From: Deltaproteobacteria bacterium | GTDB taxonomy: Bacteria > Desulfobacterota > Syntrophobacteria > Syntrophobacterales > Syntrophobacteraceae | Direction of reading: 5' to 3' | DNA: 64,000 bases | NCBI GenBank assembly: GCA_012517315.1 | Contig: JAAYVE010000059.1 | Coordinates: forward strand, 1 to 64,000 | Shown: positions 1 to 64,000 of the stretch, in pieces | Position numbering within the stretch: the stretch's first letter is position 1 | How the letters are laid out: the number at the start of each line of letters is the position of its first letter | Program-made: the position numbers and the translations under genes | The notes under the pieces: generated by a model | The model's database searches: none | Seen by the model: the letters and a program-made list of their open reading frames with translations, nothing else | Told to the model about the DNA's origin: nothing

Positions 1-113
1 CCAACGTTTGCATGAGCTGCCACGGCGTCAATTGGCGCGGTTTTTGCGATAGGAGCGAAGCGACGGCAAAAACCGTGCCAATAGCCGTGGTCTGCTCAAT
101 GCAATTGTTCTAT
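1..113 (-). repeat. attC: Integron attC recombination site (cut by window edge)
   Basis: Read on the minus strand this is a long imperfect palindrome of the attC (59-base element) type. The R'' box is ATAGAAC (113-107), followed by AATTGCATTGAGC. The opposite arm ends GCTCATGCAAACGTTGG, so the conserved R' core GTTGG lies at 5-1 and its last bases are outside the window. Inner arms CCACGGC/GCCGTGG and CGGTTTTTGC/GCAAAAACCG enclose a variable centre around 48-65. The arms differ by a few unpaired bases, as expected of a site recombined as a folded single strand. The layout resembles classical aadA-type attC sites. Orientation points away from intI, as expected for the 3' end of a cassette inserted at attI. 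The structure is seen; recombination activity is inferred. Confidence 0.82.
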
Positions 114-608
114 TGGGCCATTTACGTAAAAATTGTCTGAGCCAAGGATGGCGAAGACAATTTCATTTCACGAAAAATAAATATTCAATTTTGCTTATTA
201 AGCTATCAGTTCGCAATTTTAATAAAAAATATTGTACAGATTTTTTTCTTTTATTAAGATAAATCTCTTCTATATTTCAATCACTATTTTATAACAATAG
301 ATTGTTATAAAATATATTTCAATTCTGATAATAAAAAATGAATATGAAATACTCAAAGCTAGTATTCTGTATTGATGGAAAAAGCGGCTCAGAATTATTG
401 GTTTATTTAAAAGGTGCAATCATCTATTTTTATTTATTGAAATAGAACATATCCATTCTTTTTTCGATTAGGAAAAATAGGCATATTTTTATATTTTATT
501 GAAGAAATGGTTCTTGATTTATTCCACTTACCAAAAATAGTACTTCGGAATGATATTATTTTTGTATTAGCTTTTTTTATTTAATTTTTTCCTGTCAATT
601 CTTTTAAC
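114..608 (-). other. Probable gene-less, AT-rich integron cassette body
   Basis: This stretch is far richer in A and T than the rest of the window and lies between the attC site and the intI promoter region. On the minus strand, the expected cassette direction, every frame is full of stops. The only open frame of note is on the plus strand at 338-445 (35 codons, no convincing ribosome site). A candidate attI crossover is GTTAAAAG on the minus strand at 608-601; its last base does not fit GTTRRRY, so the boundary is tentative. If correct, the cassette is about 600 bp including attC. It may carry a regulatory element, a decayed gene or an RNA; none can be shown. Confidence 0.45.
286..313. repeat. 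28-bp near-perfect palindrome inside the AT-rich stretch
   Basis: Two perfect 13-base arms (ATTTTATAACAAT and ATTGTTATAAAAT) are separated by AG. The symmetry suits an operator, a small hairpin or a terminator stem. No T-tract follows that would make a classical terminator, and no adjacent gene was found to be controlled. Confidence 0.6.
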
Positions 609-912
609 CAGATAATTTAAAAAGAGTTTCGCTCCGCGCCACGGATGGCGCGCGCGTATAAAAATGGTTTTGGCCTTCATCGATGCGAATGCACCGAGTC
701 AATAGAACCATTGATTATCATGTCGATTCGCCCTGCTATTGTGATATTGGGCGGAAACTCAGGCAAAATCGCCTCAAGTGCAATATCAGGTTCTCCGATG
801 GCATGCGTGGATGAATAGACTCATGCATGAAGCGGATCTCGCGCAATGAGCTCAGAGCTCATTCAGGAACAAGGTAACGAAACTTATCGGTTTTGCCTTT
901 GGTGGACCATAC
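609..912. promoter_or_regulatory. Putative attI and intI leader region
   Basis: This is the region between the presumed cassette junction and the intI start, where attI and the divergent promoters sit in integrons. GC content returns to the genome level here. An imperfect inverted repeat is visible (GATATTGGGCG near 751 against CGCC...CAATATC near 790). I could not identify a convincing LexA box or a sigma-70 promoter. The assignment rests on position relative to intI and attC. Confidence 0.4.
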
Positions 913-1911
913 TTGGAACAGGGAACCGTGTCAACGACAAGAACCCCCCGTCTGCTCGATGAAGTCCGCGATGTGATGCGGGTCCATCACTACTCGATTC
1001 ACACGGAAAGGGCCTATTGCGATTGGATCAGGCGGTATGTACGGTTTCACCGTATGGCATCGCGAGAAGATCTGAAAGACGGCGAAGCAAAGATCCAGCC
1101 GTTTCTGACCCATCTCGCCGTGGAAGGTCGCGTCGCTCCCTCGACTCAGAATCAGGCCATGAATGCGCTGGTCTTTCTTTACAAGAAGGTGCTGAAGGAG
1201 TCCCTGGACGGCGCCATCGATGCGGTTCGGGCCCCGCGGAAGATCAACATTCCCGTGGTCATGACCCGTGAGGAGATATCCAGAATCATCCCGTTGCTCA
1301 GCGGAACGCCGCAGCTGGTGGTGAAGCTGCTCTATGGAAGCGGCCTGCGGATCATGGAAGCCCTCCGGTTGCGCGTGCAGGACATCGACTTCAAGATGAA
1401 ATCGATCACCGTCCGCTCCGGAAAAGGGGCAAAAGACAGGGTCACGACCTTCCCCGTCTCCATCGGCCCTCTTCTTCAGAATCACCTCGCGCGGGTCAAA
1501 GCGATTCATGACGGGGATTCGGCCCGGGGATTCGGTGACGTCTATCTTCCTCATGCCCTGGCACGCAAGCTTCCCTCGGCGTCGAAAGAATGGCGATGGC
1601 AATACGTGTTCCCGGCAGGAAGTCTGTCGACCGATCCCCTGAGCGGGGTGGTGCGTCGCCACCATATCGACCCAAGTGTCGTGAACAAAGCGATCAAAGC
1701 AGCAGCGAGGCAGGCGGGGATTACCAAGAGGATCACATCACACACTTTTCGACACAGTTTTGCGACTCATCTCCTTCAGCGAGGCACAGACATACGCACC
1801 ATCCAGGCCCTGCTCGGCCACAACGATGTCTCGACGACCATGGTCTATACACACGTGCTGCAGCAAGGGGGGCATGGCGTCATGAGCCCCATGGACGATC
1901 TCGACCCGTGA
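913..1911 (+). CDS. intI: Integron integrase, tyrosine recombinase
   Basis: This enzyme recombines folded attC sites with attI, capturing and shuffling gene cassettes. The 332-residue product has an N-terminal SAM-like core-binding domain (about 12-105) and a catalytic domain with R146, K171, H277, R280, H303 and Y312. The integron-specific insertion is present at about 214-235, with [20 protein letters not shown]; it contacts the extrahelical attC bases and separates IntI from XerC/D. The start is TTG at 913 behind GGTGG; a GTG at 928 is an alternative. The gene points away from the attC/cassette side, the normal arrangement. All catalytic residues are present and the frame is intact, so it may be active. 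Confidence 0.93.
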
Positions 1912-2096
1912 TGCGCCGGCCTCGAGTCAGATGTCTTCCGAAAAGCCTCACATGCAGCACGCCTGCAACCGGCCGCCCTGAAATCACCTTCTGACTCCTG
2001 AACCCTCGAGCGGGATTCCTCAACCGGTTCCGGCCGCCACGATGAACCCGTCCCCACCCTGCCCCGGTTCCTGACGGTTCCCGGGGGAGGGACCAT

Positions 2097-4100
2097 TCAA
2101 GGGCGGTCCGGAAGCTCCTGTTCCGTCGCTTTCTGAGGCCGAGGCAGCCTCTCGGGGGACTCCCCCGATTCCGGCTCGAGCGATCTCAGGACACGCCCCT
2201 GCTCGAATCGAACGGTGAACCCGATTTCATCCAGATGCTCGAGCACCGGGATCCCCCTAGTCCTTCCGCAGCCCAGAGCTTCCTTCAGGTCTTCCAGGAG
2301 GAAGACCCCCCGCTCGGAAATCACCGCCCTGACCCTGGCCTTGACCTCCTCCAGGGCGGCCGGTGAGAGATAGCGGCCGTCTTTGAGCTTGATGAGTCTG
2401 CCTTCATTTCGCCAGTGATCGAGTATCTTCTGGATTTCAGGCTGGCTGAAGGTCCGGAGGCGCATGTTGAATCTGCAGAACTTGCCTGCCCCAAAGGGCA
2501 CCAGGCCGGATTCGCGGGCATACCGCAGCAGAAGAGCGGCCAGTTTTTCCTGCTCGGGAAGCAGCTTCACCCGAAAGTCGGGCAGACGATATCCTGAGCC
2601 GCTTTCGGTGATTCTTCCCTCTGTGCAAAGCTCATGGAGAATTCTCTGAAGCAGGACCTCGTCCAGTGATGGAGGGAGGCGCCCTTTGAGCTCCAACGTT
2701 TTCACCGAAGTCGCCAACGGGTTTTGCGCATAGAAATCCTTTACGACCGTTTCCGTCCGCTGTTTGAGAGCATCGAGTCGTTCCCTTGCCACAAAGCCCT
2801 TTCCCTCGATTTCGAAGATTTCTCCACGGGATAATCCTTCCACGATCTCGGCCCGGATCTTTTCGGGCCTGAGGGCCGTCTCCCGGCTCAAGTCCTCGAT
2901 CGTAACGGGATGGAACAGGTTGCGGGCGAGAACCCTCTGCACCACTTCGCGGACATTCCCCTGCTCGAGCGCCTGGAGGTAGGAGAGCACCTGAGCGGCC
3001 TTGGCGCTCCGGTACTTCTCCCTGGTCGCCTCGAGGATGACTCCGCCTCCGATGACCGTGTGCCGATCCATGGGGGAAACCACGAAAGGATCCCCGGACA
3101 TGAGAGCCACGGGCGAAAGCAGACGAAGCTGGACCAGTCCGCTTTCCCCGGGGTTTAGCCTTTCCCCCTCCGTGAGAACGACCACAGCTCGCACAGAGCA
3201 AGTCCCCGCGAAGAGACGAACCTGCGGGCGCCCGGTGATGGGCTTTCGTGCCCTGGGAAGGAGCGTGAGTCTCGCATTGAAGAGGTATCCCGCCCGAAGC
3301 GCTCCCGGGGAGGCCAGCGCCATCCCGATATGGACCTCCTCCATGGGGATTCGGTGCAGGTTGACGCCCACCCGCTGCCCGGTCAACGCCCGCTCCACCC
3401 TCTCGTGGTGCACTTCCAGGAAGCGGGCCCTGGTCTCCTTCCCCGAAGGCAGAATCCAAACGGGATCTTCCTTCGAAAGGCTCCCGGAAAGGACCGTCCC
3501 GCTGACCACAGTCCCGAAGCCGGAAAAACTCCTCACCTGGTCGATCCAGAGCCGAAAAGACGAATCACCCGACTTCTCCCTCACCTCATCCGCCGCCGCT
3601 TCGATCGCCGCGAGCACCTCTTGAGCGCCCCTCCCATCCACGGCCGAAAAGGGAATCACAGGCTTTCCTTCGAGGAACGATCCAGCCAGCAGGTCCCGTA
3701 TTTCCAGCTCGGCCAGCTCTACGGTTTCCCGATCCACCAGGTCGGTCTTGGTCAGGACCACGAGTCCCGTCCGGGCGCGAAGGAACTTCAAGACTTCCAG
3801 GTGATCCAGGGTCTGCGGCATGACCCCGTCGTCGGCCGCCACCACCAGGACGGCCATATCCACGCTGCTCAGCCCCCGGATCGTATTTTTGAGGTAATCG
3901 CTGTGCCCCGGCACGTCGACCAGCGCAATTCTGCGCGATCTCTTCGGAAGATGGAGCGGCGCGATGCCGGGCTGGATGGTGAGACCGCGCTGCTTCTCCT
4001 CTTTGAGGCGGTCCGTGTCGATTCCGGTGAGGCACCGGACCAGGCTCGTCTTGCCGTGGTCCACGTGGCCCGCCACACCCATGGTGATATGCCTCTCCAT
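2097..4100 (-). CDS. selB: Selenocysteine-specific translation elongation factor SelB
   Basis: SelB is a GTPase that delivers Sec-tRNA to UGA codons marked by a SECIS hairpin. The 667-residue product has the G1 motif GHVDHGKT (11-18), G3 DVPGH (62-66) and G4 TKTD (117-120). EF-Tu-like domains 2 and 3 follow, and a long C-terminal part carries the winged-helix repeats that bind SECIS RNA. The length fits the bacterial family. The start is ATG at 4100 ([18 protein letters not shown]). No selA, selD or tRNA-Sec was recognised in the window. The region just upstream is the broken end of an hdrA-like gene, so the original promoter context may have changed. Confidence 0.95.
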
Positions 4101-4137
4101 GGACCCGATCCCAGGAGTGATGGTTCAAAAAAGATGT

Positions 4138-5490
4138 GGTGGCAGTCATTGATGTGACAGCCGCTGACGAGAATGACCGGGGCCCCCTGCCTGAAACCGT
4201 GCCAGATGAAATCCTCCGAAACGCGGGCCGAGCACATGGTGCGGATCAGGTGCACGCTCGGCGGATACTGCATCCTCGAGACGCCCGCAAAGTCGGCGCG
4301 GGCGTAGGAGCACCAATTGCATGCGAAGGCGAGAACCTTTTCATGGGGGCTGTCCGCCAGCAGCGCATCGATCTGGCCGAGAATCTGGACGTCGGTGAAG
4401 TGGTTCATGGTGATGGCGCCGAAGCGACACTCGGCGGCGCAGGCACCGCACCCCATGCAGGCTGCCGAGTTGACGGAAGCTTTCACTTTCTTTTTCGCGT
4501 CCACGGTGATGGCATGGTAGGGGCAGACCTCGGCGCACCTCCCGCATGCCCTGCACTGTTCTTCAACGACCTCCGAAGTGATGGGCTCCGTCAGGATGCT
4601 TCCCGGGTGCATGAGCCGCACCGCCCGCATGGCTGCGGCCGACGCCTGCGTCACGCTGTCCTTGATGTCCTTGGGGCCCTCGGCGCACCCGGCAAAGAAG
4701 ATGCCCCGGGTGGCCGCATCCACGGGCTGAAGCTTCGGGTGGGCCTCGAGGAAGAAACCGTCCGGCGTGAGCTGGAGCCCCAGCATCTCCTGAAGCTTCC
4801 GGGTGGACCCGGCCGGCTTCACTCCAACCGCCAGCACCAGCATGTCCAGATCGTGGAACTGGACGCCCCCAGCGGCTCCATTCTCCACGGCGACGCGCAG
4901 GCTGCCGTCGGGCAGCTCCTCGACCGCCCCGGGAAGCCCCCGGATGTACTGCACACCCAGCGACCGGCTCCTCCGATAGAGATCCTCGAAGCCTTTGCCG
5001 AATGCCCGTATGTCGATGTAGAAAACCTTGATCTCCACGTCGGGGTCGTGCTCCCTCGCGATGAGCGTGCTCTTCACGGTATTCATGCAGCAGACGTTGG
5101 AGCAGTAGGTGTGGCCCTTTTGAAGGGAGCGGGAGCCCACGCACTGGATGAACCCGATGGATTTTGGGTGCTTCCTGTCCCTGGGGCGGATGATCTCGCC
5201 CCGCGTGGGGCCCGCGGCATTGATGAGGCGCTCGAATTCCATGCTGGTGAGCACATTCTCGAACCGGGTGTATCCATATTCGTCCATCTCGGTGGGATCG
5301 TAGGTTTCGACTCCGGTGGCCACGACGATGGTGCCCACCCGCTCCACCACTTCCTCGTCGGACATGCTGAAGTCGATGCACCCCTTGCTGCAGACCTCCA
5401 TGCACTTACCGCAGACGACGGGGTTTCCGCCGAGACACTCGTGGCCGTTCAGGACGTAGGCAGAGGGAACGGCCTGGGGAAAGGGTATGG
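4138..5490 (-). pseudogene. Broken hdrA-like flavoprotein with fused MvhD domain
   Basis: HdrA-type proteins carry FAD and iron-sulfur clusters and pass electrons between hydrogenase or formate dehydrogenase and heterodisulfide reductase-like partners. The surviving frame begins near IPFPQAVP, which in the family lies well inside the protein. It then shows CGKCMEVC, the VATGVETYDP region, QCVGSR...YCSNVCCM, two ferredoxin motifs (CRACGRCAEVCP and CMGCGACAAECR) and an MvhD-like part (FACNWCSYARADFAGVSR, then GCHINDCHH). At the 5' side it runs into the tip of an IS3 element at 5491. At the 3' side recognisable sequence stops after CHH near 4138, about 38 bp before selB; the open frame continues only as nonsense inside selB. 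It is therefore truncated at both ends and the missing N-terminal part is not found beyond the IS. Confidence 0.82.
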
Positions 5491-5713
5491 TGTACCCCTC
5501 TGTCTAGACAAAAAATGGGTCAGTTTAAGGTGAATGCTCCCCGGCCGGCTGCCAGTTGTGCCCGGTCGAGATCTCTGTTAGTGTTTACCGCCCACCTGGA
5601 GGATAGGGCAACGCCGGGGAGTGACCCGAGCGCCAAGGTGGGTGGACATACGGATGGGCAGGGCTCTCGGGCTCTGCCTCTCTTTCCCCATCATCTGGAG
5701 TCCGAGAAAAGCG

Positions 5714-6562
5714 TTAAACCCTGGGGGTCTGGGGGCTAGCCCCCAGGCAACAGTCTAAGGCCAAATAGACTTGGCGAGGAGTCTGGCATCCGAGGGCCTG
5801 ATGGGGCCTGCGATCATTGTAGAAAATGAACCACGTTCGCAGCCCATCAATGCAGGCCGGTACGTCTTCATAATCTTTGGTGTAGACCTCCTCGTATTTG
5901 ACAGAACGCCAGAGTCTTTCGATGAAGATGTTGTCGAAGACTCTACCCTTACCGTCCATGCTGATGCGGACCTGCGCTTGTTGGAGCATGCCGGTAAACT
6001 CCCGGCTGGTGAACTGGGAACCCTGATCCGTATTGAAGATTCCGGGTTTTCCCATGCGCAGAGTCCTTTCCAGGGACTCCATGTAGAAGTGCACATCCAT
6101 CGTGACCGAAACGGACCAGGAAAGGACATAGCGGCTGAACCAGTCCATGACCGCCACCAGGTATACAAACCCACGACGTAGGCGGATATAGGTGATGTCG
6201 CTGGCCCATACCTGGTTTGGCCGATCAATTTTGAGGCCTCTGAGCAGGTAAGGGAACACCTTGTGTTGATCGTCTTTCTTGCTCAGCCTTGGCTTGGGGT
6301 AGATCGCCTCAAGCCCCATGAGCCCCATCAAGCGTTGAATGCGCTTGGGATTGACCTGGTAGCCCTGCTCATGCAGCGCCACCTTCATCCGGTGGATCCC
6401 GTAAAATGGGGTGAGCGTGTACTGTTCGTCGATACGGCGCATCAGCTCGAGATCGACGCTCGCCACCTCCTGCGGCTTGTAATACCAGCTGGACCGGGAA
6501 AGTCCCAGGAGCTCACATTGCCTGACAACAGAAAGCGTCGGATGATCGGGCTCGATGAGCAT
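5714..6562 (-). CDS. IS3-family transposase OrfB (DDE integrase catalytic part)
   Basis: The 282-residue product has the retroviral-integrase fold of IS3 transposases. It opens with a HTH_21-like segment (LGLSRSSWYY, TPFYGIHRMK) and has the catalytic triad D122 (WASDITYI), D179 (FNTDQGSQF) and E215 (FIERLWRSVKYEEVY), a DD35E spacing. The ATG at 6562 gives a free-standing start. The open frame extends upstream (SLDSPLERKR) into the end of orfA, as in elements that make an OrfAB fusion. A perfect 18-bp palindrome lies within its last codons (5729-5746). The frame is intact, so activity is possible. Confidence 0.93.
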   Translation of the reverse strand: MLIEPDHPTLSVVRQCELLGLSRSSWYYKPQEVASVDLELMRRIDEQYTLTPFYGIHRMKVALHEQGYQVNPKRIQRLMGLMGLEAIYPKPRLSKKDDQHKVFPYLLRGLKIDRPNQVWASDITYIRLRRGFVYLVAVMDWFSRYVLSWSVSVTMDVHFYMESLERTLRMGKPGIFNTDQGSQFTSREFTGMLQQAQVRISMDGKGRVFDNIFIERLWRSVKYEEVYTKDYEDVPACIDGLRTWFIFYNDRRPHQALGCQTPRQVYLALDCCLGASPQTPRV

Positions 6563-6572
6563 GCGTTTGCGC

Positions 6573-6863
6573 TCAAGAGGCGAGTCCAGACTTTTTTTTA
6601 AGCCAGTCCAACTCCACTTTCAGTTGCCCGATCTGCTGGTACAATTCGGATACAAGTGCCTTTTGGTCCTCCTTGCGCTTGCGCCGTTTGTCCGAGAGGA
6701 CGTCCGGCAACCCCTCGATGGCTTGCTTTTTCCATTGGGTAATCTGATGGGGATGAACCCCACATTCGCTGGCAATCTCGGAAACAGTCCGATGCCCCTT
6801 GATGGCCTCCAGGGCAATCTTGGCCTTGAACTCCCCGGTGAACTTGTTGCGGCGATCCTTCAT
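6573..6863 (-). CDS. IS3-family transposase OrfA (HTH DNA-binding part)
   Basis: This 96-residue protein has an N-terminal helix-turn-helix (FTGEFKAKIALEAIKGHRTV, then SEIASECGVHPHQITQWKKQ) and a C-terminal leucine-rich coiled coil (YQQIGQLKVELDWLKKK). It recognises the element's ends. The start is ATG 6863 behind GGAGGG with 6-base spacing; the open frame continues upstream but lacks such a site. It ends at 6573, and the last codons contain an A8 run (6592-6599). OrfB lies in the +1 frame relative to it, which is unlike the usual -1 relation of this family. Confidence 0.9.
   Translation of the reverse strand: MKDRRNKFTGEFKAKIALEAIKGHRTVSEIASECGVHPHQITQWKKQAIEGLPDVLSDKRRKRKEDQKALVSELYQQIGQLKVELDWLKKKSGLAS
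6592..6599 (-). promoter_or_regulatory. A8 slippery run at the orfA/orfB junction
   Basis: On the transcript this reads CTT AAA AAA AAG, which contains the classical A_AAA_AAG frameshift heptamer. The orfB frame is +1 (or -2), not -1, relative to orfA. A transcript lacking one A, made by polymerase slippage on the A8 run, would fuse the frames. Confidence 0.5.
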
Positions 6864-6944
6864 TTCAGCCCTCCCTTGCTTGTTTGCTACCATGGGCCGG
6901 GATCGCCTTTCCACCTTATTCAACTGTCCAGTTTTTGGGGTACA

Positions 6945-7405
6945 CTATAAATATCCAAGTCCTTGTGAGGTAAAGCGAAGGTGAGTCATGTAGAAACAGA
7001 CCGATTTTTCATCAGCAGGTTGCCGGTTCACATCCCATCGCCAGCGCCAGTGAATCAGCGGATTGGCGAAAGATGGACTGAACTGTCTCTCAAGACACGG
7101 CACAGGCGCGAGCCGGTTTTTGGCGCCTCAGGTCAAGTGAGACCTGCGATTCGATAGGGTGGGCTGTTTGGAGACGGCCGGGAGTCATCCCTGTTCCGAG
7201 GTGGAGGAAAAAGTCAGTGACAGCAAAACGAAGAGTCTCTCCACATGGCACACGTGGCCCGCAACTTAAGCCTCTACCAGTCAGGTGTGGTCAGGTGGCA
7301 TCTCGCATGTGTGTCATCGTATGCTGGCGTTGAATATTGCCAGTCCCCGGGAAAACCATGTCACAAATGAAGAGGGTTGTGAGGAGCCTTTCCCGGCGAC
7401 TCTTT
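6945..7405. other. Intergenic region without recognised feature
   Basis: About 460 bp between the IS tip and the end of the YSC84-type gene. None of the short open frames looks like protein. The missing N-terminal part of the hdrA-like gene is not here, so the IS did not simply split that gene, or the other half was later lost. Confidence 0.6.
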
Positions 7406-7966
7406 TCACTTGCTCACCCGGGTGATTTTTGTGCCTTGCAGACCAAGCCCCCCCATGAGCCCCCTCTGGCCGAAAAAGAAGGCATAGATCTGTGAATGGA
7501 GGGTGGTTGTTGTCATGGAGGTGGCTTTTCCCACATCCACAACAACGATGCTGGGGCCGGTGCCAATCTCCCAGCCATTGCTCCTGTTGACCCAATCGAT
7601 TGCCGAGTCGCTCATCAGGAACAGGGCATACCCGTATTTCTGCAATCCCGCCTGCATTCCGTAAGAAGCCTGAATGGTGTTGTAGTACCCGGCTGTTTTC
7701 CCATTCCTGAGAAGTGCACCCTCGCCGAATTGGCCCCCTACGATGAAACCTCCCTTGACAATGCTCGGAAAGACCAGGATTGCCTTGGCCTTTTTCCCCA
7801 GTGTCTTTGCTGTGGGCGATTCCGCATAGAGCTGCTGTAGAGCACTTCTCGCACTGCGGTCGATTTCCGCCGCGGATGCACCCGAGGCTGTATCAGGGGT
7901 GATGAACGTGGTTGCCGCCAAAAGAAAGACCATGAATTCCAACGTTAAACGAACATCTTTCATCAT
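7406..7966 (-). CDS. YSC84/SYLF-domain exported lipid-binding protein
   Basis: The 186-residue product starts MMKDVRLTLEF at 7966 behind GAGG; the longer open frame upstream is low-complexity and unlikely. An N-terminal hydrophobic segment (FMVFLLAATTFITP) ending near TASGAS is a probable signal peptide. The rest is a SYLF domain: ARSALQQLYAESPTAKTLGK, KAKAILVFPSIVKGGFIVGG and GQFGEGALLRNGKTAGYYNT, ending GLMGGLGLQGTKITRV. SYLF domains bind phosphoinositides in eukaryotes; the bacterial role is not established, though many are envelope proteins. A second SYLF gene lies at 56250-56930. Confidence 0.85.
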   Translation of the reverse strand: MMKDVRLTLEFMVFLLAATTFITPDTASGASAAEIDRSARSALQQLYAESPTAKTLGKKAKAILVFPSIVKGGFIVGGQFGEGALLRNGKTAGYYNTIQASYGMQAGLQKYGYALFLMSDSAIDWVNRSNGWEIGTGPSIVVVDVGKATSMTTTTLHSQIYAFFFGQRGLMGGLGLQGTKITRVSK

Positions 7967-8096
7967 CGCATCCTCATTATTCTCAATTCTCAGTCGGTGC
8001 CCCCATGCTGCGCCCATGGAAAACCAAGGCGGAGCCGGGAAAACGTGAAACGGAACGCATATGAAACTCCATGCGCACCCCTGGCGGAGCCGTCTG

Positions 8097-8588
8097 CTAC
8101 CTTGCCGTTTTGGCCAGGGGTATGGTGCGAGCGAGTTCATGCATCAAAACGGCCTGGATCTTGTTTTCCAACTGGTAGTAGCGAATCACCTTGGTATCAG
8201 GCAAAACTTTTTGGAACTGTGGCAGGTAGGCCTGATAGAGTTTCAGTCGCAATGTTTCAATTTCGAGGTACTCTTCAATCAACTTCTTCGCCACATCGTT
8301 GGTCATCTTGTCGTGGGAGGCCTCATAGTCTTCGAGCATCTTGAGGGTCCTGGCACGAAGAAGAAACAGCTCGTCCTGGTAGCGCTCATAGACGGGCCAA
8401 AATGATTTCGCCTCAGCCTCGCTGAGCTCCATGTTATCTGCAACGAACAGTTTTTTGTCCGCGCGGAGCTTTTCAAGGACGATCTGCATGTTATCTGCCT
8501 GCTTTTCCTCGGCAGGCAACGGGGTGGCCGCCACCACCATTGCCGTCAGCAGCAAAACGTTGAGCAGCACTTTAGAAATTGTCGTCAT
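8097..8588 (-). CDS. Exported helical protein of unknown function
   Basis: The start MTTISKVLLN at 8588 follows a strong AAAGGAGG site. Residues 1-25 are a signal peptide (VLLLTAMVVAATPLPAEE). The mature 135 residues are mostly charged helix with the pattern DKKLFVADNMELSEAEAKSF, then WPVYERYQDELF. This recalls small periplasmic chaperone-like proteins (Spy/CpxP-like) but lacks the LTxxQ motifs, so I do not assign that family. It lies 130 bp upstream of the YSC84 gene on the same strand and may be co-transcribed. Confidence 0.75.
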   Translation of the reverse strand: MTTISKVLLNVLLLTAMVVAATPLPAEEKQADNMQIVLEKLRADKKLFVADNMELSEAEAKSFWPVYERYQDELFLLRARTLKMLEDYEASHDKMTNDVAKKLIEEYLEIETLRLKLYQAYLPQFQKVLPDTKVIRYYQLENKIQAVLMHELARTIPLAKTAR

Positions 8589-9264
8589 GCACCTTCCTCC
8601 TTTCATGATTTGTCACATGTTGCGTCGCAACGGTGACTACCGGATGGACCAGGGAACCCGGCCGCATGTGTGCAGTTCACCCAGTTATTGACAGAATGCG
8701 TAAGCGCGGTCGACTTCAGCTTCTTTGGGAAAAGGCGATCATTCTTCCAGCTTGTGGAAAGATTCATGTTCGTGGGTGGCGGAGAGCCCCTGCAATTCAG
8801 CCCTTTTTCCAAACGGTTCTTGCTTCCCGCTCCGGGCTCAATACTACGAGACTGTCCTGAAAAAACGCTATTGGACTTTGGTCCAATAGCAGCCTTTTTG
8901 CACCCCGGCTCCTGATAATGGTGCGCCCATAATGAAACAGACCTTGAAGTTCAAAGGGGAGCGACCCATGTGGATGTGAAGGAGTGTCGTCATGACCCCG
9001 ATGATCACGAAGTTCGCCGGCTGGACCAATGGTGAGAATTCCAGAATCCCCCGGGAGAAAGGGTCCCTGAACATGGGTACGAACCCTCTGAGCTTCATGC
9101 CGGGAATCGAGATGATCGTCTCACCCGGGTGAGCATTCTCTGGCCGAGTTGAACTGGCTGATCGGACCAGCGGCAAGAACATGAATTCCCTGAGCTTGGA
9201 AGCCGCCAATCAGGGCTGTTGCCCTCACTGAGGATCATGCATCACAGGGGCGAAGCGCCCGTTG
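8589..9264. other. Intergenic region, one terminator only
   Basis: About 675 bp between the exported helical protein and the AAA+ ATPase. It contains the hairpin terminator at 8867-8890. Short open frames on both strands show no protein-like composition or ribosome sites I could support. Confidence 0.6.
8860..8900 (-). terminator. Rho-independent terminator
   Basis: A perfect nine-base stem (8868-8876 with 8881-8889, CTATTGGAC/GTCCAATAG) with loop TTTG is followed on the minus strand by CGTTTTTTC. It lies downstream of the AAA+ ATPase gene. A weaker T-run on the other side may allow bidirectional use. Confidence 0.78.
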
Positions 9265-10347
9265 TCATATCCGCGAATAAATGGAGCAGTCCTTTTCAAA
9301 CTCGTCGACAACCTCCTCTGTCAAGGAAGGCCTGATCTTGGGCATGATGTGCTGAAAGGTCTCGGTTGTGACCTGGTAGTCTTCCTTTCTCGCCAACTCC
9401 TGCTCAAAGGCGAATTGGGCAACCTGTTGAAACAGGTATTCAAGGTCCGCCGGCGTGAACCCGGAGGTCATCTCCACAAGTCGTTCCAGCTCCACCTGTC
9501 CCACGTTCAGTCTGGAAAGAAAATGGAGAAGGATGGTCTGTCTTCCCTCTTCATCCAGCCCCCCCACGGGAATGATGCAGTCGAACCTTCCCGGCCGCAG
9601 GATGGCCGCATCCAGTTGTCGAATATAATTGGTGGCGCACACCAGGAGGATCTTGTTGTTGTAGTTTCTCAGCATCGGGATTTGCTTGAGGAACTCATTG
9701 GTGATGGACTTGTCGATCCGGTCGCCCATGTCACGGCTGGATGCGATCTCCTCGAACTCATCGATGAAAACGACCGCCTCATCGAGACCTCTCACCTTTT
9801 CCATTATTCTTCGGAGGTTGGCACCAATCTTCTCCACGCCTTCCGTCATGAGCATGCTGGGCACAATTTCAACGTACCACCAGGAAAGGACCCCTGCGAT
9901 CGCTTTCGCAAAATGGGTCTTGCCGGTTCCTGGAGGCCCGAAGAACATGATGGCTTTGGGCGGAATGATTCCATGCTTGGCGGATAGGCTGTCTTCCGTC
10001 AAAGGCAGGATGATCCTGCGATTCACCAATTGTTTGGGCGGTTGCGTGTCGGAGATGCTGTCCCAGATCTCTCGGGAGATCCTGCGCGCTCCCATTTCAC
10101 TCAAGGCATTCCGGTTTACATAACTCAAGTACTCCTGGTGGGCCTCCTCGGTGTTCTCCAGAAAATCGATGCAGGCCGTACGAAATCCCACGTCCCTTCC
10201 CAACTTCTCAGAAATAAGCCACTTGTGGCGAAGAATTTCCTCCCATAAAGCCGCTGCGGCTTCAGGATCGAACCTGGCTCCGCTGATCTCGAAGATTTTG
10301 CTTGCGCAATACTCCGGGGCCGGAATTTCAGTAAAGTTGATCTCCAT
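9265..10347 (-). CDS. AAA+ ATPase (proteasomal-ATPase/FtsH-like module)
   Basis: The 360-residue protein has an N-terminal helical region (about 1-110, with the segment HKWLISEKLGRDVGFRTACI) and an AAA+ module: Walker A GPPGTGKT (137-144), Walker B VVFIDEFEE (192-200), sensor-1 in CATN and an arginine-finger segment LRPGRFD. The C-terminal lid contains SGFTPADLEYLFQQ. The start ATG 10347 follows AAGGAGG. It is not FtsH: there is no membrane helix and no HExxH protease. The N-terminal region resembles a helical domain seen next to similar ATPases in other bacteria (possibly DUF4032-like; recalled, not verified). A remodelling role is likely; the substrate is unknown. It appears monocistronic. 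Confidence 0.88.
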   Translation of the reverse strand: MEINFTEIPAPEYCASKIFEISGARFDPEAAAALWEEILRHKWLISEKLGRDVGFRTACIDFLENTEEAHQEYLSYVNRNALSEMGARRISREIWDSISDTQPPKQLVNRRIILPLTEDSLSAKHGIIPPKAIMFFGPPGTGKTHFAKAIAGVLSWWYVEIVPSMLMTEGVEKIGANLRRIMEKVRGLDEAVVFIDEFEEIASSRDMGDRIDKSITNEFLKQIPMLRNYNNKILLVCATNYIRQLDAAILRPGRFDCIIPVGGLDEEGRQTILLHFLSRLNVGQVELERLVEMTSGFTPADLEYLFQQVAQFAFEQELARKEDYQVTTETFQHIMPKIRPSLTEEVVDEFEKDCSIYSRI

Positions 10348-10824
10348 GATGCACCTCCTTGCCGGTTACCTTCCGGTCAAATCCGGAAAAGTCAGGAAAT
10401 GAGCGGACAAAAGCCGCTTCTTAGGACTCGCCTGACAAGACCCTCCGATGAGCGGCACCCAATTTCCAGATGGTTTTTCAATTCAGTGTTTTCCCAGTCT
10501 GAGCGTGGGACCTGAGTCGCATGAGCGGCGAGATTCACTCTCGCACATGACTATCCTGCGCAAGCCGCGGTGCACCGTATCAGAAGGTCCCTCTCGGAGC
10601 AACAACGCGCAGCATTGCTTAACCTTATTATAATAACCACTAAATATGTCGATTTGGTTACAGCATAGCAATGTATGTACCCGGTCGAGAAGAATATGGC
10701 CCCACCTTTGTCATGGCTCGCAGGTTTTGATCCCGTCTCTTCCGAAACAGGAGTCAACCGGTGTGTGGAATCAGTATGTGGGTGGCTTTTTTTCAAGGGC
10801 AGAAAACACGCGATCCCTTAACCA
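10348..10824. other. Intergenic region between divergent genes
   Basis: About 475 bp between the AAA+ gene (minus) and the 10825 gene (plus). It should hold both promoters. An AT-rich patch near 10618-10650 is the only compositional feature; I could not assign -35/-10 boxes with confidence. Confidence 0.5.
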
Positions 10825-11565
10825 ATGCCCGGAAGACCATTTGTTCGGCAGGAGGCGATGAGAGGAGTGTTTCCTTGTCAATGCGGATCGCTTCAGCTTG
10901 AATTCCCCAAAGAAAATGGGGGAAAGGTCCAGCGCCTGTGTGACTCGTTAACCCTTAGGCCCTTGTTAATACTTCTCGTCATTGCCATCGGGGCAGCTTC
11001 TTTTTCCGTTATCGCCGTGACTGTCTCACCAAAACGCCAACTGATCGAAATGCCGGTCATTGTCGTGTGCATTTCACACTACGGTATTGGTGAATGGAAG
11101 GTCACAAAGGATGCGGTGGGAAAGGGAAATGCCATGAATGGGTTTTTTGTGGCGAGGCTCGAGCGCCTTCGTGCCCAGAGGCTGGAAGTGGAGATCACAG
11201 GGTCCGCCGATGAGTGTTTCCTCCTGGAAAATGCTGCACTCGAGGCATCCGACCTTCTCATTTCACGACCGGAAATGGTCCCAGCGGGGCAAACGGTGAG
11301 CATCTCGGGTGGCCTGGAGGACGAAAGAGTGATCGGGCTCACCTTGGAAGCCGGCCTTGCCGCAGCCCTGGAAGAGGATCTGGCTGAATGCACGCGGTTT
11401 CTCTCCGCACACTACCAGGATGCCAATGGCTTTGACTCCCATCTGGTGCACCGGCTTCTTCGGCGGGCTTTTGATGAATTCGACCGGCCCCGTCTCCAGT
11501 TGGTCGAGGCCCCCATTGGCCAGATCAATGGGAAGGAAGCCCTGGTGCGATTGAACACCACGTAA
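10825..11565 (+). CDS. Unknown protein with one membrane helix
   Basis: I do not recognise this 246-residue protein. It has a Cys pair near the N-terminus (FPCQCG), one strong membrane helix at about 47-68 (LLILLVIAIGAASFSVIAVT) and a soluble C-terminal region of mixed helix and strand ending APIGQINGKEALVRLNTT. The segment around SDLLISRPEMVPAGQTVSI faintly recalls the end of periplasmic adaptor proteins, but the rest does not fit. The start is unsure: ATG 10825, ATG 10858 (two bases after AGGAGG, too close) or GTG 10867. It converges on tRNA-Trp. Confidence 0.6.
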   Translation: MPGRPFVRQEAMRGVFPCQCGSLQLEFPKENGGKVQRLCDSLTLRPLLILLVIAIGAASFSVIAVTVSPKRQLIEMPVIVVCISHYGIGEWKVTKDAVGKGNAMNGFFVARLERLRAQRLEVEITGSADECFLLENAALEASDLLISRPEMVPAGQTVSISGGLEDERVIGLTLEAGLAAALEEDLAECTRFLSAHYQDANGFDSHLVHRLLRRAFDEFDRPRLQLVEAPIGQINGKEALVRLNTT

Positions 11566-11586
11566 GCCTCATTTGGTTACGCAGAC

Positions 11587-11622
11587 AAAAAAAAGCTTCC
11601 AGGTCATAACCTGTGAAGCTTT
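11587..11622 (-). terminator. Terminator of tRNA-Trp
   Basis: The stem AAAGCTTC/GAAGCTTT (11592-11599 with 11615-11622) continues inward as CAGGT/ACCTG with a CATA loop and one bulge. On the minus strand it is followed by a T8 run. It lies 8 bases past the tRNA 3' end. Confidence 0.88.
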
Positions 11623-11630
11623 GACATATC

Positions 11631-11707
11631 TGGCAGGCCAGGAGGGATTCGAACCCCCAGCCCCCGGATTTGGAGTCCGGTGCTCTAACCGTTAGAGCTA
11701 CTGGCCT
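11631..11707 (-). tRNA. tRNA-Trp (anticodon CCA)
   Basis: A full cloverleaf can be drawn. The acceptor stem is AGGCCAG/CTGGCCT, the anticodon loop is CTCCAAA with anticodon CCA, the T arm is GGGGG/TTCGAAT, and CCA is encoded. It is 77 nt long including CCA. It has its own promoter and terminator. Confidence 0.97.
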
Positions 11708-11719
11708 GCAGGTGAGGGC

Positions 11720-11748
11720 TTTATAATGTTTTCCAGTGGTCTTGTAAA
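11720..11748 (-). promoter_or_regulatory. Sigma-70 promoter of tRNA-Trp
   Basis: On the minus strand, TTTACA (11748-11743), a 17-base spacer and TATAAA (11725-11720). It lies 12 bases before the tRNA 5' end, leaving a very short leader. Confidence 0.75.
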
Positions 11749-12044
11749 GGGAAATCATCGTGGAGCGCCGGATGACAGGACGGGGGCAGTGCCTTGTCGT
11801 CGCTGAACGGTGTCCAGGGGAGTGGGTGCCCTGACCCGGCCCTCCCCACAAAGAATCCCTGCAGCAGGAGACGATTCCTGCCGTCGTTGCACCTCCCTCA
11901 GAGAGAATTCCGGATCCGTTCCTTGCACCCCTGTTCACATGGAAGTTTCTGAATAGAGTTGAATTTTATCTCGTTAGAGGATATTTACAAATAATATGCG
12001 TCTTCTTTTTATGGATGGTTCGTCTGATGGTTCAGGAGGGGATT

Positions 12045-12299
12045 ATGAAGATCAAGTACTGCCTGAAGTATGAAAAATACGTGAGTCAGCAGCACTGTGA
12101 GTTCTTCAACGACGGGCCCCGCTGTGAGTATTACAGCAAAAAGTGCTGGAACAGCATCAAGGATCTTCTGCAGGACGAAAACCGCCCCAAGTGGGACGTG
12201 AACACCGTCATCAAGCCGTTCAAATGCAGCCTTCTCGGACGGGAGCATTTCAGTCCCATGAGCCGCAGGCGGCGTATGTTGAAGCGTGCGGTCGGATAA
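12045..12299 (+). CDS. Small Cys-containing protein of unknown function
   Basis: The start MKIKYCLKYEKYV at 12045 follows AGGAGGG with suitable spacing. The 84-residue product has five cysteines (6, 18, 27, 34, 61), many aromatic and basic residues and a basic tail (MSRRRRMLKRAVG). The Cys spacing could support a metal site or disulfides, but no signal peptide is present, so a cytoplasmic metal or nucleic-acid binding role is the more natural guess. It stands alone between tRNA-Trp and the biotin carboxylase gene. No family was recognised. Confidence 0.7.
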   Translation: MKIKYCLKYEKYVSQQHCEFFNDGPRCEYYSKKCWNSIKDLLQDENRPKWDVNTVIKPFKCSLLGREHFSPMSRRRRMLKRAVG

Positions 12300-12521
12300 G
12301 TCCGGGGTAATGAAGACCAGCGATCCTGCGCTTTTTTGCACTCCTCTTCAATACCGTGTCATCCGCGCCATTCTCTTTCCTCGTGCTCGTGTCCGCCATT
12401 GATGTTCCAAGGCCCTCTGTGATACAAGACCTTAATGACTTGGTAGGCAACATCTGTCACTGTTTTCTCGAGGTTCCACCCACGTGGGGTTTTGCCCGTA
12501 GAAAAGAAACGAGCTGCAGAC

Positions 12522-13961
12522 ATGTTCAAGAAACTGCTTGTGGCCAATCGAGGTGAAATTGCCATCCGGATCATGCGGTCCGCTCAGGAACTGGGCATCA
12601 AGACGGTCGCCATCTTCGAAGAGACGGACAAGACCGCCTTGCACATCATGCGCGCCGATGAGGCGATCTGTATCGGTTCCGGTCCCCGCAAGGACTACCT
12701 GAACATCGACCGTATCATTCAGGCGGCCAGGGCGACCGGTGCCGAAGCGATCCACCCCGGTTACGGCTTCCTGGCGGAAAACCCGAATTTTTCCAAGGAA
12801 TGCACTACCGCGGGCCTCACCTTCATCGGTCCCCCTTCCCAGGTGATCCTGGACATGGGCAGCAAAGTGATCGCGCGGGACATCATGAGGCGGGCGGGTA
12901 TTCCCGTGATTGCCGGAACGAGGATCCTTCCCCCGGGTGAAGAAGGGGAACACGAAGCCGTCGAATTCGCCAAGGAGTGCGATTTTCCCATCATGATCAA
13001 GGCCGTTGCGGGAGGGGGCGGACGTGGCATCCGCACCGCATACGGCATGACGGAGTTGATCAGGGGGATCAAGACGGCGCGCTCCGAAGCGCAGATGGCA
13101 TTCGGAAACGACGACGTCTATCTGGAACAGGGCCTCGTGCGGCCCCGGCATGTGGAGGTGCAGGTTCTGGCGGACGAGCACGGCAATGTCATCCATCTCG
13201 GCACCCGAAATTGCTCCATTCAGAGACGCCACCAGAAGATGATCGAAATCGCCCCGGCCTTCCTGCCGGCACCACTCCTGGACGCCATCTGCGACACGGC
13301 GGTCCGGGCGGCGCGGGCTTCCAATTACGTGAACGCGGGGACCGTGGAGTTCCTCTTGGACCAGGACGACCGGTTCTATTTCCTCGAGGTGAACACCCGG
13401 CTCCAGGTAGAACATACGGTGACGGAGATGATCACCGGCGTGGACATCGTGCGGGAACAGATCCGCATCGCGGCCGGAGAACACATTTCCTTCAGGCAGG
13501 ATGAGATTTCTTTTCGTGGAACGTCCATCGAACTGCGGATCACGGCGGAGGATCCCAAGGGGAACTTCACGCCCAGCCCGGGTGTCATCCAGATTTACCA
13601 GACACCGGGAGGGCACGGTACGCGCCTTGACGGGGCGGTGTACCAGGGGTACGAAATTCCCCGTTACTACGATTCCATGCTGGTGAAGTTGACCGTCTAC
13701 GGCTTCACGTGGCGGGAGGCCGTCGACCGTCTCCGGCGCAGCCTGGACGGGTTCGTCATCGCCGGGGTCAAGACGACCATTCCCTACTACAAGCAGATCG
13801 TTCAAGATCCGGATTTCATCGAACAGCGATTTGACACCTCCTTCATCGAAACGCATCAGCACCTGCTGGATTACCTGGAAGATGTGCCGGAGGTGGAAAA
13901 ACTGGCCTCCCTGGTGGCGGAGATCAACGCCTACGGGTACAATCCCTACGCAGAGGCATAG
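12522..13961 (+). CDS. Biotin carboxylase subunit (pyruvate carboxylase A-type)
   Basis: This is the ATP-dependent biotin carboxylase half of an acyl-CoA or pyruvate carboxylase. The 479-residue protein has the N-terminal domain (MFKKLLVANRGEIAIRIMRS), HPGYGFLAENP, the ATP-grasp glycine loop KAVAGGGGRGIR, EVQVLADEHGN, the catalytic EVNTRLQVEHTVTE segment and a C-terminal biotin carboxylase domain. The start ATG 12522 matches the conserved family N-terminus; the open frame upstream is not conserved-looking. It is followed after 146 bp by a carboxyltransferase gene, so together they probably carboxylate pyruvate or a related acid. It could instead serve acetyl-CoA carboxylase; the neighbour argues against that. 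Confidence 0.92.
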   Translation: MFKKLLVANRGEIAIRIMRSAQELGIKTVAIFEETDKTALHIMRADEAICIGSGPRKDYLNIDRIIQAARATGAEAIHPGYGFLAENPNFSKECTTAGLTFIGPPSQVILDMGSKVIARDIMRRAGIPVIAGTRILPPGEEGEHEAVEFAKECDFPIMIKAVAGGGGRGIRTAYGMTELIRGIKTARSEAQMAFGNDDVYLEQGLVRPRHVEVQVLADEHGNVIHLGTRNCSIQRRHQKMIEIAPAFLPAPLLDAICDTAVRAARASNYVNAGTVEFLLDQDDRFYFLEVNTRLQVEHTVTEMITGVDIVREQIRIAAGEHISFRQDEISFRGTSIELRITAEDPKGNFTPSPGVIQIYQTPGGHGTRLDGAVYQGYEIPRYYDSMLVKLTVYGFTWREAVDRLRRSLDGFVIAGVKTTIPYYKQIVQDPDFIEQRFDTSFIETHQHLLDYLEDVPEVEKLASLVAEINAYGYNPYAEA

Positions 13962-14107
13962 GCAGGTTTCCCTCCCGTCGGATTGCCCCGCCCTTGCAGC
14001 GTTTTCCCCTGCAAAGGGTGATGCCTATGGTGGGAAGGGGTGTGAACAAGGTCGCTTAATTATCAAGGCGCGGCCCGGGTTTACCGGTTGCGGCGGGAGC
14101 AGAGCAC

Positions 14108-15775
14108 ATGGCAGAGTCCAGACCCATCGGTGCAGGCATGTCGAAGGAGGAAATTTTCCACGTTTTGAGGACGTTACCGGGTTATTTCCTCACCAACAAT
14201 GAGAGGGACGTGTCCCAGTCGGATTTCAAGTGCCGCATCATGCCCCAGACCACCCTGAAGGTGGCCCCCTACCGGGATGCAACGCACTACTTTGCTTTCG
14301 AAATCGGAGGGGGGGCCTGCGTTCATGTGGATCTCATCCGCAAGCAGATCGATCCTTTTGAAAAACTGCGCCTCGTTCGCAAAGCCATGCCCAACACCCT
14401 GCTTCAGGTCAGTTGCCGGGGAAGAAACCTTTTCGGCTATCGCCCTTACCCGGACAATGTCCTGCGTCTCACCGTCCGGCTTTTCTCCAAGTACATCGAC
14501 GTGTGGCGGATTTATGATTTTATGAATCATGTGCCCAACCTCCGGGTGGTGTGCGAAGAGGTGAAGAAAGCGGGCAAGATCCTGATGCCGTGCATTTGCT
14601 TCAGCACGGGGACCGGCCACACGGATGAGTTTTATGTGGCGAAGGTGGGGGAGATCCTCAGAACCCTTGGGGAGGACATCATCCTTTGCATCAAGAACCA
14701 CTCGGCGGTGGGTTCCCCCAAGCGCATTTCGGAACTGGTGCGTTCCATCCGGCAGGCTTTTCCCAATTTGCTCCTTTCCTATCACGGGCATAACACCGAC
14801 GGAAACGATCTTGCCCGAATGGTGGCCGCCGTGCAGGAAGGGGTGAAGATCGTCGAAGTGTCGGACCACGGCTTCGGCGCCATTTACAGCCAGGCGCCTG
14901 CTCTCAGCCTGATCCAGAACCTGCGCGACTATGGTCACACGACCCCTGGGCTCCAGATCCAGCCTTTGGTGGACGCCTCCGACATGCTGCGCAGGGAGCG
15001 CAGGCTATACGAAATATTTGAGAGCCCTTACCGGGGCTTCGACCCGACGGTCAAACGGCACAAGCTCACCGGCGGGGCCGCCAGCATCGCCTTCGAACAG
15101 GCTGAAAAGCTGGGGCTGCTGGAGCGCATGCACGAGGTTTTCGCCGACTTGATCCAGGTCAACCGCGAAATGGGGAACATCTGGTCGGTGACACCGGGCA
15201 GTCAGATCCTGTGGACCACTGCCGTGAACAATGTCCTCCACGGCCGCTACGAAAAGCCTTCCGATGACCTCAAGCGACTGCTCCTCGGCCGCTACGGCCC
15301 GTTCCCATTCTATGAGCCCCAGGACTGGATCTATCAGAAGGTGCTTGAACACAACCGGAAGGACGGCAAGAAGTGGTTTGAAATCCTCAATGAGGAAGCG
15401 GGACTGCAGAAACTCAACGATGAAAATCTCGACGAGAAACGCGAGCAACTGAAACAGGAGCTGAAGCGTTCGGTCAACGATGAGGAGCTTTGCCTTTTCC
15501 TGCAGTTCCCGCGGGATTCCGTGGAGTATTTCAGATTTGAGGAGCGTTTCGGAAAGGCCTGGATGCTGCCGCCGGAAATCTGGTTCAAGCGGGGGGGATT
15601 CGCCGACGGCACCCGCATCACGTTTTCCGATTACGGGGGGAAGACCCATCATATCGATGTGATCTCCACCCGCCGGTCCGGGGAGGACGTCCACACTTCC
15701 CTCCTGGTGGATTACCGCTTCCAGACCTACGCCAACAAGGTTTCCTCCAGGGAAACCGGTGGCAGAGTGAATTAA
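14108..15775 (+). CDS. Carboxyltransferase subunit, divergent, no biotin carrier domain
   Basis: The 555-residue protein has the HMGL-like TIM barrel and PYC/OADA domain of pyruvate carboxylase B and oxaloacetate decarboxylase alpha subunits. Recognisable motifs are APYRDATHYF (53-62, in place of the usual RDAHQS), RGRNLFGYRPY, CIKNHSAVG (in place of KDMAG) and the metal-site segment SYHGHNTDGND. The second domain contains KLTGGAASI. The protein ends about residue 555 with no MKM biotinyl motif, so the carrier must be encoded elsewhere. The unusual active-site replacements suggest a different substrate or a derived role. The start is ATG 14108 behind GGGAG; ATG 14138 is an alternative. A terminator follows at 15861. 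Confidence 0.82.
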   Translation: MAESRPIGAGMSKEEIFHVLRTLPGYFLTNNERDVSQSDFKCRIMPQTTLKVAPYRDATHYFAFEIGGGACVHVDLIRKQIDPFEKLRLVRKAMPNTLLQVSCRGRNLFGYRPYPDNVLRLTVRLFSKYIDVWRIYDFMNHVPNLRVVCEEVKKAGKILMPCICFSTGTGHTDEFYVAKVGEILRTLGEDIILCIKNHSAVGSPKRISELVRSIRQAFPNLLLSYHGHNTDGNDLARMVAAVQEGVKIVEVSDHGFGAIYSQAPALSLIQNLRDYGHTTPGLQIQPLVDASDMLRRERRLYEIFESPYRGFDPTVKRHKLTGGAASIAFEQAEKLGLLERMHEVFADLIQVNREMGNIWSVTPGSQILWTTAVNNVLHGRYEKPSDDLKRLLLGRYGPFPFYEPQDWIYQKVLEHNRKDGKKWFEILNEEAGLQKLNDENLDEKREQLKQELKRSVNDEELCLFLQFPRDSVEYFRFEERFGKAWMLPPEIWFKRGGFADGTRITFSDYGGKTHHIDVISTRRSGEDVHTSLLVDYRFQTYANKVSSRETGGRVN

Positions 15776-16135
15776 CGGCAGAGGATGTGACATGAACAGG
15801 GGGGCAGGCGAGGCCCCTTGGTTTTCACGCTGAGACAGTTGGATTGTCACCTTGGCAAAGGGGGCGAACCGTGGTGGGTTCGCCTTCCTTTTCAGGATGA
15901 AAGATTCCTGAACGAGTTGGGGTGAACGGCCCGATTTTGAGGGCCTTCCCGTGAGCATTGAGGGACCCCGAAAGAGCCTGCCGTGTGCCTTTCACCCACC
16001 TGAGAATCGACACAGCGTTTTGGGGAACCCACACCAGGGATCTGCCCCATATTCCTGGAGACCCGCAGGCAAGCGGGGAGGAGGGCATGTCGTTTGAGGG
16101 CATCTCTAAAAACGGTGTCTTCGGGGCCGGGTGGC
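15776..16135. other. Intergenic region with terminator
   Basis: About 360 bp between the carboxyltransferase and xerD. It holds the terminator at 15861-15893 and presumably the xerD operon promoter, which I could not place. No gene is supported. Confidence 0.6.
15861..15893 (+). terminator. Rho-independent terminator
   Basis: The stem GGCGAACC (15863-15870) pairs with GGTTCGCC (15877-15884), followed by TTCCTTTTC. It ends the carboxylase unit. Confidence 0.75.
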
Positions 16136-17032
16136 ATGAGCGATTCCATGGATGAACTGCTGGATCTATTTTTCGACCACTTGGCGGTTGAGAAGGGCCT
16201 CAGCGGCAACACGGTCTCGGCCTACGGCAATGATCTGAGAAATCTCCTCGTCTATCTCAAGGGCCGTGGTATCGAGAAATGGGCTCTGGTGGGCCGCGGA
16301 GATCTCCTGGGCTATCTGGAATCCAGGGGGAAGGACCTGTCCGCCAGAAGCCGAGCGCGAAACCTCGCCGCCATGCGGTCTTTTTTCCGATTCGCCCAGG
16401 GGCGGCAGGCGATTGCAGAAAACCCGGCCACGGGCATACGGTTTCCTCGGCTTCCTGCGGCACTGCCCAAGTTCCTCACGTCTGCGGAAGTGGAGGCGCT
16501 CCTGGATCGTCCCGATACCGGGAAGCCCCTGGGGCAAAGGGACAGCGCCATGCTGGAACTCGTCTACGCCACGGGGCTTCGAGTCAGTGAACTGGCGGAT
16601 CTCAAGCTTCAGCAGGTGCATCTGGATGGGGGGTACCTGGTGGTTTGGGGCAAGGGAGACAAGGAAAGGTTGGTGCCCATGGGTGACTGGGCCCGGGATG
16701 CCCTGCGGCGTTACCTGGAAGTGGGCAGACGAACCATGGCCCGCAGCGGTTTCAACCCCCACGTGTTTCTCAATCACCGCGGCCGCAGGCTGACCCGCCA
16801 GGGGATCTGGAAAATCATCAAGGGGTATGCGGCCGCCTGCGGGATCAGGAAAAACCTGACCCCGCATATGCTCCGCCATTCCTTCGCCACCCACATGCTG
16901 GAAAACGGGGCCGATCTAAGGTCCCTGCAGGCGATGCTCGGACATGCGGACATATCCACCACCCAGATTTACACACACGTGGCCCATGCGCGGCTCAAGG
17001 ATATTCACCGGGAGTTCCATCCCCGGGGCTGA
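16136..17032 (+). CDS. xerD: Site-specific tyrosine recombinase XerD/XerC type
   Basis: Xer recombinases resolve chromosome dimers at dif. The 298-residue protein has an N-terminal SAM-like domain (8-95) and a catalytic domain with R149 (GLRVSEL), K173 (GKGDKER), H244-R247 (HMLRHSFATHM), H270 (LGHADIS) and Y279. Size and motifs fit XerC/XerD rather than IntI: the integron-specific insertion is absent. The start MSDSMDELL at 16136 is preferred over the longer frame because the family begins near DELLDLFFDHL. It opens a same-strand run; the next gene begins 12 bp later. Confidence 0.92.
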   Translation: MSDSMDELLDLFFDHLAVEKGLSGNTVSAYGNDLRNLLVYLKGRGIEKWALVGRGDLLGYLESRGKDLSARSRARNLAAMRSFFRFAQGRQAIAENPATGIRFPRLPAALPKFLTSAEVEALLDRPDTGKPLGQRDSAMLELVYATGLRVSELADLKLQQVHLDGGYLVVWGKGDKERLVPMGDWARDALRRYLEVGRRTMARSGFNPHVFLNHRGRRLTRQGIWKIIKGYAAACGIRKNLTPHMLRHSFATHMLENGADLRSLQAMLGHADISTTQIYTHVAHARLKDIHREFHPRG

Positions 17033-17044
17033 CAGGACGCTCTC

Positions 17045-19717
17045 ATGGATATCATCACGACGCACGTGAATGCCGACTTCGACGCCATGGCTTCCATGAT
17101 CGCCGCAAAGAAGCTCTATCCTGATGCGGTCCTGGTTTTTCCCGGGTCCCAGGAACGAACCTTGCGGGAGTTCTTCGTCAAGTCCACGGTTTACATCTAT
17201 GACTTCAAGCGTCTGAGGGATGTGGATCTCGCCCAGGTGGAACGGCTGATTCTCGTGGATACGCGCCAGGTGTCGCGCATCGGGAGGTTCGAAGAGGTGG
17301 TGAGGCGCCCTGGAGTGGAGGTCCATGTTTACGACCACCATCCGGACGCGGAGGACGACATCCAGGGAAGGGTGATGGTGATCAAGCCTCTGGGAGCCAC
17401 AGTGACCATCCTCACCCAGATCCTGAGGGAGAGGGGGATCGAGATCTCTCCCGAGGAAGCCACGATCTTGAGCTTGGGGATCTTTGAGGACACCGGATCT
17501 TTCACGTTCAGTTCCACGACCGCCGAGGATTTCGAAGCCGCCGCCCACCTCGTCCGGTGCGGTGCCGACCTGAACGTGGTGGCGGACATGGTGGTGCAGG
17601 AACTGACGGCGGAGCAGGTGAACCTCCTCAATGAGCTGATCCTCTCGGCGAAAACATACAACATCCACGGCCTGGAGGTTTGCATCACGACGGTTTCCGT
17701 CGACCGTTACGTGGGGGACTTCGCCGTTTTGGTGCATAAGCTCAAGGACATTGAAAACTTGGACGTGATCTTCGCCCTCGCCCTCATGGAGGATCGCATC
17801 TACCTGGTTGCCAGGAGCCGCATCCCTGAGGTGAACGTGGGTACGGTAGCGGCTTACTTTGGGGGGGGAGGTCACGCCACCGCCGCTTCCGCCACCATAC
17901 GGGATTTTACCCTCATCCAGGCGGAGAACCGGCTCATCGAGGTCTTGAGCAGCTGCGTCAAGCCTTTTCCCACGGCGTCCCACCTCATGAACAGTCCCGT
18001 CATCTACGTGGACTCCAATGCCAGGATCGGGGAGGCGGCGGAAGTGATGGTGCGTTATAGCATCAACGCCATGCCGGTCATGGAACGGGGGGTCCTGGCG
18101 GGGATCCTGAACCGGCAGATCGTGGAGAAGGCGATCTACCACGGGCTGGAGCATCAACCGGTGGGGGAAGTCATGAGCTCCGACTTTGCCGTGGTGACTC
18201 CCGATGCAACCCTCCTGGAAATTCAGACTTACCTGGTGGACCATCAGCAGAGGATCCTGCCGGTTGTCCAGGAGGAGGAACTGGTTGGAGTGATCACCCG
18301 GCGGGACCTCCTCAATTTCCTGGTGAACGACCGCTTCAACAAGCCCCGCGCCCTCTTCGACGACTTGATCCAGAGCCACTGGCCCAAGCGAAAGAGCATT
18401 GTGAACATTCTCGGAGAACAGCTGCCCCGGCACGTGGTGCAGATGTTGAGGGATTTCGGCCAACTGGCCCAAAAACTGAACTATAAGGCATACGCCGTGG
18501 GGGGGTTTGTCCGGGACCTGCTTTTGCGCAGCCCCAACTTTGACATCGACATCGTCATCGAGGGAGACGGCATCGATTTCGCCCGGAGATTCGCCGAAGA
18601 ACACGGCATCAGGGCCCGATCCCACAAGAAGTTCAACACGGCGGTGCTCATCTTCCCCGATGACCTGCGGGTGGATGTGGCCACGGCCCGCTACGAATAC
18701 TACCAGTATCCCGCCGCATTGCCCACGGTGGAGTTCGGTTCCCTGAAAATGGATTTGTACCGGCGGGACTTCACCATCAACACCCTGGCCCTCGCCCTCA
18801 ATCCGGCCGAATTCGGCCAACTCATCGACTTCTTCGGTGGCCAGAGGGACCTGAAGGAAAAGAACATCCGGGTGCTGCACAACCTCAGCCTGGTGGAAGA
18901 CCCCACCCGGATCCTGAGGGCTATCCGGTTCGAGCAACGGTTCGGCTTTCGCATCGCCAAGCAGACGTCCACCCTCATCCGCAACGCCGTGCGCATGGGT
19001 CTCATCCAGAAGCTGGGCGGCATGAGGCTTTTCCATGAACTGCAGCACATTCTCATGGAGGAAGACCCCCTGCCTGCCATCAGGCGCATGGCGGAATTCG
19101 CCATTTTGCCCATTCTTTCCCCCAAACTGCAGTTGGACCAGAAGATGGAAGAGCTGTTTCGGCGCCTCAAGGACGTCATCTCGTGGCACCGCCTCAGTTT
19201 TCTGGACGAACCTCTCCAGCGCTGGTGGGTTTATACCTTGGGGCTGTTCTCTTTCCTGGATCGGGCTGAACTGGAGGAAGCGGCCTCGAGGCTGCATTTG
19301 AGCGAAACGCAGATGGAACGGATGCGCTGGGCCTACGACAAGGCGGATGAATTGTGCTGGGGGTTTTTCCAGTTGCCTGAGCACCGGCCCAGTGATATCT
19401 ATCGGGCTCTTCAGCCCTTCAAGGCGGAAGAACTGCTGTTTGTCATGGCCAGAGTGCAGCGGGAAGAGATCCGGCGAGCGATCAGCCACTATTTCCATCG
19501 CTATCGGTATGTGACCACGGACCTCAGGGGCGTGGATCTGAAGGAATTGGGAATTCCGCCCGGGGTCGTGTACCGGATTCTTCTGGATGAACTTCTGGAT
19601 GCTCGTTTGAACGGCGACGTGAGGAACCGCCAGGAAGAACTGGCGTACCTGAGATGGCATCATCCGGAACTCTTCAGGGACGGGGAAGGACAGGCCGTTT
19701 CCGGTTCGTCGGGATGA
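17045..19717 (+). CDS. DHH phosphoesterase / CBS pair / tRNA nucleotidyltransferase fusion
   Basis: The 890-residue fusion has four parts. First is a DHH domain (HVNADFDAMASMIAA at 7-21, VYDHHPDAED, then the DHHA1 segment GGGGHATAAS). Next come two CBS domains (from about 315, MNSPVIYVDSNARIG, to about 430). A class II poly(A) polymerase/CCA-adding head follows (GGFVRDLLLRSPNFDIDIVI with the DxD pair), then the RNA-binding domains with DPTRILRAIRFEQRF. The C-terminal part adds C and/or A to tRNA 3' ends; the DHH part is likely a nanoRNase or phosphoesterase and the CBS pair a nucleotide sensor. This fusion is known in several Desulfobacterota; whether it adds CCA or only A cannot be told here. 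Confidence 0.92.
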   Translation: MDIITTHVNADFDAMASMIAAKKLYPDAVLVFPGSQERTLREFFVKSTVYIYDFKRLRDVDLAQVERLILVDTRQVSRIGRFEEVVRRPGVEVHVYDHHPDAEDDIQGRVMVIKPLGATVTILTQILRERGIEISPEEATILSLGIFEDTGSFTFSSTTAEDFEAAAHLVRCGADLNVVADMVVQELTAEQVNLLNELILSAKTYNIHGLEVCITTVSVDRYVGDFAVLVHKLKDIENLDVIFALALMEDRIYLVARSRIPEVNVGTVAAYFGGGGHATAASATIRDFTLIQAENRLIEVLSSCVKPFPTASHLMNSPVIYVDSNARIGEAAEVMVRYSINAMPVMERGVLAGILNRQIVEKAIYHGLEHQPVGEVMSSDFAVVTPDATLLEIQTYLVDHQQRILPVVQEEELVGVITRRDLLNFLVNDRFNKPRALFDDLIQSHWPKRKSIVNILGEQLPRHVVQMLRDFGQLAQKLNYKAYAVGGFVRDLLLRSPNFDIDIVIEGDGIDFARRFAEEHGIRARSHKKFNTAVLIFPDDLRVDVATARYEYYQYPAALPTVEFGSLKMDLYRRDFTINTLALALNPAEFGQLIDFFGGQRDLKEKNIRVLHNLSLVEDPTRILRAIRFEQRFGFRIAKQTSTLIRNAVRMGLIQKLGGMRLFHELQHILMEEDPLPAIRRMAEFAILPILSPKLQLDQKMEELFRRLKDVISWHRLSFLDEPLQRWWVYTLGLFSFLDRAELEEAASRLHLSETQMERMRWAYDKADELCWGFFQLPEHRPSDIYRALQPFKAEELLFVMARVQREEIRRAISHYFHRYRYVTTDLRGVDLKELGIPPGVVYRILLDELLDARLNGDVRNRQEELAYLRWHHPELFRDGEGQAVSGSSG

Positions 19718-19818
19718 TTCGGGGAGCCGGGGAACACTGCCCCACCGGCTCCGCACTGTCACGCCGGCAGTGTTCACCCTCGAAGGATTTGCACAGACGG
19801 GCGCGATGAAAGGAATCG

Positions 19819-20493
19819 ATGGAATTTCAGTGGGGAGACTATGTCATTCAGGCGGCTCTTTACTGCGTGCCACTCCTTCTTGGGGTGGTGGTGCATGAGG
19901 TGTCCCACGGGTGGGCGGCGGAGAGACTGGGGGATCCGACGGCACGCCTTCTGGGGAGGATCACCCTCAATCCCTTGGTGCACATCGATCCCGTGGGGAC
20001 GGTCTTTCTGCCACTGTTTCTCATCGTGACCAATTCCCCCTTTCTCTTCGGTTGGGCCAAACCCGTTCCCGTGAACTTCGGCAATCTTCGGGGAGGTCGG
20101 CGTGATATGGCGCTGGTGTCCCTGGCGGGTCCCCTGTCCAATTTCACCGTTGCGGCCGTCAGTGCCTTGTTTTACCATCTGATTCTCTGGAGCCTCCAGT
20201 CGGGCTGGTTGGCCGAGGAAGGCCTGGCGGCGGGAGTGGCCGAGCCCCTTTTTCTCATGGCCAGGATCTCCGTCTCCTTCAACCTGGTGCTCATGGCGGT
20301 GAACCTGCTCCCGGTACCCCCTCTCGACGGGGGGCGGATCATGGTCGGGATCCTGCCCATCGGCCTTGCAACAATTCTGGCAAGAACGGAACGATACGGG
20401 ATGCTCGTCGTTCTCGTGCTCATCGCCACGGGCCTGTGGGGATATTTCGTCAATCCCGTGATCAACATGTTCATGCGTCTTTTTCTCAGCTGA
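19819..20493 (+). CDS. Site-2 protease family membrane metalloprotease (M50)
   Basis: The 224-residue polytopic protein has the zinc motif HEVSH at 26-30 in the first membrane helix and the second metal ligand in NLLPVPPLDGGRIM, near 180. It belongs to the short M50B group without PDZ domain. A role in intramembrane proteolysis is known for the fold; the substrate is unknown. The start ATG 19819 follows GAAAGGAATC. It ends 47 bp before the trpS start. Confidence 0.9.
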   Translation: MEFQWGDYVIQAALYCVPLLLGVVVHEVSHGWAAERLGDPTARLLGRITLNPLVHIDPVGTVFLPLFLIVTNSPFLFGWAKPVPVNFGNLRGGRRDMALVSLAGPLSNFTVAAVSALFYHLILWSLQSGWLAEEGLAAGVAEPLFLMARISVSFNLVLMAVNLLPVPPLDGGRIMVGILPIGLATILARTERYGMLVVLVLIATGLWGYFVNPVINMFMRLFLS

Positions 20494-20539
20494 CTTGGAA
20501 GGGGGAACAAAGGCGGTCAATGGGAAGGAATTGAAAGGA

Positions 20540-21541
20540 ATGGCACAGCGAAAGCGGATATTGAGCGGCATGCGCCCCACCGGGCGCCTCCATCTCGGTA
20601 ATCTTCACGGTGCTTTAGAAAATTGGATCCGACTGCAGGACCAATACGACTGCTTTTACTTCGTCGCCGACTGGCACGCCCTCACCACGGACTACGCCAC
20701 TCCGGGGGAGATCCAATCCAACACCTGGGAAATGATTCTGGACTGGCTGAGCGTGGGGCTCGATCCCGAAAAGTGCACCCTGTTCATCCAGTCCGAAGTG
20801 AAGGAACACTCGGAACTCTACCTGCTCCTGGGTATGATCACGCCCCTGCCTTGGTTGGAACGCAATCCCACCTACAAGGAACAACAGCAGCAGATCACCC
20901 AGAAGGACTTGGCCACCTATGGCTTCCTCGGATACCCGGTGCTTCAGGCGGCGGATATCATCATTTACAAAGCGAACGGTGTTCCCGTCGGGAAGGACCA
21001 GCTTCCCCACGTGGAGTTGACCCGGGAGATCGCACGCCGGTTCAATTTCATGTACAACTGCGAGGTGTTTCCCATTCCCGACGCCCTCCTCACGGAAGTG
21101 CCCGTGCTGCCGGGAACCGACGGGCGAAAGATGAGCAAGAGCTACGGCAACTGCATCTTCATCACGGAGCCTTCCGAAAGCATCAACGAAAAGATCCTGA
21201 GGATGATGACAGATCCCCAACGGGTCCGCAGAACAGACAAGGGAGACCCGGAGCTCTGTCCGGTCTTTGCCTACCATAGGCTCTATTCGTCGCCGCAAGA
21301 AATCGACGAGGTGGCTCACGGCTGCCGTACCGCAGAAATCGGCTGCATCGACTGTAAGAAGATTCTCATCAAGAATGTCCTCGCCAGGCTGGACCCGCTG
21401 CGTGAGCGAAGGGTGCGACTGGAGAACGACCTCGCCCACGTAAGGGAAGTCATCCGGCAGGGAACGGAGAAAGCGAGGCGGCAATCGGTTGCGACCATGG
21501 CGGAGGTGCGAAAGGTTGTGGGTTTGAACGGACAGCTTTGA
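20540..21541 (+). CDS. trpS: Tryptophanyl-tRNA synthetase
   Basis: A class I synthetase of 333 residues that charges tRNA-Trp. It shows the HIGH-type motif HLGN at 18-21 (MRPTGRLHLGN), ADWHALTTDY, the substrate-binding GYPVLQAADI segment, GKDQLPHVELTREI and the KMSKS loop (DGRKMSKSYGN). The start MAQRKRIL at 20540 fits the family; the open frame runs 15 codons further upstream. Its substrate tRNA-Trp is encoded at 11631. Confidence 0.96.
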   Translation: MAQRKRILSGMRPTGRLHLGNLHGALENWIRLQDQYDCFYFVADWHALTTDYATPGEIQSNTWEMILDWLSVGLDPEKCTLFIQSEVKEHSELYLLLGMITPLPWLERNPTYKEQQQQITQKDLATYGFLGYPVLQAADIIIYKANGVPVGKDQLPHVELTREIARRFNFMYNCEVFPIPDALLTEVPVLPGTDGRKMSKSYGNCIFITEPSESINEKILRMMTDPQRVRRTDKGDPELCPVFAYHRLYSSPQEIDEVAHGCRTAEIGCIDCKKILIKNVLARLDPLRERRVRLENDLAHVREVIRQGTEKARRQSVATMAEVRKVVGLNGQL

Positions 21542-21632
21542 GGATGATTGTGGAGCGCTCCCGCCCCGCCGGGGGGCGTCCTTGCGATCCGAGCAGGGTC
21601 ATGTTCCCGGTGGCCCCGGGTTTTCTCTCTGC

Positions 21633-22382
21633 ATGAAGGGGATACGGCTTCAGGTGGTTTTGGCTCGGGCCGGCCTCGCATCGAGGCGGGCTGCCGAGAA
21701 GATGATGGAGGCGGGGCGGGTTTCCGTCAATGGGCGGGTCGTCACGGAACCGGGGGTGTGCGTGGACCCGGAGGCGGATGAGATCCGTGTGGACGGCAGG
21801 CTTGTGGGGAAGCCTGAGAGCAAGGTCTATTTGCTCTTTCACAAGCCGGGACGTTGTGTTACTAGTCTGCGAGATCCCCAAGGGCGCAAAACGGTTCTGG
21901 ACTTTGTCCGGGAGCGATCGGTGCGCATCTTCCCCGTGGGCCGCCTCGACTACGATGCCGAGGGCCTTCTCCTGCTCACCAACGATGGCACCCTGGCTCA
22001 CCGGCTCCAGCATCCCCGCTACGGTGTGCCCAAGACTTACCAGGTCAAAGTGAAAGGTCACCCCGGCGAGACGGCCCTCGGGACCCTGCGCAACGGGGTC
22101 AGGCTGGAAGAGGGGATAACGGCTGCCGCAGAGGTTTCTGTGATAAGGAGACTCCCCGGGGCATCGTGGCTGAAGATCGTGCTGCACCAGGGATGGTACC
22201 GCCAGATCAAGAGAATGTGCGATGCCGTGGGTCACCCGGTCTTGAAAATCAGGCGCACGGATTACGGGCCCCTTTCTCTTGCCGGTTTGCCCCCGGGGAG
22301 ATACAGACCCCTTCGCCGGGATGAAATCGTCGGGCTGTATCGATGTGTACATCTCCCTGACGAGCAGGGACCGGATCCATGA
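21633..22382 (+). CDS. rluB: RluB/RsuA-family rRNA pseudouridine synthase
   Basis: The 249-residue enzyme isomerises a uridine in ribosomal RNA. It has an N-terminal S4 RNA-binding domain (LQVVLARAGLASRRAAEKMM), the linker typical of RsuA/RluB/RluE/RluF, and the catalytic GRLDYDAEGLLLLTNDG segment with its Asp. The C-terminal QGWYRQIKRMCDAVGHPV motif is present. Assignment to RluB rather than RluE or RsuA is by overall resemblance. The start MKGIRLQVV at 21633 is chosen by the S4 domain. Its stop overlaps the next start (ATGA, 22379-22382), so the TPR protein is translationally coupled. Confidence 0.9.
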   Translation: MKGIRLQVVLARAGLASRRAAEKMMEAGRVSVNGRVVTEPGVCVDPEADEIRVDGRLVGKPESKVYLLFHKPGRCVTSLRDPQGRKTVLDFVRERSVRIFPVGRLDYDAEGLLLLTNDGTLAHRLQHPRYGVPKTYQVKVKGHPGETALGTLRNGVRLEEGITAAAEVSVIRRLPGASWLKIVLHQGWYRQIKRMCDAVGHPVLKIRRTDYGPLSLAGLPPGRYRPLRRDEIVGLYRCVHLPDEQGPDP

Positions 22383-24271
22383 ATACCAAGAGACGAAAAG
22401 AATATCCATACGGTGTGAGCCAGTTCGACCTGAGCCAATCCTTTGGACGTCCCTCGAAGAAAAAGAAAAGGCGCGTCCAGGGGCGATATATCGTCCTGCC
22501 CCTCGTGGGGGTTTTTCTTTTGTATGCCGCTTACTCCTGGCTGCTCCCGGGGGTATCCGGTCTGGCCCAATACTTGCCTTTCCCCAACGAACTGAAAGCG
22601 CTGAGGTTTCAGCACAACGGGCAGGAGGTCATCCTCATGCCCGGGACCCAGGTGGTGCTGAACCCCCGGGACTCTCTCCATCTCCTGGAAATCCAGACGG
22701 ACGGGTGGTTGCATTGGGGCACTAGGGTTTCCTCCCCCGACCTGGATATCCGCCCGGTCACCTCCGGGCCGGTCACGCTCCGTGACTTATACCCAGGAGA
22801 GGAATTTGAGACGCCGAAAACGCTGGAGATCAATGTGCAGCAGTGGAGCCGCCCGCTGGGAAAGGTGTCGTTCCTGTTGCAGCTGGATGCCAAAGACTGG
22901 CTCCAGAAAGCAAATTCCGCCTCGGACAGCGGCCGAAAGGTCAACTACCTGGAAAAAGCCCTCCACGAGAATCCCGGCAATGTCCTCCTGAAAACCCAGC
23001 TGGCGGGCCTCTATTTCGACATGAAAAAATATGAGGCCGCTGGGAAGTTGTACCGGGAAATCGACGCCCTGGGCAAGTCCAAGTCCATTCTGGAGCGTCT
23101 TCTGGCTGTCTATCAGATTCAAAATAAGACCCAGGATGCCCTCATGGTTTACGTGGATCTCCTCAAGCTCTCCGAGGAACCGGAAATCTTCAAGGAATTC
23201 CTGGACTATCTCCAGAAGAACCTGTCCAAAGACCAGGCCGTCAGGTTCCTGGAAAAGGTCCAGGGAGACATCCCCCAGGCGTTTCATAGCTCCGTGCACC
23301 TCTTCCTGGCGGATTTGAGCGCCCAGAACAAGAACTGGTCCAAGGCGGCGGCTGCCTACGAGAAAGCCATCAAATCGGGTGTGAAGGATTCCGATGTCCT
23401 CTACAACCTTGCGGTCACCTACCAGCAGGGGGACGACCCGGACAAGGCCGTCCAGGCACTGGAACGTTACTTGGAGAGGAATCCCGCCGACACCAGGAGC
23501 AGAATGCAGTTGGGAGGCCTCTACGAAAAGAAGGGGGCTTGGAGCCAGGCACGCCAGTCTTACGAGGCGGTGCTCAACCGCAATCCTCAAAACAAAGATG
23601 CCCTGGTGCGCCTCTTGGCCGTATTGGAAAAGGCCCACGACAAGGCGGGCCTACAGTCCACCTACGAGAAACTGGCCCAGCTGCAACCCAGGAACAAGAC
23701 GGTACGGCACAATCTGGGAGTCCTTCATTACGAGGCCCAAAACTGGGAAAAGGCGGCGGAGTCGTTCGAGGCGGTGGCCTCCATCGATCCCAAGGACGTG
23801 GAGTCCCGAAAGTATCTCCTGAACATCTACCGCAAGGTGAAGAACGACAAGGGAGAGGCAGCCGTCCTGCAGTCCCTGGCAGTGCTTGACCCCAGAAATC
23901 CTGCCTATCAGGAGGCCATTTTCAAAAGCTATGATGAGAAGAAGGATTACAAGGGAATGGTGGCCCATTTTCGCGCCTTGGCTCAGAAGAGCCCCGATTC
24001 GCTGACCGTGCACAACTACATTCTTTACGGGTTGCTCAAGTCGGGGGATACCAAGGGGGCCGCAAAGCAAATGGATAACCTGATCCGCCTGCAGCCCAAG
24101 GAAAAGAAGCACTTGAAACAGGCGGCGAATCTGTATGAAACGGTTGGGGATTACCCGGAAGCTCTCAAGAAGATCGAGCAGTTGCTCAAACTGGATCCCA
24201 ACGACAAGGAGGCCAAGGACGATTACCTGCGCGTCCGCATGCTCGTGCTGTCTGGGAAGAAGACGTCCTAG
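22379..24271 (+). CDS. Membrane-anchored TPR-repeat protein
   Basis: The 630-residue protein has a basic cytoplasmic N-terminus (KKKKRRVQGR), one membrane helix at 37-55 (YIVLPLVGVFLLYAAYSWL), a segment of about 120 residues that looks beta-rich, and then roughly ten tetratricopeptide repeats from about 170 to the end (for example AAAYEKAIKSGVKDSDVLYN and KAVQALERYLERNPADT). It likely scaffolds an envelope complex on the outer face of the inner membrane. Start and stop of rluB overlap at ATGA. No enzyme domain is visible. Confidence 0.85.
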   Translation: MNTKRRKEYPYGVSQFDLSQSFGRPSKKKKRRVQGRYIVLPLVGVFLLYAAYSWLLPGVSGLAQYLPFPNELKALRFQHNGQEVILMPGTQVVLNPRDSLHLLEIQTDGWLHWGTRVSSPDLDIRPVTSGPVTLRDLYPGEEFETPKTLEINVQQWSRPLGKVSFLLQLDAKDWLQKANSASDSGRKVNYLEKALHENPGNVLLKTQLAGLYFDMKKYEAAGKLYREIDALGKSKSILERLLAVYQIQNKTQDALMVYVDLLKLSEEPEIFKEFLDYLQKNLSKDQAVRFLEKVQGDIPQAFHSSVHLFLADLSAQNKNWSKAAAAYEKAIKSGVKDSDVLYNLAVTYQQGDDPDKAVQALERYLERNPADTRSRMQLGGLYEKKGAWSQARQSYEAVLNRNPQNKDALVRLLAVLEKAHDKAGLQSTYEKLAQLQPRNKTVRHNLGVLHYEAQNWEKAAESFEAVASIDPKDVESRKYLLNIYRKVKNDKGEAAVLQSLAVLDPRNPAYQEAIFKSYDEKKDYKGMVAHFRALAQKSPDSLTVHNYILYGLLKSGDTKGAAKQMDNLIRLQPKEKKHLKQAANLYETVGDYPEALKKIEQLLKLDPNDKEAKDDYLRVRMLVLSGKKTS

Positions 24272-24372
24272 GATCCCCCCGCGCCGGATCTCGGTAACTG
24301 CCGGGCCTTCAAGAAACCTGCGGCGGGAAAAGACGGTCACACGGGGTGGGCGGGACGGCTTTGAGAATGCTG

Positions 24373-24401
24373 TTGCACCGCTCCACGGATTGATGTATGA
24401 A
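24373..24401 (+). promoter_or_regulatory. Sigma-70 promoter of tRNA-Val
   Basis: TTGCAC (24373-24378), a 17-base spacer and TATGAA (24396-24401). It lies 12 bases before the tRNA 5' end, the same layout as the tRNA-Trp promoter. Confidence 0.7.
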
Positions 24402-24413
24402 TACAGGAAAAAG

Positions 24414-24489
24414 GGGCGAGTAACTCAGCGGTGAGAGTGCCATCCTCACACGGTGGAAGTCGGAGGTTCAAATCCTCTCTCGCCCACCA
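24414..24489 (+). tRNA. tRNA-Val (anticodon CAC)
   Basis: The acceptor stem GGGCGAG/CTCGCCC, the anticodon stem CCATC/GGTGG with loop CTCACAC (anticodon CAC) and a T arm with TTCAAAT are all visible, and CCA is encoded. The T-loop has TTCAAAT where TTCGAAT is commonest. Confidence 0.96.
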
Positions 24490-24503
24490 TCACATGAACA
24501 GGG

Positions 24504-24538
24504 AGAGCCGATTCAGGGGAATCGGCTCTTTGTTTTTC
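24504..24538 (+). terminator. Terminator of tRNA-Val
   Basis: An 11-base perfect stem AGAGCCGATTC/GAATCGGCTCT with loop AGGG is followed by TTGTTTTTC. Confidence 0.92.
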
Positions 24539-24773
24539 ATGCCGCCCACCCCGAACGGTTGATCTCAACGCCGAGTCTCTGCATAATGAGCCATAAGGAC
24601 AGCCGATGTGCGAGACATCCCGCAGAACCGGATGTCGCGAAAACTCCGGCAAGTACCTCCTTATGCTACTCCCCGTATCCTGTGGGGGTGCGACTTTTCT
24701 TTTGACCTCCGCTTGTCTTGGAAATACGGACAAGTCTCATCCGATTCGACGCGAACATCGGGAGGCGTGTCTC

Positions 24774-27269
24774 GTGGGACCGAAGTTGCCCCATCGCGAT
24801 TCCGAGAGTCCCCTGGTTTATGTAACCGGGATGCCGCAGACCCCCGATGCGATCAGTTGGTGTCCTGCGATCGAGGATGCATTCAAAGCCAGGCATCGCC
24901 TGGCTGAAACCCTGGAGGCGGCCGACATGGTTCTCGTCGTGATCGGCCGGGACTTTCGCCGGTCTGGTCTACGGCTCCTTTCGCCTCTCCAGGGACCTCT
25001 TGAGAAGACACTGGACCTGAACGGATATGCTTTCCGCGCGCTTATCCGCAATGCGGTCGACGGGAAGAAATGCATCGTGCCTGTGCTTGTGAATGGCGCG
25101 CACATGCCGGATGCCGCCCTTCTTCCCTCTGATCTTCAATTCCTGCGCTATCTGGAAGCCCTTTATGTTGAGTCGAAGGGCGAGATTGCCGGGTTGATCA
25201 CTCGAATACTGACCATCCCCTTGGCGTGCGCACTCGAGGCAAGAGATGACGTGAAAGAGGGCAGTGTTGAGCAGCGGATGGTCTTTTTGGCCTATCGGCG
25301 GGAAGATTCCAGTTTCTGGGCGGACAGTCTGGCCCGTGCGCTCAGTCGGCGGTTGGGTCGACAAAGGGTTTTCCTGGATGTGTCAAGCCAGCACCCGTCT
25401 GAGGATTATCGATCACAGATCTCCAAGGCTCTCGCTCGTTCCACAGATGTGGTCCTCCTCATCGGATCGGGCTTCCTGGAGTCGAGGGCCGGGGGTGAAA
25501 GACGCATTGAAAAAGCCGACGATCAGCTGAGGATCGAGATTCGAACCGCGCTGCAGGAAGGCAAACGCTTGCACGTGGTGATCGCAGGGGGGGCGAGCAT
25601 GCCATCCAGGGCTGATCTTCCTTATGACATCGCCCCGCTGGTCGAGACAACATCTGTTTTCCGGCTCACGTCGGATTCCCAGGTGGAACAAATCGTCGAT
25701 AAAATTTTTCCTCGCGTCGGCGTGGCCCCATCCGAAGGCATTGTCGACGGATTGAAGGCTGAATGGAACGTGTATGCGTCCCATGTGGAATCGATTCTGG
25801 CCGAACTTGTCGCCTACGGTTGGACGGAGGCGTGCAAGGGGTCTGAACGACGCGGTATCAGAATTCTCTCCAACGAGCGCTTCGACAATTTCCGCATCGA
25901 ACTGCGCACACAGCCCCCCGTGGCTTGTCTTGAGGAACGCACCGCGAGTCTGCTGCGGGCCGGTCTCCCCCGATGGGTCACCCGAGACGTCATTCCCGTT
26001 TCGCCCTACGAAGCCACTGCAAACAAGGCGATGCGACTGCCGGAGCGACTGTTGGAAGCTGTTCTCGATCCTGTGCAGTACTTGAATCGCAGGGGGCGTT
26101 TCAAAATAAAAAAGGAGAGCAATCCATTCTGGCGACATGACAGCCACCTTGCCAATATGCGGCTCTTCCGTGGTCCTTGTGACGCGGAGGCAATCGAGGC
26201 GTTTCAGGAGTCTCGAAGACGGCTGTCGGCCAGGGGTGGACCCAAGACGTTGAGGCGCGTGAAGTATTTGGGGTTTGACCTGAAAGGTGCCCAAGGAATC
26301 GCTTTTCATCCCAGCGGGGAATGGTTGGCCATTGCCGCCGACACAGGCGCCATGCTCGTTGAAACCAGAAACTGGCAGATCGGTGCCGTTCTCAACTCCC
26401 CCGCGTCTTGGCAAGCCGCCGGATTCTCTCGGGACGGGCATCTGGCGCTTGGATCCGATCGCGGCCGGATATCCATTTGGGATTCGAACGGCGTGCTGAT
26501 TCGGGATCGCGTCAGAGTGCACAGATCGCGCAGTCTGCTTCGTACAATCTCGGGCGAATCCGACCGGACCATCGCCCACATTTCTTGGTCCCCCAACGGG
26601 CAGTCGCTTGCATGCTGCAGCGACGATGCAGCATGCTTCTACAACCTGGTGACAGGCAATGTGTCCCACTGGGCCCTGCCGAAGCTCGACCCTCCCGAAT
26701 TCGATGGCGCCGGCGCTCACTTCACTGCGAAAGGCAACGAGGCACTGATTCATGGGCTTCGCTCGTTCTTCTGTATCCTCCAGATTCCAGAGTTGACGGT
26801 ACTGAGGGTTGTTCAGAGGAAAATCCGGCCCAAGCAGGAACTCATCGCTGACGAAACAGAGGCAATCGATAGCGGCCGACCGTTTTCGGACATTTACCAT
26901 GCGGAGCCTTCCCCAGGAGGAGATCTGATCGCCTGCGCGGGGGAGAAGGGGCGGATCGCACTGTACGATCTATCCTCGCTGGAACTGCTCGCGACCGCTG
27001 CCTGGTTTGAACCTTATTACCATGGGATGCCCAGGGATGTCGCCGTGGTCTCCTTCAGTCCCGACGGTCGTCTGCTTGCGGCAATCGCCGACCAGCAGCG
27101 GATGGTGATAGGAGACGTGAAAACGTTGGCACCCGTGTACGAATCACCTGACATCATGGATTTTGTGTGGACGGGGGCGCTCATGCCGAGAGTGGCCTGG
27201 TCACCTGATTCTTCTCTCATTGCTGTGAATGATTCCAGAGGGGTCACGAAGATTTGGGCCATTCGGTGA
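24774..27269 (+). CDS. Two TIR-like domains fused to a WD40-like propeller
   Basis: The first TIR-like unit (about 12-150) is incomplete at its front but keeps MVLVVIGRDF and IVPVLVNGAHMP; it has RALIRNAV where the catalytic Glu helix should be, so it is probably inactive. The second (about 168-310) is a full TIR_2-type domain: VFLAYRREDSSFWADSL, QRVFLDVSSQHPSEDY, STDVVLLIGSGFL and LRIEIRTAL with Glu255 in the position of the NADase glutamate. A region of about 190 residues without assignment follows, then a beta-propeller from about 500 (GIAFHPSGEWLAIAAD, VSFSPDGRLLAAIADQ, VAWSPDSSLIAVNDSRG). The start is chosen as GTG 24774 behind GGGAGG; the frame is open back to ATG 24606, but that part looks non-coding. 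It follows tRNA-Val directly. Bacterial TIR/WD40 proteins often act in phage defence; that role is inferred. Confidence 0.85.
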   Translation: MGPKLPHRDSESPLVYVTGMPQTPDAISWCPAIEDAFKARHRLAETLEAADMVLVVIGRDFRRSGLRLLSPLQGPLEKTLDLNGYAFRALIRNAVDGKKCIVPVLVNGAHMPDAALLPSDLQFLRYLEALYVESKGEIAGLITRILTIPLACALEARDDVKEGSVEQRMVFLAYRREDSSFWADSLARALSRRLGRQRVFLDVSSQHPSEDYRSQISKALARSTDVVLLIGSGFLESRAGGERRIEKADDQLRIEIRTALQEGKRLHVVIAGGASMPSRADLPYDIAPLVETTSVFRLTSDSQVEQIVDKIFPRVGVAPSEGIVDGLKAEWNVYASHVESILAELVAYGWTEACKGSERRGIRILSNERFDNFRIELRTQPPVACLEERTASLLRAGLPRWVTRDVIPVSPYEATANKAMRLPERLLEAVLDPVQYLNRRGRFKIKKESNPFWRHDSHLANMRLFRGPCDAEAIEAFQESRRRLSARGGPKTLRRVKYLGFDLKGAQGIAFHPSGEWLAIAADTGAMLVETRNWQIGAVLNSPASWQAAGFSRDGHLALGSDRGRISIWDSNGVLIRDRVRVHRSRSLLRTISGESDRTIAHISWSPNGQSLACCSDDAACFYNLVTGNVSHWALPKLDPPEFDGAGAHFTAKGNEALIHGLRSFFCILQIPELTVLRVVQRKIRPKQELIADETEAIDSGRPFSDIYHAEPSPGGDLIACAGEKGRIALYDLSSLELLATAAWFEPYYHGMPRDVAVVSFSPDGRLLAAIADQQRMVIGDVKTLAPVYESPDIMDFVWTGALMPRVAWSPDSSLIAVNDSRGVTKIWAIR

Positions 27270-27959
27270 GAAATAGGGGATGGAAATCTGCGTCTTCCGG
27301 CGGATCGGTTCCGCCTGTGGTGTCAGCGCTACAGATCAAGTCGGCTTCCCGCTGGTCATTCACGAACACGTCAGGTTCTCTGATGGAGTCTCTACAACGT
27401 TACAGGGCGCTGTGCCCTCTGGGGATTATTGCAATGAGCTCTTTGAAGGCAGATTGCCTCCCGACCCTCCATTTTGGGGATCAATTCCGCTTTAGCCGGA
27501 GATTGAAGGCGGCCGCCGACACGAGCTCAAGAAAGGCTTCCTCCGCTTCATGGCAGCCTCCAATTTCCAAGGGGGAATTTGCCTTGCCAAACGCCTTTGG
27601 CATGAAATCGGCTCATAAATCGGTTGCGATGGGGAGGACATCTACGGTGAAGCCCGGTCACCCGCAGTCTCCTGACGCTCTCTGAGGCTTTGGGCTTCAT
27701 TTTTTTGCGGTTCCGCCCTGATGCTCCCAGATGGAACCCGACTCATTCCTCAAATTTTCATCACGAAGAAGTGATTTTCATTTCAAAATTGTACTTCAGA
27801 AACAGCAATGCATTTGCCTAATTGGTTGTGTGAAGATGGCGGCCTTTCCGGGATCAGGCGAGAAGACCAGGTCCTCCCGGCGCCTGTTTCCAGGAGTTGA
27901 GACCCCGGTGGCTGCACGGCTGTTTCTTGTGTGCCAAAGACCTTTGCTCAGGAGAAGAC
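27270..27959. other. Intergenic region without recognised gene
   Basis: About 690 bp between the TIR/WD40 gene and the PilZ gene. A 71-codon frame at 27280-27495 lacks a suitable ribosome site and a recognisable composition. The run CATTTTTTTG near 27698 has only a weak hairpin beside it. An AT-rich patch near 27755-27830 may hold the PilZ promoter. Confidence 0.5.
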
Positions 27960-28418
27960 ATGTTGAACCAGATCGACGTCAAACGGATTGAGCAGGGCAC
28001 GGAAAAGATTGGAAAGGACCTTTCAATCGCTCGCAGGCATCTCGACATGCTAGCCTGGGACGGCACCGAAAGGAGAAAACACCCTCGGTACAAAGTGAGA
28101 TGGAGTGGCATCTTGGAGTCCACATCGGACGAATCGCGGGAGAGAGTGCCTGTACGTTTGTCGGACATTTCCGAGGGCGGGTGCTGCGTCCATGTGGACC
28201 GGTCGTCGTGGGGAGGCTCGAAAATGCCCGAATTGGGCCTTCAGGAGCGTTTTGAGTTGACCCTCTTTCTGGACGATATGGCACCCAAGTTTCTCGTGGA
28301 GGTGAGGTGGTACATTCCAACCTGCGAAGCAATGTATGGTGCCGGTTTGGAGTTCGTCTCCATGGCGAGGAGGAGTCGATCCATACTGGAGGCAGCCCTG
28401 AGGAGACTGTCCGGATAG
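27960..28418 (+). CDS. PilZ-domain c-di-GMP binding protein
   Basis: The 152-residue protein starts MLNQIDVKRI at 27960 behind AGGAG. After a charged N-terminal helix it has a PilZ domain with both c-di-GMP motifs: RRKHPRYKVR (38-47, RxxxR type) and LSDISEGGCCV (D/NxSxxG). It likely acts as a cytoplasmic receptor that passes the c-di-GMP level to motility or polysaccharide production. No partner is encoded beside it. The envelope-sugar genes begin about 6 kb away and no link can be shown. Confidence 0.88.
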   Translation: MLNQIDVKRIEQGTEKIGKDLSIARRHLDMLAWDGTERRKHPRYKVRWSGILESTSDESRERVPVRLSDISEGGCCVHVDRSSWGGSKMPELGLQERFELTLFLDDMAPKFLVEVRWYIPTCEAMYGAGLEFVSMARRSRSILEAALRRLSG

Positions 28419-28674
28419 TGGGAGACGGAGAGTTTAGAGTGCTTCCCTGCCGAGTCAGCTCGGATTTCTCCGCGCAGCATCGGGTGACGGTCACAAGGGG
28501 GCTGGCTTGACCGACACTTGAAATCGGTGCCCCTGATTCCCTTTGGCATGGGAAAGCAAGAGCCGAGACACCGCGCTCAAAGTCAGGAAATCGGCTTCTT
28601 TGGATCCCAAGGGGGAGACCGCCGGCCGAAGGGAAGATGGTCCATGCGCCGGGGAGGATTTTCATCGCGAGGTT

Positions 28675-31600
28675 TCACACAGGCCTGGAAGCCCCCGTCC
28701 TGGCAGGGCGAAACCTTTCATTCTCCTGCTGCATTTCCGTTTGGAGGAATGGCTCCGTCTGCGTTGTCTCATAGAGAGAGGCCAATCGGTGAAGGTCGGC
28801 CAGGTAGGTGCGCCAACGCGCAAGATAGAATGAAAGAGCCCTGGAAAAATTCTTGCCCACCAGGCCGTCCAGGAAGAGCTGGGAAATCTCCCGTTCCCGT
28901 TGCAGCACATATTGGGAGAGGAGGAAGACTTTGCGCTCTTCGGAGTTCATCTGCCGCAACATCCTTTTGAGGGTGTGTCTCGCTCGCGGCTGGTACATCC
29001 AGAAATACATGAGGTCCAGGGCGTTGACGATCACCGCCAGGTTGAGGCTCTCCTCCTCGCGGGAGAGGGCACAAAGAAGGCGATCCTGGGATTCCAGAAC
29101 CCTCAGGATCTCTTCCTGGGGATGAAGCAGTTCCAGTTGGGCATAGGTATCGTACACCTGTTTGATTTTGGTCTTGTAGTCCAGGTAGCGTTCGCGAAGG
29201 TTTGTTCCCCGGTCTGCGTAGCCCTCGATGAATGCGGCCACGGTGTCCGACGCCAGCTTGGAAATGATGGCGGCCCACTTCTGCAAAACTTCGTCGACCG
29301 CCGGGACCTCGACGGCGGCAAGACCAGCCCCGATGGATGCGTTGATGAGGAGAGCCAGGGGAATGGAGAGGACCGTCCGACACAGGTTTCCCATGGCAGC
29401 CGTTTTGGGTAGTCCCCTGTAGAAATTGTGACTGGCAAGGTAAAAGCCGTTGACCACCGCCATGGTGGTGTAAAGGGCGAGCGGGTTCGTATGGACGGTC
29501 ACCCCGAGCCTTTGATCCAGAATCACCGATTTGACCAGGTAGTCCAGAAGCGGAACGGAAAACCCCGTGTACATGAGGGAATCCGCCAACCGATTCCAAC
29601 TGACATATTCCGTCCAGCGCAATAACGGGGAACGACGAAAACCGCCGGCGCCGAGCACGGACTGGATAATATTTCTCAGTCCTGTGATGCCGAACCAGAT
29701 GAAAGCCCCGAAGTAGGCGAGCAACCACCAGTCCTTGGTTAGGGCGAACGTGGCGAAGGCGGGTCCGAAGCCGAAGAGGATCTTGAGGCAATTCTTGATG
29801 TGGGTGTTCACGTACCGCAAATGGGGAATCCGGCGAGCTTTGGAATTTTCCGGACAATCCAGCTGCAGGTTGTTTCCCCCCCGCCCTGATATGCCTCCAA
29901 GAGGGCGGAGGTTACTGTGTTCCGGGGGTACGGCCTCATAGTCACCCACCACCCAGTCTTCCCTGTATCTGCGCGAAAAGAGTCCAGCGAAACGGAACCA
30001 GGATGCAATGTCACGGGGTCCATAGCCTCTTCCGTCACAGTAGGTTCGCCTGCGAAAAACCTGAATCCGCACCGGTATTCTCACCGGATAATTGGAGAAT
30101 TGGTTCATTCTCCTGCGGCATCGGCCGGGCAGAGTCTCCAACACCACTAGGCCCATCCCCGGCACCTTGGACGATCCGCCCGTCGAGTCGGTGCCGATCC
30201 TGGATTTGAGCGGTGTGTGGCGGTAATATTCGTGAAGTTCATTGAGGTGGTCGAGAATGAGGGATAACTTCTCCTTTTGCCGATCCCCGCCGTCTCCCAT
30301 TGCTTGCACGATCTCTCTCACGCAGCGCTTGAGTTGCACCGGGTTGCCGGAGTTGATGGCAGCCTGCAGTTCCAGGATGCGGGGCGTGTCCGGGCAATTG
30401 CCGAATATCTCGTCCTTGAAATTGAAAATCTCCAGGCGTGTGATGCCCCCCCGGCAGTCGTAGAGGAGTTCCAGGACATCTTCAGCTTTCAAGCCGCTCA
30501 GGTTGAGGGTGATGCGATACCCGACGTGAAGTGCCTCCAGGCGCTGGAGCAGGGCGTGGGGCGTGAGCTGGAGCAGGGGAGGGGCCCCATCGTTTTCCTT
30601 TGGAATGGAAGGGTTGTGGATGTCCGGGTTCCTCGCTGGACGCAGATAGCGCTCAGAGATGGCGTCGATGTCCAAGCGGTTCATCCGCTCAACGATTGCC
30701 TGAGCATTCCGAAGCTGCTCTTCGCCCAGCTTGCAGGACTCCCGAAGGTTGGCCAGCTTCTTTTGGAAGTGCCGCAGGAGGTGGTCGTGAATCAGCTTGG
30801 ACAGATGGTGCAGGGAAGGCTGACCGGTCCCCACCAAAGCGAGCAGGTCGGATGTGGTCAGGATGGGAAGCTCGATTCCGAACTCCCTGTTGATGGTCTC
30901 GCGGTGAACCTTATTGAACGCCTCCAAGACCGAAAACGTGTACGCCTGCTGGTAGCGGGAGACCTCACGGCCTTCCGCCATGAACGCTGTGACGCCGGGT
31001 TCGTTCAGAAACTCCAAAAAGGCTTTGGCGTCATTGAACCCGCGCGGTGTCCAAATGAACCGGACATAGCGTCCGCGGAAGCGGGCACAGTATTCAATGC
31101 CCACGCGTACCCCAACTTCCATGATTTCCGCCGCTTCCAGCAGTTCCTGGACCACCTCGGGCGGTACGTAGTTGTAGTAAATCACCCTGAGGCGCCGAAT
31201 GCCCTTGATCCAAGCGTCCATTATCAGGTGTGTCGCCGACTTGCGGCCTTTGGTGTTGGCGTCGTGAACGTGGTCGTCAAAGGCGATCTGGTTCCATTCT
31301 TCAGGCATTTCCAACAGATGATACTTGAGCAGTTGGCGCGTGATGGCTCTGGGTCTGCCCGTGGCCGCCTCTCTGAAATCCCTTGCCAGCTGGAGCTTGA
31401 CTTCTTCATCCTCGGCCCGAACCAGTTCCTTCATGATCTGGAGGAGCACCCTGGCCCTGTTCTTGCGCAACTCCGCCCGTGAACTGACGAAGACCTCGTC
31501 GCGCAGGGCCCGCAGGGTGCGCAAGCGATCTTCGGCGCTGTCCCGCTCAAGGGATCGGAACAGCTTGATCACGGCGTAGGCGATGCGAAGACCGGTGGAA

Positions 31601-31767
31601 GCAGCCATTTCCTTGATCCCATGAGGGTGCAGGTAGGGGATCAGCAGTTTTTTCAGGCTCCGGGGGTCTTCGTAGCTCAGAACGTCGTTCACGATGTTCA
31701 GGAGCCGGTAGTCCTTTTGGTCGAAAAAGAGGCGCTTCAGCACGTTGTGACGTTCCATTTGCCTCAT
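28675..31767 (-). CDS. Large membrane protein with PHP-like N-terminal region
   Basis: The 1030-residue product has an N-terminal helical segment (about 1-150), then a PHP-phosphoesterase-like stretch (about 175-300) with FDDHVHDANTKGRKSATH, where DDHVHD resembles the metal-binding DxHxH signature. A middle region of about 350 residues follows, then several membrane helices (about 640-850; for example ILFGFGPAFATFALT and DWWLLAYFGAFIWFGITGL). The C-terminal part is a long charged helical tail. The start is ATG 31767 or ATG 31758. It is not a known exporter or polymerase. The family looks conserved and full length; its function is unknown. It stands alone between PilZ and the phosphate transporter. 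Confidence 0.75.
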   Translation of the reverse strand: MRQMERHNVLKRLFFDQKDYRLLNIVNDVLSYEDPRSLKKLLIPYLHPHGIKEMAASTGLRIAYAVIKLFRSLERDSAEDRLRTLRALRDEVFVSSRAELRKNRARVLLQIMKELVRAEDEEVKLQLARDFREAATGRPRAITRQLLKYHLLEMPEEWNQIAFDDHVHDANTKGRKSATHLIMDAWIKGIRRLRVIYYNYVPPEVVQELLEAAEIMEVGVRVGIEYCARFRGRYVRFIWTPRGFNDAKAFLEFLNEPGVTAFMAEGREVSRYQQAYTFSVLEAFNKVHRETINREFGIELPILTTSDLLALVGTGQPSLHHLSKLIHDHLLRHFQKKLANLRESCKLGEEQLRNAQAIVERMNRLDIDAISERYLRPARNPDIHNPSIPKENDGAPPLLQLTPHALLQRLEALHVGYRITLNLSGLKAEDVLELLYDCRGGITRLEIFNFKDEIFGNCPDTPRILELQAAINSGNPVQLKRCVREIVQAMGDGGDRQKEKLSLILDHLNELHEYYRHTPLKSRIGTDSTGGSSKVPGMGLVVLETLPGRCRRRMNQFSNYPVRIPVRIQVFRRRTYCDGRGYGPRDIASWFRFAGLFSRRYREDWVVGDYEAVPPEHSNLRPLGGISGRGGNNLQLDCPENSKARRIPHLRYVNTHIKNCLKILFGFGPAFATFALTKDWWLLAYFGAFIWFGITGLRNIIQSVLGAGGFRRSPLLRWTEYVSWNRLADSLMYTGFSVPLLDYLVKSVILDQRLGVTVHTNPLALYTTMAVVNGFYLASHNFYRGLPKTAAMGNLCRTVLSIPLALLINASIGAGLAAVEVPAVDEVLQKWAAIISKLASDTVAAFIEGYADRGTNLRERYLDYKTKIKQVYDTYAQLELLHPQEEILRVLESQDRLLCALSREEESLNLAVIVNALDLMYFWMYQPRARHTLKRMLRQMNSEERKVFLLSQYVLQREREISQLFLDGLVGKNFSRALSFYLARWRTYLADLHRLASLYETTQTEPFLQTEMQQENERFRPARTGASRPV

Positions 31768-32285
31768 CTTCCCCGGCGATCGTTTCTAGTTCTTTGTTGG
31801 AGGCATCGAATCAACACGGGAGGATCCTTCAACCCTCCGATTACTCGAAATTCTAGCACTGGGCGCAACGGCTGACAAAGCGATCTTCGCTCCTCCCGTC
31901 CACGGCGATTGGACAGCTTGCTGTCCCTTTGCTTCGTTTTCAGTTTCAAGTGACCTGCCTTCCTCATGCATCGAAGCATGGGCACGGTGCGAAACGCCGG
32001 TCGTTCTCCCCGTAAGCGGGCGTATTCCGCAGGGAAGCCGGATTCGTCTTCACTGACGGAAAAAAGTGCACAGCTCTTGATTCCGGTCTGAACGGTCCTG
32101 GGGGACACCTTGAGGCGAAATGGGTGGTCCGTGTCCAGGCAGTGCGAAAGGGACCAGTTTTTCCTTGCAAAGCACCAAGGGGGACGAAGCAGGAGGGGAG
32201 ACCCTCACCGTCGGCGGTGACTTGCGCACCGCTGCTAATGTCCCATGGGGATGCACCGAATATGTCTCTCGAAGGGACTTGCCCA
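31768..32285. other. Intergenic region without recognised feature
   Basis: About 520 bp between two minus-strand genes. It should contain the promoter of the 1030-residue protein and the end of the phosphate transporter transcript. No gene, tRNA or strong hairpin was found. Confidence 0.55.
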
Positions 32286-33296
32286 TCAATCCACAAGACC
32301 CACGACCCACAGCAATTGGAAGCAAGCCGCCGCGACGGCCCCCGCCGCAGGTAGGGTCAGGAGCCAGGCGGTGGCCATGCGTCCCGCAATTCCCCAGCGC
32401 ACCGCGGACAATCGTTTGGAGGAACCCACTCCCAAAATCGCGGCAGAGATAACGTGGGTAGTGCTGATGGGGGCTCCGAACGATGACGCCAGGGAGATTA
32501 CCCCCGCTGCGGAGGTTTCGGCAGAAAAACCATGAACCGCTTCAAGGTTGAAGATCTTGTGGCCCATGGTCCTGATGATCTTCCAGCCCCCTGTTGCGGT
32601 GCCCAGGGCCATGGCCAGAGCGCAGGCCAGGCGAACCCACAAAGGCACCGTCATATCGGGGATCTTGTGGCCGACGAAAAGTGCCAGCGTGATGATGCCC
32701 ATGGTTTTTTGAGCGTCATTGGTCCCGTGGCTTGTTGCCATGAAGGCGGAAGACAGCATCTGGAGTCTTCTAAACGCCCGGTTGACCCTGCGTGGATGGG
32801 CGTTGCAGAATATCCAGGAGAGAGCCAGCATCATCGCGTAACCTGCCAGAAACCCGCCGAGGGGCGAAAGAAACAACGGCATCAGGACCTTGCGGAAAAT
32901 GGAGATGAAGTTGAGGGCTTCCGGACCTTTGTATGCGAGGGTCGCACCAATCAAGCCTCCAATGAGGGCATGAGAGGAGGAAGAGGGGAGTCCCAGGAAC
33001 CAGGTGAGCAGGTTCCAAACGATGGCACCGCAAAGCCCCGAAAGCGTGAGCGCCTGGCAACCCTTGATCATGTCTGCGTGAACAATGCCGCCGCCGACGG
33101 TCTGGGCCACGTGAGTACCGATCAAGGCCCCGGCAAGGTTGAGCACGGCCGCCATCATCACCGCTGTTCCCGGCGAGAGGACTTTCGTGGACACGACGGT
33201 GGCAATGGCATTGGCCGTATCGTGCGCCCCGTTGGTGAAATCGAACACCAGTGCCACCAGGATGACCAGTACCAGAAACAAGGAGATCTCAAGCAT
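32286..33296 (-). CDS. PiT-family inorganic phosphate transporter
   Basis: The 336-residue protein has about ten membrane helices and both copies of the PiT signature: FDFTNGAHDTANAIATVVST near residue 18 and SHGTNDAQKTMGII in the second half. It carries phosphate coupled to H+ or Na+. The start ATG 33296 overlaps the end of the DUF47 gene by 8 bp, so the two are coupled. The pairing with a PhoU-like DUF47 protein is standard for this type. Confidence 0.93.
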   Translation of the reverse strand: MLEISLFLVLVILVALVFDFTNGAHDTANAIATVVSTKVLSPGTAVMMAAVLNLAGALIGTHVAQTVGGGIVHADMIKGCQALTLSGLCGAIVWNLLTWFLGLPSSSSHALIGGLIGATLAYKGPEALNFISIFRKVLMPLFLSPLGGFLAGYAMMLALSWIFCNAHPRRVNRAFRRLQMLSSAFMATSHGTNDAQKTMGIITLALFVGHKIPDMTVPLWVRLACALAMALGTATGGWKIIRTMGHKIFNLEAVHGFSAETSAAGVISLASSFGAPISTTHVISAAILGVGSSKRLSAVRWGIAGRMATAWLLTLPAAGAVAAACFQLLWVVGLVD

Positions 33297-33918
33297 TCTT
33301 GAGGACGATCCCTTCGATGGCCTTGGCCAGTTGCCAGGCCCTGTTGAAGGCCTTGTCGATCCGATCGTACACGTGGGTCCATTTGATGATGTCCAAGACC
33401 TCCAACGGTCCGGGCGACGGGTTGTCGTAAAGCTCGCCCAACCCGCTCAGCAGGAGCATTTCGCATTCCTTTTTCAATTGCTTGACCTTTGCGACGGTTT
33501 CGGAGACCTCCTGTCCGTTGCCCAGCATGCCCAGCATGGCTCCGATCCCCATCACCATTTCTTTGATGTCGGAAATCATTCGCTTGGCCGGGAAACGCAT
33601 CCGGGAGAGTCCGTAGACACCGATACGGTTTGAAACGGCTTGGATGTGATTGAGAATGGTTTCCTGGGACGAGTTGATTTCGTGAATGTCCTCACGGTCA
33701 ATGGGTGTGATGAAGGTGGTGGACAACTCGCGGGCGATGGTCCGGTTGATGACGTCTCCCTCAGCTTCGAGACGATTGATCACCTGGCACTGATCTTCGC
33801 AGTCTGAGAATTCCTCTGCGATTTGATGGAGCACCGTCGCCGCATTCACGATGATGCGGTTCTGTTCAAGGAACAATTGGAAAAACTTGGGCGATTTGGG
33901 AAAAAGGCTGAAGGACAT
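33289..33918 (-). CDS. DUF47/PhoU-like regulator of phosphate transport
   Basis: A 209-residue all-helical protein of the DUF47 (PhoU-like) family. It begins MSFSLFPKSPKFFQLF and contains RTIARELSTTFITPIDREDIHEI, split by the family's metal-binding pattern. These proteins pair with PiT transporters and tune uptake. The start follows GGAGGAGGT; it overlaps the transporter gene by 8 bp and comes first in the pair. Confidence 0.9.
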   Translation of the reverse strand: MSFSLFPKSPKFFQLFLEQNRIIVNAATVLHQIAEEFSDCEDQCQVINRLEAEGDVINRTIARELSTTFITPIDREDIHEINSSQETILNHIQAVSNRIGVYGLSRMRFPAKRMISDIKEMVMGIGAMLGMLGNGQEVSETVAKVKQLKKECEMLLLSGLGELYDNPSPGPLEVLDIIKWTHVYDRIDKAFNRAWQLAKAIEGIVLKNA

Positions 33919-34682
33919 ACCTCCTCCGTGATCGAGCCCTTCTCAGAGTCGGGACCCCTCTCTTCCCCACTTCTCCAAAGCGCGATCTTCCGGTGCGGCG
34001 AAGTCCGCAGTCGTGAATGGGTCAGGTGTTAATGTTTCACCCTTTGGCGTCTTCAGACTACATCATCGTCTCAGGATCTTCAATGATTCATGTGTGCGGA
34101 TTCGGGGCAACACACCATCAGACACCGGCCGGCAGGCAATCGGACCCTCCTTGCCGAGCCCGACTCACCTTAGGAGGCATGTTTCAGAACACGGCAGGGG
34201 ATGAAAAAATGTAATAGAGCCTAATTATTAATTATTAATTCGATATAGGAGGCAATCCCATGACTATGGGGCAAGCTTCCCGTCCCTGAGAATCCTCTCC
34301 GCGCTCGTTACCATTTTTGCTTCTCCAGCGACAGATTTTGCACTATAAGGCTCAGTGGGAGAGGCCGACCGAATCGGGTTCCCGGCGGGCGGAGAGTCTT
34401 GCTTTTTTGCCTCCATGCAGCATGGTCACGATGCAACGGATATCCCGTTCCCTGCGATGGTCCGGTTGGAGCCGGTGGAGGAAGGGGAATGCATGTGCGG
34501 GAGGCGAAAAGAGGGAAGCCCACGGTCCGCCGGGTGGTCGCAAAATCGGAAGTCCCAGCCGCAATCTCGTCCTTGGTGTAGAACTTGCTTAGGCGTGAGT
34601 CTGTTTTTGGAGTCCGAACGCACCCGGGGTTTGCCTTGGGTTCGTTGTGGAGAGGTTTGGGCAATCCGGCGAGGTCCTGCGC
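33919..34682. other. Intergenic region between divergent genes
   Basis: About 760 bp. It holds an AT-rich stretch (34219-34250, TTATTAATTATTAATT) directly before a perfect AGGAGG site at 34247-34252 and the nine-codon frame listed separately. I saw no longer gene. The divergent promoters of the DUF47 gene and the PIG-L gene should be here. Confidence 0.5.
34260..34289 (+). other. Nine-codon frame with strong ribosome site
   Basis: AGGAGG at 34247-34252 is well spaced from ATG 34260, which opens MTMGQASRP and stops at 34289. It may be a leader peptide or the start of a decayed gene. No attenuator structure was identified downstream. Confidence 0.3.
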
Positions 34683-35813
34683 ATGAGACGTTGGGTTTTG
34701 GGTTTATTGATGCTCTTTGGCGCGTTTTTCACTGCGGTCATCATTTCCCGGGAGCAGGACGTGAGACTTCAAAGAGGGCATCACAAGGGGGGGGCCGCCA
34801 TGGTAGACGCGGTCGCCCCCCTGTTCACGTCCGATCTGGGATCGTGCTCGTGGAAAGGTGATCCGGCTCCATTCCGCCCCGAGATCCTCTCGTCTCCCAA
34901 GACCCTCTACGTTTCCAAGGGGCTCCGGGTGATCGTCTTTGCACCCCATCCCGACGATGAGACCCTCGGTGCCGGCGGACTCCTTCAACGGGTGGTCCAA
35001 AACGGGGGTACTGCGAGAGTCGTTTTCATGACCAACGGTGACGGCTACAAGGAGGCCATCAAGGGATGGGATGGCTCCCGCGTTGCATCGGCAGAAGATT
35101 TTCTGGAGTATGGAATGATGCGCCAGGAGGAGGCGATTCGGGCCATGGGTGAACTGGGTCTCGAGCCTCAAGACGCTGTCTTTCTCGGATTTCCCGACGA
35201 CGGCATCGACGAATTGTGGGCCTCCCACTGGTCCAGCCTCAACCCTTATACTTCCCCTTATACGCAGGTGAGCGGCCCGCCTTACGACAGGGCTTTCAAC
35301 CGGTGGGTGAAATATGCCGGGAAAGACCTGGAGGACGCCATCCGGGCGATCCTGGTGGAGTTTGCCCCGGACTGGATCGTGATCCCGGATCCCCGCGACC
35401 AGCACCCCGACCACGCATGTACCAGTGTGTTCGTGCTGGACGCCCTGCGAGGACTGGATCAATCAGGGGCTCTGTCCTTCCATCGCACGCACGTTTTCAC
35501 TTACCTCGTGCACTACGTGGGTTATCCTAATTCACAGCGGTGGCTGCGCACCATCCGAAAGGCGGGCGTGGGTGGATCTCTGTACAGCGCCAACATCCTC
35601 GCCCCGACCCGATGGTTCGGGTTGACACTCACACAGGAGGAATTGAGACGAAAGAGGAATGCCATTGCCGCCCACCGGTCCCAGTTCGAGATACTGGGAG
35701 GTTTTTTCGAGCAATATATCAAGCCCGCCGAAGTGTTCGGTCGTCTGGAGCCGGTGCAGGTTTTCGAAGTCCCCCAGGATTACGCATCCCGATTCAATCG
35801 TCCCAGTTCCTGA
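34683..35813 (+). CDS. PIG-L/LmbE-family N-acetylglucosamine deacetylase-like protein
   Basis: The family removes acetyl groups from N-acetylglucosaminyl lipids or mycothiol-type precursors using zinc. The 376-residue protein has an N-terminal membrane helix (4-21, WVLGLLMLFGAFFTAVII), the zinc motif APHPDDETLGAG (88-99) and a second ligand region PDPRDQHPDH with the catalytic His. The start MRRWVLGLL at 34683 follows GCGAGG. The membrane anchor suggests action in the envelope. It is followed by a glycoside hydrolase gene 178 bp downstream on the same strand. The substrate is unknown. Confidence 0.88.
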   Translation: MRRWVLGLLMLFGAFFTAVIISREQDVRLQRGHHKGGAAMVDAVAPLFTSDLGSCSWKGDPAPFRPEILSSPKTLYVSKGLRVIVFAPHPDDETLGAGGLLQRVVQNGGTARVVFMTNGDGYKEAIKGWDGSRVASAEDFLEYGMMRQEEAIRAMGELGLEPQDAVFLGFPDDGIDELWASHWSSLNPYTSPYTQVSGPPYDRAFNRWVKYAGKDLEDAIRAILVEFAPDWIVIPDPRDQHPDHACTSVFVLDALRGLDQSGALSFHRTHVFTYLVHYVGYPNSQRWLRTIRKAGVGGSLYSANILAPTRWFGLTLTQEELRRKRNAIAAHRSQFEILGGFFEQYIKPAEVFGRLEPVQVFEVPQDYASRFNRPSS

Positions 35814-35990
35814 AGGCCAGGGTGCCCGATGGATTGGAATCGGCATGGGCCGCTGGTTTTCGAGCCCCAACAAGATTGACTTTTCGGAGACTTCCAGGAT
35901 GTCCTGGAGGTGAAATAGGTTGAACGGCACCGAATCCTTCATGGGTTCCTCCGTCGATTGGACCACTTGGAGACGCAGAAGTTGGATCAC

Positions 35991-38093
35991 ATGCACATAA
36001 CGGTTGAAAAACGCACAACCCATCCCGCAGGCCGTTTCTCCGTTTTTCGTAGGGGCTGCACTGGAACTGGAAACCGGACACTCCTTGTTTTGGCGATTTT
36101 TTTCACCGTTTTTTGGATGGTGACGAGCCTCCTCTTCCTGCCGGCCCGATCTTCCGCTTGGGCCTGGAGCACATCCGCCGAAAACGGAGTCCACTGGCTG
36201 GTGACTTCGGAAGGCAAACCGATGTTCTCCAAGGGGGTGAACCTCGTCAAGGGATGGGAAGAGAGCGCCAAGAGCCGTGAAAAACTCGCATACTACTGGG
36301 GCAATTTTTATCCCGCCTTCGACGAATGGGTGCGCGAAACGCGGGAGCGCCTCACACGGTGGGGGTTCAACACCCTTGGGGGGTGGTCCGATCCGTCTCC
36401 CGACCTGGGGCTCTTCCTCACCGTTGACCTGGAACTGGGGCGCAATGCCAAATTTCACTGGTTCGATCCCTTCGCGCCCGACATGGAACAGAAGGTGATG
36501 ACCTGGGCGGAGCGCCTCACGGCGCCTTACAGAAATCATCCCCGTCTCATGGGTTACTATTCCGACAACGAGGTGGGATGGTGGAATTCGGCCCTATTCA
36601 AATGGTTTTTGAAAGCTGGGTGGGAGAATTACACCAAGCGGGTTCTCTGGCAGTTGCTCGTGGATCGCTATGGGGGCGAGTGGAAAGAACTGGAGAAAGA
36701 CTGGGTGCCGGTCCATGGCTGTGCGGGTTTTGAGGATCTGAAGAAAAAAGACGCTTCCATGAGGTTGAGGCCTGGAGGGGGTGGGATTCACGTAGTGAAT
36801 GAATTCATGTCCCGCCTCACGCGGCACTATTACGATCTCATGGCCAGGGGCATCCGCAAGGCCCACCCCGGGGCACTAGTCCTGGGGGACCGCTATCCCC
36901 TCTATTATCACCAGGCGGCGGTGCTCTCCATCGGGGATAACGTGGATGTCATTTCGACCAATTACAACGTCGACGTGCCCGACGGGTGGATTGCCCCATA
37001 CTATTTCGAGGGTCTCTCGAGGCTTTCTTCAAAACCGGTTCTGGTGACTGAATTTTTCTTCGCGGCGGAGGAAAACAGGAGTGGGAACCGCAACGAGACG
37101 GCGCGAAATATCCATCCCAAGCCGGGGCATCTCATGACGGTGGCCACCCAGGAGGAGCGTGCCCGGGGTACCGCGGCGGCCTTGGAACACTTCGCCGCCT
37201 TTCCCAACGTGGTGGGAGTGCATTGGTTCCAGTTCGCCGATGAACCGTTCGGTGGCCGCGAGGATGGGGAAGACTACAACATGGGGCTTGTGGACACTCA
37301 AGACCGCCCCTACGAGGAACTGACTGAGGTGTTCCATACCTTCAACCCAAGGCTGGATTCCGTCCATGCGGATTCGAGGAACGGCCGTTTCCGGTATGCG
37401 TCCGCATCCGAAGGCATGAGGCCGGCAGATGGGGGAGGCTATGAGATCTTGCGAGCGGCTGCCTCACCCGACGTCGGCGACCAGTCCCTCACGGACTGGG
37501 ACAAGGAGCACACGCGCATCCTGGGGTTCGAGGCGGCAAGACCGTACGTTCCCTTTGGGGATGTCCACCTCGCGTGGGCATCCGAGGGTCTGTATCTTGC
37601 CGCAATAGCCAACACCTACTTCGATCCGGATTTTCTCCATTACGACGGGGAGTTCCCCCTCTCGGAGACTTTTCAGATCCATCTTCTCGTAGAGGAAGGG
37701 GGAATCCTGAGGCACTTGGGCATTCACCTGGTTCCCGCGAAAGACCCCCGGTTTCCTGACGGCTTCGAGATCGCTCCGAGGCTTTACCGGTACAAGGACG
37801 GCAGGCCTGTGGAGAGCCTGCCTTCCCAGGGGCATGTTCAGCGGCTCAACAAATCCCTGCCGCACATGGCGGTGGAAGCCTTCTTCCCTGCCTCCTGGCT
37901 TGGTAGGGAAAGGCTGGATGCGGGTTCCAAGCTGCGGATGAACGTCGTCCTTGCCAGCTATTATGGGGAGATGACCATGACCTGGTCGGGTGAGCCGAAC
38001 TTCAAAAACCTGGTCCATCCGGCATCCATGAGAACAGTGCTGCTGGGGGATCCGCCCGTCGCCGCAACGAAAAAGCTGGTTTCGGCGAGGTAG
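35991..38093 (+). CDS. Membrane-anchored glycoside hydrolase, clan GH-A type
   Basis: The 700-residue protein has a membrane helix or signal at 30-50 (TLLVLAIFFTVFWMVTSLLF). A TIM-barrel domain follows, with the acid/base in GYYSDNEVGWW (near 190) and the likely nucleophile Glu in VLVTEFFF (near 353), and HWFQFADEPFGGR. The C-terminal 250 residues form a beta-rich domain (FGDVHLAWASEGLYLAAIAN) like carbohydrate-binding CBM9/DOMON-type modules. It resembles beta-galactosidase or agarase-like (GH42/GH50) enzymes; the family number is not certain. The start is ATG 35991. The context (PIG-L, glycosyltransferases, acyltransferase) suggests trimming of an envelope or exported polysaccharide. Confidence 0.82.
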   Translation: MHITVEKRTTHPAGRFSVFRRGCTGTGNRTLLVLAIFFTVFWMVTSLLFLPARSSAWAWSTSAENGVHWLVTSEGKPMFSKGVNLVKGWEESAKSREKLAYYWGNFYPAFDEWVRETRERLTRWGFNTLGGWSDPSPDLGLFLTVDLELGRNAKFHWFDPFAPDMEQKVMTWAERLTAPYRNHPRLMGYYSDNEVGWWNSALFKWFLKAGWENYTKRVLWQLLVDRYGGEWKELEKDWVPVHGCAGFEDLKKKDASMRLRPGGGGIHVVNEFMSRLTRHYYDLMARGIRKAHPGALVLGDRYPLYYHQAAVLSIGDNVDVISTNYNVDVPDGWIAPYYFEGLSRLSSKPVLVTEFFFAAEENRSGNRNETARNIHPKPGHLMTVATQEERARGTAAALEHFAAFPNVVGVHWFQFADEPFGGREDGEDYNMGLVDTQDRPYEELTEVFHTFNPRLDSVHADSRNGRFRYASASEGMRPADGGGYEILRAAASPDVGDQSLTDWDKEHTRILGFEAARPYVPFGDVHLAWASEGLYLAAIANTYFDPDFLHYDGEFPLSETFQIHLLVEEGGILRHLGIHLVPAKDPRFPDGFEIAPRLYRYKDGRPVESLPSQGHVQRLNKSLPHMAVEAFFPASWLGRERLDAGSKLRMNVVLASYYGEMTMTWSGEPNFKNLVHPASMRTVLLGDPPVAATKKLVSAR

Positions 38094-38226
38094 GGAACTG
38101 TGTCTTTCATTGTCAAAGGTCCGACGGCCAAGGGATGTGGACGGGGAAGGGAGTGGGGGGGCAGGGAGTATGGGAAACGGGAAGCCAGTGGCCAGGCGGA
38201 CGGGGGGGTGCCGTGAGGGCGCTCCG

Positions 38227-39420
38227 TCATGGCTTGGGTAAGCGTGCCGGATGTCCTGCAGCCGCCAGCCGGGTGAAGAGGCCTTCGGTAAATCGGTTCG
38301 TCCAAATCTCCAAGACCGTTGTGATGAAAGTGACCCCCGCCACGACCAGGGTGGCGGAGAGGACGTAAATGCCCATGCCGTAGGGTCTCAAGTGTTCTCC
38401 CGCAAACATGACGAATGGCTGGTGGAGGAGGTAGAGCCCGTAGGAGTAGACCCCCGCATACACGAGGAGGGACCGCGCACGGGTCAGGGGCTCAAGCCGT
38501 CGTGAGAAGTGGGCTGTCATGATGAAGAGGCCGATGCCGACGAAGGCGTCGGTCAGAGTATAGGTGAACATCGGCTGGTAGCTGTAGGTGCCCAGAATGT
38601 ATAGCCAGATCCCCGCCGCCAGGGTTCTTCTCGAGAAAAAGTGCTCCTCCGCCGGTCCCGGATGATGGCGGTAGTAGAAGGCGAGCACCATTCCCGCCGC
38701 GAATTCCCAGAGCCTCGCTCCGAAAAAAGCCCCTTGTGACCAGTTTCCGTGGGCCTGCAGCATGTCCTGCAGCAAGTAACGGGTGAAAATGGTGAAAAAG
38801 GCGCAGGCCGCGAGAAATCGAACGGGTCCCAGTCTGCGCATGATTCGATAAAGGAAGGGAAAAGCAAGATACAGCTGCACCAGCAGTCCGAAGAACCACC
38901 AAGCGGGCACCAGGTAGTAGAACAGGACGGGGGCTGGGACGACCCGGTTGCCGAGAAAACTGAGAGCGAAGCGCCAATCGAGGGGGTCTTTGAACAGGGG
39001 AAGTGAAAGAAGGAGGCAGGCAAGGCAGATGAGGTGAGCCAGCCAATACATGGGCAAGAGCCTCAGGAGTCGCCTCCGGTACCATGTGAGCCACCCGCCC
39101 TCCGGGCTTTCATAACGGGCGAGGGAGTATGTCAACCCGAAGCCGCTCAAAACCACGAAAACGCCCACCGGCTGGGATCCACGCTGAAAGAAGGCGGCCG
39201 TCAAACCCTCCAGCAGGCAGATTGTGAAACTCCCAATCGATCCTGAGGAACAACCCGCGGCGAAGTCGGCCACCGCCGTCCATTTGAGAGGCCAGGGGAA
39301 GCGCTCCCCCGCATAAGCGATGAAAAAATGAAAGAACACGATCCAAAGGATGGAAATCCCCTTGGACACGTCCAGCCAGGAGAGCCTGGTTTTGATGGCG
39401 GCAGACGGGGAAATGCTCAC
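38227..39420 (-). CDS. Acyltransferase 3 family integral membrane protein
   Basis: The 397-residue protein has about ten membrane helices and the family's N-terminal signature (SWLDVSKGISILWIVFFHFF with the conserved His), VFVVLSGFGLTYSLAR and a late LYLLHQPFVMFAGEHL. Such enzymes transfer acetyl or other acyl groups to exported sugars. The start MSISPSAAI at 39420 overlaps the stop of the upstream glycosyltransferase by 4 bases (ATGA), so both are coupled. Confidence 0.9.
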   Translation of the reverse strand: MSISPSAAIKTRLSWLDVSKGISILWIVFFHFFIAYAGERFPWPLKWTAVADFAAGCSSGSIGSFTICLLEGLTAAFFQRGSQPVGVFVVLSGFGLTYSLARYESPEGGWLTWYRRRLLRLLPMYWLAHLICLACLLLSLPLFKDPLDWRFALSFLGNRVVPAPVLFYYLVPAWWFFGLLVQLYLAFPFLYRIMRRLGPVRFLAACAFFTIFTRYLLQDMLQAHGNWSQGAFFGARLWEFAAGMVLAFYYRHHPGPAEEHFFSRRTLAAGIWLYILGTYSYQPMFTYTLTDAFVGIGLFIMTAHFSRRLEPLTRARSLLVYAGVYSYGLYLLHQPFVMFAGEHLRPYGMGIYVLSATLVVAGVTFITTVLEIWTNRFTEGLFTRLAAAGHPARLPKP

Positions 39421-40595
39421 AGGCCGGCTCTCTCCATGAGGCTTGCCAGCACTTTTTCTGCGGCGAAGTATTCCGCGGCGATTTCACGGGCTGCCTTGCA
39501 GCTGCCTTCGTAGTCGGACTCGATGGTGTCGACGGCGGTCAGGATGTCCTCCATGGTTCGAAATCCAAAGAGCCCCTTTCCCGTTGGGAGAAACTTGCTG
39601 AAGCCTGTTTCCTGGGTGATGACGGGACGACCGGCGGCGAGATAGCTGCAGCTGCGGTCGCTGAACCATCCCGTGAGAGGCCGCACCACCTGGTCCTTGG
39701 CCACCGTGAATTCTCCGCGGGAGTTCTGGATGTAGCTGCGATACAGGTTGATGTCCCTGGAAACGGGGAGGGAACGCACCAGCTGCCATCCATTGTCGGT
39801 GAGAAGTCTATGGGTGGGTTCATCCACCTCCAGGGCCAGCTCGAACTTGACGGGACGACGCCGGGGAAGGTCGATGAACTTCTTGAATTCCCTGTCCTTT
39901 GTCCAGTACCAGGTTTCCCCGCGCCACTGGATGTCCTTGCCCTTGTTCTGCCAGGTGGTGATGGTGGTGAAGGCCGTTCCGGGAGCGGGCCGATGGGGGT
40001 TGTCCCACAATTCCATGGCGACGGGCTGGCGGGTGGGCAGCCAGTGGAAACGCTCCACAGGGACCTGACAGTCGGGTGCTCCCAGGTTTTCGCCGAAGGT
40101 GAACAAGGTGTCATGGGCTTCCAGGGCCTTAATGGTGGGTTCATCCCCCTGGGCCACCTTGATCTGTACCGCGAAAGGGTCCGACTCCACGTAAATTCGC
40201 CGGGGACAGGCCATGTGCTCTTCCCTCAACTCCTGAGACGCAGTGACGTTGAGAAACGCGTCCGCCCTGCGGTAAAGCTGGAGGAGCTGCTCTTCCGTCA
40301 TGCCGTAGCACTGGCCCCCGGGGTAGTTGCCTCGAAAAACCCAACGGTTGGCGAAGCCGTGAGCTTCAAGGATGGGAGCCACCGCGGCGATGTTGCCGGT
40401 CGCATCGGGGGAGAATTCGAAGGATAGAGGGTCGTAGATCCAGCGCCCGGAATCCTCCACGTAGTAGGCGTCGTAGCCCAGGCGTCGTAGGCCCAAGAGA
40501 TAATGGAGAAACTGGTAAGTGACTCCGGCAAGGGGATACCAGAAAAGAATGCCGAAGACGAGGATCGTTCCCTTGGATGGCTTTTGGGTCAACAT
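39417..40595 (-). CDS. GT-B type glycosyltransferase, paralogue 1
   Basis: The 392-residue protein begins TILVFGILFWYPLAGVTYQF, with HYLLGLRRLGYDAYYVED, and ends with the donor-binding-like segment GWFSDRSCSYLAAGRPVITQETG found in glycosyltransferase families with a GT-B fold. It parallels the next gene upstream over its whole length (YPVGGVAWDYLQYV..., RSACYLAAGRPVIVQDTG), so the two are paralogues from tandem duplication. Donor and acceptor are unknown. It is followed by an acyltransferase with ATGA overlap. Confidence 0.82.
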   Translation of the reverse strand: MLTQKPSKGTILVFGILFWYPLAGVTYQFLHYLLGLRRLGYDAYYVEDSGRWIYDPLSFEFSPDATGNIAAVAPILEAHGFANRWVFRGNYPGGQCYGMTEEQLLQLYRRADAFLNVTASQELREEHMACPRRIYVESDPFAVQIKVAQGDEPTIKALEAHDTLFTFGENLGAPDCQVPVERFHWLPTRQPVAMELWDNPHRPAPGTAFTTITTWQNKGKDIQWRGETWYWTKDREFKKFIDLPRRRPVKFELALEVDEPTHRLLTDNGWQLVRSLPVSRDINLYRSYIQNSRGEFTVAKDQVVRPLTGWFSDRSCSYLAAGRPVITQETGFSKFLPTGKGLFGFRTMEDILTAVDTIESDYEGSCKAAREIAAEYFAAEKVLASLMERAGL

Positions 40596-40714
40596 GGCGG
40601 AGGTATCCTTCGAGGCCGCCGCACCGTCTGGGTTGCAGCCCCGCGTTGTGGTGTCGCCAGGGGGGATCGCCCCCCAGTCTCAATTCCTGCAGTGCACCCG
40701 GCAGTTGTTACCGT

Positions 40715-41914
40715 TCATGCACCCACGTCGTCGATGAACCTTTGAAGAACCCTGCGGGCGTCGAAACTCTCCGTAGCCGCCCCCAGGGCTGCCCGGGCAT
40801 GCTCCCCGTAGCGGGCTTCCACCTCTTCCAATGCGGCCCTGGCTTCCTCAGCGGTGTTGAAGGGGACGATCCCCATTCCCGAGGGAATGGCACCGGTAAA
40901 ACCTGTGTCCTGCACGATGACCGGCCGACCGGCGGCCAAGTAGCAGGCGGATCGGCAGCTGAACCAGCCGGTCCTCATGGCTGCGTAAACGTGTTTGGCC
41001 GTGGAGATCTCCCCCCGAGATTCCCCGATGAAATCCTGGTACATGCGGGGTGTCACCGTGGCCTGGGGGCCGTCGGTCACCTGCCACCCACAACGGGACA
41101 AGCGGTCGAGGGGGGCCTTCATGCCGCCCACGGCCACCTTGAGGGGGACCCGCACCTGCCCGGGAAGGTCCATGAGCTTCTCGAATTCCGTCCCTTTGCT
41201 GAAATATTCCCTCCCCTGGTAGACGAGCCTACCCTTGAAGGCGTTCCAGGTCATGATGGTCGTCCAGGGGCAGCCCGCCGGTGGGGTCTGTCGGGCGAGG
41301 CGTTCCCAAAGATGGATCACCACGGGCATCCGCGTGGTTTTCCACTGGAAGTGCAGCTTGGGAACGAGGCAGTCGGGCCCGTAGATGTTCTCGGCGTAGG
41401 TGAAGTGGCGGTCATGAGCCGCCACGCTGTTGCACCAGCGTTCCACGTTTTCGGACCACTCCAGCTTTTCGCTCAACATGATTTGATTGTAGCCCGGGTC
41501 GGTGTCGAGGAACACCTTGACGCAAGAGGCGGAGAGATTGTCCGGGATCATGCAGGCCCCGCTCACGTTGACGAAGAGATCCGCCGTTTCCGCGACGGTG
41601 TCGAAAGCCTTGCGCTCCATCCCGTAGCTCGTTTCATGGAGATGCAGGTAATGCCACCTGTCCGCAAGATTCGGAGCGTACTGCCGGAAGAATTCGGCCA
41701 GGTACGCGGCGGAGTATACGCCGTCCGCCGTGTGAGTCTTCTCGATGGGATGATAGGGCCAGCTCCACGTGTCCTCGTGGTAGTAAACGTCGTGACCCAA
41801 CTGTGCAAAGCCCACGACATACTGGAGGTAATCCCAGGCCACCCCCCCCACGGGATAGAGGCCCACCAAACCGGTGACGATGATGCGAAGGGGCGATTTT
41901 TTCACGCGATTCAT
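40715..41914 (-). CDS. GT-B type glycosyltransferase, paralogue 2
   Basis: A protein of about 399 residues beginning MNRVKKSPLRIIVTGLVGLY. It has the same layout as paralogue 1: YLQYVVGFAQLGHDVYYHED near the N-terminus and CYLAAGRPVIVQDTGFTGA near the C-terminus. The start is uncertain: ATG 41914 is only one or two bases after AGGAGA, while GTG 41905 has better spacing. A gap of 119 bp separates it from paralogue 1. The product likely adds a sugar to an exported glycan; the exact reaction cannot be read from the sequence. Confidence 0.8.
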   Translation of the reverse strand: MNRVKKSPLRIIVTGLVGLYPVGGVAWDYLQYVVGFAQLGHDVYYHEDTWSWPYHPIEKTHTADGVYSAAYLAEFFRQYAPNLADRWHYLHLHETSYGMERKAFDTVAETADLFVNVSGACMIPDNLSASCVKVFLDTDPGYNQIMLSEKLEWSENVERWCNSVAAHDRHFTYAENIYGPDCLVPKLHFQWKTTRMPVVIHLWERLARQTPPAGCPWTTIMTWNAFKGRLVYQGREYFSKGTEFEKLMDLPGQVRVPLKVAVGGMKAPLDRLSRCGWQVTDGPQATVTPRMYQDFIGESRGEISTAKHVYAAMRTGWFSCRSACYLAAGRPVIVQDTGFTGAIPSGMGIVPFNTAEEARAALEEVEARYGEHARAALGAATESFDARRVLQRFIDDVGA

Positions 41915-42008
41915 TCTCCTGCATTGACACCCCCCTGACCGCAAGGTGCAGTCAGTCGGGGGGATAACAGGGGGTACTCCCGGCTGAGACGGAGTCATTC
42001 CATCCAGG

Positions 42009-43433
42009 TCATGGGGCATACACGGAGCATTTCCTCGATGCCTGAACGGCCTCGTGGATGGCCTCGGAAAACGTCGGGTGTCCGTGGACGGCCTGTCCCA
42101 GGTCCGCACCCGTCGCGTGTAGTTCCATGGCCAAGACGCATTCGGCGATGAGATCCGAGGCCCGGGGACCGATGATGTGTGCGCCCAGGATGCGGTCGGA
42201 CCTGGGGTGGACGATGAGTTTCACGAAGCCGTCCGTCTCCCCTGTACAGCGCCCCCGGCCGGACCCGCTGAAGGGGTAGGTGCCCACGCAGACCCTGAGT
42301 CCCCGTTCCTTTGCCTGTTCTTCGGTCATTCCCACCGAGGCTACCTCCGGTGAGGTATAAATGACAGCGGGTACGGCGTCGTAATTCACCTCCCCCTGAA
42401 GGCCGGCCATGCATTCCACCGCCGCCACCGCCTCCGCGGACGCCTTATGGGCGAGCATGGGACCGTCCACGAGATCGCCGATGGCATAGATGGAGGGGAC
42501 GGTGGTACGATAGCGGGTGTCCACGGGGATGCGCCCCGTCTTGGGATGAACCTGGATTCCCAGTTCAGGGAGTCCCAATTCCCGGGTGAGGGGACGCCTC
42601 CCCACAGCCACCAGAACTCGTTCACAATCCAGCTTTTCCGGTCCCTGTGGAGTATCCAGTTCCAGAGTCACCTGCTCCACCCCCATTTGCGCCCCTGTCA
42701 CGCGGGTTCCCAGGAGGAACCGGAAGCCCTGTTTCTCCAGGATCCTGTGCAGTGCTCGGGCCACCTGCCCGTCGAGAGGGCCTGCGATGGAGGGCATCAT
42801 TTCAATGACCGTGACACGTGCCCCGAGCCTTCGCCACACGGACCCCAGTTCCAGGCCGATGTAGCCGCCTCCCACCACGGCCAGGCGTTCGGGGACGGAC
42901 TCCCAGGCGAGGGCCCCGGTGGAACTGGCAATGCGTGTTTCGTCGAAGGGGAGGTGGGGGAGTCCCACAGGTTCGCTCCCCGTAGCGAGGAGGATTTTCT
43001 CCCCCTGGAGGCTCAACGGGGTTGAGGCCTCGGCCTCCGGGGCAGGGGTGACGTCCACCCGGTTGGGGCCGGTGAGCCTTCCGTTGCCCCGGAAAATGGA
43101 GACGCCGTGGCCTTCCATGAGCTGCTGCACATTGCGGCAGAGCTCCTCCACGACGCGCTCTTTACGGGCCATCATCCGCCGCAGGTCGAACCGAAGACCG
43201 TCCATGAGGATTCCGTGTTCAGGCAAGATCCGGGCGGCGGCGGTGTAGTGTTCCGTTGAATCCAGGAGGCACTTGCTGGGGATGCACCCCACATTGAGAC
43301 ACACCCCCCCGGGCCTGGGCATCCGCTCCACGCAGGCCACCCGCATGCCCAACTGGGCCCCCCGGATGCATGCGACATATCCTCCCGGGCCCGCTCCGAT
43401 GACGATGAGGTCGAAGTTGTTTTGGGCGGGCAT
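42009..43433 (-). CDS. lpdA: Dihydrolipoamide dehydrogenase (E3)
   Basis: The FAD enzyme that reoxidises lipoyl groups with NAD+. The 474-residue protein has the FAD motif VIGAGPGGYVA (11-21), the redox-active pair CLNVGC (C45, C50), the NAD motif VVGGGYIGLELGS, the second FAD segment IYAIGDLVDGPMLAHKA and the C-terminal active-site HGHPTFSEAIHE. It begins one base after the stop of sucB, so it is the third gene of the 2-oxoglutarate dehydrogenase operon. Confidence 0.95.
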   Translation of the reverse strand: MPAQNNFDLIVIGAGPGGYVACIRGAQLGMRVACVERMPRPGGVCLNVGCIPSKCLLDSTEHYTAAARILPEHGILMDGLRFDLRRMMARKERVVEELCRNVQQLMEGHGVSIFRGNGRLTGPNRVDVTPAPEAEASTPLSLQGEKILLATGSEPVGLPHLPFDETRIASSTGALAWESVPERLAVVGGGYIGLELGSVWRRLGARVTVIEMMPSIAGPLDGQVARALHRILEKQGFRFLLGTRVTGAQMGVEQVTLELDTPQGPEKLDCERVLVAVGRRPLTRELGLPELGIQVHPKTGRIPVDTRYRTTVPSIYAIGDLVDGPMLAHKASAEAVAAVECMAGLQGEVNYDAVPAVIYTSPEVASVGMTEEQAKERGLRVCVGTYPFSGSGRGRCTGETDGFVKLIVHPRSDRILGAHIIGPRASDLIAECVLAMELHATGADLGQAVHGHPTFSEAIHEAVQASRKCSVYAP

Positions 43434-43434
43434 T

Positions 43435-44742
43435 TCAGATCTCCAGCATGATTCGCTCGGGGTCTTCCACGCATTCCTTGATACGCTTTAGAAAAGAAAC
43501 GGCTTCTCTCCCGTCCACGATGCGGTGGTCGTAGGTGAGGGCCACGTACATCATGGGGCGCACGACAACCTGCCCTCCCATAGCTACAGGGCGCTGGTCG
43601 ATGCGATGCATTCCCAGGATGCCGCTCTGGGGGCTGTTCAAAAGGGGCGTGCTCAGGAGCGATCCGTACACACCGCCGTTGGTGATGGTGAAGGTGCCTC
43701 CCTCCAGGTCGGACAGTTCCAGGCGGTTGTCCTTCACTTTCTGAACGAGCTGGGCGATGGCCTGCTCGATTTCCTGGAAACCGAGCCGCTCCGCATGGCG
43801 GATCACAGGAACCACCAGACCTTTTCCCCCCCCCACTGCAATGCCCATGTGGACGTAATGGTGGTAGACGACGTCCTTTCCATCGATGAAAGCGTTCACC
43901 TCAGGATAAGCCTTCAGGGCTTCCACGGAGGCCCTGACAAAAAAACTCATGATCCCCAGGGAAAACCCGTAACGTTCCCGGAAGACATCCTTGTAACGGG
44001 CGCGGAGTTCCTGGACACGGGTCATGTCGATTTCGTTGAACGTGGTGAGGGAAGCCGTGTTCTGTTTGGCGGCCACCAGCCTTTCGGCGATTCGCTGCCG
44101 AATGGGGCTCATGGGTTTCCGGGAGGTTTCCTCCACGGGATGCGCCCCTTCCATGGCAGGCTCCCGCGAATCCGGAAGACCGGCAGAAAAAGCCTGCATC
44201 CCGGGTTTCGCAGCTCTTCCGGGGAGGTCCGATTCCTCCACAAAAAGCAGGATGTCCCCCCGGGTGACCCGCCCGCCCGGGCCGCTCCCTGAAATCCTGG
44301 CCAAGTCGACCCTTTTCTCCTCGGCCAGCTTCCGCACGGAGGGAGTCATGAACGCATGAGGCTCCAAAGGGGTCCAGGGTCCTTGTTCGGGAAGATCCGG
44401 GACAGGAGGAGAGGGCTCAACGGGGGCTAAGACCTCCGAGGGTTCCGCCTGCAACCGTTGCGGAGGCGCTTCCGCAGGGGGCCCTTGTCTCACAACGGCC
44501 TCGGCGGACCCCGTCTCCAGGGTGGCGATGACCTCCCCGACGGCGACGGTTTGCCCTTCGGGGACAAGGATCTTCAGAATGCCGTCCGCCTCGGCGGAGA
44601 TTTCCAGGGTGATCTTGTCCGTTTCGAGAAGATAGAGGAGTTCGCCTTTGCGGACCATCTCCCCGTCTGCCTTGAACCACTGGGCGAGAATCCCCTCCCG
44701 GACGGATTCGCCCACTTTCGGGACCTTGATTTCCACCTGCAT
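43435..44742 (-). CDS. sucB: 2-oxoglutarate dehydrogenase E2 (dihydrolipoyl succinyltransferase)
   Basis: The 435-residue core protein carries one N-terminal lipoyl domain with the lipoylated Lys43 (ETDKITLE), a linker rich in Pro and Glu, a peripheral subunit-binding domain ([16 protein letters not shown], about 117-150), and the catalytic trimer domain with [11 protein letters not shown] carrying the active-site His. The start [13 protein letters not shown] at 44742 follows AAGGAG; the frame is open further upstream inside sucA but that part is not real. It sits between sucA and lpdA. Confidence 0.95.
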
Positions 44743-44776
44743 GGCCACTCCTTCGATTCCTTTCATCCCCAGGACA

Positions 44777-47488
44777 TCAACCCACGGCTCGCCGCAAGAT
44801 GGCTTCCTGCTCCACCCTGTGCAGTTGATGATAGCCGCTCGCAGGACTTGCTGCGGCCGGTCTGCCGACATAGTGGAGACGTCCCGGCAAGAGCGGTTCC
44901 AAGAGGGTTCGCAAGAACTGCCAAGCGCCCATGTTCTCCGGTTCCTCCTGGACCCAGCAGTATTCCGTGGCTGACTCGTATGCACCGAGGACGCCTTTGA
45001 TCTGCTCCACAGGGAAGGGGTATAGCTGCTCGAACCGAAGGATGGCACACGATAGGGCCTCTGCCCGGCGGCGGGCCTGGAGCAGTTCGTAGAAGATCTT
45101 CCCGCTGCAGAAGAGGATGCGCCTGGGTCGGGGAGGAGCCTCTCCGTCTTCCAGTACTTCCCAGAAAGAACGGGAAGCCAGGTCTTCCAGGCTGGAGACG
45201 GCATCAGGGCTCCGCAGGAGACTCTTGGGTGTCATGACCACAAGGGGTTTGCGGAAACGCTGCCGCACCTGTTTTCTCAGGAGGTGAAAATACTGGGCTG
45301 GGGTCGTGGGGATGCATACCTGCATGTTTTCCTGGGCGCACAGCTGGAGGAAACGCTCCGGGCGGGCGCTGGAGTGCTCAGGTCCCTGGCCTTCCAGTCC
45401 GTGGGGGAGCAGGAGGACGAGACCGGAGGGCCGGTTCCACTTGAGTTCCCCTGCGGCGATGTACTGGTCGATGAGGCACTGGGCGTTGTTGGCGAAATCA
45501 CCGAACTGGGCTTCCCACAGGACCAGGGAACGGGGCGATGCGAGGGAATAGCCGTATTCGAAACCCAGGACCGCGTTTTCCGCCAGCATGCTGTCGTGGA
45601 TGGCGAGAAGGGCCTGGTCCGGTTGCAGGGCGTTGAGAGGCGTGAACTCTTCGCCCGTCTTCACGTCCACCAGGACCGCGTGCCGTTGGCTGAAAGTGCC
45701 CCTGCGGCAGTCCTGGCCGCTGAAGCGGACGGGAGTTCCCTCCACGAGAAGAGACGCCAGGGCGAGGGATTCCCCGGTGGCCCAGTCGATCCCTTCTCCC
45801 TTTTCTACGGTCCCGAGGCGTTGGGCCAGGATCCGCCCCAGCTTGGGATGGATGGAGAAGCCGGGCGGCGTCGTGCTCAGGCGGCGGGCCAGGTCTACAA
45901 GGCGTTCCCTGGAAACCCCCGTCTCCACGGGTTCATGACTGTATGCCCGGGGGATGTCCTCCCAGTCCTCGTAGAAGCGGTCCCCGGGGAGCTTGCAGGC
46001 GCCGCTGCGAACCTCATCGTAAGCCAACTCGAGGCACCGGTCGATGTCCGACTCGAGAGCCCTTGCTTCCTCCTGCGTCACAACACCCTCCTTTGCGAGG
46101 CGTTCGGCGGCGATCCTGTGCACAGGGGGGCGCTCCTTGATGCGCGCGTACATGAGAGGCTGGGTGAAGTAAGGTTCATCTCCCTCGTTGTGGCCGTGTC
46201 TTCGGTAGCAGACCACGTCGACGACCACGTCCTTGCCGAACCGGACCCGGTAGTCGCAGGCCAGTTTCATCACGTGGACGGCCGCTTCCGGGTTCTCCCC
46301 GTGTACATGGAAAACGGGGACCATGAGCATCTTGGCGATATCCGTGGAATATCGGGTGGACCGGGCGTGCTCCGGGAGCGTCGTGAAACCGATCTGGTTG
46401 TTGATGACCAAGTGGATGGTCCCCCCGGTGGTGTATCCTTCCAGCTGGGATAGGTTGAGAGTTTCCGCCACCACCCCCTCTCCGGAAAAGGCTGCGTCTC
46501 CATGGATGAGCACGGGCAGCACCGATCCACGCCCCTCTTCTCCGAACCGCTCCTGGCGGGCCTTGGCAAGGCCCTCCACGACAGGGTTCACCGATTCCAG
46601 GTGGCTCGCGTTGGGGACGAGGAGCACCCGCAACGTTCGATTCTCCCCTGCCGCCACGTCTCCCATGAACCCTTTGTGATACTTCACATCCCCGCTGCCA
46701 ACGAGGGAGTCGGGGTCATAGTGGTCCTCGAACTCGCACAGGACCGCTTCGTAGCGCTTCCCCAGAACGTTCACCTGCACATTAAGGCGCCCCCGGTGGG
46801 CCATCCCGAGGATCATCTCACGGCATCCCGATGCTGCGGCGTGTCGCACAAGCGCTTCCAGCATGGGAATCATCACTTCAGCCCCTTCCAGGGAAAAACG
46901 CTTCTGGCCCACGTACTTCGCGTGCAGGAACTGTTCGAAGCGGTTCGCCTGGCAGAGCTTGTTGAGAAGACGGCGCTTTTCCTCAAAAGAGAGCACCGGT
47001 CGGTTACGGGTGGTCTCCATGCGCTCCTGGAGCCAACTCCGTTCGGAAGGGTCCTGCAGATGCATGGTTTCCGCCCCGATGGAGCGGCAGTAAGTCTCCC
47101 GGAGCATCTGCACGATGTCCCGCAGGGACGCCGCTCCCATGTGCGGCAGACTCGGGGTGGAGAAGGTGCGGTCCAGGTCCGTTTCTGAAAAAGGAAAGGC
47201 GGACAAGGAAAGTAGGGGGTGATCCGTAGGGCATGCCGTGAGGGGGTCCAGGCAGGCCAGGAGGTGTCCCACGTCCCGGTGTCGGTGGATGAGGGCTTCC
47301 AGGGCCGATTGGAGTTCCAGCCCCCTGGCGTCCGCCGTGACGGAGGCTTCCCCGGCGACGGTCGAACAGGCCAGGTCGAAACCCTGGAAAAAAAGGCGCC
47401 ACTCCCTGGAAACGCCCTCTGGGTCCGCCTTCCAGCGTTCGTACTGGGCTTCTATGTACTCGGTGTTGTTCAGAGGCATTGCATCCAT
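44777..47488 (-). CDS. sucA: 2-oxoglutarate dehydrogenase E1 (thiamine diphosphate)
   Basis: The decarboxylating subunit; it passes the succinyl group to lipoyl-SucB. A protein of about 904 residues with the N-terminal [16 protein letters not shown] segment that binds E2, [23 protein letters not shown], the thiamine-site [34 protein letters not shown] and a transketolase-like C-terminal domain ([19 protein letters not shown]). The start is [11 protein letters not shown] at 47488; MPLNNTEY at 47479 is an alternative. It precedes sucB by 34 bp. The complex is unusual for a presumed strict anaerobe. Confidence 0.95.
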
Positions 47489-47930
47489 CGGGCTATCCCC
47501 GGGGAGGCGCTGCAGGTCCCCGCATGTCCGTTCACATTCACAGGAGTCGGGGGGCCCGTCATCGTAGGGAGCATTGCCTGCATACCGCTCACCGGCCCAA
47601 TCCGCGACCTCAAGGAACATTTATCAATGGCTCACTCCCTCGCCTTGTGTCAAGAAATGATTGAAAAGGGGATGAAAGGCGATGGCTTGCGGGTCTTCTC
47701 CATGGTCCCCCTTTATTCCGTTCCGAAAGAAGTTATCTTCTGGTTGAGTCTGCGATGAAAATCGACGCAGTGCGCAGCCCATGGGCGCGGCAATAATGGT
47801 GTTGCGTCCGCCGGGAGCGGTGTAACGCAAGCATGGAAAGGCGTTTGTGTTCTCTTCCGAAAAACTCGTGCAAAAGGCACCGTGCTTCACGGGTGCAGGA
47901 CGGGAAATTGACTGCAAAAAGGAGAATCCC
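47489..47930. other. Intergenic region between divergent genes
   Basis: About 440 bp between sucA (minus) and the Cys-rich secreted protein (plus). Promoters of both should lie here; none could be fixed. Overlapping short frames are not supported. Confidence 0.5.
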
Positions 47931-48326
47931 ATGAAACGATTCATTGCGTTGGGCTTTATCCTCGCGTTGGTTCTGGCTTCCGCGAGTTTTGTTCAGGCCG
48001 CCCACGACAAGGGGGCCATGCAGTTGAAAGTGGGGGATGAACTCTATGTCTGCGGATGCGGACCCGAGTGTCCCTGTCTCACCATGGCTGCCAAGGCCGG
48101 CAAGTGCCCCTGCGGGAAAGAGTTGGTCAAGGCCCAAGTGACGAAGGTCTCGGGGGACAAGGCCGCCGTCCGGATGCCGGACGGCAAGGAGCAGGCCTTT
48201 CCCCTCAAGGGGAAGTATGTGTGCGCATGCGGCCCCAAGTGCGACTGTCACACCATGAGCCAGGGTCCGGGGAAGTGCGTTTGCGGGGCTGACATGAAGC
48301 CCCGCGGACGCGCAAAGGTCAACTGA
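47931..48326 (+). CDS. Secreted Cys-rich protein with two metal-binding-like repeats
   Basis: A 131-residue protein with a clean signal peptide (1-24, LGFILALVLASASFVQAA). The start follows AAAAAGGAG. Two repeats share exactly the same cysteine pattern, C-x-C-x3-C-x-C-x9-C-x-C: YVCGCGPECPCLTM to GKCPCG (39-62) and YVCACGPKCDCHTM to GKCVCG (96-119), 12 cysteines in all. They flank a short beta-like link (VSGDKAAVRMPDGKEQAFPL). The pattern suggests a periplasmic metal or thiol-active role. No haem CxxCH motif is present: the Cys pairs are CxC. A terminator follows at 48366. Confidence 0.85.
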   Translation: MKRFIALGFILALVLASASFVQAAHDKGAMQLKVGDELYVCGCGPECPCLTMAAKAGKCPCGKELVKAQVTKVSGDKAAVRMPDGKEQAFPLKGKYVCACGPKCDCHTMSQGPGKCVCGADMKPRGRAKVN

Positions 48327-48365
48327 AGCCTGGCTGTTTCCGTTGTTGCCATGAGCGTCAGCCTT

Positions 48366-48418
48366 AAAAAAAAAGCCCCTGAACTGCTCTTCAGAAGCGA
48401 GCACAGGGGCTTTTCTTT
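48366..48418. terminator. Bidirectional terminator
   Basis: AAAAGCCCCTG pairs with CAGGGGCTTTT, with an inner TGCTC/GAGCA stem. A-run and T-run flank it on both sides, so it can stop the Cys-rich gene (plus) and the 48440 gene (minus). Confidence 0.9.
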
Positions 48419-48439
48419 GCTCCCCGCCGGAGATGCTCG

Positions 48440-51271
48440 TCAGTTCTTCTTCAACGGGGTGAAGATGGTGTGGAGGGCGGTCATGGCGTAGCTGCACTCC
48501 TTGAAGATGCGCATCATGAAGAGGAACGCCACGAAATTGAGGATCCCACACGCGAGCCAGGCGTGGCTCAGGGCCGCTCCCGCAGAGAGGACCGCAAAGA
48601 GAAGGGTGATGACGACGGCTGCCGGGTAACACCGAGGCCACGCGCGGAAGCGCAGAAACTGCTTGCCTCCCCCGTGTTCCTCCACGGCCATGAGGAGCCG
48701 GACGCTGCCGAATAGGCCACCGCGCAGTTCAAGGTCCCACCGGTCGAAGTCGCCGCCCCGCAGAACCACCGAGCGGAGGGCCTTCAGGCTGGATTCCAGG
48801 GATTCCAGCCAGGTGAACGGGGATCGCCATTCCTCGCTCCACAAGGTGAACGTCCTGGGAAAGGGCAGGGGCGTGGACACACCCGAGATCACGCAGCGCC
48901 TCCAGGGGGTCAGTCCCTGCTGAATCCGGCCAAACAGGCGCACCAGGGGCTGCAGCATGTGGAGCAGGGCCGTGAGTGCCCTGAGCTTCAGAAGCTCCTT
49001 ACGGGACTGGAACGATTCGGGGAAGGTGGCTTTCATGCCGCAAACGATCGCGTGCAGGCCCGGCAGCGTGGCGGCGACCAGAAGCAGGGGCACGGCGAGA
49101 AGGAGCGGCTTCCATTCGAGACCTAGCAAAGAGATGCCGGTGAGGGCGGCGACGACCACGTACCACTCGGGCATCATGGGCAACGATGAGATGAGGTCCG
49201 GAGCCGGCTGATAGATGGACTGGAAGAGGGCGCTCCCCCATGTCCCCTGGTAAATCCTTCCACGGAGGGAACCCAGCAGTTGTTCGAAACCCTTGAGATA
49301 GAGCCGGCCGGCCCAGGGAATGTGTCCCGCTGCGTTGTATTTTTCCGGCCACTTCTTCTCCAGAAAAGCCTCCGCCTTCCCGTAGTTCTTCTGCTGCCTC
49401 AAGTAGGCCCTCACGGAATCCCTGCGGCGGTGCCACACCATGGCGGCCGCGTTGAACCCGAGGGTCCACCCCCGCTGCTGCAGGCGCCAGCAAAGGTCCA
49501 CGTCGTCACCTGCGATGCGGAAGGTGGGGTCGAATCCCCCCACCGCCTCCAGCGCCTCCTTGCGGAACGCCATGTTGCAGCCCGGGATGTGCTCTGCCTC
49601 CTGGTCGGTCAGGAGGACATGGATGGGCCCCCCTGGGGCGTTGGCCACGCAGTGGGATATGGGACTGTCGTCCAGGGGAGGGATGTTGGGGCCTCCGACG
49701 CCCACGTGGCTGGTCCGGAGAAAGGTGGCTGCAAGATAGGTGAGCCAATGGGGATCCGGCCATGCGTCGTCGTCGATGTAGGCCACGATTTCCCCCTTGG
49801 CCTCTCTCATGCCCGTGTTCCGCGCGCTGCTCAGGCCGCGGTTTTCCGTGGTGATGACCTTGAACCCATACTCCTTTGCGATTTCCCCCGTGTTGTCCTT
49901 GGATCCGTCATTGACGACGATGACCTCGTAGTTGGGGTATTCCAGCTTGCGGAGTCCTTCCAGGCAGCCGCGGATGGTCCGGCTTCCGTTGTACGAGCAG
50001 ACGACGACGGAGATGCTTGGCCATGGGAGATCCGGGGCGAAGGGAACTTCGGCGTAAGCCTTGCGGATGCTTCGCAAGGCCGGTTTCGGCCTGCGGTCCC
50101 TGTCGGTGACGCCGAAAGCCCAGTCGTCAATATCGAATCCGCCCCGGTGCCACTCGTCGGTCCAGGAAAAGATGAACACACCGGCACATCCTGCAGCGAA
50201 GGTGGAACGAATCTGCCAAGCCAGGGTTTCAGCCTGGACGTCCTCGCCTTTGCGGATGCTGTCCAGCCCCACTTCGGCCATGAGAAGGGGCTTGTCCCCA
50301 GCAAGGTTCTGAAGGCGTGCGAGGTAACCTTCCAGCTTTTCCCTGGTTTCCAGGTATACGTTGAAGGAGACGAAATCCACGAAAGGCAGTTGAAGGTATT
50401 CCGTCGTGGGGAAGTTCACGTAGGTCACCAGGGCTCCCGGGTCTTCCTCCTTTGTGGCCTTGTAGAGGCGCTCCAGATAGGCTTCGATCTTCCTGCGGCC
50501 GTACCAGCGCACGATGGAGGCGGGGATCTCGTTTCCCACCGTAAAACAGAGCAGGGCGGGATGCCCGGCGCATTCCCTCACACCGGCGCGAACCCGGTTT
50601 TCGATGTCCTGAGCGACCTTCCTTTTTTCCAGGAAAGCGATGTGTTCTTCCCAGGGGAGTCCCACCATCACCCGCAAGCCGTGTTTCTGAGCGATGTCCA
50701 GGAGCCACCGGGGGGGCACGGTGTAGGTGCGCACCGAATTGATGCCGTTTTCCGCCATGAGAGCGAAGTCCTTCTCCACCACCTCGGGAGTGTGGTACTC
50801 GCACCCCTGCGCGTCGGGCCGGAAAGGACCGTAGGTCACCCCTCGGATGTAGAACTTCTCATTCCCCACAAAGATGAATTTCCCGGCCACCCGCGGTCTC
50901 ACCCCTTCTTCCACGGGGATGTTCCTCGGCGGGTTCAGGAAAAACTCGGCCACTCTTCCCGGGGAGGAGCGCCTGTTGAAAAGGGGGGTCAAGACTGGAG
51001 GAGCATCCGATCGGGATTTGGCAACCGCATCATCCGGCATGCCGGCCACCACTTCCGAAATGGATGAGGGACCCTTTCCCTGGCGGATGGGCTTGGTGAA
51101 ATCAGGCCGCAGCACTTCGGCCTTTTCCATGGGGAGTTTAAACCCTTCCTCCGCGAGAATCTCCCCGTTGCCCATCTCCGCCTCGGGATTCTCGTCGAAA
51201 GCCTCATTGACTCTTTGCAATGACGTTCCGGCCATTTTCGCTCCGTGATCCATCGACAGGGTTTGTATCAT
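48440..51271 (-). CDS. Glycoside hydrolase / family-2 glycosyltransferase fusion, membrane bound
   Basis: The 943-residue protein joins two enzymes. Residues about 130-420 form a glycosidase-type TIM barrel like the catalytic part of GH2/GH5 enzymes (FYIRGVTYGPF, ENGINSVRTYTVPPRWLLDI, CFTVGNEIPASIV with the likely acid/base Glu, and LLMAEVGLDS with the likely nucleophile). Residues about 425-660 are a GT2 glycosyltransferase (ISVVVCSYNGSRTIRGCLEG, NDGSKDNTGEIAKEYGF, YIDDDAWPDPHWL, GCNMAFRKEALEAVGGFDP). The remaining part contains at least four membrane helices. This is a synthase-like fusion for an exported glycan. The long N-terminal 120 residues look disordered. It reads as one intact frame. 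Confidence 0.82.
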   Translation of the reverse strand: MIQTLSMDHGAKMAGTSLQRVNEAFDENPEAEMGNGEILAEEGFKLPMEKAEVLRPDFTKPIRQGKGPSSISEVVAGMPDDAVAKSRSDAPPVLTPLFNRRSSPGRVAEFFLNPPRNIPVEEGVRPRVAGKFIFVGNEKFYIRGVTYGPFRPDAQGCEYHTPEVVEKDFALMAENGINSVRTYTVPPRWLLDIAQKHGLRVMVGLPWEEHIAFLEKRKVAQDIENRVRAGVRECAGHPALLCFTVGNEIPASIVRWYGRRKIEAYLERLYKATKEEDPGALVTYVNFPTTEYLQLPFVDFVSFNVYLETREKLEGYLARLQNLAGDKPLLMAEVGLDSIRKGEDVQAETLAWQIRSTFAAGCAGVFIFSWTDEWHRGGFDIDDWAFGVTDRDRRPKPALRSIRKAYAEVPFAPDLPWPSISVVVCSYNGSRTIRGCLEGLRKLEYPNYEVIVVNDGSKDNTGEIAKEYGFKVITTENRGLSSARNTGMREAKGEIVAYIDDDAWPDPHWLTYLAATFLRTSHVGVGGPNIPPLDDSPISHCVANAPGGPIHVLLTDQEAEHIPGCNMAFRKEALEAVGGFDPTFRIAGDDVDLCWRLQQRGWTLGFNAAAMVWHRRRDSVRAYLRQQKNYGKAEAFLEKKWPEKYNAAGHIPWAGRLYLKGFEQLLGSLRGRIYQGTWGSALFQSIYQPAPDLISSLPMMPEWYVVVAALTGISLLGLEWKPLLLAVPLLLVAATLPGLHAIVCGMKATFPESFQSRKELLKLRALTALLHMLQPLVRLFGRIQQGLTPWRRCVISGVSTPLPFPRTFTLWSEEWRSPFTWLESLESSLKALRSVVLRGGDFDRWDLELRGGLFGSVRLLMAVEEHGGGKQFLRFRAWPRCYPAAVVITLLFAVLSAGAALSHAWLACGILNFVAFLFMMRIFKECSYAMTALHTIFTPLKKN

Positions 51272-51535
51272 CGTCCCGGACCTCTCCGGGCTTTCACTTG
51301 CTTTTGTTCAACGCGCCCACGGAGAAAGGCAACAAATGTGCCATGAGCTTATCCTTCGAATTTGATTGAAAATTTGTGGATGGGGACAGCTTTCACAGGG
51401 GATGATGTTACGATTCTTGCGCACGATGGTTACGAACCCTGCACAGGCGATTCTCCCGTTGTCACCCAGAGGGTTTCCATGTAACCTAACCGGGGCATGC
51501 ACAGGTGTCGGGACCTCCCCCTTGGAGTTTTTTCC

Positions 51536-52513
51536 GTGAATCCACCGCTTCTACAAATGAAGAATCTCAGGACATACTTCTTTTCCCAGAGGGGGGTGAC
51601 CAGGGCAGTGGACGGAGTGGGCCTGAGAATGGAGCAGGGGGGCTTCCTGGGTGTGGTGGGTGAGTCCGGGTGCGGCAAGACCGTCATGGCCCTGTCCATC
51701 ATGGGCCTCATCCCCTCTCCCCCCGGAAGGATCGTGGAGGGGGAGGTTTTCCTTGAAGGCAGGGATTTGCTCGCCCTCAGCAGTGAAGAACTGCGGGATG
51801 TCCGCGGAAGCTGCGTCTCCATGGTCTTTCAGGAGCCCATGACGTCCCTCAATCCCGTTTTCCGCGTCCAGGACCAGATCATGGAGGTCCTGGAGCGCCA
51901 TCGGCACCTGTCCCGAAAAGAGGCTCTGGAGGGAACGAGAGAGCTGCTTCACCGGGTGAGGATTCCTGCCCCCGAAGAGCGCATGCGGGATTATCCCCAT
52001 CAGATGAGCGGAGGAATGAGGCAGCGGGTGATGATCGCCATGGCCATCGCCTGTGAACCGAAACTCATCATCGCCGATGAACCCACCACCGCCCTGGATG
52101 TGACCATTCAGGCCCAAATCCTTGATCTGCTGCAAGAACTCAGGGAGGAAAGAGGGTGCGGCGTCCTGCTCATCACCCATGACCTGAGCGTCGTGGCGCA
52201 GGTTGCGGACCGGGTGGTCGTCATGTACGCAGGCCGGGTGATGGAGGAAGCCCCGGTTGTGGAGATGTTCGAGCAACCCCTTCATCCATACACCCAGGGA
52301 TTGATGCGTTCCATACCGGGGAACATTGCCTCCAAGGGGAAGAGGAGGCTGGAGGCCATCCCCGGCGTGGTCCCCAGCCTGCTTGACCTCCCCAAAGGGT
52401 GCAAGTTCAACACCCGGTGCATGCATGCCTTCGCAGACTGTTTTCTGGAACCGGAACCGGACCTGCTGGCCGTCGGGGATGGTCGCTATGTGCGCTGCCG
52501 GCTTTACGAATGA
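51536..52513 (+). CDS. Oligopeptide/dipeptide ABC transporter ATPase (DppD/OppD type)
   Basis: The 325-residue ATPase has Walker [11 protein letters not shown], signature [16 protein letters not shown], Walker [13 protein letters not shown] and the C-terminal extension typical of oligopeptide ATPases ([15 protein letters not shown], often with a [4Fe-4S] or zinc-like Cys set). The start is GTG 51536 behind GGAG or ATG 51557. It is followed 7 bp later by a second ATPase. No permease or binding-protein gene is next to the pair. Confidence 0.92.
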
Positions 52514-52520
52514 TGACCGC

Positions 52521-53510
52521 ATGAATCGGGGAGGTCCCGCCACGGAACTGCTGGCCGTTCGAAACCTGAAAAAACACTATCCTGTCACCAGGGGATTCCT
52601 GAGGCGGAGAAGGGGGTGGGTTCGGGCCGTGGACGGAGTGGACCTGACCATCGCCAAGGGAGAGACCCTTGGGCTGGTGGGCGAGAGCGGATGCGGCAAA
52701 TCGACCCTCGGGCGCGTCATTCTGCGCCTTGAAGAGCCCACGTCGGGGGACATACTCTACCTCGGCGAGTCACTCCTGAACAGAACCGGAAAGGAGATGC
52801 TCGCCGTCAGAAGGAAAATGCAGATCATCTTCCAGGACCCCTATGCCTCCCTCAACCCGAGGCTGACCATCGGCCGGATCATCGGTGAGGGACCGGCGAT
52901 CCACCGGCTGGGATCTCCGGCGGATCGGGCGGAGAGAGTGCGCCGGCTCATGGAGGTGGTCGGGCTGCGGCCGGAAGAGGCGAGCCGGTATCCCCACGAG
53001 TTCAGCGGCGGACAGAGACAGCGGGTGGGAATCGCCCGCGCCCTTGCCCTCCAGCCTGAGCTGCTCATCTGCGACGAACCCCTCTCGGCCCTCGACGTCT
53101 CCGTTCAGGCCCAGGTGATCAACCTGCTGCAGGACCTGCAGGAAGTATTCGGCCTCACATACCTTTTCATCTCCCACGACCTTTCGGTGGTGCGGCACCT
53201 AAGTGACCGGGTGGCCGTCATGTACCTGGGAAGTATCGTGGAATTGACGGACAAGGACGAACTCTTCGACCATCCCGCACATCCCTATACCCTCGCGCTG
53301 CTGCAGGCCGTTCCGGTGGCCGACCCTCGCGCCGCCCGCCTGCGCCGCAGGAAGAGGGAACCCGAACCGGAACCCGGGAACCTGGAAGGACCCGGCTGTC
53401 GATTCGCTACCCGCTGCCCCGACGCGTTCCCCCCGTGCCGCGAAACGGCGCCACTGCTCAAGGAAGTTTCCCCCGGCCACTGGGTGAAGTGCCTGCGAAC
53501 GGGTGGATGA
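52521..53510 (+). CDS. Oligopeptide/dipeptide ABC transporter ATPase (DppF/OppF type)
   Basis: The 329-residue ATPase has Walker [13 protein letters not shown], the DPYASLNPR segment, signature [16 protein letters not shown], Walker [13 protein letters not shown] and a C-terminal [14 protein letters not shown] extension. The start is [13 protein letters not shown] at 52521, close to the stop of the first ATPase, so coupling is likely. The two make the usual heterodimer of a peptide or nickel importer; the membrane subunits must be elsewhere. Confidence 0.93.
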
Positions 53511-53523
53511 GAGCTTCCAATGG

Positions 53524-54153
53524 TCAATGACCGGCCAAAACGACGGCCACGTTGTCAAAGAAGAGCCGTTCCTCCCGGAGGACCCGAAGGTCCTGTTGCA
53601 GGAGAACCGCCGTGAGCCCGCCTCTTTTCATGAATGCCAGGAAGCTTGCATAGTGCTCTTTCCCGGCCCCTCTCTCCACGAGTCTGACCCAGCGGCCGAC
53701 CGCCCGTGCCGTGAGTCCCAGGGGAACCAGGAAATCGGCGACGATGAGGCGGACAGGCTGCCGAACAACCCGCTTGGCCTCACGAAGAATCCCGTTGCAC
53801 AGGCTCACTTCTTTTTCGTGGAGGGCAAAGGAGATGACCGCGGCATCGAAGGAGTCGTCGGCGAAGGGCAGTCTCGCGGCGTCGCCTCTGACAAAAGGGA
53901 TGCTCTTTCCCGCTTTTCTCTGGGCCACCCGGAGCATGGCGGGGGAAAGATCCAGCCCCGTCACCCGAAATCCCAGGTTCTGGAGCATCATGCTCTGCCG
54001 GCCGGTCCCACAACAGATGTCCAGAATGCTGTGGAGGTTCCGGCCCAGGGCCAGGCGGCAGATTTCCCTGCGAACCGGCATGATCAGGGGGCCGATGAGG
54101 GGATCGTACAGGCGTGCCGTTTTCGAGTATGCGTCTGTTTTGACGACGCTCAC
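53524..54153 (-). CDS. Class I SAM-dependent methyltransferase
   Basis: A 209-residue protein of the UbiE-like group with motif I LDICCGTGRQSMMLQ, DLSPAMLRVAQRK and GDAARLPFADDSFDAAVISFAL. The start is chosen as GTG 54153 (VSVVKTDAYSK) behind GAGGAGGG; the open frame extends to 54369, but that part is arginine-rich and shadowed by the MFS gene region. The methyl acceptor is unknown. It lies head-to-head with the MFS gene. Confidence 0.85.
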   Translation of the reverse strand: MSVVKTDAYSKTARLYDPLIGPLIMPVRREICRLALGRNLHSILDICCGTGRQSMMLQNLGFRVTGLDLSPAMLRVAQRKAGKSIPFVRGDAARLPFADDSFDAAVISFALHEKEVSLCNGILREAKRVVRQPVRLIVADFLVPLGLTARAVGRWVRLVERGAGKEHYASFLAFMKRGGLTAVLLQQDLRVLREERLFFDNVAVVLAGH

Positions 54154-54363
54154 GACTCCAGATCCCTCCTCCCCGCGGTTCTTGGCCGACCCGATGGGAT
54201 CTCCCGGCGCTGCAGGACATTTCCCTGCCAAAGGGAGGGAAGCGGCGGCGGGAGGAAACATCTCATACAGCCTCCTTCTCTTTCCGTCCGGGCGCATCCG
54301 GGTTAACCTCATGCGGAAAAGCACCCCAGGCCGACGCCTGAACCGGTCCCGCCCGAAGACCGG

Positions 54364-55572
54364 ATGCATCCTCTCACCGCGGAAACGCCGACGATGGCCG
54401 ACAGTCGCCTCTACACGCCTGTTTTCTTCGCCATGGCCCTTGCCAATTTTTGCATTCTATCCGGCTTCGGGGCCTTTTTCATGTTTCCCCTCTACCTGGT
54501 CAACGCCGGGGGCAGTGAGTCGGACGTCGGCATCGTCATGGGTGCCTCCGCCCTTGCATCGGTCCTGTTCCGTCCGTGGATCTCCCAAATGGTGGACCGG
54601 ATGGGAAGAAAAAGGTGTTACAGCGTCGGGTTGATGATGATGGTTGTGGCGCCCCTGGCTTACCTCTTCCTCAATGGTGACGTGGAGCAGGTTTTCGCGC
54701 CGCTTGTGGCCGTAAGAATCTTCCATGGGGCCGGGTTTGCGGTGTGCATCACGGCGGCTTTCACCTACGTGGCGGACATCGTTCCCAAGAACCGCCTCAA
54801 CGAGGGAATCGGCATTTTCGGGGTTTCCGGACTTACCGGTGCCGCCATTGGTCCCGCCCTGGCCGAGATCATCATTCGTCAGTGGGACTTCGAAACCCTG
54901 TTCATCGCGGCTGGAGGCGCTGCGTTCCTGGGTTTCCTGTTTCACCTCCCGGTGCCTGAATCCTGCGGAGACGGGTGCTCGAGGGTGCAGTCCTCCACTT
55001 TCCTGGAGCTTTTCAGGCGATCCCGGGTCATGACTTCCGCCTTGTTGTCCTTGCTTTTCGGCGTCGGCCTGGCCGCTTCCAACACCTTCGTGTCCCCCTT
55101 CGCCTACGAGAGGAATCTCGGCTTCATTTCGGTTTACTACATCGCCTATTCCTCCGCTGCGGTGCTCACGAGGATTATTGGAGCCAGAATCGCCGATCGC
55201 CTGGGGGAGGATCGCGTGATTCCCTACGCCCTCGCCGTGACCGGCGGGGGACTTGTCAGCACGATTCTCGTGACGGGGAGCGGTCTTCTTGCCGTATCGG
55301 GCTTCGTGACGGGGGTGGGCCACGGCTTTCTCTATCCTTGTCTGAGCGCCCTCGCCCTCCGGGGGGAACCCGTCGGGGTCCGGGGCAGGATCACGGGAAT
55401 CTTTACGGGGAGCATCGACGCGGGAGTTTTCGGAGGGTCCGTGATTCTGGGTTACGTGGGTTCATGGGCCGGGTTTTCCGCCCTCTTCGCCGCTGCAGGG
55501 TCCGCCCTGGTGCTTGCCATGTGTTTCTTTCGGCTTCAAAGAGAACGGCTGAGAGCAGACGGAGTGATCTGA
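54364..55572 (+). CDS. Major facilitator superfamily transporter
   Basis: The 402-residue protein has about 12 membrane helices with MFS hallmarks: VDRMGRKRCYSVGLM between helices 2 and 3 and RIADRLGEDRV in the second half, and GVSGLTGAAIGPALAEI. It resembles drug/metabolite exporters of the multidrug or sugar-efflux group; the substrate cannot be told. The start is ATG 54364 or ATG 54394 (MADSRLYTPVFFAMAL). Confidence 0.88.
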   Translation: MHPLTAETPTMADSRLYTPVFFAMALANFCILSGFGAFFMFPLYLVNAGGSESDVGIVMGASALASVLFRPWISQMVDRMGRKRCYSVGLMMMVVAPLAYLFLNGDVEQVFAPLVAVRIFHGAGFAVCITAAFTYVADIVPKNRLNEGIGIFGVSGLTGAAIGPALAEIIIRQWDFETLFIAAGGAAFLGFLFHLPVPESCGDGCSRVQSSTFLELFRRSRVMTSALLSLLFGVGLAASNTFVSPFAYERNLGFISVYYIAYSSAAVLTRIIGARIADRLGEDRVIPYALAVTGGGLVSTILVTGSGLLAVSGFVTGVGHGFLYPCLSALALRGEPVGVRGRITGIFTGSIDAGVFGGSVILGYVGSWAGFSALFAAAGSALVLAMCFFRLQRERLRADGVI

Positions 55573-55647
55573 AGGGGGTGAACTCAAGTTCTTCACGCGG
55601 GGGATTGCCTGGAAGAACGGTCCTCCCCCGCAAGTTCAAAATAAGGT

Positions 55648-56028
55648 CTATTCCTTTGCGGCTCCTGCAGCGATCCATTTTTCGATGACTTGCACTTCGT
55701 TCTCCGTCACCCATGGGGGGCCGTTGATGGGCATGCGCGGCTGCTTCTCTCCCTTGATCTGGCGGACCAGCATGCTCTTGGCCGGGTCCTTCGGGACAAT
55801 GACGGGCCCGTTCTTGCTTCCCTTCATGAGGGATTCGTACTTATGAAGCGCAAGCCCGTAACTGGCCTTCACCGAACCATGACACAGAGTGCAGTTGTAC
55901 TTGCTGAAGATGGCGGAAACATCGGCGAAAGTGGGAGCGGCACCCTCCTTCTGCCCAGATGCACCGTTCAGCCCGATGAAGAGCGACAGGATAAGGACGC
56001 ATGCTGCAGCTGCAAAGATGTTTCTCAT
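55648..56028 (-). CDS. Small exported c-type cytochrome domain protein
   Basis: The 126-residue product has a signal peptide (1-25, FAAAACVLILSLFIGLNGAS) and one haem motif CTLCH at 46-50, preceded by SAIFSKYN. The rest (GLALHKYESLMKGSKNGPVI, then PKDPAKSMLVRQIKG) and the C-terminal segment GPPWVTENEVQVIEKWIAAG are typical of the monohaem cytochromes of the planctomycete-type cytochrome c family. Met in RMPINGPPW is a likely sixth ligand. The start ATG 56028 follows AGGAG. It is a periplasmic electron carrier or a haem-binding accessory; no partner is next to it. Confidence 0.87.
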   Translation of the reverse strand: MRNIFAAAACVLILSLFIGLNGASGQKEGAAPTFADVSAIFSKYNCTLCHGSVKASYGLALHKYESLMKGSKNGPVIVPKDPAKSMLVRQIKGEKQPRMPINGPPWVTENEVQVIEKWIAAGAAKE

Positions 56029-56249
56029 GAGTAGTCTCCTTTTTTCTCGTTGAGGGGTATTTTTTCCCAACCGACCTGGAACCGTCTTCACGATGCCGGC
56101 AAAAGTCGAGACCCACCTGCCGCAGTCCCCTTCCCCCATGATGAAGGGGCACGCACGGAACCTGCCTATGGACAGCCACGGACAACCGACCATCCAAATG
56201 GGCATCCGCGGCACGCATGAGCGCGTTTTCGCAGCTTCTCTTGCAGTCC

Positions 56250-56930
56250 TCAGTACCTAGAAAGCACCTTCAGGAGCCTTTGAGCCCCCTTTGGAGGTTT
56301 CACCCTCCCGGAGAGAATTTCCTCCGGGTTGACACTGCGACCGTAGTAGGCGGCGTTGGTGTCGTTCCTTGCTCCGATGACCGTTCCCTCGAGGGAAACC
56401 CCGGCAAAAATCCCCTGACTGCGGCTGTAGGTGTAAACCGCCGCCATCGGCATCACCCCGGCTGAGGCCGTGCGCCCCACCGGGCCCGCCGCCACACTCA
56501 AATCGGCCCCAAGTGAAACGTTCCCCCCCTGGGAAAAGGCTTTCACCGCATTGTCCGTGTTGAGCACGATGACGAATTCCGTCACCTGGGCTCCCACCTG
56601 GAGGCCGAAACCCGCCCCCCCCGTTCCGATGGCCGATGGACCGCTCCATCCTTTCCCCCGGCGCGCCACCACGATGCCGGTCCCTCCCCTTGCACTCAGG
56701 ATGAAACCTGCCTTGGTGACGGTGAGGATGGCAAGCCCTTTGGCCTGCCGGAAAACGGCAGGAGGAATATCCGTCTCTGGAAGGCTTCTGAACCGCTGGA
56801 GAATGGTCACGGCCTGGTCCACGTCGTCCTGCATGCCGGCTTCCGCGGGGAGGGGGAAGGCGAAGCATTGCATGAACATGACTGCGACCACCAAAATGAG
56901 GCATTCCCTCCATCGTGCAACCGGCGTCAT
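56250..56930 (-). CDS. YSC84/SYLF-domain exported lipid-binding protein, second copy
   Basis: A 226-residue protein starting MTPVARWRECLIL at 56930 behind AAAGGAG. It has a signal peptide (1-31, LVVAVMFMQCFAFPLPAEAG) and a SYLF domain (ARGGTGIVVARRGKGWSGPS, AIGTGGAGFGLQVGAQVTEF, VIVLNTDNAVKAFSQGGNVS, LGADLSVAAGPVGRTASAGV). It is closer to the classical Ysc84 family than the copy at 7406-7966, which shares the same fold but little sequence. It likely binds envelope lipids; its role is unknown. Confidence 0.9.
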   Translation of the reverse strand: MTPVARWRECLILVVAVMFMQCFAFPLPAEAGMQDDVDQAVTILQRFRSLPETDIPPAVFRQAKGLAILTVTKAGFILSARGGTGIVVARRGKGWSGPSAIGTGGAGFGLQVGAQVTEFVIVLNTDNAVKAFSQGGNVSLGADLSVAAGPVGRTASAGVMPMAAVYTYSRSQGIFAGVSLEGTVIGARNDTNAAYYGRSVNPEEILSGRVKPPKGAQRLLKVLSRY

Positions 56931-56972
56931 CACTGGCTCCTTTCCTTCAGAAAAATGAGACAGTTTCAAGAG

Positions 56973-57176
56973 TTAGGGAAGGTTGACGACTCGGATGGGC
57001 CTGGGGGGCAAGGTGAGATCCCAGAGACTCCACCAGGTTTCGTTGAGTTCCTCCAGCCGGACGGTTCCTTGTTGAAGGCGGTCGGCAAGGGAAACGAGCT
57101 GATCGTCGTAGAGATCCCGCGGGTCTATTTCCATCCAGTCTCCAGGGTACATCTCCAGCTCAATTCTTACCTTCAT
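56973..57176 (-). CDS. Small conserved-looking protein of unknown function
   Basis: A 67-residue protein beginning MKVRIELEMYPGDWMEIDPR at 57176 behind GGAG, acidic in its middle (DDQLVSLADRLQQGTVRLEE) and ending WSLWDLTLPPRPIRVVNLP. The longer open frame upstream is low complexity. It lies 176 bp downstream of the membrane-effector gene on the same strand and may or may not belong to that operon. No domain was recognised; no signal peptide or membrane helix. Confidence 0.55.
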   Translation of the reverse strand: MKVRIELEMYPGDWMEIDPRDLYDDQLVSLADRLQQGTVRLEELNETWWSLWDLTLPPRPIRVVNLP

Positions 57177-57351
57177 TCCTGACTCCACCCCATGCGATGC
57201 CCTTTTTTCCTGCAGATCCGACCCCATTCTCTGCCCACACAATAATACATTTTTCACGGGAAAGCGAGGTGACTTGGCGTGGGATGGTGCGTACAGGTGC
57301 AACGGAGCCGGGGAGTCGACCTCGACGGTGGGGGGAAGAGCATGGCCGGCT

Positions 57352-58296
57352 TCACGCCTCAGCTTTCTCCTCACTCCACTTGACGAGCCATCCTTCGTTT
57401 TCCGTTGATATGGCGTGTTCACAGTCGTCCACGAACCTGGCCACGGACTCCGGGGTGTACCGGTCCGGGTTGACGAGCCACTCGTCCCGCAGGGCCGTGA
57501 GCCTGTCGGCGGTGCCGAAGTAGATCATGGCCTCGTGGTCATATCGCGATGCGGCCAGGTGTGCGGTGACCGCCGCACCCGCCGTGGTCACGACGGCCAC
57601 CCAGGGTCCGATGTGCGCGAGTTTGGCGAAGCCGGTGGCTTCAGATGCCCCTGCAGCGGCACCCAGGGCGGTGGCAAACATTCCGAGCCAGAATTCGACG
57701 TTGTGGAGCCGCCCGGCGGCGATTGCCCTCTCCAATCCTCTAGGGCGGTAATAGTTTTCCACCTGGTTGTTCACCCGGCTTTTCACGTAACCGTCGATGT
57801 CGAGGGTCAAGGGGCGCGACTTTTGAGGGGGCACCACAGAGGCGGCATGGATCCAGAGGTCCCGCACTTTTTCCTTCACATCATGGCACGCCTTAACGAG
57901 TTGGGAGGGGGAGACCTGCGGACCGTACGGCGGCGCGCCCACGAGGTACCTGTAGATGGTCTCCTTGAGCGCCTCCGAAGCGGAACGGGCCCGCACCCAC
58001 GACCTCACCTGGTCCTTGGACGCTTTGACGCGCAACACATAGGGGACGACAGCCAGGATCACGGCTCCCGCAAGGGCGACGACAGGCCGTAGCCAGGAGA
58101 ACTCTCCGTCGGAAGCCGGCAGCACCGCCGCAAAAGTCTCCAGAAATGCCCCCAGCACCCCGGCCACCGCCGCCCGGTTGCGCCACTTCATCAAATGCGC
58201 CTTGAGGCGATTGGCCGTCTCGGACCAGGTGGCCTGGTCCCGCCACGCCGATTCCACGATCTCCTTTGATCCGCTGACCGCAGCTGTGTGATTCAT
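57352..58296 (-). CDS. Four-helix membrane protein, two SLATT/DUF4231-like units
   Basis: The 314-residue protein carries two copies of a unit made of a helical segment and a pair of membrane helices: TM1 41-60 and TM2 69-88, then TM3 199-218 and TM4 229-250. Each is followed by a charged helix of the SLATT/DUF4231 type (SASEALKETIYRYLVG after the first, YFGTADRLTALRDEW after the second). SLATT proteins are known as pore-forming effectors in NTP- or nucleotide-signalled conflict systems. The start MNHTAAVSGSKEI at 58296 follows GAGGAG and overlaps the stop of the TIR-TPR gene by four bases (ATGA). It is therefore co-translated with it, and a membrane-disrupting effector role is inferred. Confidence 0.8.
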   Translation of the reverse strand: MNHTAAVSGSKEIVESAWRDQATWSETANRLKAHLMKWRNRAAVAGVLGAFLETFAAVLPASDGEFSWLRPVVALAGAVILAVVPYVLRVKASKDQVRSWVRARSASEALKETIYRYLVGAPPYGPQVSPSQLVKACHDVKEKVRDLWIHAASVVPPQKSRPLTLDIDGYVKSRVNNQVENYYRPRGLERAIAAGRLHNVEFWLGMFATALGAAAGASEATGFAKLAHIGPWVAVVTTAGAAVTAHLAASRYDHEAMIYFGTADRLTALRDEWLVNPDRYTPESVARFVDDCEHAISTENEGWLVKWSEEKAEA

Positions 58297-59624
58297 GATG
58301 CACTCCTCAGGGCGGCCCGCCACTTCAGGAAAACGGCCGGTTCGATGTTGAGCCACTTCTGGAGGCGCTCCAGCCCGTCCACGATCCGCTGCAACTCGTC
58401 GGGGGAGGGTTCGAGAGCGGCGATTTCCGACAGGTGCTGCAGCGCACGTGGTTCGTCGTCGAGGACGATGGATGCGGTTGCCCGGGTGGCACAGGTCCAG
58501 ATGTTCTGCTCGGATAGGCGGTCGATGATTTCCCGGGCCCTGCGATAAGCGCCTCTCGCTTCTTCATGCTTCCCGAGGCGCAAAAGCGTCTGGCCGAGGA
58601 CGTCCGCCAGGTAATAGGAGTGGGGGTTGTGTTCCAGGGCGGTCCGATAGGTTTCCGCAGCGCCCTCGAAGTCGTCTCGTTCGCGCTGAAGGCGGGCCTT
58701 GAGGGCGGCGCACTCCGCGTTGTGGCTGAAGGCGTCCGGGTCCAGCTGGGCGATGCGGGCGATCACCCGGGCCGCGTCATCCGGTCTTCGACCGTCGAGA
58801 TACGCGAGTCCCAGGGCCCGGAGGAGGAAGATATCCCGGGGTGCGAACTCCAAAGCCAGAGCAAACTCCTGCGCCGCCCGATCGGGCCGCTTGGCCGCCT
58901 GGTAGGCGTTGCCCAGCCGCCGGTGGAGGCGCAGGTCGAGGGGAAGGGGGCGATCGTCGCGAGTACGGCCGAAAGTCAGGTTGAGCCAGTCGTGGAGATG
59001 CTCCACTTCGGACATGCGGTTTTCGGCCCCGAGCCTGTCCAGGCGTTCGCACCACTCCTGGATCGCCGCTTCGGTGGGAAGCAGGGGAGCATCCCGCAGT
59101 GCCTCCTCCACCCTTTCCAGGTATGTGTCGATGGCAGGTTCGAGCATCTTTCCCGCCCTGACCAGCTGGCTCTTCTGCATCCGGGGGGCGAAATCCTCGA
59201 TGAGGTCGCTAAGAAAGCGCTCGATCCCGGAACGCCCGTCTCCCTCGACCCCCTGGATCCCCGCGAAGGGCGACGGCACTTGGCTTCCGGTCAACTTGAA
59301 GACCAGCGGACGTACTTTGCGGCTGTCGGTGTCTGCGGACGCAATGCCCGCGCCGTAAACCGCGCCTGCCTCCCACAGCACCCAGGGCCTCTGGGTGGAG
59401 CTGGGGGTGAGGAGGATGACGGCGACATTGGCGGAACGCACCCGCTCCACGATCCAGCGAAACCACTCCTCGCCGGGTTTGATGCCCCCGTCCAGTTCTT
59501 TCTTGGTGGAGTAGCTGGTGGTGACCAGGTCACCGAAGATCTTTTCCAGGGCCTCGCTCAGGGCGTGTGCGATCTCCGCGTCGGCGTGGGTGTGACTGAT
59601 GAAAACCTCGCCGATTCTCTCCAA
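58293..59624 (-). CDS. TIR domain / TPR-repeat protein
   Basis: The 443-residue protein has an N-terminal TIR domain (1-145): EVFISHTHADAEIAHALSE, STKKELDGGIKPGEEWFRWI, VAVILLTPSSTQRPWVLWEA. Glu85 in the WVLWEAG motif is the position of the NAD-cleaving glutamate. From about 190 to the end are tetratricopeptide repeats (for example NAYQAAKRPDRAAQEFALAL and YRTALEHNPHSYYLADVLGQ). The start is TTG at 59624 behind AGGAGGGAGAACC, lying in the 15-base gap after the STAND gene. The stop overlaps the next start (ATGA). TIR proteins in defence either destroy NAD+ or make signalling nucleotides from it; which applies here is unknown. Confidence 0.9.
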   Translation of the reverse strand: MERIGEVFISHTHADAEIAHALSEALEKIFGDLVTTSYSTKKELDGGIKPGEEWFRWIVERVRSANVAVILLTPSSTQRPWVLWEAGAVYGAGIASADTDSRKVRPLVFKLTGSQVPSPFAGIQGVEGDGRSGIERFLSDLIEDFAPRMQKSQLVRAGKMLEPAIDTYLERVEEALRDAPLLPTEAAIQEWCERLDRLGAENRMSEVEHLHDWLNLTFGRTRDDRPLPLDLRLHRRLGNAYQAAKRPDRAAQEFALALEFAPRDIFLLRALGLAYLDGRRPDDAARVIARIAQLDPDAFSHNAECAALKARLQRERDDFEGAAETYRTALEHNPHSYYLADVLGQTLLRLGKHEEARGAYRRAREIIDRLSEQNIWTCATRATASIVLDDEPRALQHLSEIAALEPSPDELQRIVDGLERLQKWLNIEPAVFLKWRAALRSAS

Positions 59625-59639
59625 GGTTCTCCCTCCTCT

Positions 59640-62600
59640 CTATGGACCTTGGGAAGGTCCAGACCTGCCGTCCATGAGCAATGGTGCGGGGACGTCCCCG
59701 GGAATGGGGCGATCCGGGCAGACTACCCGGTACCGATCATCGTCGCGCACGGCCGCGTGCCACTCCCGCCAGGTGAGGTTTCTCAGGAGAAGGCGGCAGA
59801 TGCAGGCAGTGGTGTCCATGTCCCAGATGTGGAATCTCCCCCGGGCGTCGCCCGCAGCGAGATACCGGCCATCGGGAGTCACGGCCAGAGCATGCATCTC
59901 CGTTCCCGGCTGCCTCAAAACCAAGGGATTTGAATTTTCGCTTTCCTCCAGGTCCCACAGCCGCAACGCCCCGTCCTGGCCTACGGCGGCGACTTTCTCA
60001 TCGCCCACAGGCACGAACAGGACGCTGTTTACCAGTCCCTGGGCACCCCGCAGGGCCCGGCTGCCGCCGATACTTCGGAAGCCCTCCCCAGCCTTGAAAT
60101 CCCAACAACGGACCATGCCATGATCGCCGCCTGCAGCGAACTTGGTCCCGTCCGGGCTGAAGGCAACGCTGCGAACGGGAGAGACCCTGCGGGGCACGCC
60201 GCCGGATTCCCCCCCCGCATGGCGAATGGAGCCGGCGATGCACGGGCCCGCGCCACAGCTTCCACTTGAAGGGGAAGGGCAGTCTTTTCTCTCCAGATCG
60301 AGCAGATGGATTTCTCCATAAGGTTCCGTGCCTGTTGCAGGCGACTCGACAGAGGTCCCGACCAGCAACCACCTTCCCTCCGGGTGAAAGGAGAGGGCCC
60401 TGATCCTTCCCGAAAATTGACAGAAGCCGGAAACAGAACCTGTCATGGAAGAACTCTCCGAGGGGGTTGTCAGGTCCCAGAAAACGACCCGACCCATTGC
60501 ATCTCCCGATGCAAGGTCGAATCGTGAGTCCGGGGGACCGTCTCCCGGTCGGAACCGGACAGACCAAAGACCTCCGGCATGGGGGGACTTTTCGTCTTCA
60601 TGCCCGAGTGGGCGGTCATATCCGGGGTTCTCGAGATCGAGGAGTTGAACCCTGTTGTTCCGCAAGGCAACAGCCATCAGGGAACCCTTCACATCCAGTG
60701 CCCTGATGCTGTGCATGAACCCTTCTCCACCCAGCGTTTTGAAGTAAGCGTTCCCTTTGAAGGCAAGAGGCGGACTTTCGATCTCCCAAGTGCGGATTTC
60801 CCCGCGGTTGCTGGTGGTGATCAAGCCAAAGGTGGGATGAAAGGCCACAGCGTACGAATAGGCCGTCCCGGCCCAATCCTCGGTGACGTAGTTCTTCCGC
60901 CGGCCCGCCATGTCCCACAACCGCAATCCTGCATTGCCGTCGAGCCCCACAAGGACCCCTTTGTCCGGGCTGAAAGCAGCGTCGCGCTCCGTGGTTTCGT
61001 TTGCGGGAACACAGGAAACCGCGGTCACGCCTCCGGTCATTCCCCTTAAAAACCGGACCGGAACCACAAAACCATCCACCCACGTGGCATTCTCCTTGTC
61101 CTCCTGGAAGGGATCCAGGGGTCGCCCTCTCCGAAATTCCGGGTTCCGGAGATCCAGCAGCATGACCGTTCCCTGGGAACCTCCGGTGATCAACCACTGA
61201 GCGGCAGGGTCGAAGCTCGCACTCAGCCACTCCTCACCGGTGGGGTTGTCGCTCTGCTGGCGCATTCCCCGCAAAAGGCGCTGGCGCGATATGCTCTGGT
61301 CATCGGGCAGGACCAGGTAGGGGAGAGAGGAACCGTCGAGCGGCCGCCGCATGATGAGCCCTCCCGCGACATCCGTTCCCCCACGGTGGACGGTGGTCAG
61401 CCAGGGAGTCGCGTCGTCGGAGAGGGCCAACGCCACGATTTTTCTGTATTTTCTCTGGACTTTCAGCCAGCCCTCTAGGGGCCACCCTGCTTCGAAGGCG
61501 GGAAAGCAGTGTTGGAGAACAGGGGATCCCTGGGCCAAGTCGAAAAGGCGGACACCTCCCCATTCATCCCCCACGAGCACGCGGCTGCCCTTGAACGCGA
61601 CGGAGGAAACGGCCACGGTTCCTCGGGGATCCTCACAGGACACGGATCCGGGAGGGATGATCCCCAAAAGGCGGTGATCTTCCGAGCCCACATGGCAGAC
61701 GGCCAGCGATCCGTCGGTGAGAAATGCGGCCAGGTATTCTCCCTCCTGCCCGATCACCGGCGCCCGCTCCATGAGAACCGCACCATCCGGAAGGCTCAGA
61801 CCCCCCAGGACTCGACAGTCGGCGTCGACGATGCGGATCGCTTTTCCAAGGGGGTCCAGCACGGCGGAATGTTCGCCGCCGGGAAAAGGGACCTGGATCG
61901 AATTCTCGCAGGCTTCGTTCATTTGGAACCGATTCCCCGCCAGGTCGATGTGTGTAATCCGCCACCCCTTTTCGTGTTTCACCGGCACATGGACAACCGA
62001 TGCGCATTGCGACAGGAAGGCGGGCCTTCCCTGGAGCAGTTCCAGAGGGAGTGTCCTGGAGAACGGGTATGCTTCCAGGGTCGTCCATATGGCCCGATCC
62101 ACCTCGATGCTCGATAACGGGGGAACCAGCAGCCCGGACACTAGGGGCATCCGGCGGATCCACTGATTTGCCGCCTTTTCGCGGTATTTCCCGGCGAGAA
62201 CGGCAAGGAGCAATGCCGTGTCGTGATTTTGGTTGGTGTAGCGCTGCTGCATGGCGAGCCCCTGGAGTCTTCTTGCGGTGTTCTCCGTCTGTTGGCCCTG
62301 CCACAACTGGTAAAGGGCCAGGCTGAGGAGGGCGAAGATGACCAGGAGCCCCAGGGGGATCCGGACGGCCCGCTTCCAGGTTTGATTTCTGCAAAAGGCG
62401 AGGTACTTTCTCTCCCATTCGGAACGGGGTCCAACCTTCGATCGCCCCAACAAACCCGTGTCGTGATCGCGCCAGATCCTCCAGGGGAGTGCCGGGAAGT
62501 CCGCGGGTTCACCCAGCTGCCCCCATCGTCTCGCCTGCCTCTCGAATGGGGCCAGGTTCCTTTCGTACCATTCCTGGTTGCTCCTTAGGACCAGAAAGAC

Positions 62601-63818
62601 CAGGCGGTCATGGGCCAGTTCATACCATTTGGAGTTTCCCCTCAGGCTGGCGCGGAGGATATGCTCTGCCTCGAGATATCTCTGGAGAAGAGTGAGTTCG
62701 GAATCGGGATCAGGATCCGCGAGAGTTACCCGGCGGGTCCGCCCGTCCTGAATCAGTTCCTCTTCAACCCAATCCCGGATTTCCCGTTCGCCCAGCGCTA
62801 CGGTCTTGGGAGCCTCCTGGATCCGCAAATCGTAGTATTGCATCAGGGCGGCGTCTACAGGCGACAGGCCGGCTACCCCCCCGACCTCGCCAAAGGCTTC
62901 CCTGGACACGGTTTCCAGCTTGAGGCGCTGCACGCGATCCCAGAGCTGGGTACACACGAGCTGCAAGTGCAAGGGGTCGATCAGGGGGACGTCGCTGAGA
63001 TCTTCGAACTCCAACGCCCCGTCTTCTTCGACGTCGACATTGGATTGCCCCCTCTCCCCGGTGCGGCCCAAGTCTGCCAGGATCGCCTTTACCACTTGGG
63101 GTTCATAAGGGATGTTCAGGCGTTCCAGTGGTCCGATGACGGCCTTTTCTCCGTCGTTTCTGCTCAAGAAGTCCAGATGGTACCTTGCGGCAAAGTGGTT
63201 GGGCAAAAAACGGCTGTAGGCATCCAGGGCACCCACATACTCCTCCCGGATGGCGAAGAGGGCCCAGATTTGCTTGTCCTGCAGAGCTGTACCCAGCTCG
63301 CTGAAGAAACTGAGCCGCCCCCTTCGGTCATGAGGGGAAAGGGTGAACAGCTCCTCGAACTGGTCGAAGAGAAGAAGAAGCCTCTCTTCACCACGCCGCA
63401 GGGCCGAGCGATGTGCAAAATAGGTGTTGAGAGGGATGGCTTCGAGGCCGTCCATCGGGCCCGCATCCGCAGATTCACCCTCCCCCTTCCGCAACGCCGT
63501 CTCCAGGGAATGGATGACACTGTAGACGTAGCGATTGGATTCCGGTCGGTGAGTGGTGTGCGCCGGAAGAGGGTGCCCCACGTGAACGGGAGGCAGAACC
63601 CTGAATTCGTCCTTCCGCATTCTGGGGATGAGACCCGCCCTGATGAGGGACGTCTTCCCGGCGCCGGAAGGGGAGTGGAGCAGCACGATACGCTCGGTGC
63701 GGAGCATGCCCCGCAGGGTTTCCACGTCCTTTTCCCGCCCGAAGAAGTTGTCCGAGTCTTCCTCCAGGAACGGAGCGGGGCCTATGTAGGGCCGCATGCT
63801 GGAGAAGTCCGTGCTCAT
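59640..63818 (-). CDS. STAND-type NTPase with membrane helix and WD40 propeller
   Basis: This 1392-residue protein has an N-terminal nucleotide-binding domain: YIGPAPFLEEDSDNFFGREK, Walker A HSPSGAGKTS (48-57) and Walker B-like RLLLLFDQFEELF (147-159), the pattern of the nSTAND1 group. A helical region with WYERN and a single membrane helix follow (about 483-505, LGLLVIFALLSLALYQLW). The C-terminal half is a WD40-type propeller (SVAFSPDGTKFAAGGDHGMV, RCWDFKAGEG, ALAVTPDGRYLAAGDARG, RFHIWDMD). STAND proteins are inactive until a ligand is sensed, then oligomerise and trigger partners. The propeller is the likely sensor. Its start overlaps the end of the upstream gene (ATGA at 63815-63818); the TIR gene follows after 15 bp. 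Confidence 0.9.
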   Translation of the reverse strand: MSTDFSSMRPYIGPAPFLEEDSDNFFGREKDVETLRGMLRTERIVLLHSPSGAGKTSLIRAGLIPRMRKDEFRVLPPVHVGHPLPAHTTHRPESNRYVYSVIHSLETALRKGEGESADAGPMDGLEAIPLNTYFAHRSALRRGEERLLLLFDQFEELFTLSPHDRRGRLSFFSELGTALQDKQIWALFAIREEYVGALDAYSRFLPNHFAARYHLDFLSRNDGEKAVIGPLERLNIPYEPQVVKAILADLGRTGERGQSNVDVEEDGALEFEDLSDVPLIDPLHLQLVCTQLWDRVQRLKLETVSREAFGEVGGVAGLSPVDAALMQYYDLRIQEAPKTVALGEREIRDWVEEELIQDGRTRRVTLADPDPDSELTLLQRYLEAEHILRASLRGNSKWYELAHDRLVFLVLRSNQEWYERNLAPFERQARRWGQLGEPADFPALPWRIWRDHDTGLLGRSKVGPRSEWERKYLAFCRNQTWKRAVRIPLGLLVIFALLSLALYQLWQGQQTENTARRLQGLAMQQRYTNQNHDTALLLAVLAGKYREKAANQWIRRMPLVSGLLVPPLSSIEVDRAIWTTLEAYPFSRTLPLELLQGRPAFLSQCASVVHVPVKHEKGWRITHIDLAGNRFQMNEACENSIQVPFPGGEHSAVLDPLGKAIRIVDADCRVLGGLSLPDGAVLMERAPVIGQEGEYLAAFLTDGSLAVCHVGSEDHRLLGIIPPGSVSCEDPRGTVAVSSVAFKGSRVLVGDEWGGVRLFDLAQGSPVLQHCFPAFEAGWPLEGWLKVQRKYRKIVALALSDDATPWLTTVHRGGTDVAGGLIMRRPLDGSSLPYLVLPDDQSISRQRLLRGMRQQSDNPTGEEWLSASFDPAAQWLITGGSQGTVMLLDLRNPEFRRGRPLDPFQEDKENATWVDGFVVPVRFLRGMTGGVTAVSCVPANETTERDAAFSPDKGVLVGLDGNAGLRLWDMAGRRKNYVTEDWAGTAYSYAVAFHPTFGLITTSNRGEIRTWEIESPPLAFKGNAYFKTLGGEGFMHSIRALDVKGSLMAVALRNNRVQLLDLENPGYDRPLGHEDEKSPHAGGLWSVRFRPGDGPPDSRFDLASGDAMGRVVFWDLTTPSESSSMTGSVSGFCQFSGRIRALSFHPEGRWLLVGTSVESPATGTEPYGEIHLLDLERKDCPSPSSGSCGAGPCIAGSIRHAGGESGGVPRRVSPVRSVAFSPDGTKFAAGGDHGMVRCWDFKAGEGFRSIGGSRALRGAQGLVNSVLFVPVGDEKVAAVGQDGALRLWDLEESENSNPLVLRQPGTEMHALAVTPDGRYLAAGDARGRFHIWDMDTTACICRLLLRNLTWREWHAAVRDDDRYRVVCPDRPIPGDVPAPLLMDGRSGPSQGP

Positions 63819-64000
63819 GGCACCCCCGCCTCTTGCAGACGCTCTGTCAGAGCCAGTAGGAATTCCTGTGCGGACCCCAGGAAGACGAAAGGTTTCTTGC
63901 TGATCTGCTTGAAGTATTCCACGAGATAACTCTGGGCGCGGTCCGGGTCCAGGATGTTGTCGTCATCCACGTTCACCTGAACGGCCACATGGGCATTGTC
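63815..64000 (-). CDS. Partial gene at window edge, first member of the STAND/TIR operon
   Basis: Only the C-terminal 61 residues are in the window (DNAHVAVQVNVDDDNILDPD, then RAQSYLVEYFKQISKKP and VFLGSAQEFLLALTERLQEA). The 5' part lies outside. It ends VP with TGA overlapping the STAND start by four bases. The segment is acidic then helical and I do not recognise the fold; it could be an effector-associated or inactive STAND-like module, as are often encoded upstream of STAND sensors. That is a guess from position only. Confidence 0.7.
   Translation of the reverse strand, partial: DNAHVAVQVNVDDDNILDPDRAQSYLVEYFKQISKKPFVFLGSAQEFLLALTERLQEAGVP

Follow-up and report, generated by a model that had tools for sequence, protein, structure and literature searches.

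The window, that is, the whole stretch of 64,000 nucleotides analysed, contains downstream of a tRNA-Val gene a complete gene whose product has four parts: two TIR units (TIR1 and TIR2), a middle domain and a WD40 propeller (Table 1). Its reading frame is open from an ATG at 24606 to 27269, which would give a protein of 887 residues. The GTG at 24774 is the likelier start on account of the Shine-Dalgarno sequence preceding it, of codon-position GC content, which is flat (0.54/0.55/0.55) over 24606–24773 and coding-like (0.68/0.43/0.64) from 24774 on, and of the start of homology to a protein from Candidatus Aminicenantes, at about residue 14 of the 831-residue chain. The upstream ATG was ruled out by codon-position GC. 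An antisense frame (25413–26900, minus strand) was also dismissed, since the way the sequences diverge and the GC content by codon position both point to the plus strand. The sigma-70-like promoter candidate is weak, three such matches occurring in the region against 1.3 expected.

Table 1. Features of the locus (positions in the window, all on the plus strand)
Feature	Position	Strand	Remarks
tRNA-Val (CAC)	24414..24489	+	flanking landmark, outside the gene
Terminator-like hairpin, 13 pairs, T tail	24502..24531	+	pattern match only; between tRNA and gene
Weak sigma-70-like promoter candidate, TTGATC-17-CATAAT	24559..24587	+	pattern match
Shine-Dalgarno sequence GGGAGG	24760..24765	+	8 nt before the GTG start; read from the sequence
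Complete gene, TIR1 - TIR2 - middle domain - WD40 propeller	24774..27269	+	831 aa, GTG start
TIR1, residues 15-147, reduced TIR	24816..25214	+	TIR profile, AlphaFold2; same in the Aminicenantes homologue
Leu90 codon, catalytic-Glu column of TIR1 (FRALIRNAV)	25041..25043	+	profile alignment
TIR2, residues 168-311, SARM1-like TIR	25275..25706	+	TIR profile, SARM1 match, pLDDT mostly >88
Glu255 codon, putative catalytic Glu	25536..25538	+	aligned with SARM1 Glu642
Middle domain, residues about 316-488, mixed alpha/beta, orphan	25719..26237	+	conserved in the Aminicenantes and Chloroflexi homologues
Seven-bladed WD40 propeller, residues 494-829	26253..27260	+	Pfam, AlphaFold2, structural match

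On the 887-residue reading, Pfam found TIR_2 (PF13676) in two stretches (1.6e-11), with 45.2 bits against a curated cut-off of 28, which places the protein in that family, and WD40 matches over residues 561–887. An AlphaFold2 model, run with 46 sequences, reached a mean pLDDT of 80 and a pTM of 0.55, a value too low for the arrangement of the domains relative to one another to be trusted. In this model TIR1 spans residues 15–147, TIR2 170–311 and the middle domain 323–486, and the C-terminal part forms seven four-stranded blades in a ring closed by strand 494–500, as expected of a WD40 propeller, and its best structural match was the prokaryotic PkwA WD40 domain (5yzv; Z 34.2, 2.2 Å over 282 residues). 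What the preliminary description had proposed, a single chain with two TIR units and a WD40 propeller near tRNA-Val, is confirmed.

Homologues were sought in 84,980 species genomes using a TIR-based alignment as query. The matches listed include one homologue of full length, from a Candidatus Aminicenantes MAG (locus L058; 53% identical over residues 14–830), and one that is incomplete and lies at the edge of its contig, from a Chloroflexi MAG (L059; 32% identical over residues 163–816); there may be further members. All four parts stand in the same order in the Aminicenantes protein; the Chloroflexi protein begins inside the end of TIR1 and keeps the same order from there on. At the level of sequence, the anatomy is thus conserved across three phyla. 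A scan of genome contigs with the whole protein as a single sequence found no homologues, and neither did scans of phages and viral contigs. Identities between this gene and the Aminicenantes gene at the three codon positions were 0.65/0.74/0.45, indicating purifying selection on the plus-strand protein; together with the existence of a 53% identical full-length homologue in another phylum, they exclude chance.

TIR1 was aligned to a TIR profile built from relatives over residues 40–129, covering profile positions 44–125 only, with 36.8 bits, a score that is somewhat generous because the profile was seeded with TIR2 of this same protein and may include TIR1 of the Aminicenantes homologue; the second TIR_2 stretch in Pfam is independent support. 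Besides the catalytic Glu, the first third of the TIR profile with its SYRR box is missing from TIR1, and AlphaFold2 renders this unit as a reduced, four-stranded TIR. As had been noted before, the Glu is absent from TIR1 (Leu90, FRALIRNAV) and present in TIR2 (Glu255, LRIEIRTAL), and the profile alignment bears this out. TIR1 of the Aminicenantes protein is identically truncated and carries Leu in place of Glu, so that both traits, common to the two full-length proteins, have been kept and are not a fresh lesion. A search upstream for the missing N-terminus of TIR1 in another frame revealed none. TIR1 retains IVPVLVxGAxMP, a strand characteristic of this subfamily that is altered in TIR2, and is therefore no recent TIR2 copy. 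From its sequence, TIR1 looks non-catalytic.

By contrast to the 36.8 bits of TIR1, TIR2 matched the same profile with 126 bits (residues 170–294, positions 1–125). A profile of TIR2 and its relatives matched SARM1, the closest solved relative, at 2e-16, and by this comparison TIR2 is related to the SARM1 TIR. The catalytic Glu that SARM1-like TIR NADases carry on helix alpha-C is present as Glu255, which aligns on SARM1 Glu642 (with DWVHKEIVTAL opposite); YRR 174–176 falls on the YRR of SARM1, and the position of SARM1 Asp594 is also kept (SARM1 residues numbered from general knowledge and PMC8266388). All 46 aligned sequences have Glu255, Asp202, Asp250, Tyr174, Arg175 and Arg176 without variation. 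Of these residues, YRR belonged to the pattern with which the sequences were searched for; Glu255, Asp202 and Asp250 did not.

Three changes were observed around the TIR2 pocket. Four positions before the Glu, where a WxxxE motif has an aromatic residue, TIR2 has Gln251. This position, equivalent to SARM1 Trp638, is Gln also in the Aminicenantes protein, Tyr in the Chloroflexi one and Phe, Tyr or Trp in 38 of 43 relatives; mutation of Trp638 in SARM1 (W638A) lowers efficiency at least 100-fold (PMC8266388). The two other changes, W234F and P268V/I (here W234F and P268V), depart from residues that all 43 relatives share. The earlier assignment of a structural role to one TIR unit and a catalytic one to the other thus stands as to type, TIR1 looking non-catalytic and TIR2 catalytic by its profile, invariant Glu and SARM1 match, and is weakened as to catalysis by the three changes. 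On balance, TIR2 is probably catalytically competent.

The region between TIR2 and the propeller, previously left without assignment, proved to be a genuine domain, being conserved in both homologues. A profile of this domain had no match in Pfam, the PDB or viral contigs, and no part of the chain matched an NTPase at E values up to 10. In genomes sampled from the three phyla, the profile was found in one of 395 from the phylum of this gene, one of 400 from that of the Chloroflexi MAG and one of 396 from that of the Aminicenantes MAG, i.e. only the known copies were retrieved, with none in the other ca. 1,190 genomes. AlphaFold2 gave the domain an alpha/beta fold within the full chain and a poor model when it was folded alone (pLDDT 54). 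Structural rows pointing to a HicA/dsRBD-like fold were weak (best Z 5.3 over 59 residues, on the model of pLDDT 54), and hhalign gave this pairing a probability of 5.5% and a score of 19.8, against 19.7 for the best of 60 shuffles. The fold search found no known fold for the domain, which does not make its fold new; the search with the whole model was filled by WD40 chains and is no test of the TIR or middle parts.

The protein is rare and has spread horizontally, and several lines of evidence indicate that the gene was acquired. It was found in one of 55 genomes of its class, its own; its GC3 is 0.64, compared with a mean of 0.72 (s.d. 0.06) for the ORFs of the window; and its Aminicenantes counterpart is a gene-length island of 60% GC in a contig of about 40–45% GC. 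It is just possible that this MAG contig is a chimera, though both flanks are host-like. DNA similarity between the two loci stops at the stop codon, implying that the chain travels without partner genes, and it was probably acquired as a single gene. At L058:8404–8490, overlapping the stop codon of the homologue in a TGATG, a second TIR frame (MMAGVFINCRREDSAG) starts and breaks off where host-like sequence resumes. The donor of the Aminicenantes gene thus probably had tandem TIR genes, and a partner in that donor is possible.

Placement next to a tRNA had been described as common for acquired genes, an argument that proved weak here. Several relatives that lack the TIR-WD40 gene also have tRNA-Val(CAC) directly behind a TPR gene, and what comes after the tRNA differs between genomes; this pair being ancestral, adjacency to the tRNA is weak evidence of acquisition. 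No duplicate of the tRNA 3' end (att) was found in the window or in the genome, where it is single-copy, and no integrase among the neighbours scanned for families; a tRNA-integrated mobile element was accordingly rejected. The tRNA-Val is a neighbour of the gene and not an established integration site. In one relative (L027:6740–6815) the tRNA-Val and the TPR gene are ca. 5.8 kb apart and separated by additional genes, so that there is variation to either side of the tRNA.

Neighbours with family matches encode TPR, PilZ, PHO4, PhoU_div and PIG-L proteins, and no defence gene adjoins the gene, here or on the Aminicenantes contig. Next to the phosphate transporter genes, an ORF on the minus strand (28675–31767) encodes a protein of 1030 residues that matched nothing in Pfam at E 0.01; its codon composition is coding-like (0.60/0.39/0.73). 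Elsewhere in the window, a defence-like run of genes on one strand (57352–63818, minus, continuing to position 66379 of contig C28; L056:7816–10380) encodes a TIR protein with a weak CHAT match and SIR2_2 (854 aa), an nSTAND1-WD40 protein (1392 aa), a TIR-TPR protein (443 aa) and a DUF4231/SLATT_1 protein (334 aa), with gene ends overlapping or closely spaced; it carries the other two TIR_2 domains of the genome.

The remaining loci encode TIR proteins with other partners. In 52 that were scanned, the partners were FGE-sulfatase (4), Sel1 (3), PASTA (3), TPR, CHASE2, kinase and one nSTAND1; the 25 families listed include no WD40 family. In two unrelated MAGs (L068:5752–9271 and L072:5761–9341) three successive TIR domains were seen over overlapping ORFs; in L072 two of them share one frame of 861 residues and the third is in the next.

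For a gene that is monocistronic and shows no homology past its stop codon, sensor and effector united in one chain remain the simplest reading; its product matched no NTPase. To the corresponding proposal, a self-contained, single-gene TIR sensor-effector lacking an NTPase, with TIR2 as an NADase under the propeller and a plausibly anti-phage role, we give an even chance; its elements, namely NADase activity, a propeller acting as sensor or inhibitor, TIR assembly and phage defence, are those that we infer. The C-terminal seven-bladed propeller would be the ligand-binding or autoinhibitory part, and the middle domain would couple it to the two TIR units. TIR1 would be a non-catalytic pseudo-TIR, most likely shaping TIR-TIR packing as an assembly partner or brake, and TIR2 a SARM1-like NAD+ hydrolase with Glu255 as the catalytic residue. 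Once the propeller met its trigger, TIR2 units would assemble and cut NAD+, and the cell would be stalled or killed. Bacterial TIR NADases are known to defend by NAD+ depletion (PMC9402430, PMC12847820), and the patchy spread across phyla suggests abortive anti-phage defence; fusion of subfamily relatives to FGE-sulfatase, PASTA, CHASE2, TPR or kinase domains is no exclusive pointer to phage defence. A bolder version, advanced tentatively and somewhat doubtful in our view, would see here an undescribed class of immune receptor in which a SARM1-like TIR NADase is switched on by a WD40 propeller plus orphan adaptor in the place of a STAND NTPase, the pseudo-TIR being an obligate assembly or brake partner and the whole moving between phyla as one gene.

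TIR2 might instead generate a signal, making from NAD+ a messenger of the cyclic ADP-ribose type by which, as with ThsB in Thoeris, a separate effector is activated. The best PADLOC match was indeed a ThsB model (6.2e-8 over 88 residues), the product of a TIR cannot be predicted from TIR phylogeny (PMC13142454), and a second TIR gene started right behind the Aminicenantes homologue, coupled to it through TGATG. However, none of the neighbours scanned is a partner of receptor type (SIR2-SLOG, Macro), SARM1 is the closest solved relative and between-genome homology is confined to one gene; we consider signal generation unlikely. A low probability is also assigned to a non-enzymatic scaffold or regulator, in which both TIR units would mediate protein contacts only and whose role need not be defence. 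Such a scaffold would accommodate the loss of Glu from TIR1, the alteration of TIR2 at the Trp638 equivalent and at two residues invariant in relatives, the signalling-type architectures of relatives and the lack of adjoining defence genes; it would not need Glu255, Asp202, Asp250 and YRR, which are retained in all three full family members, nor does it fit TIR2 being the part best conserved with respect to the Chloroflexi protein (43% versus 28–30% elsewhere).

That the gene is decaying after acquisition, with no present function in this genome, seems quite improbable. Its restriction to a single species of its class, atypical codon usage and truncated TIR1 could be read in this way, but the ORF is intact with proper start signals, the truncation of TIR1 is common to the Aminicenantes protein, and divergence is strongly biased by codon position, a bias that reflects history and not the present state.

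If the self-contained sensor-effector is correct, a propeller can gate TIR effectors with no need of the NTPase switch of NLR/STAND receptors, and a protein may, with no partner involved, sense a threat and then kill its own cell or stall it. Catalytic and pseudo-TIR units would be fused at a fixed 1:1 ratio, making the role of non-catalytic TIRs in assemblies testable in one small protein. The domain combination looks new and its parts are known; no TIR-WD40 anti-phage protein was found under that name in the literature looked at, a weak negative.

Compared with known systems, the protein belongs to the TIR and WD40 superfamilies and, by the tests run, is not Thoeris, STAND or Swarozyc. With Thoeris ThsB and ThcB4 it shares a TIR domain and weak profile matches (for ThcB4, 35 bits against a cut-off of 220), but these are confined to the TIR core and no ThsA-type gene is adjacent. 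Swarozyc (PMC13174449) likewise consists of one gene, for a TIR-like NADase that has an auxiliary domain for sensing. Some of the eukaryotic DUF4062 proteins have WD40 repeats, and these members carry a NACHT ATPase (PMC13174449); no DUF4062 match was found here at E up to 10. SpbK and TIR-STING are single-chain TIR defence NADases with the effector under a linked domain, but have other sensor domains and no detectable similarity outside the TIR. STAND/NLR proteins with WD40 (Apaf-1, TIR-NB-ARC, nSTAND1-WD40) resemble it in having an N-terminal effector and a C-terminal propeller as sensor; the P-loop NTPase is missing here and an unrelated domain stands in its place. SARM1, the neuron-death enzyme, and TIR-1 share with it the TIR2 match, the catalytic Glu, the YRR box and the Asp594 position, as well as the placement of a TIR effector and its regulator in one chain. 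They differ in the regulator, which is a WD40 propeller plus an orphan domain here and ARM and SAM repeats in SARM1; Gln251 moreover replaces Trp638, and a non-catalytic TIR precedes TIR2. By analogy, the protein would work most like an autoinhibited NADase of the SARM1 type, or an NLR minus its NTPase.
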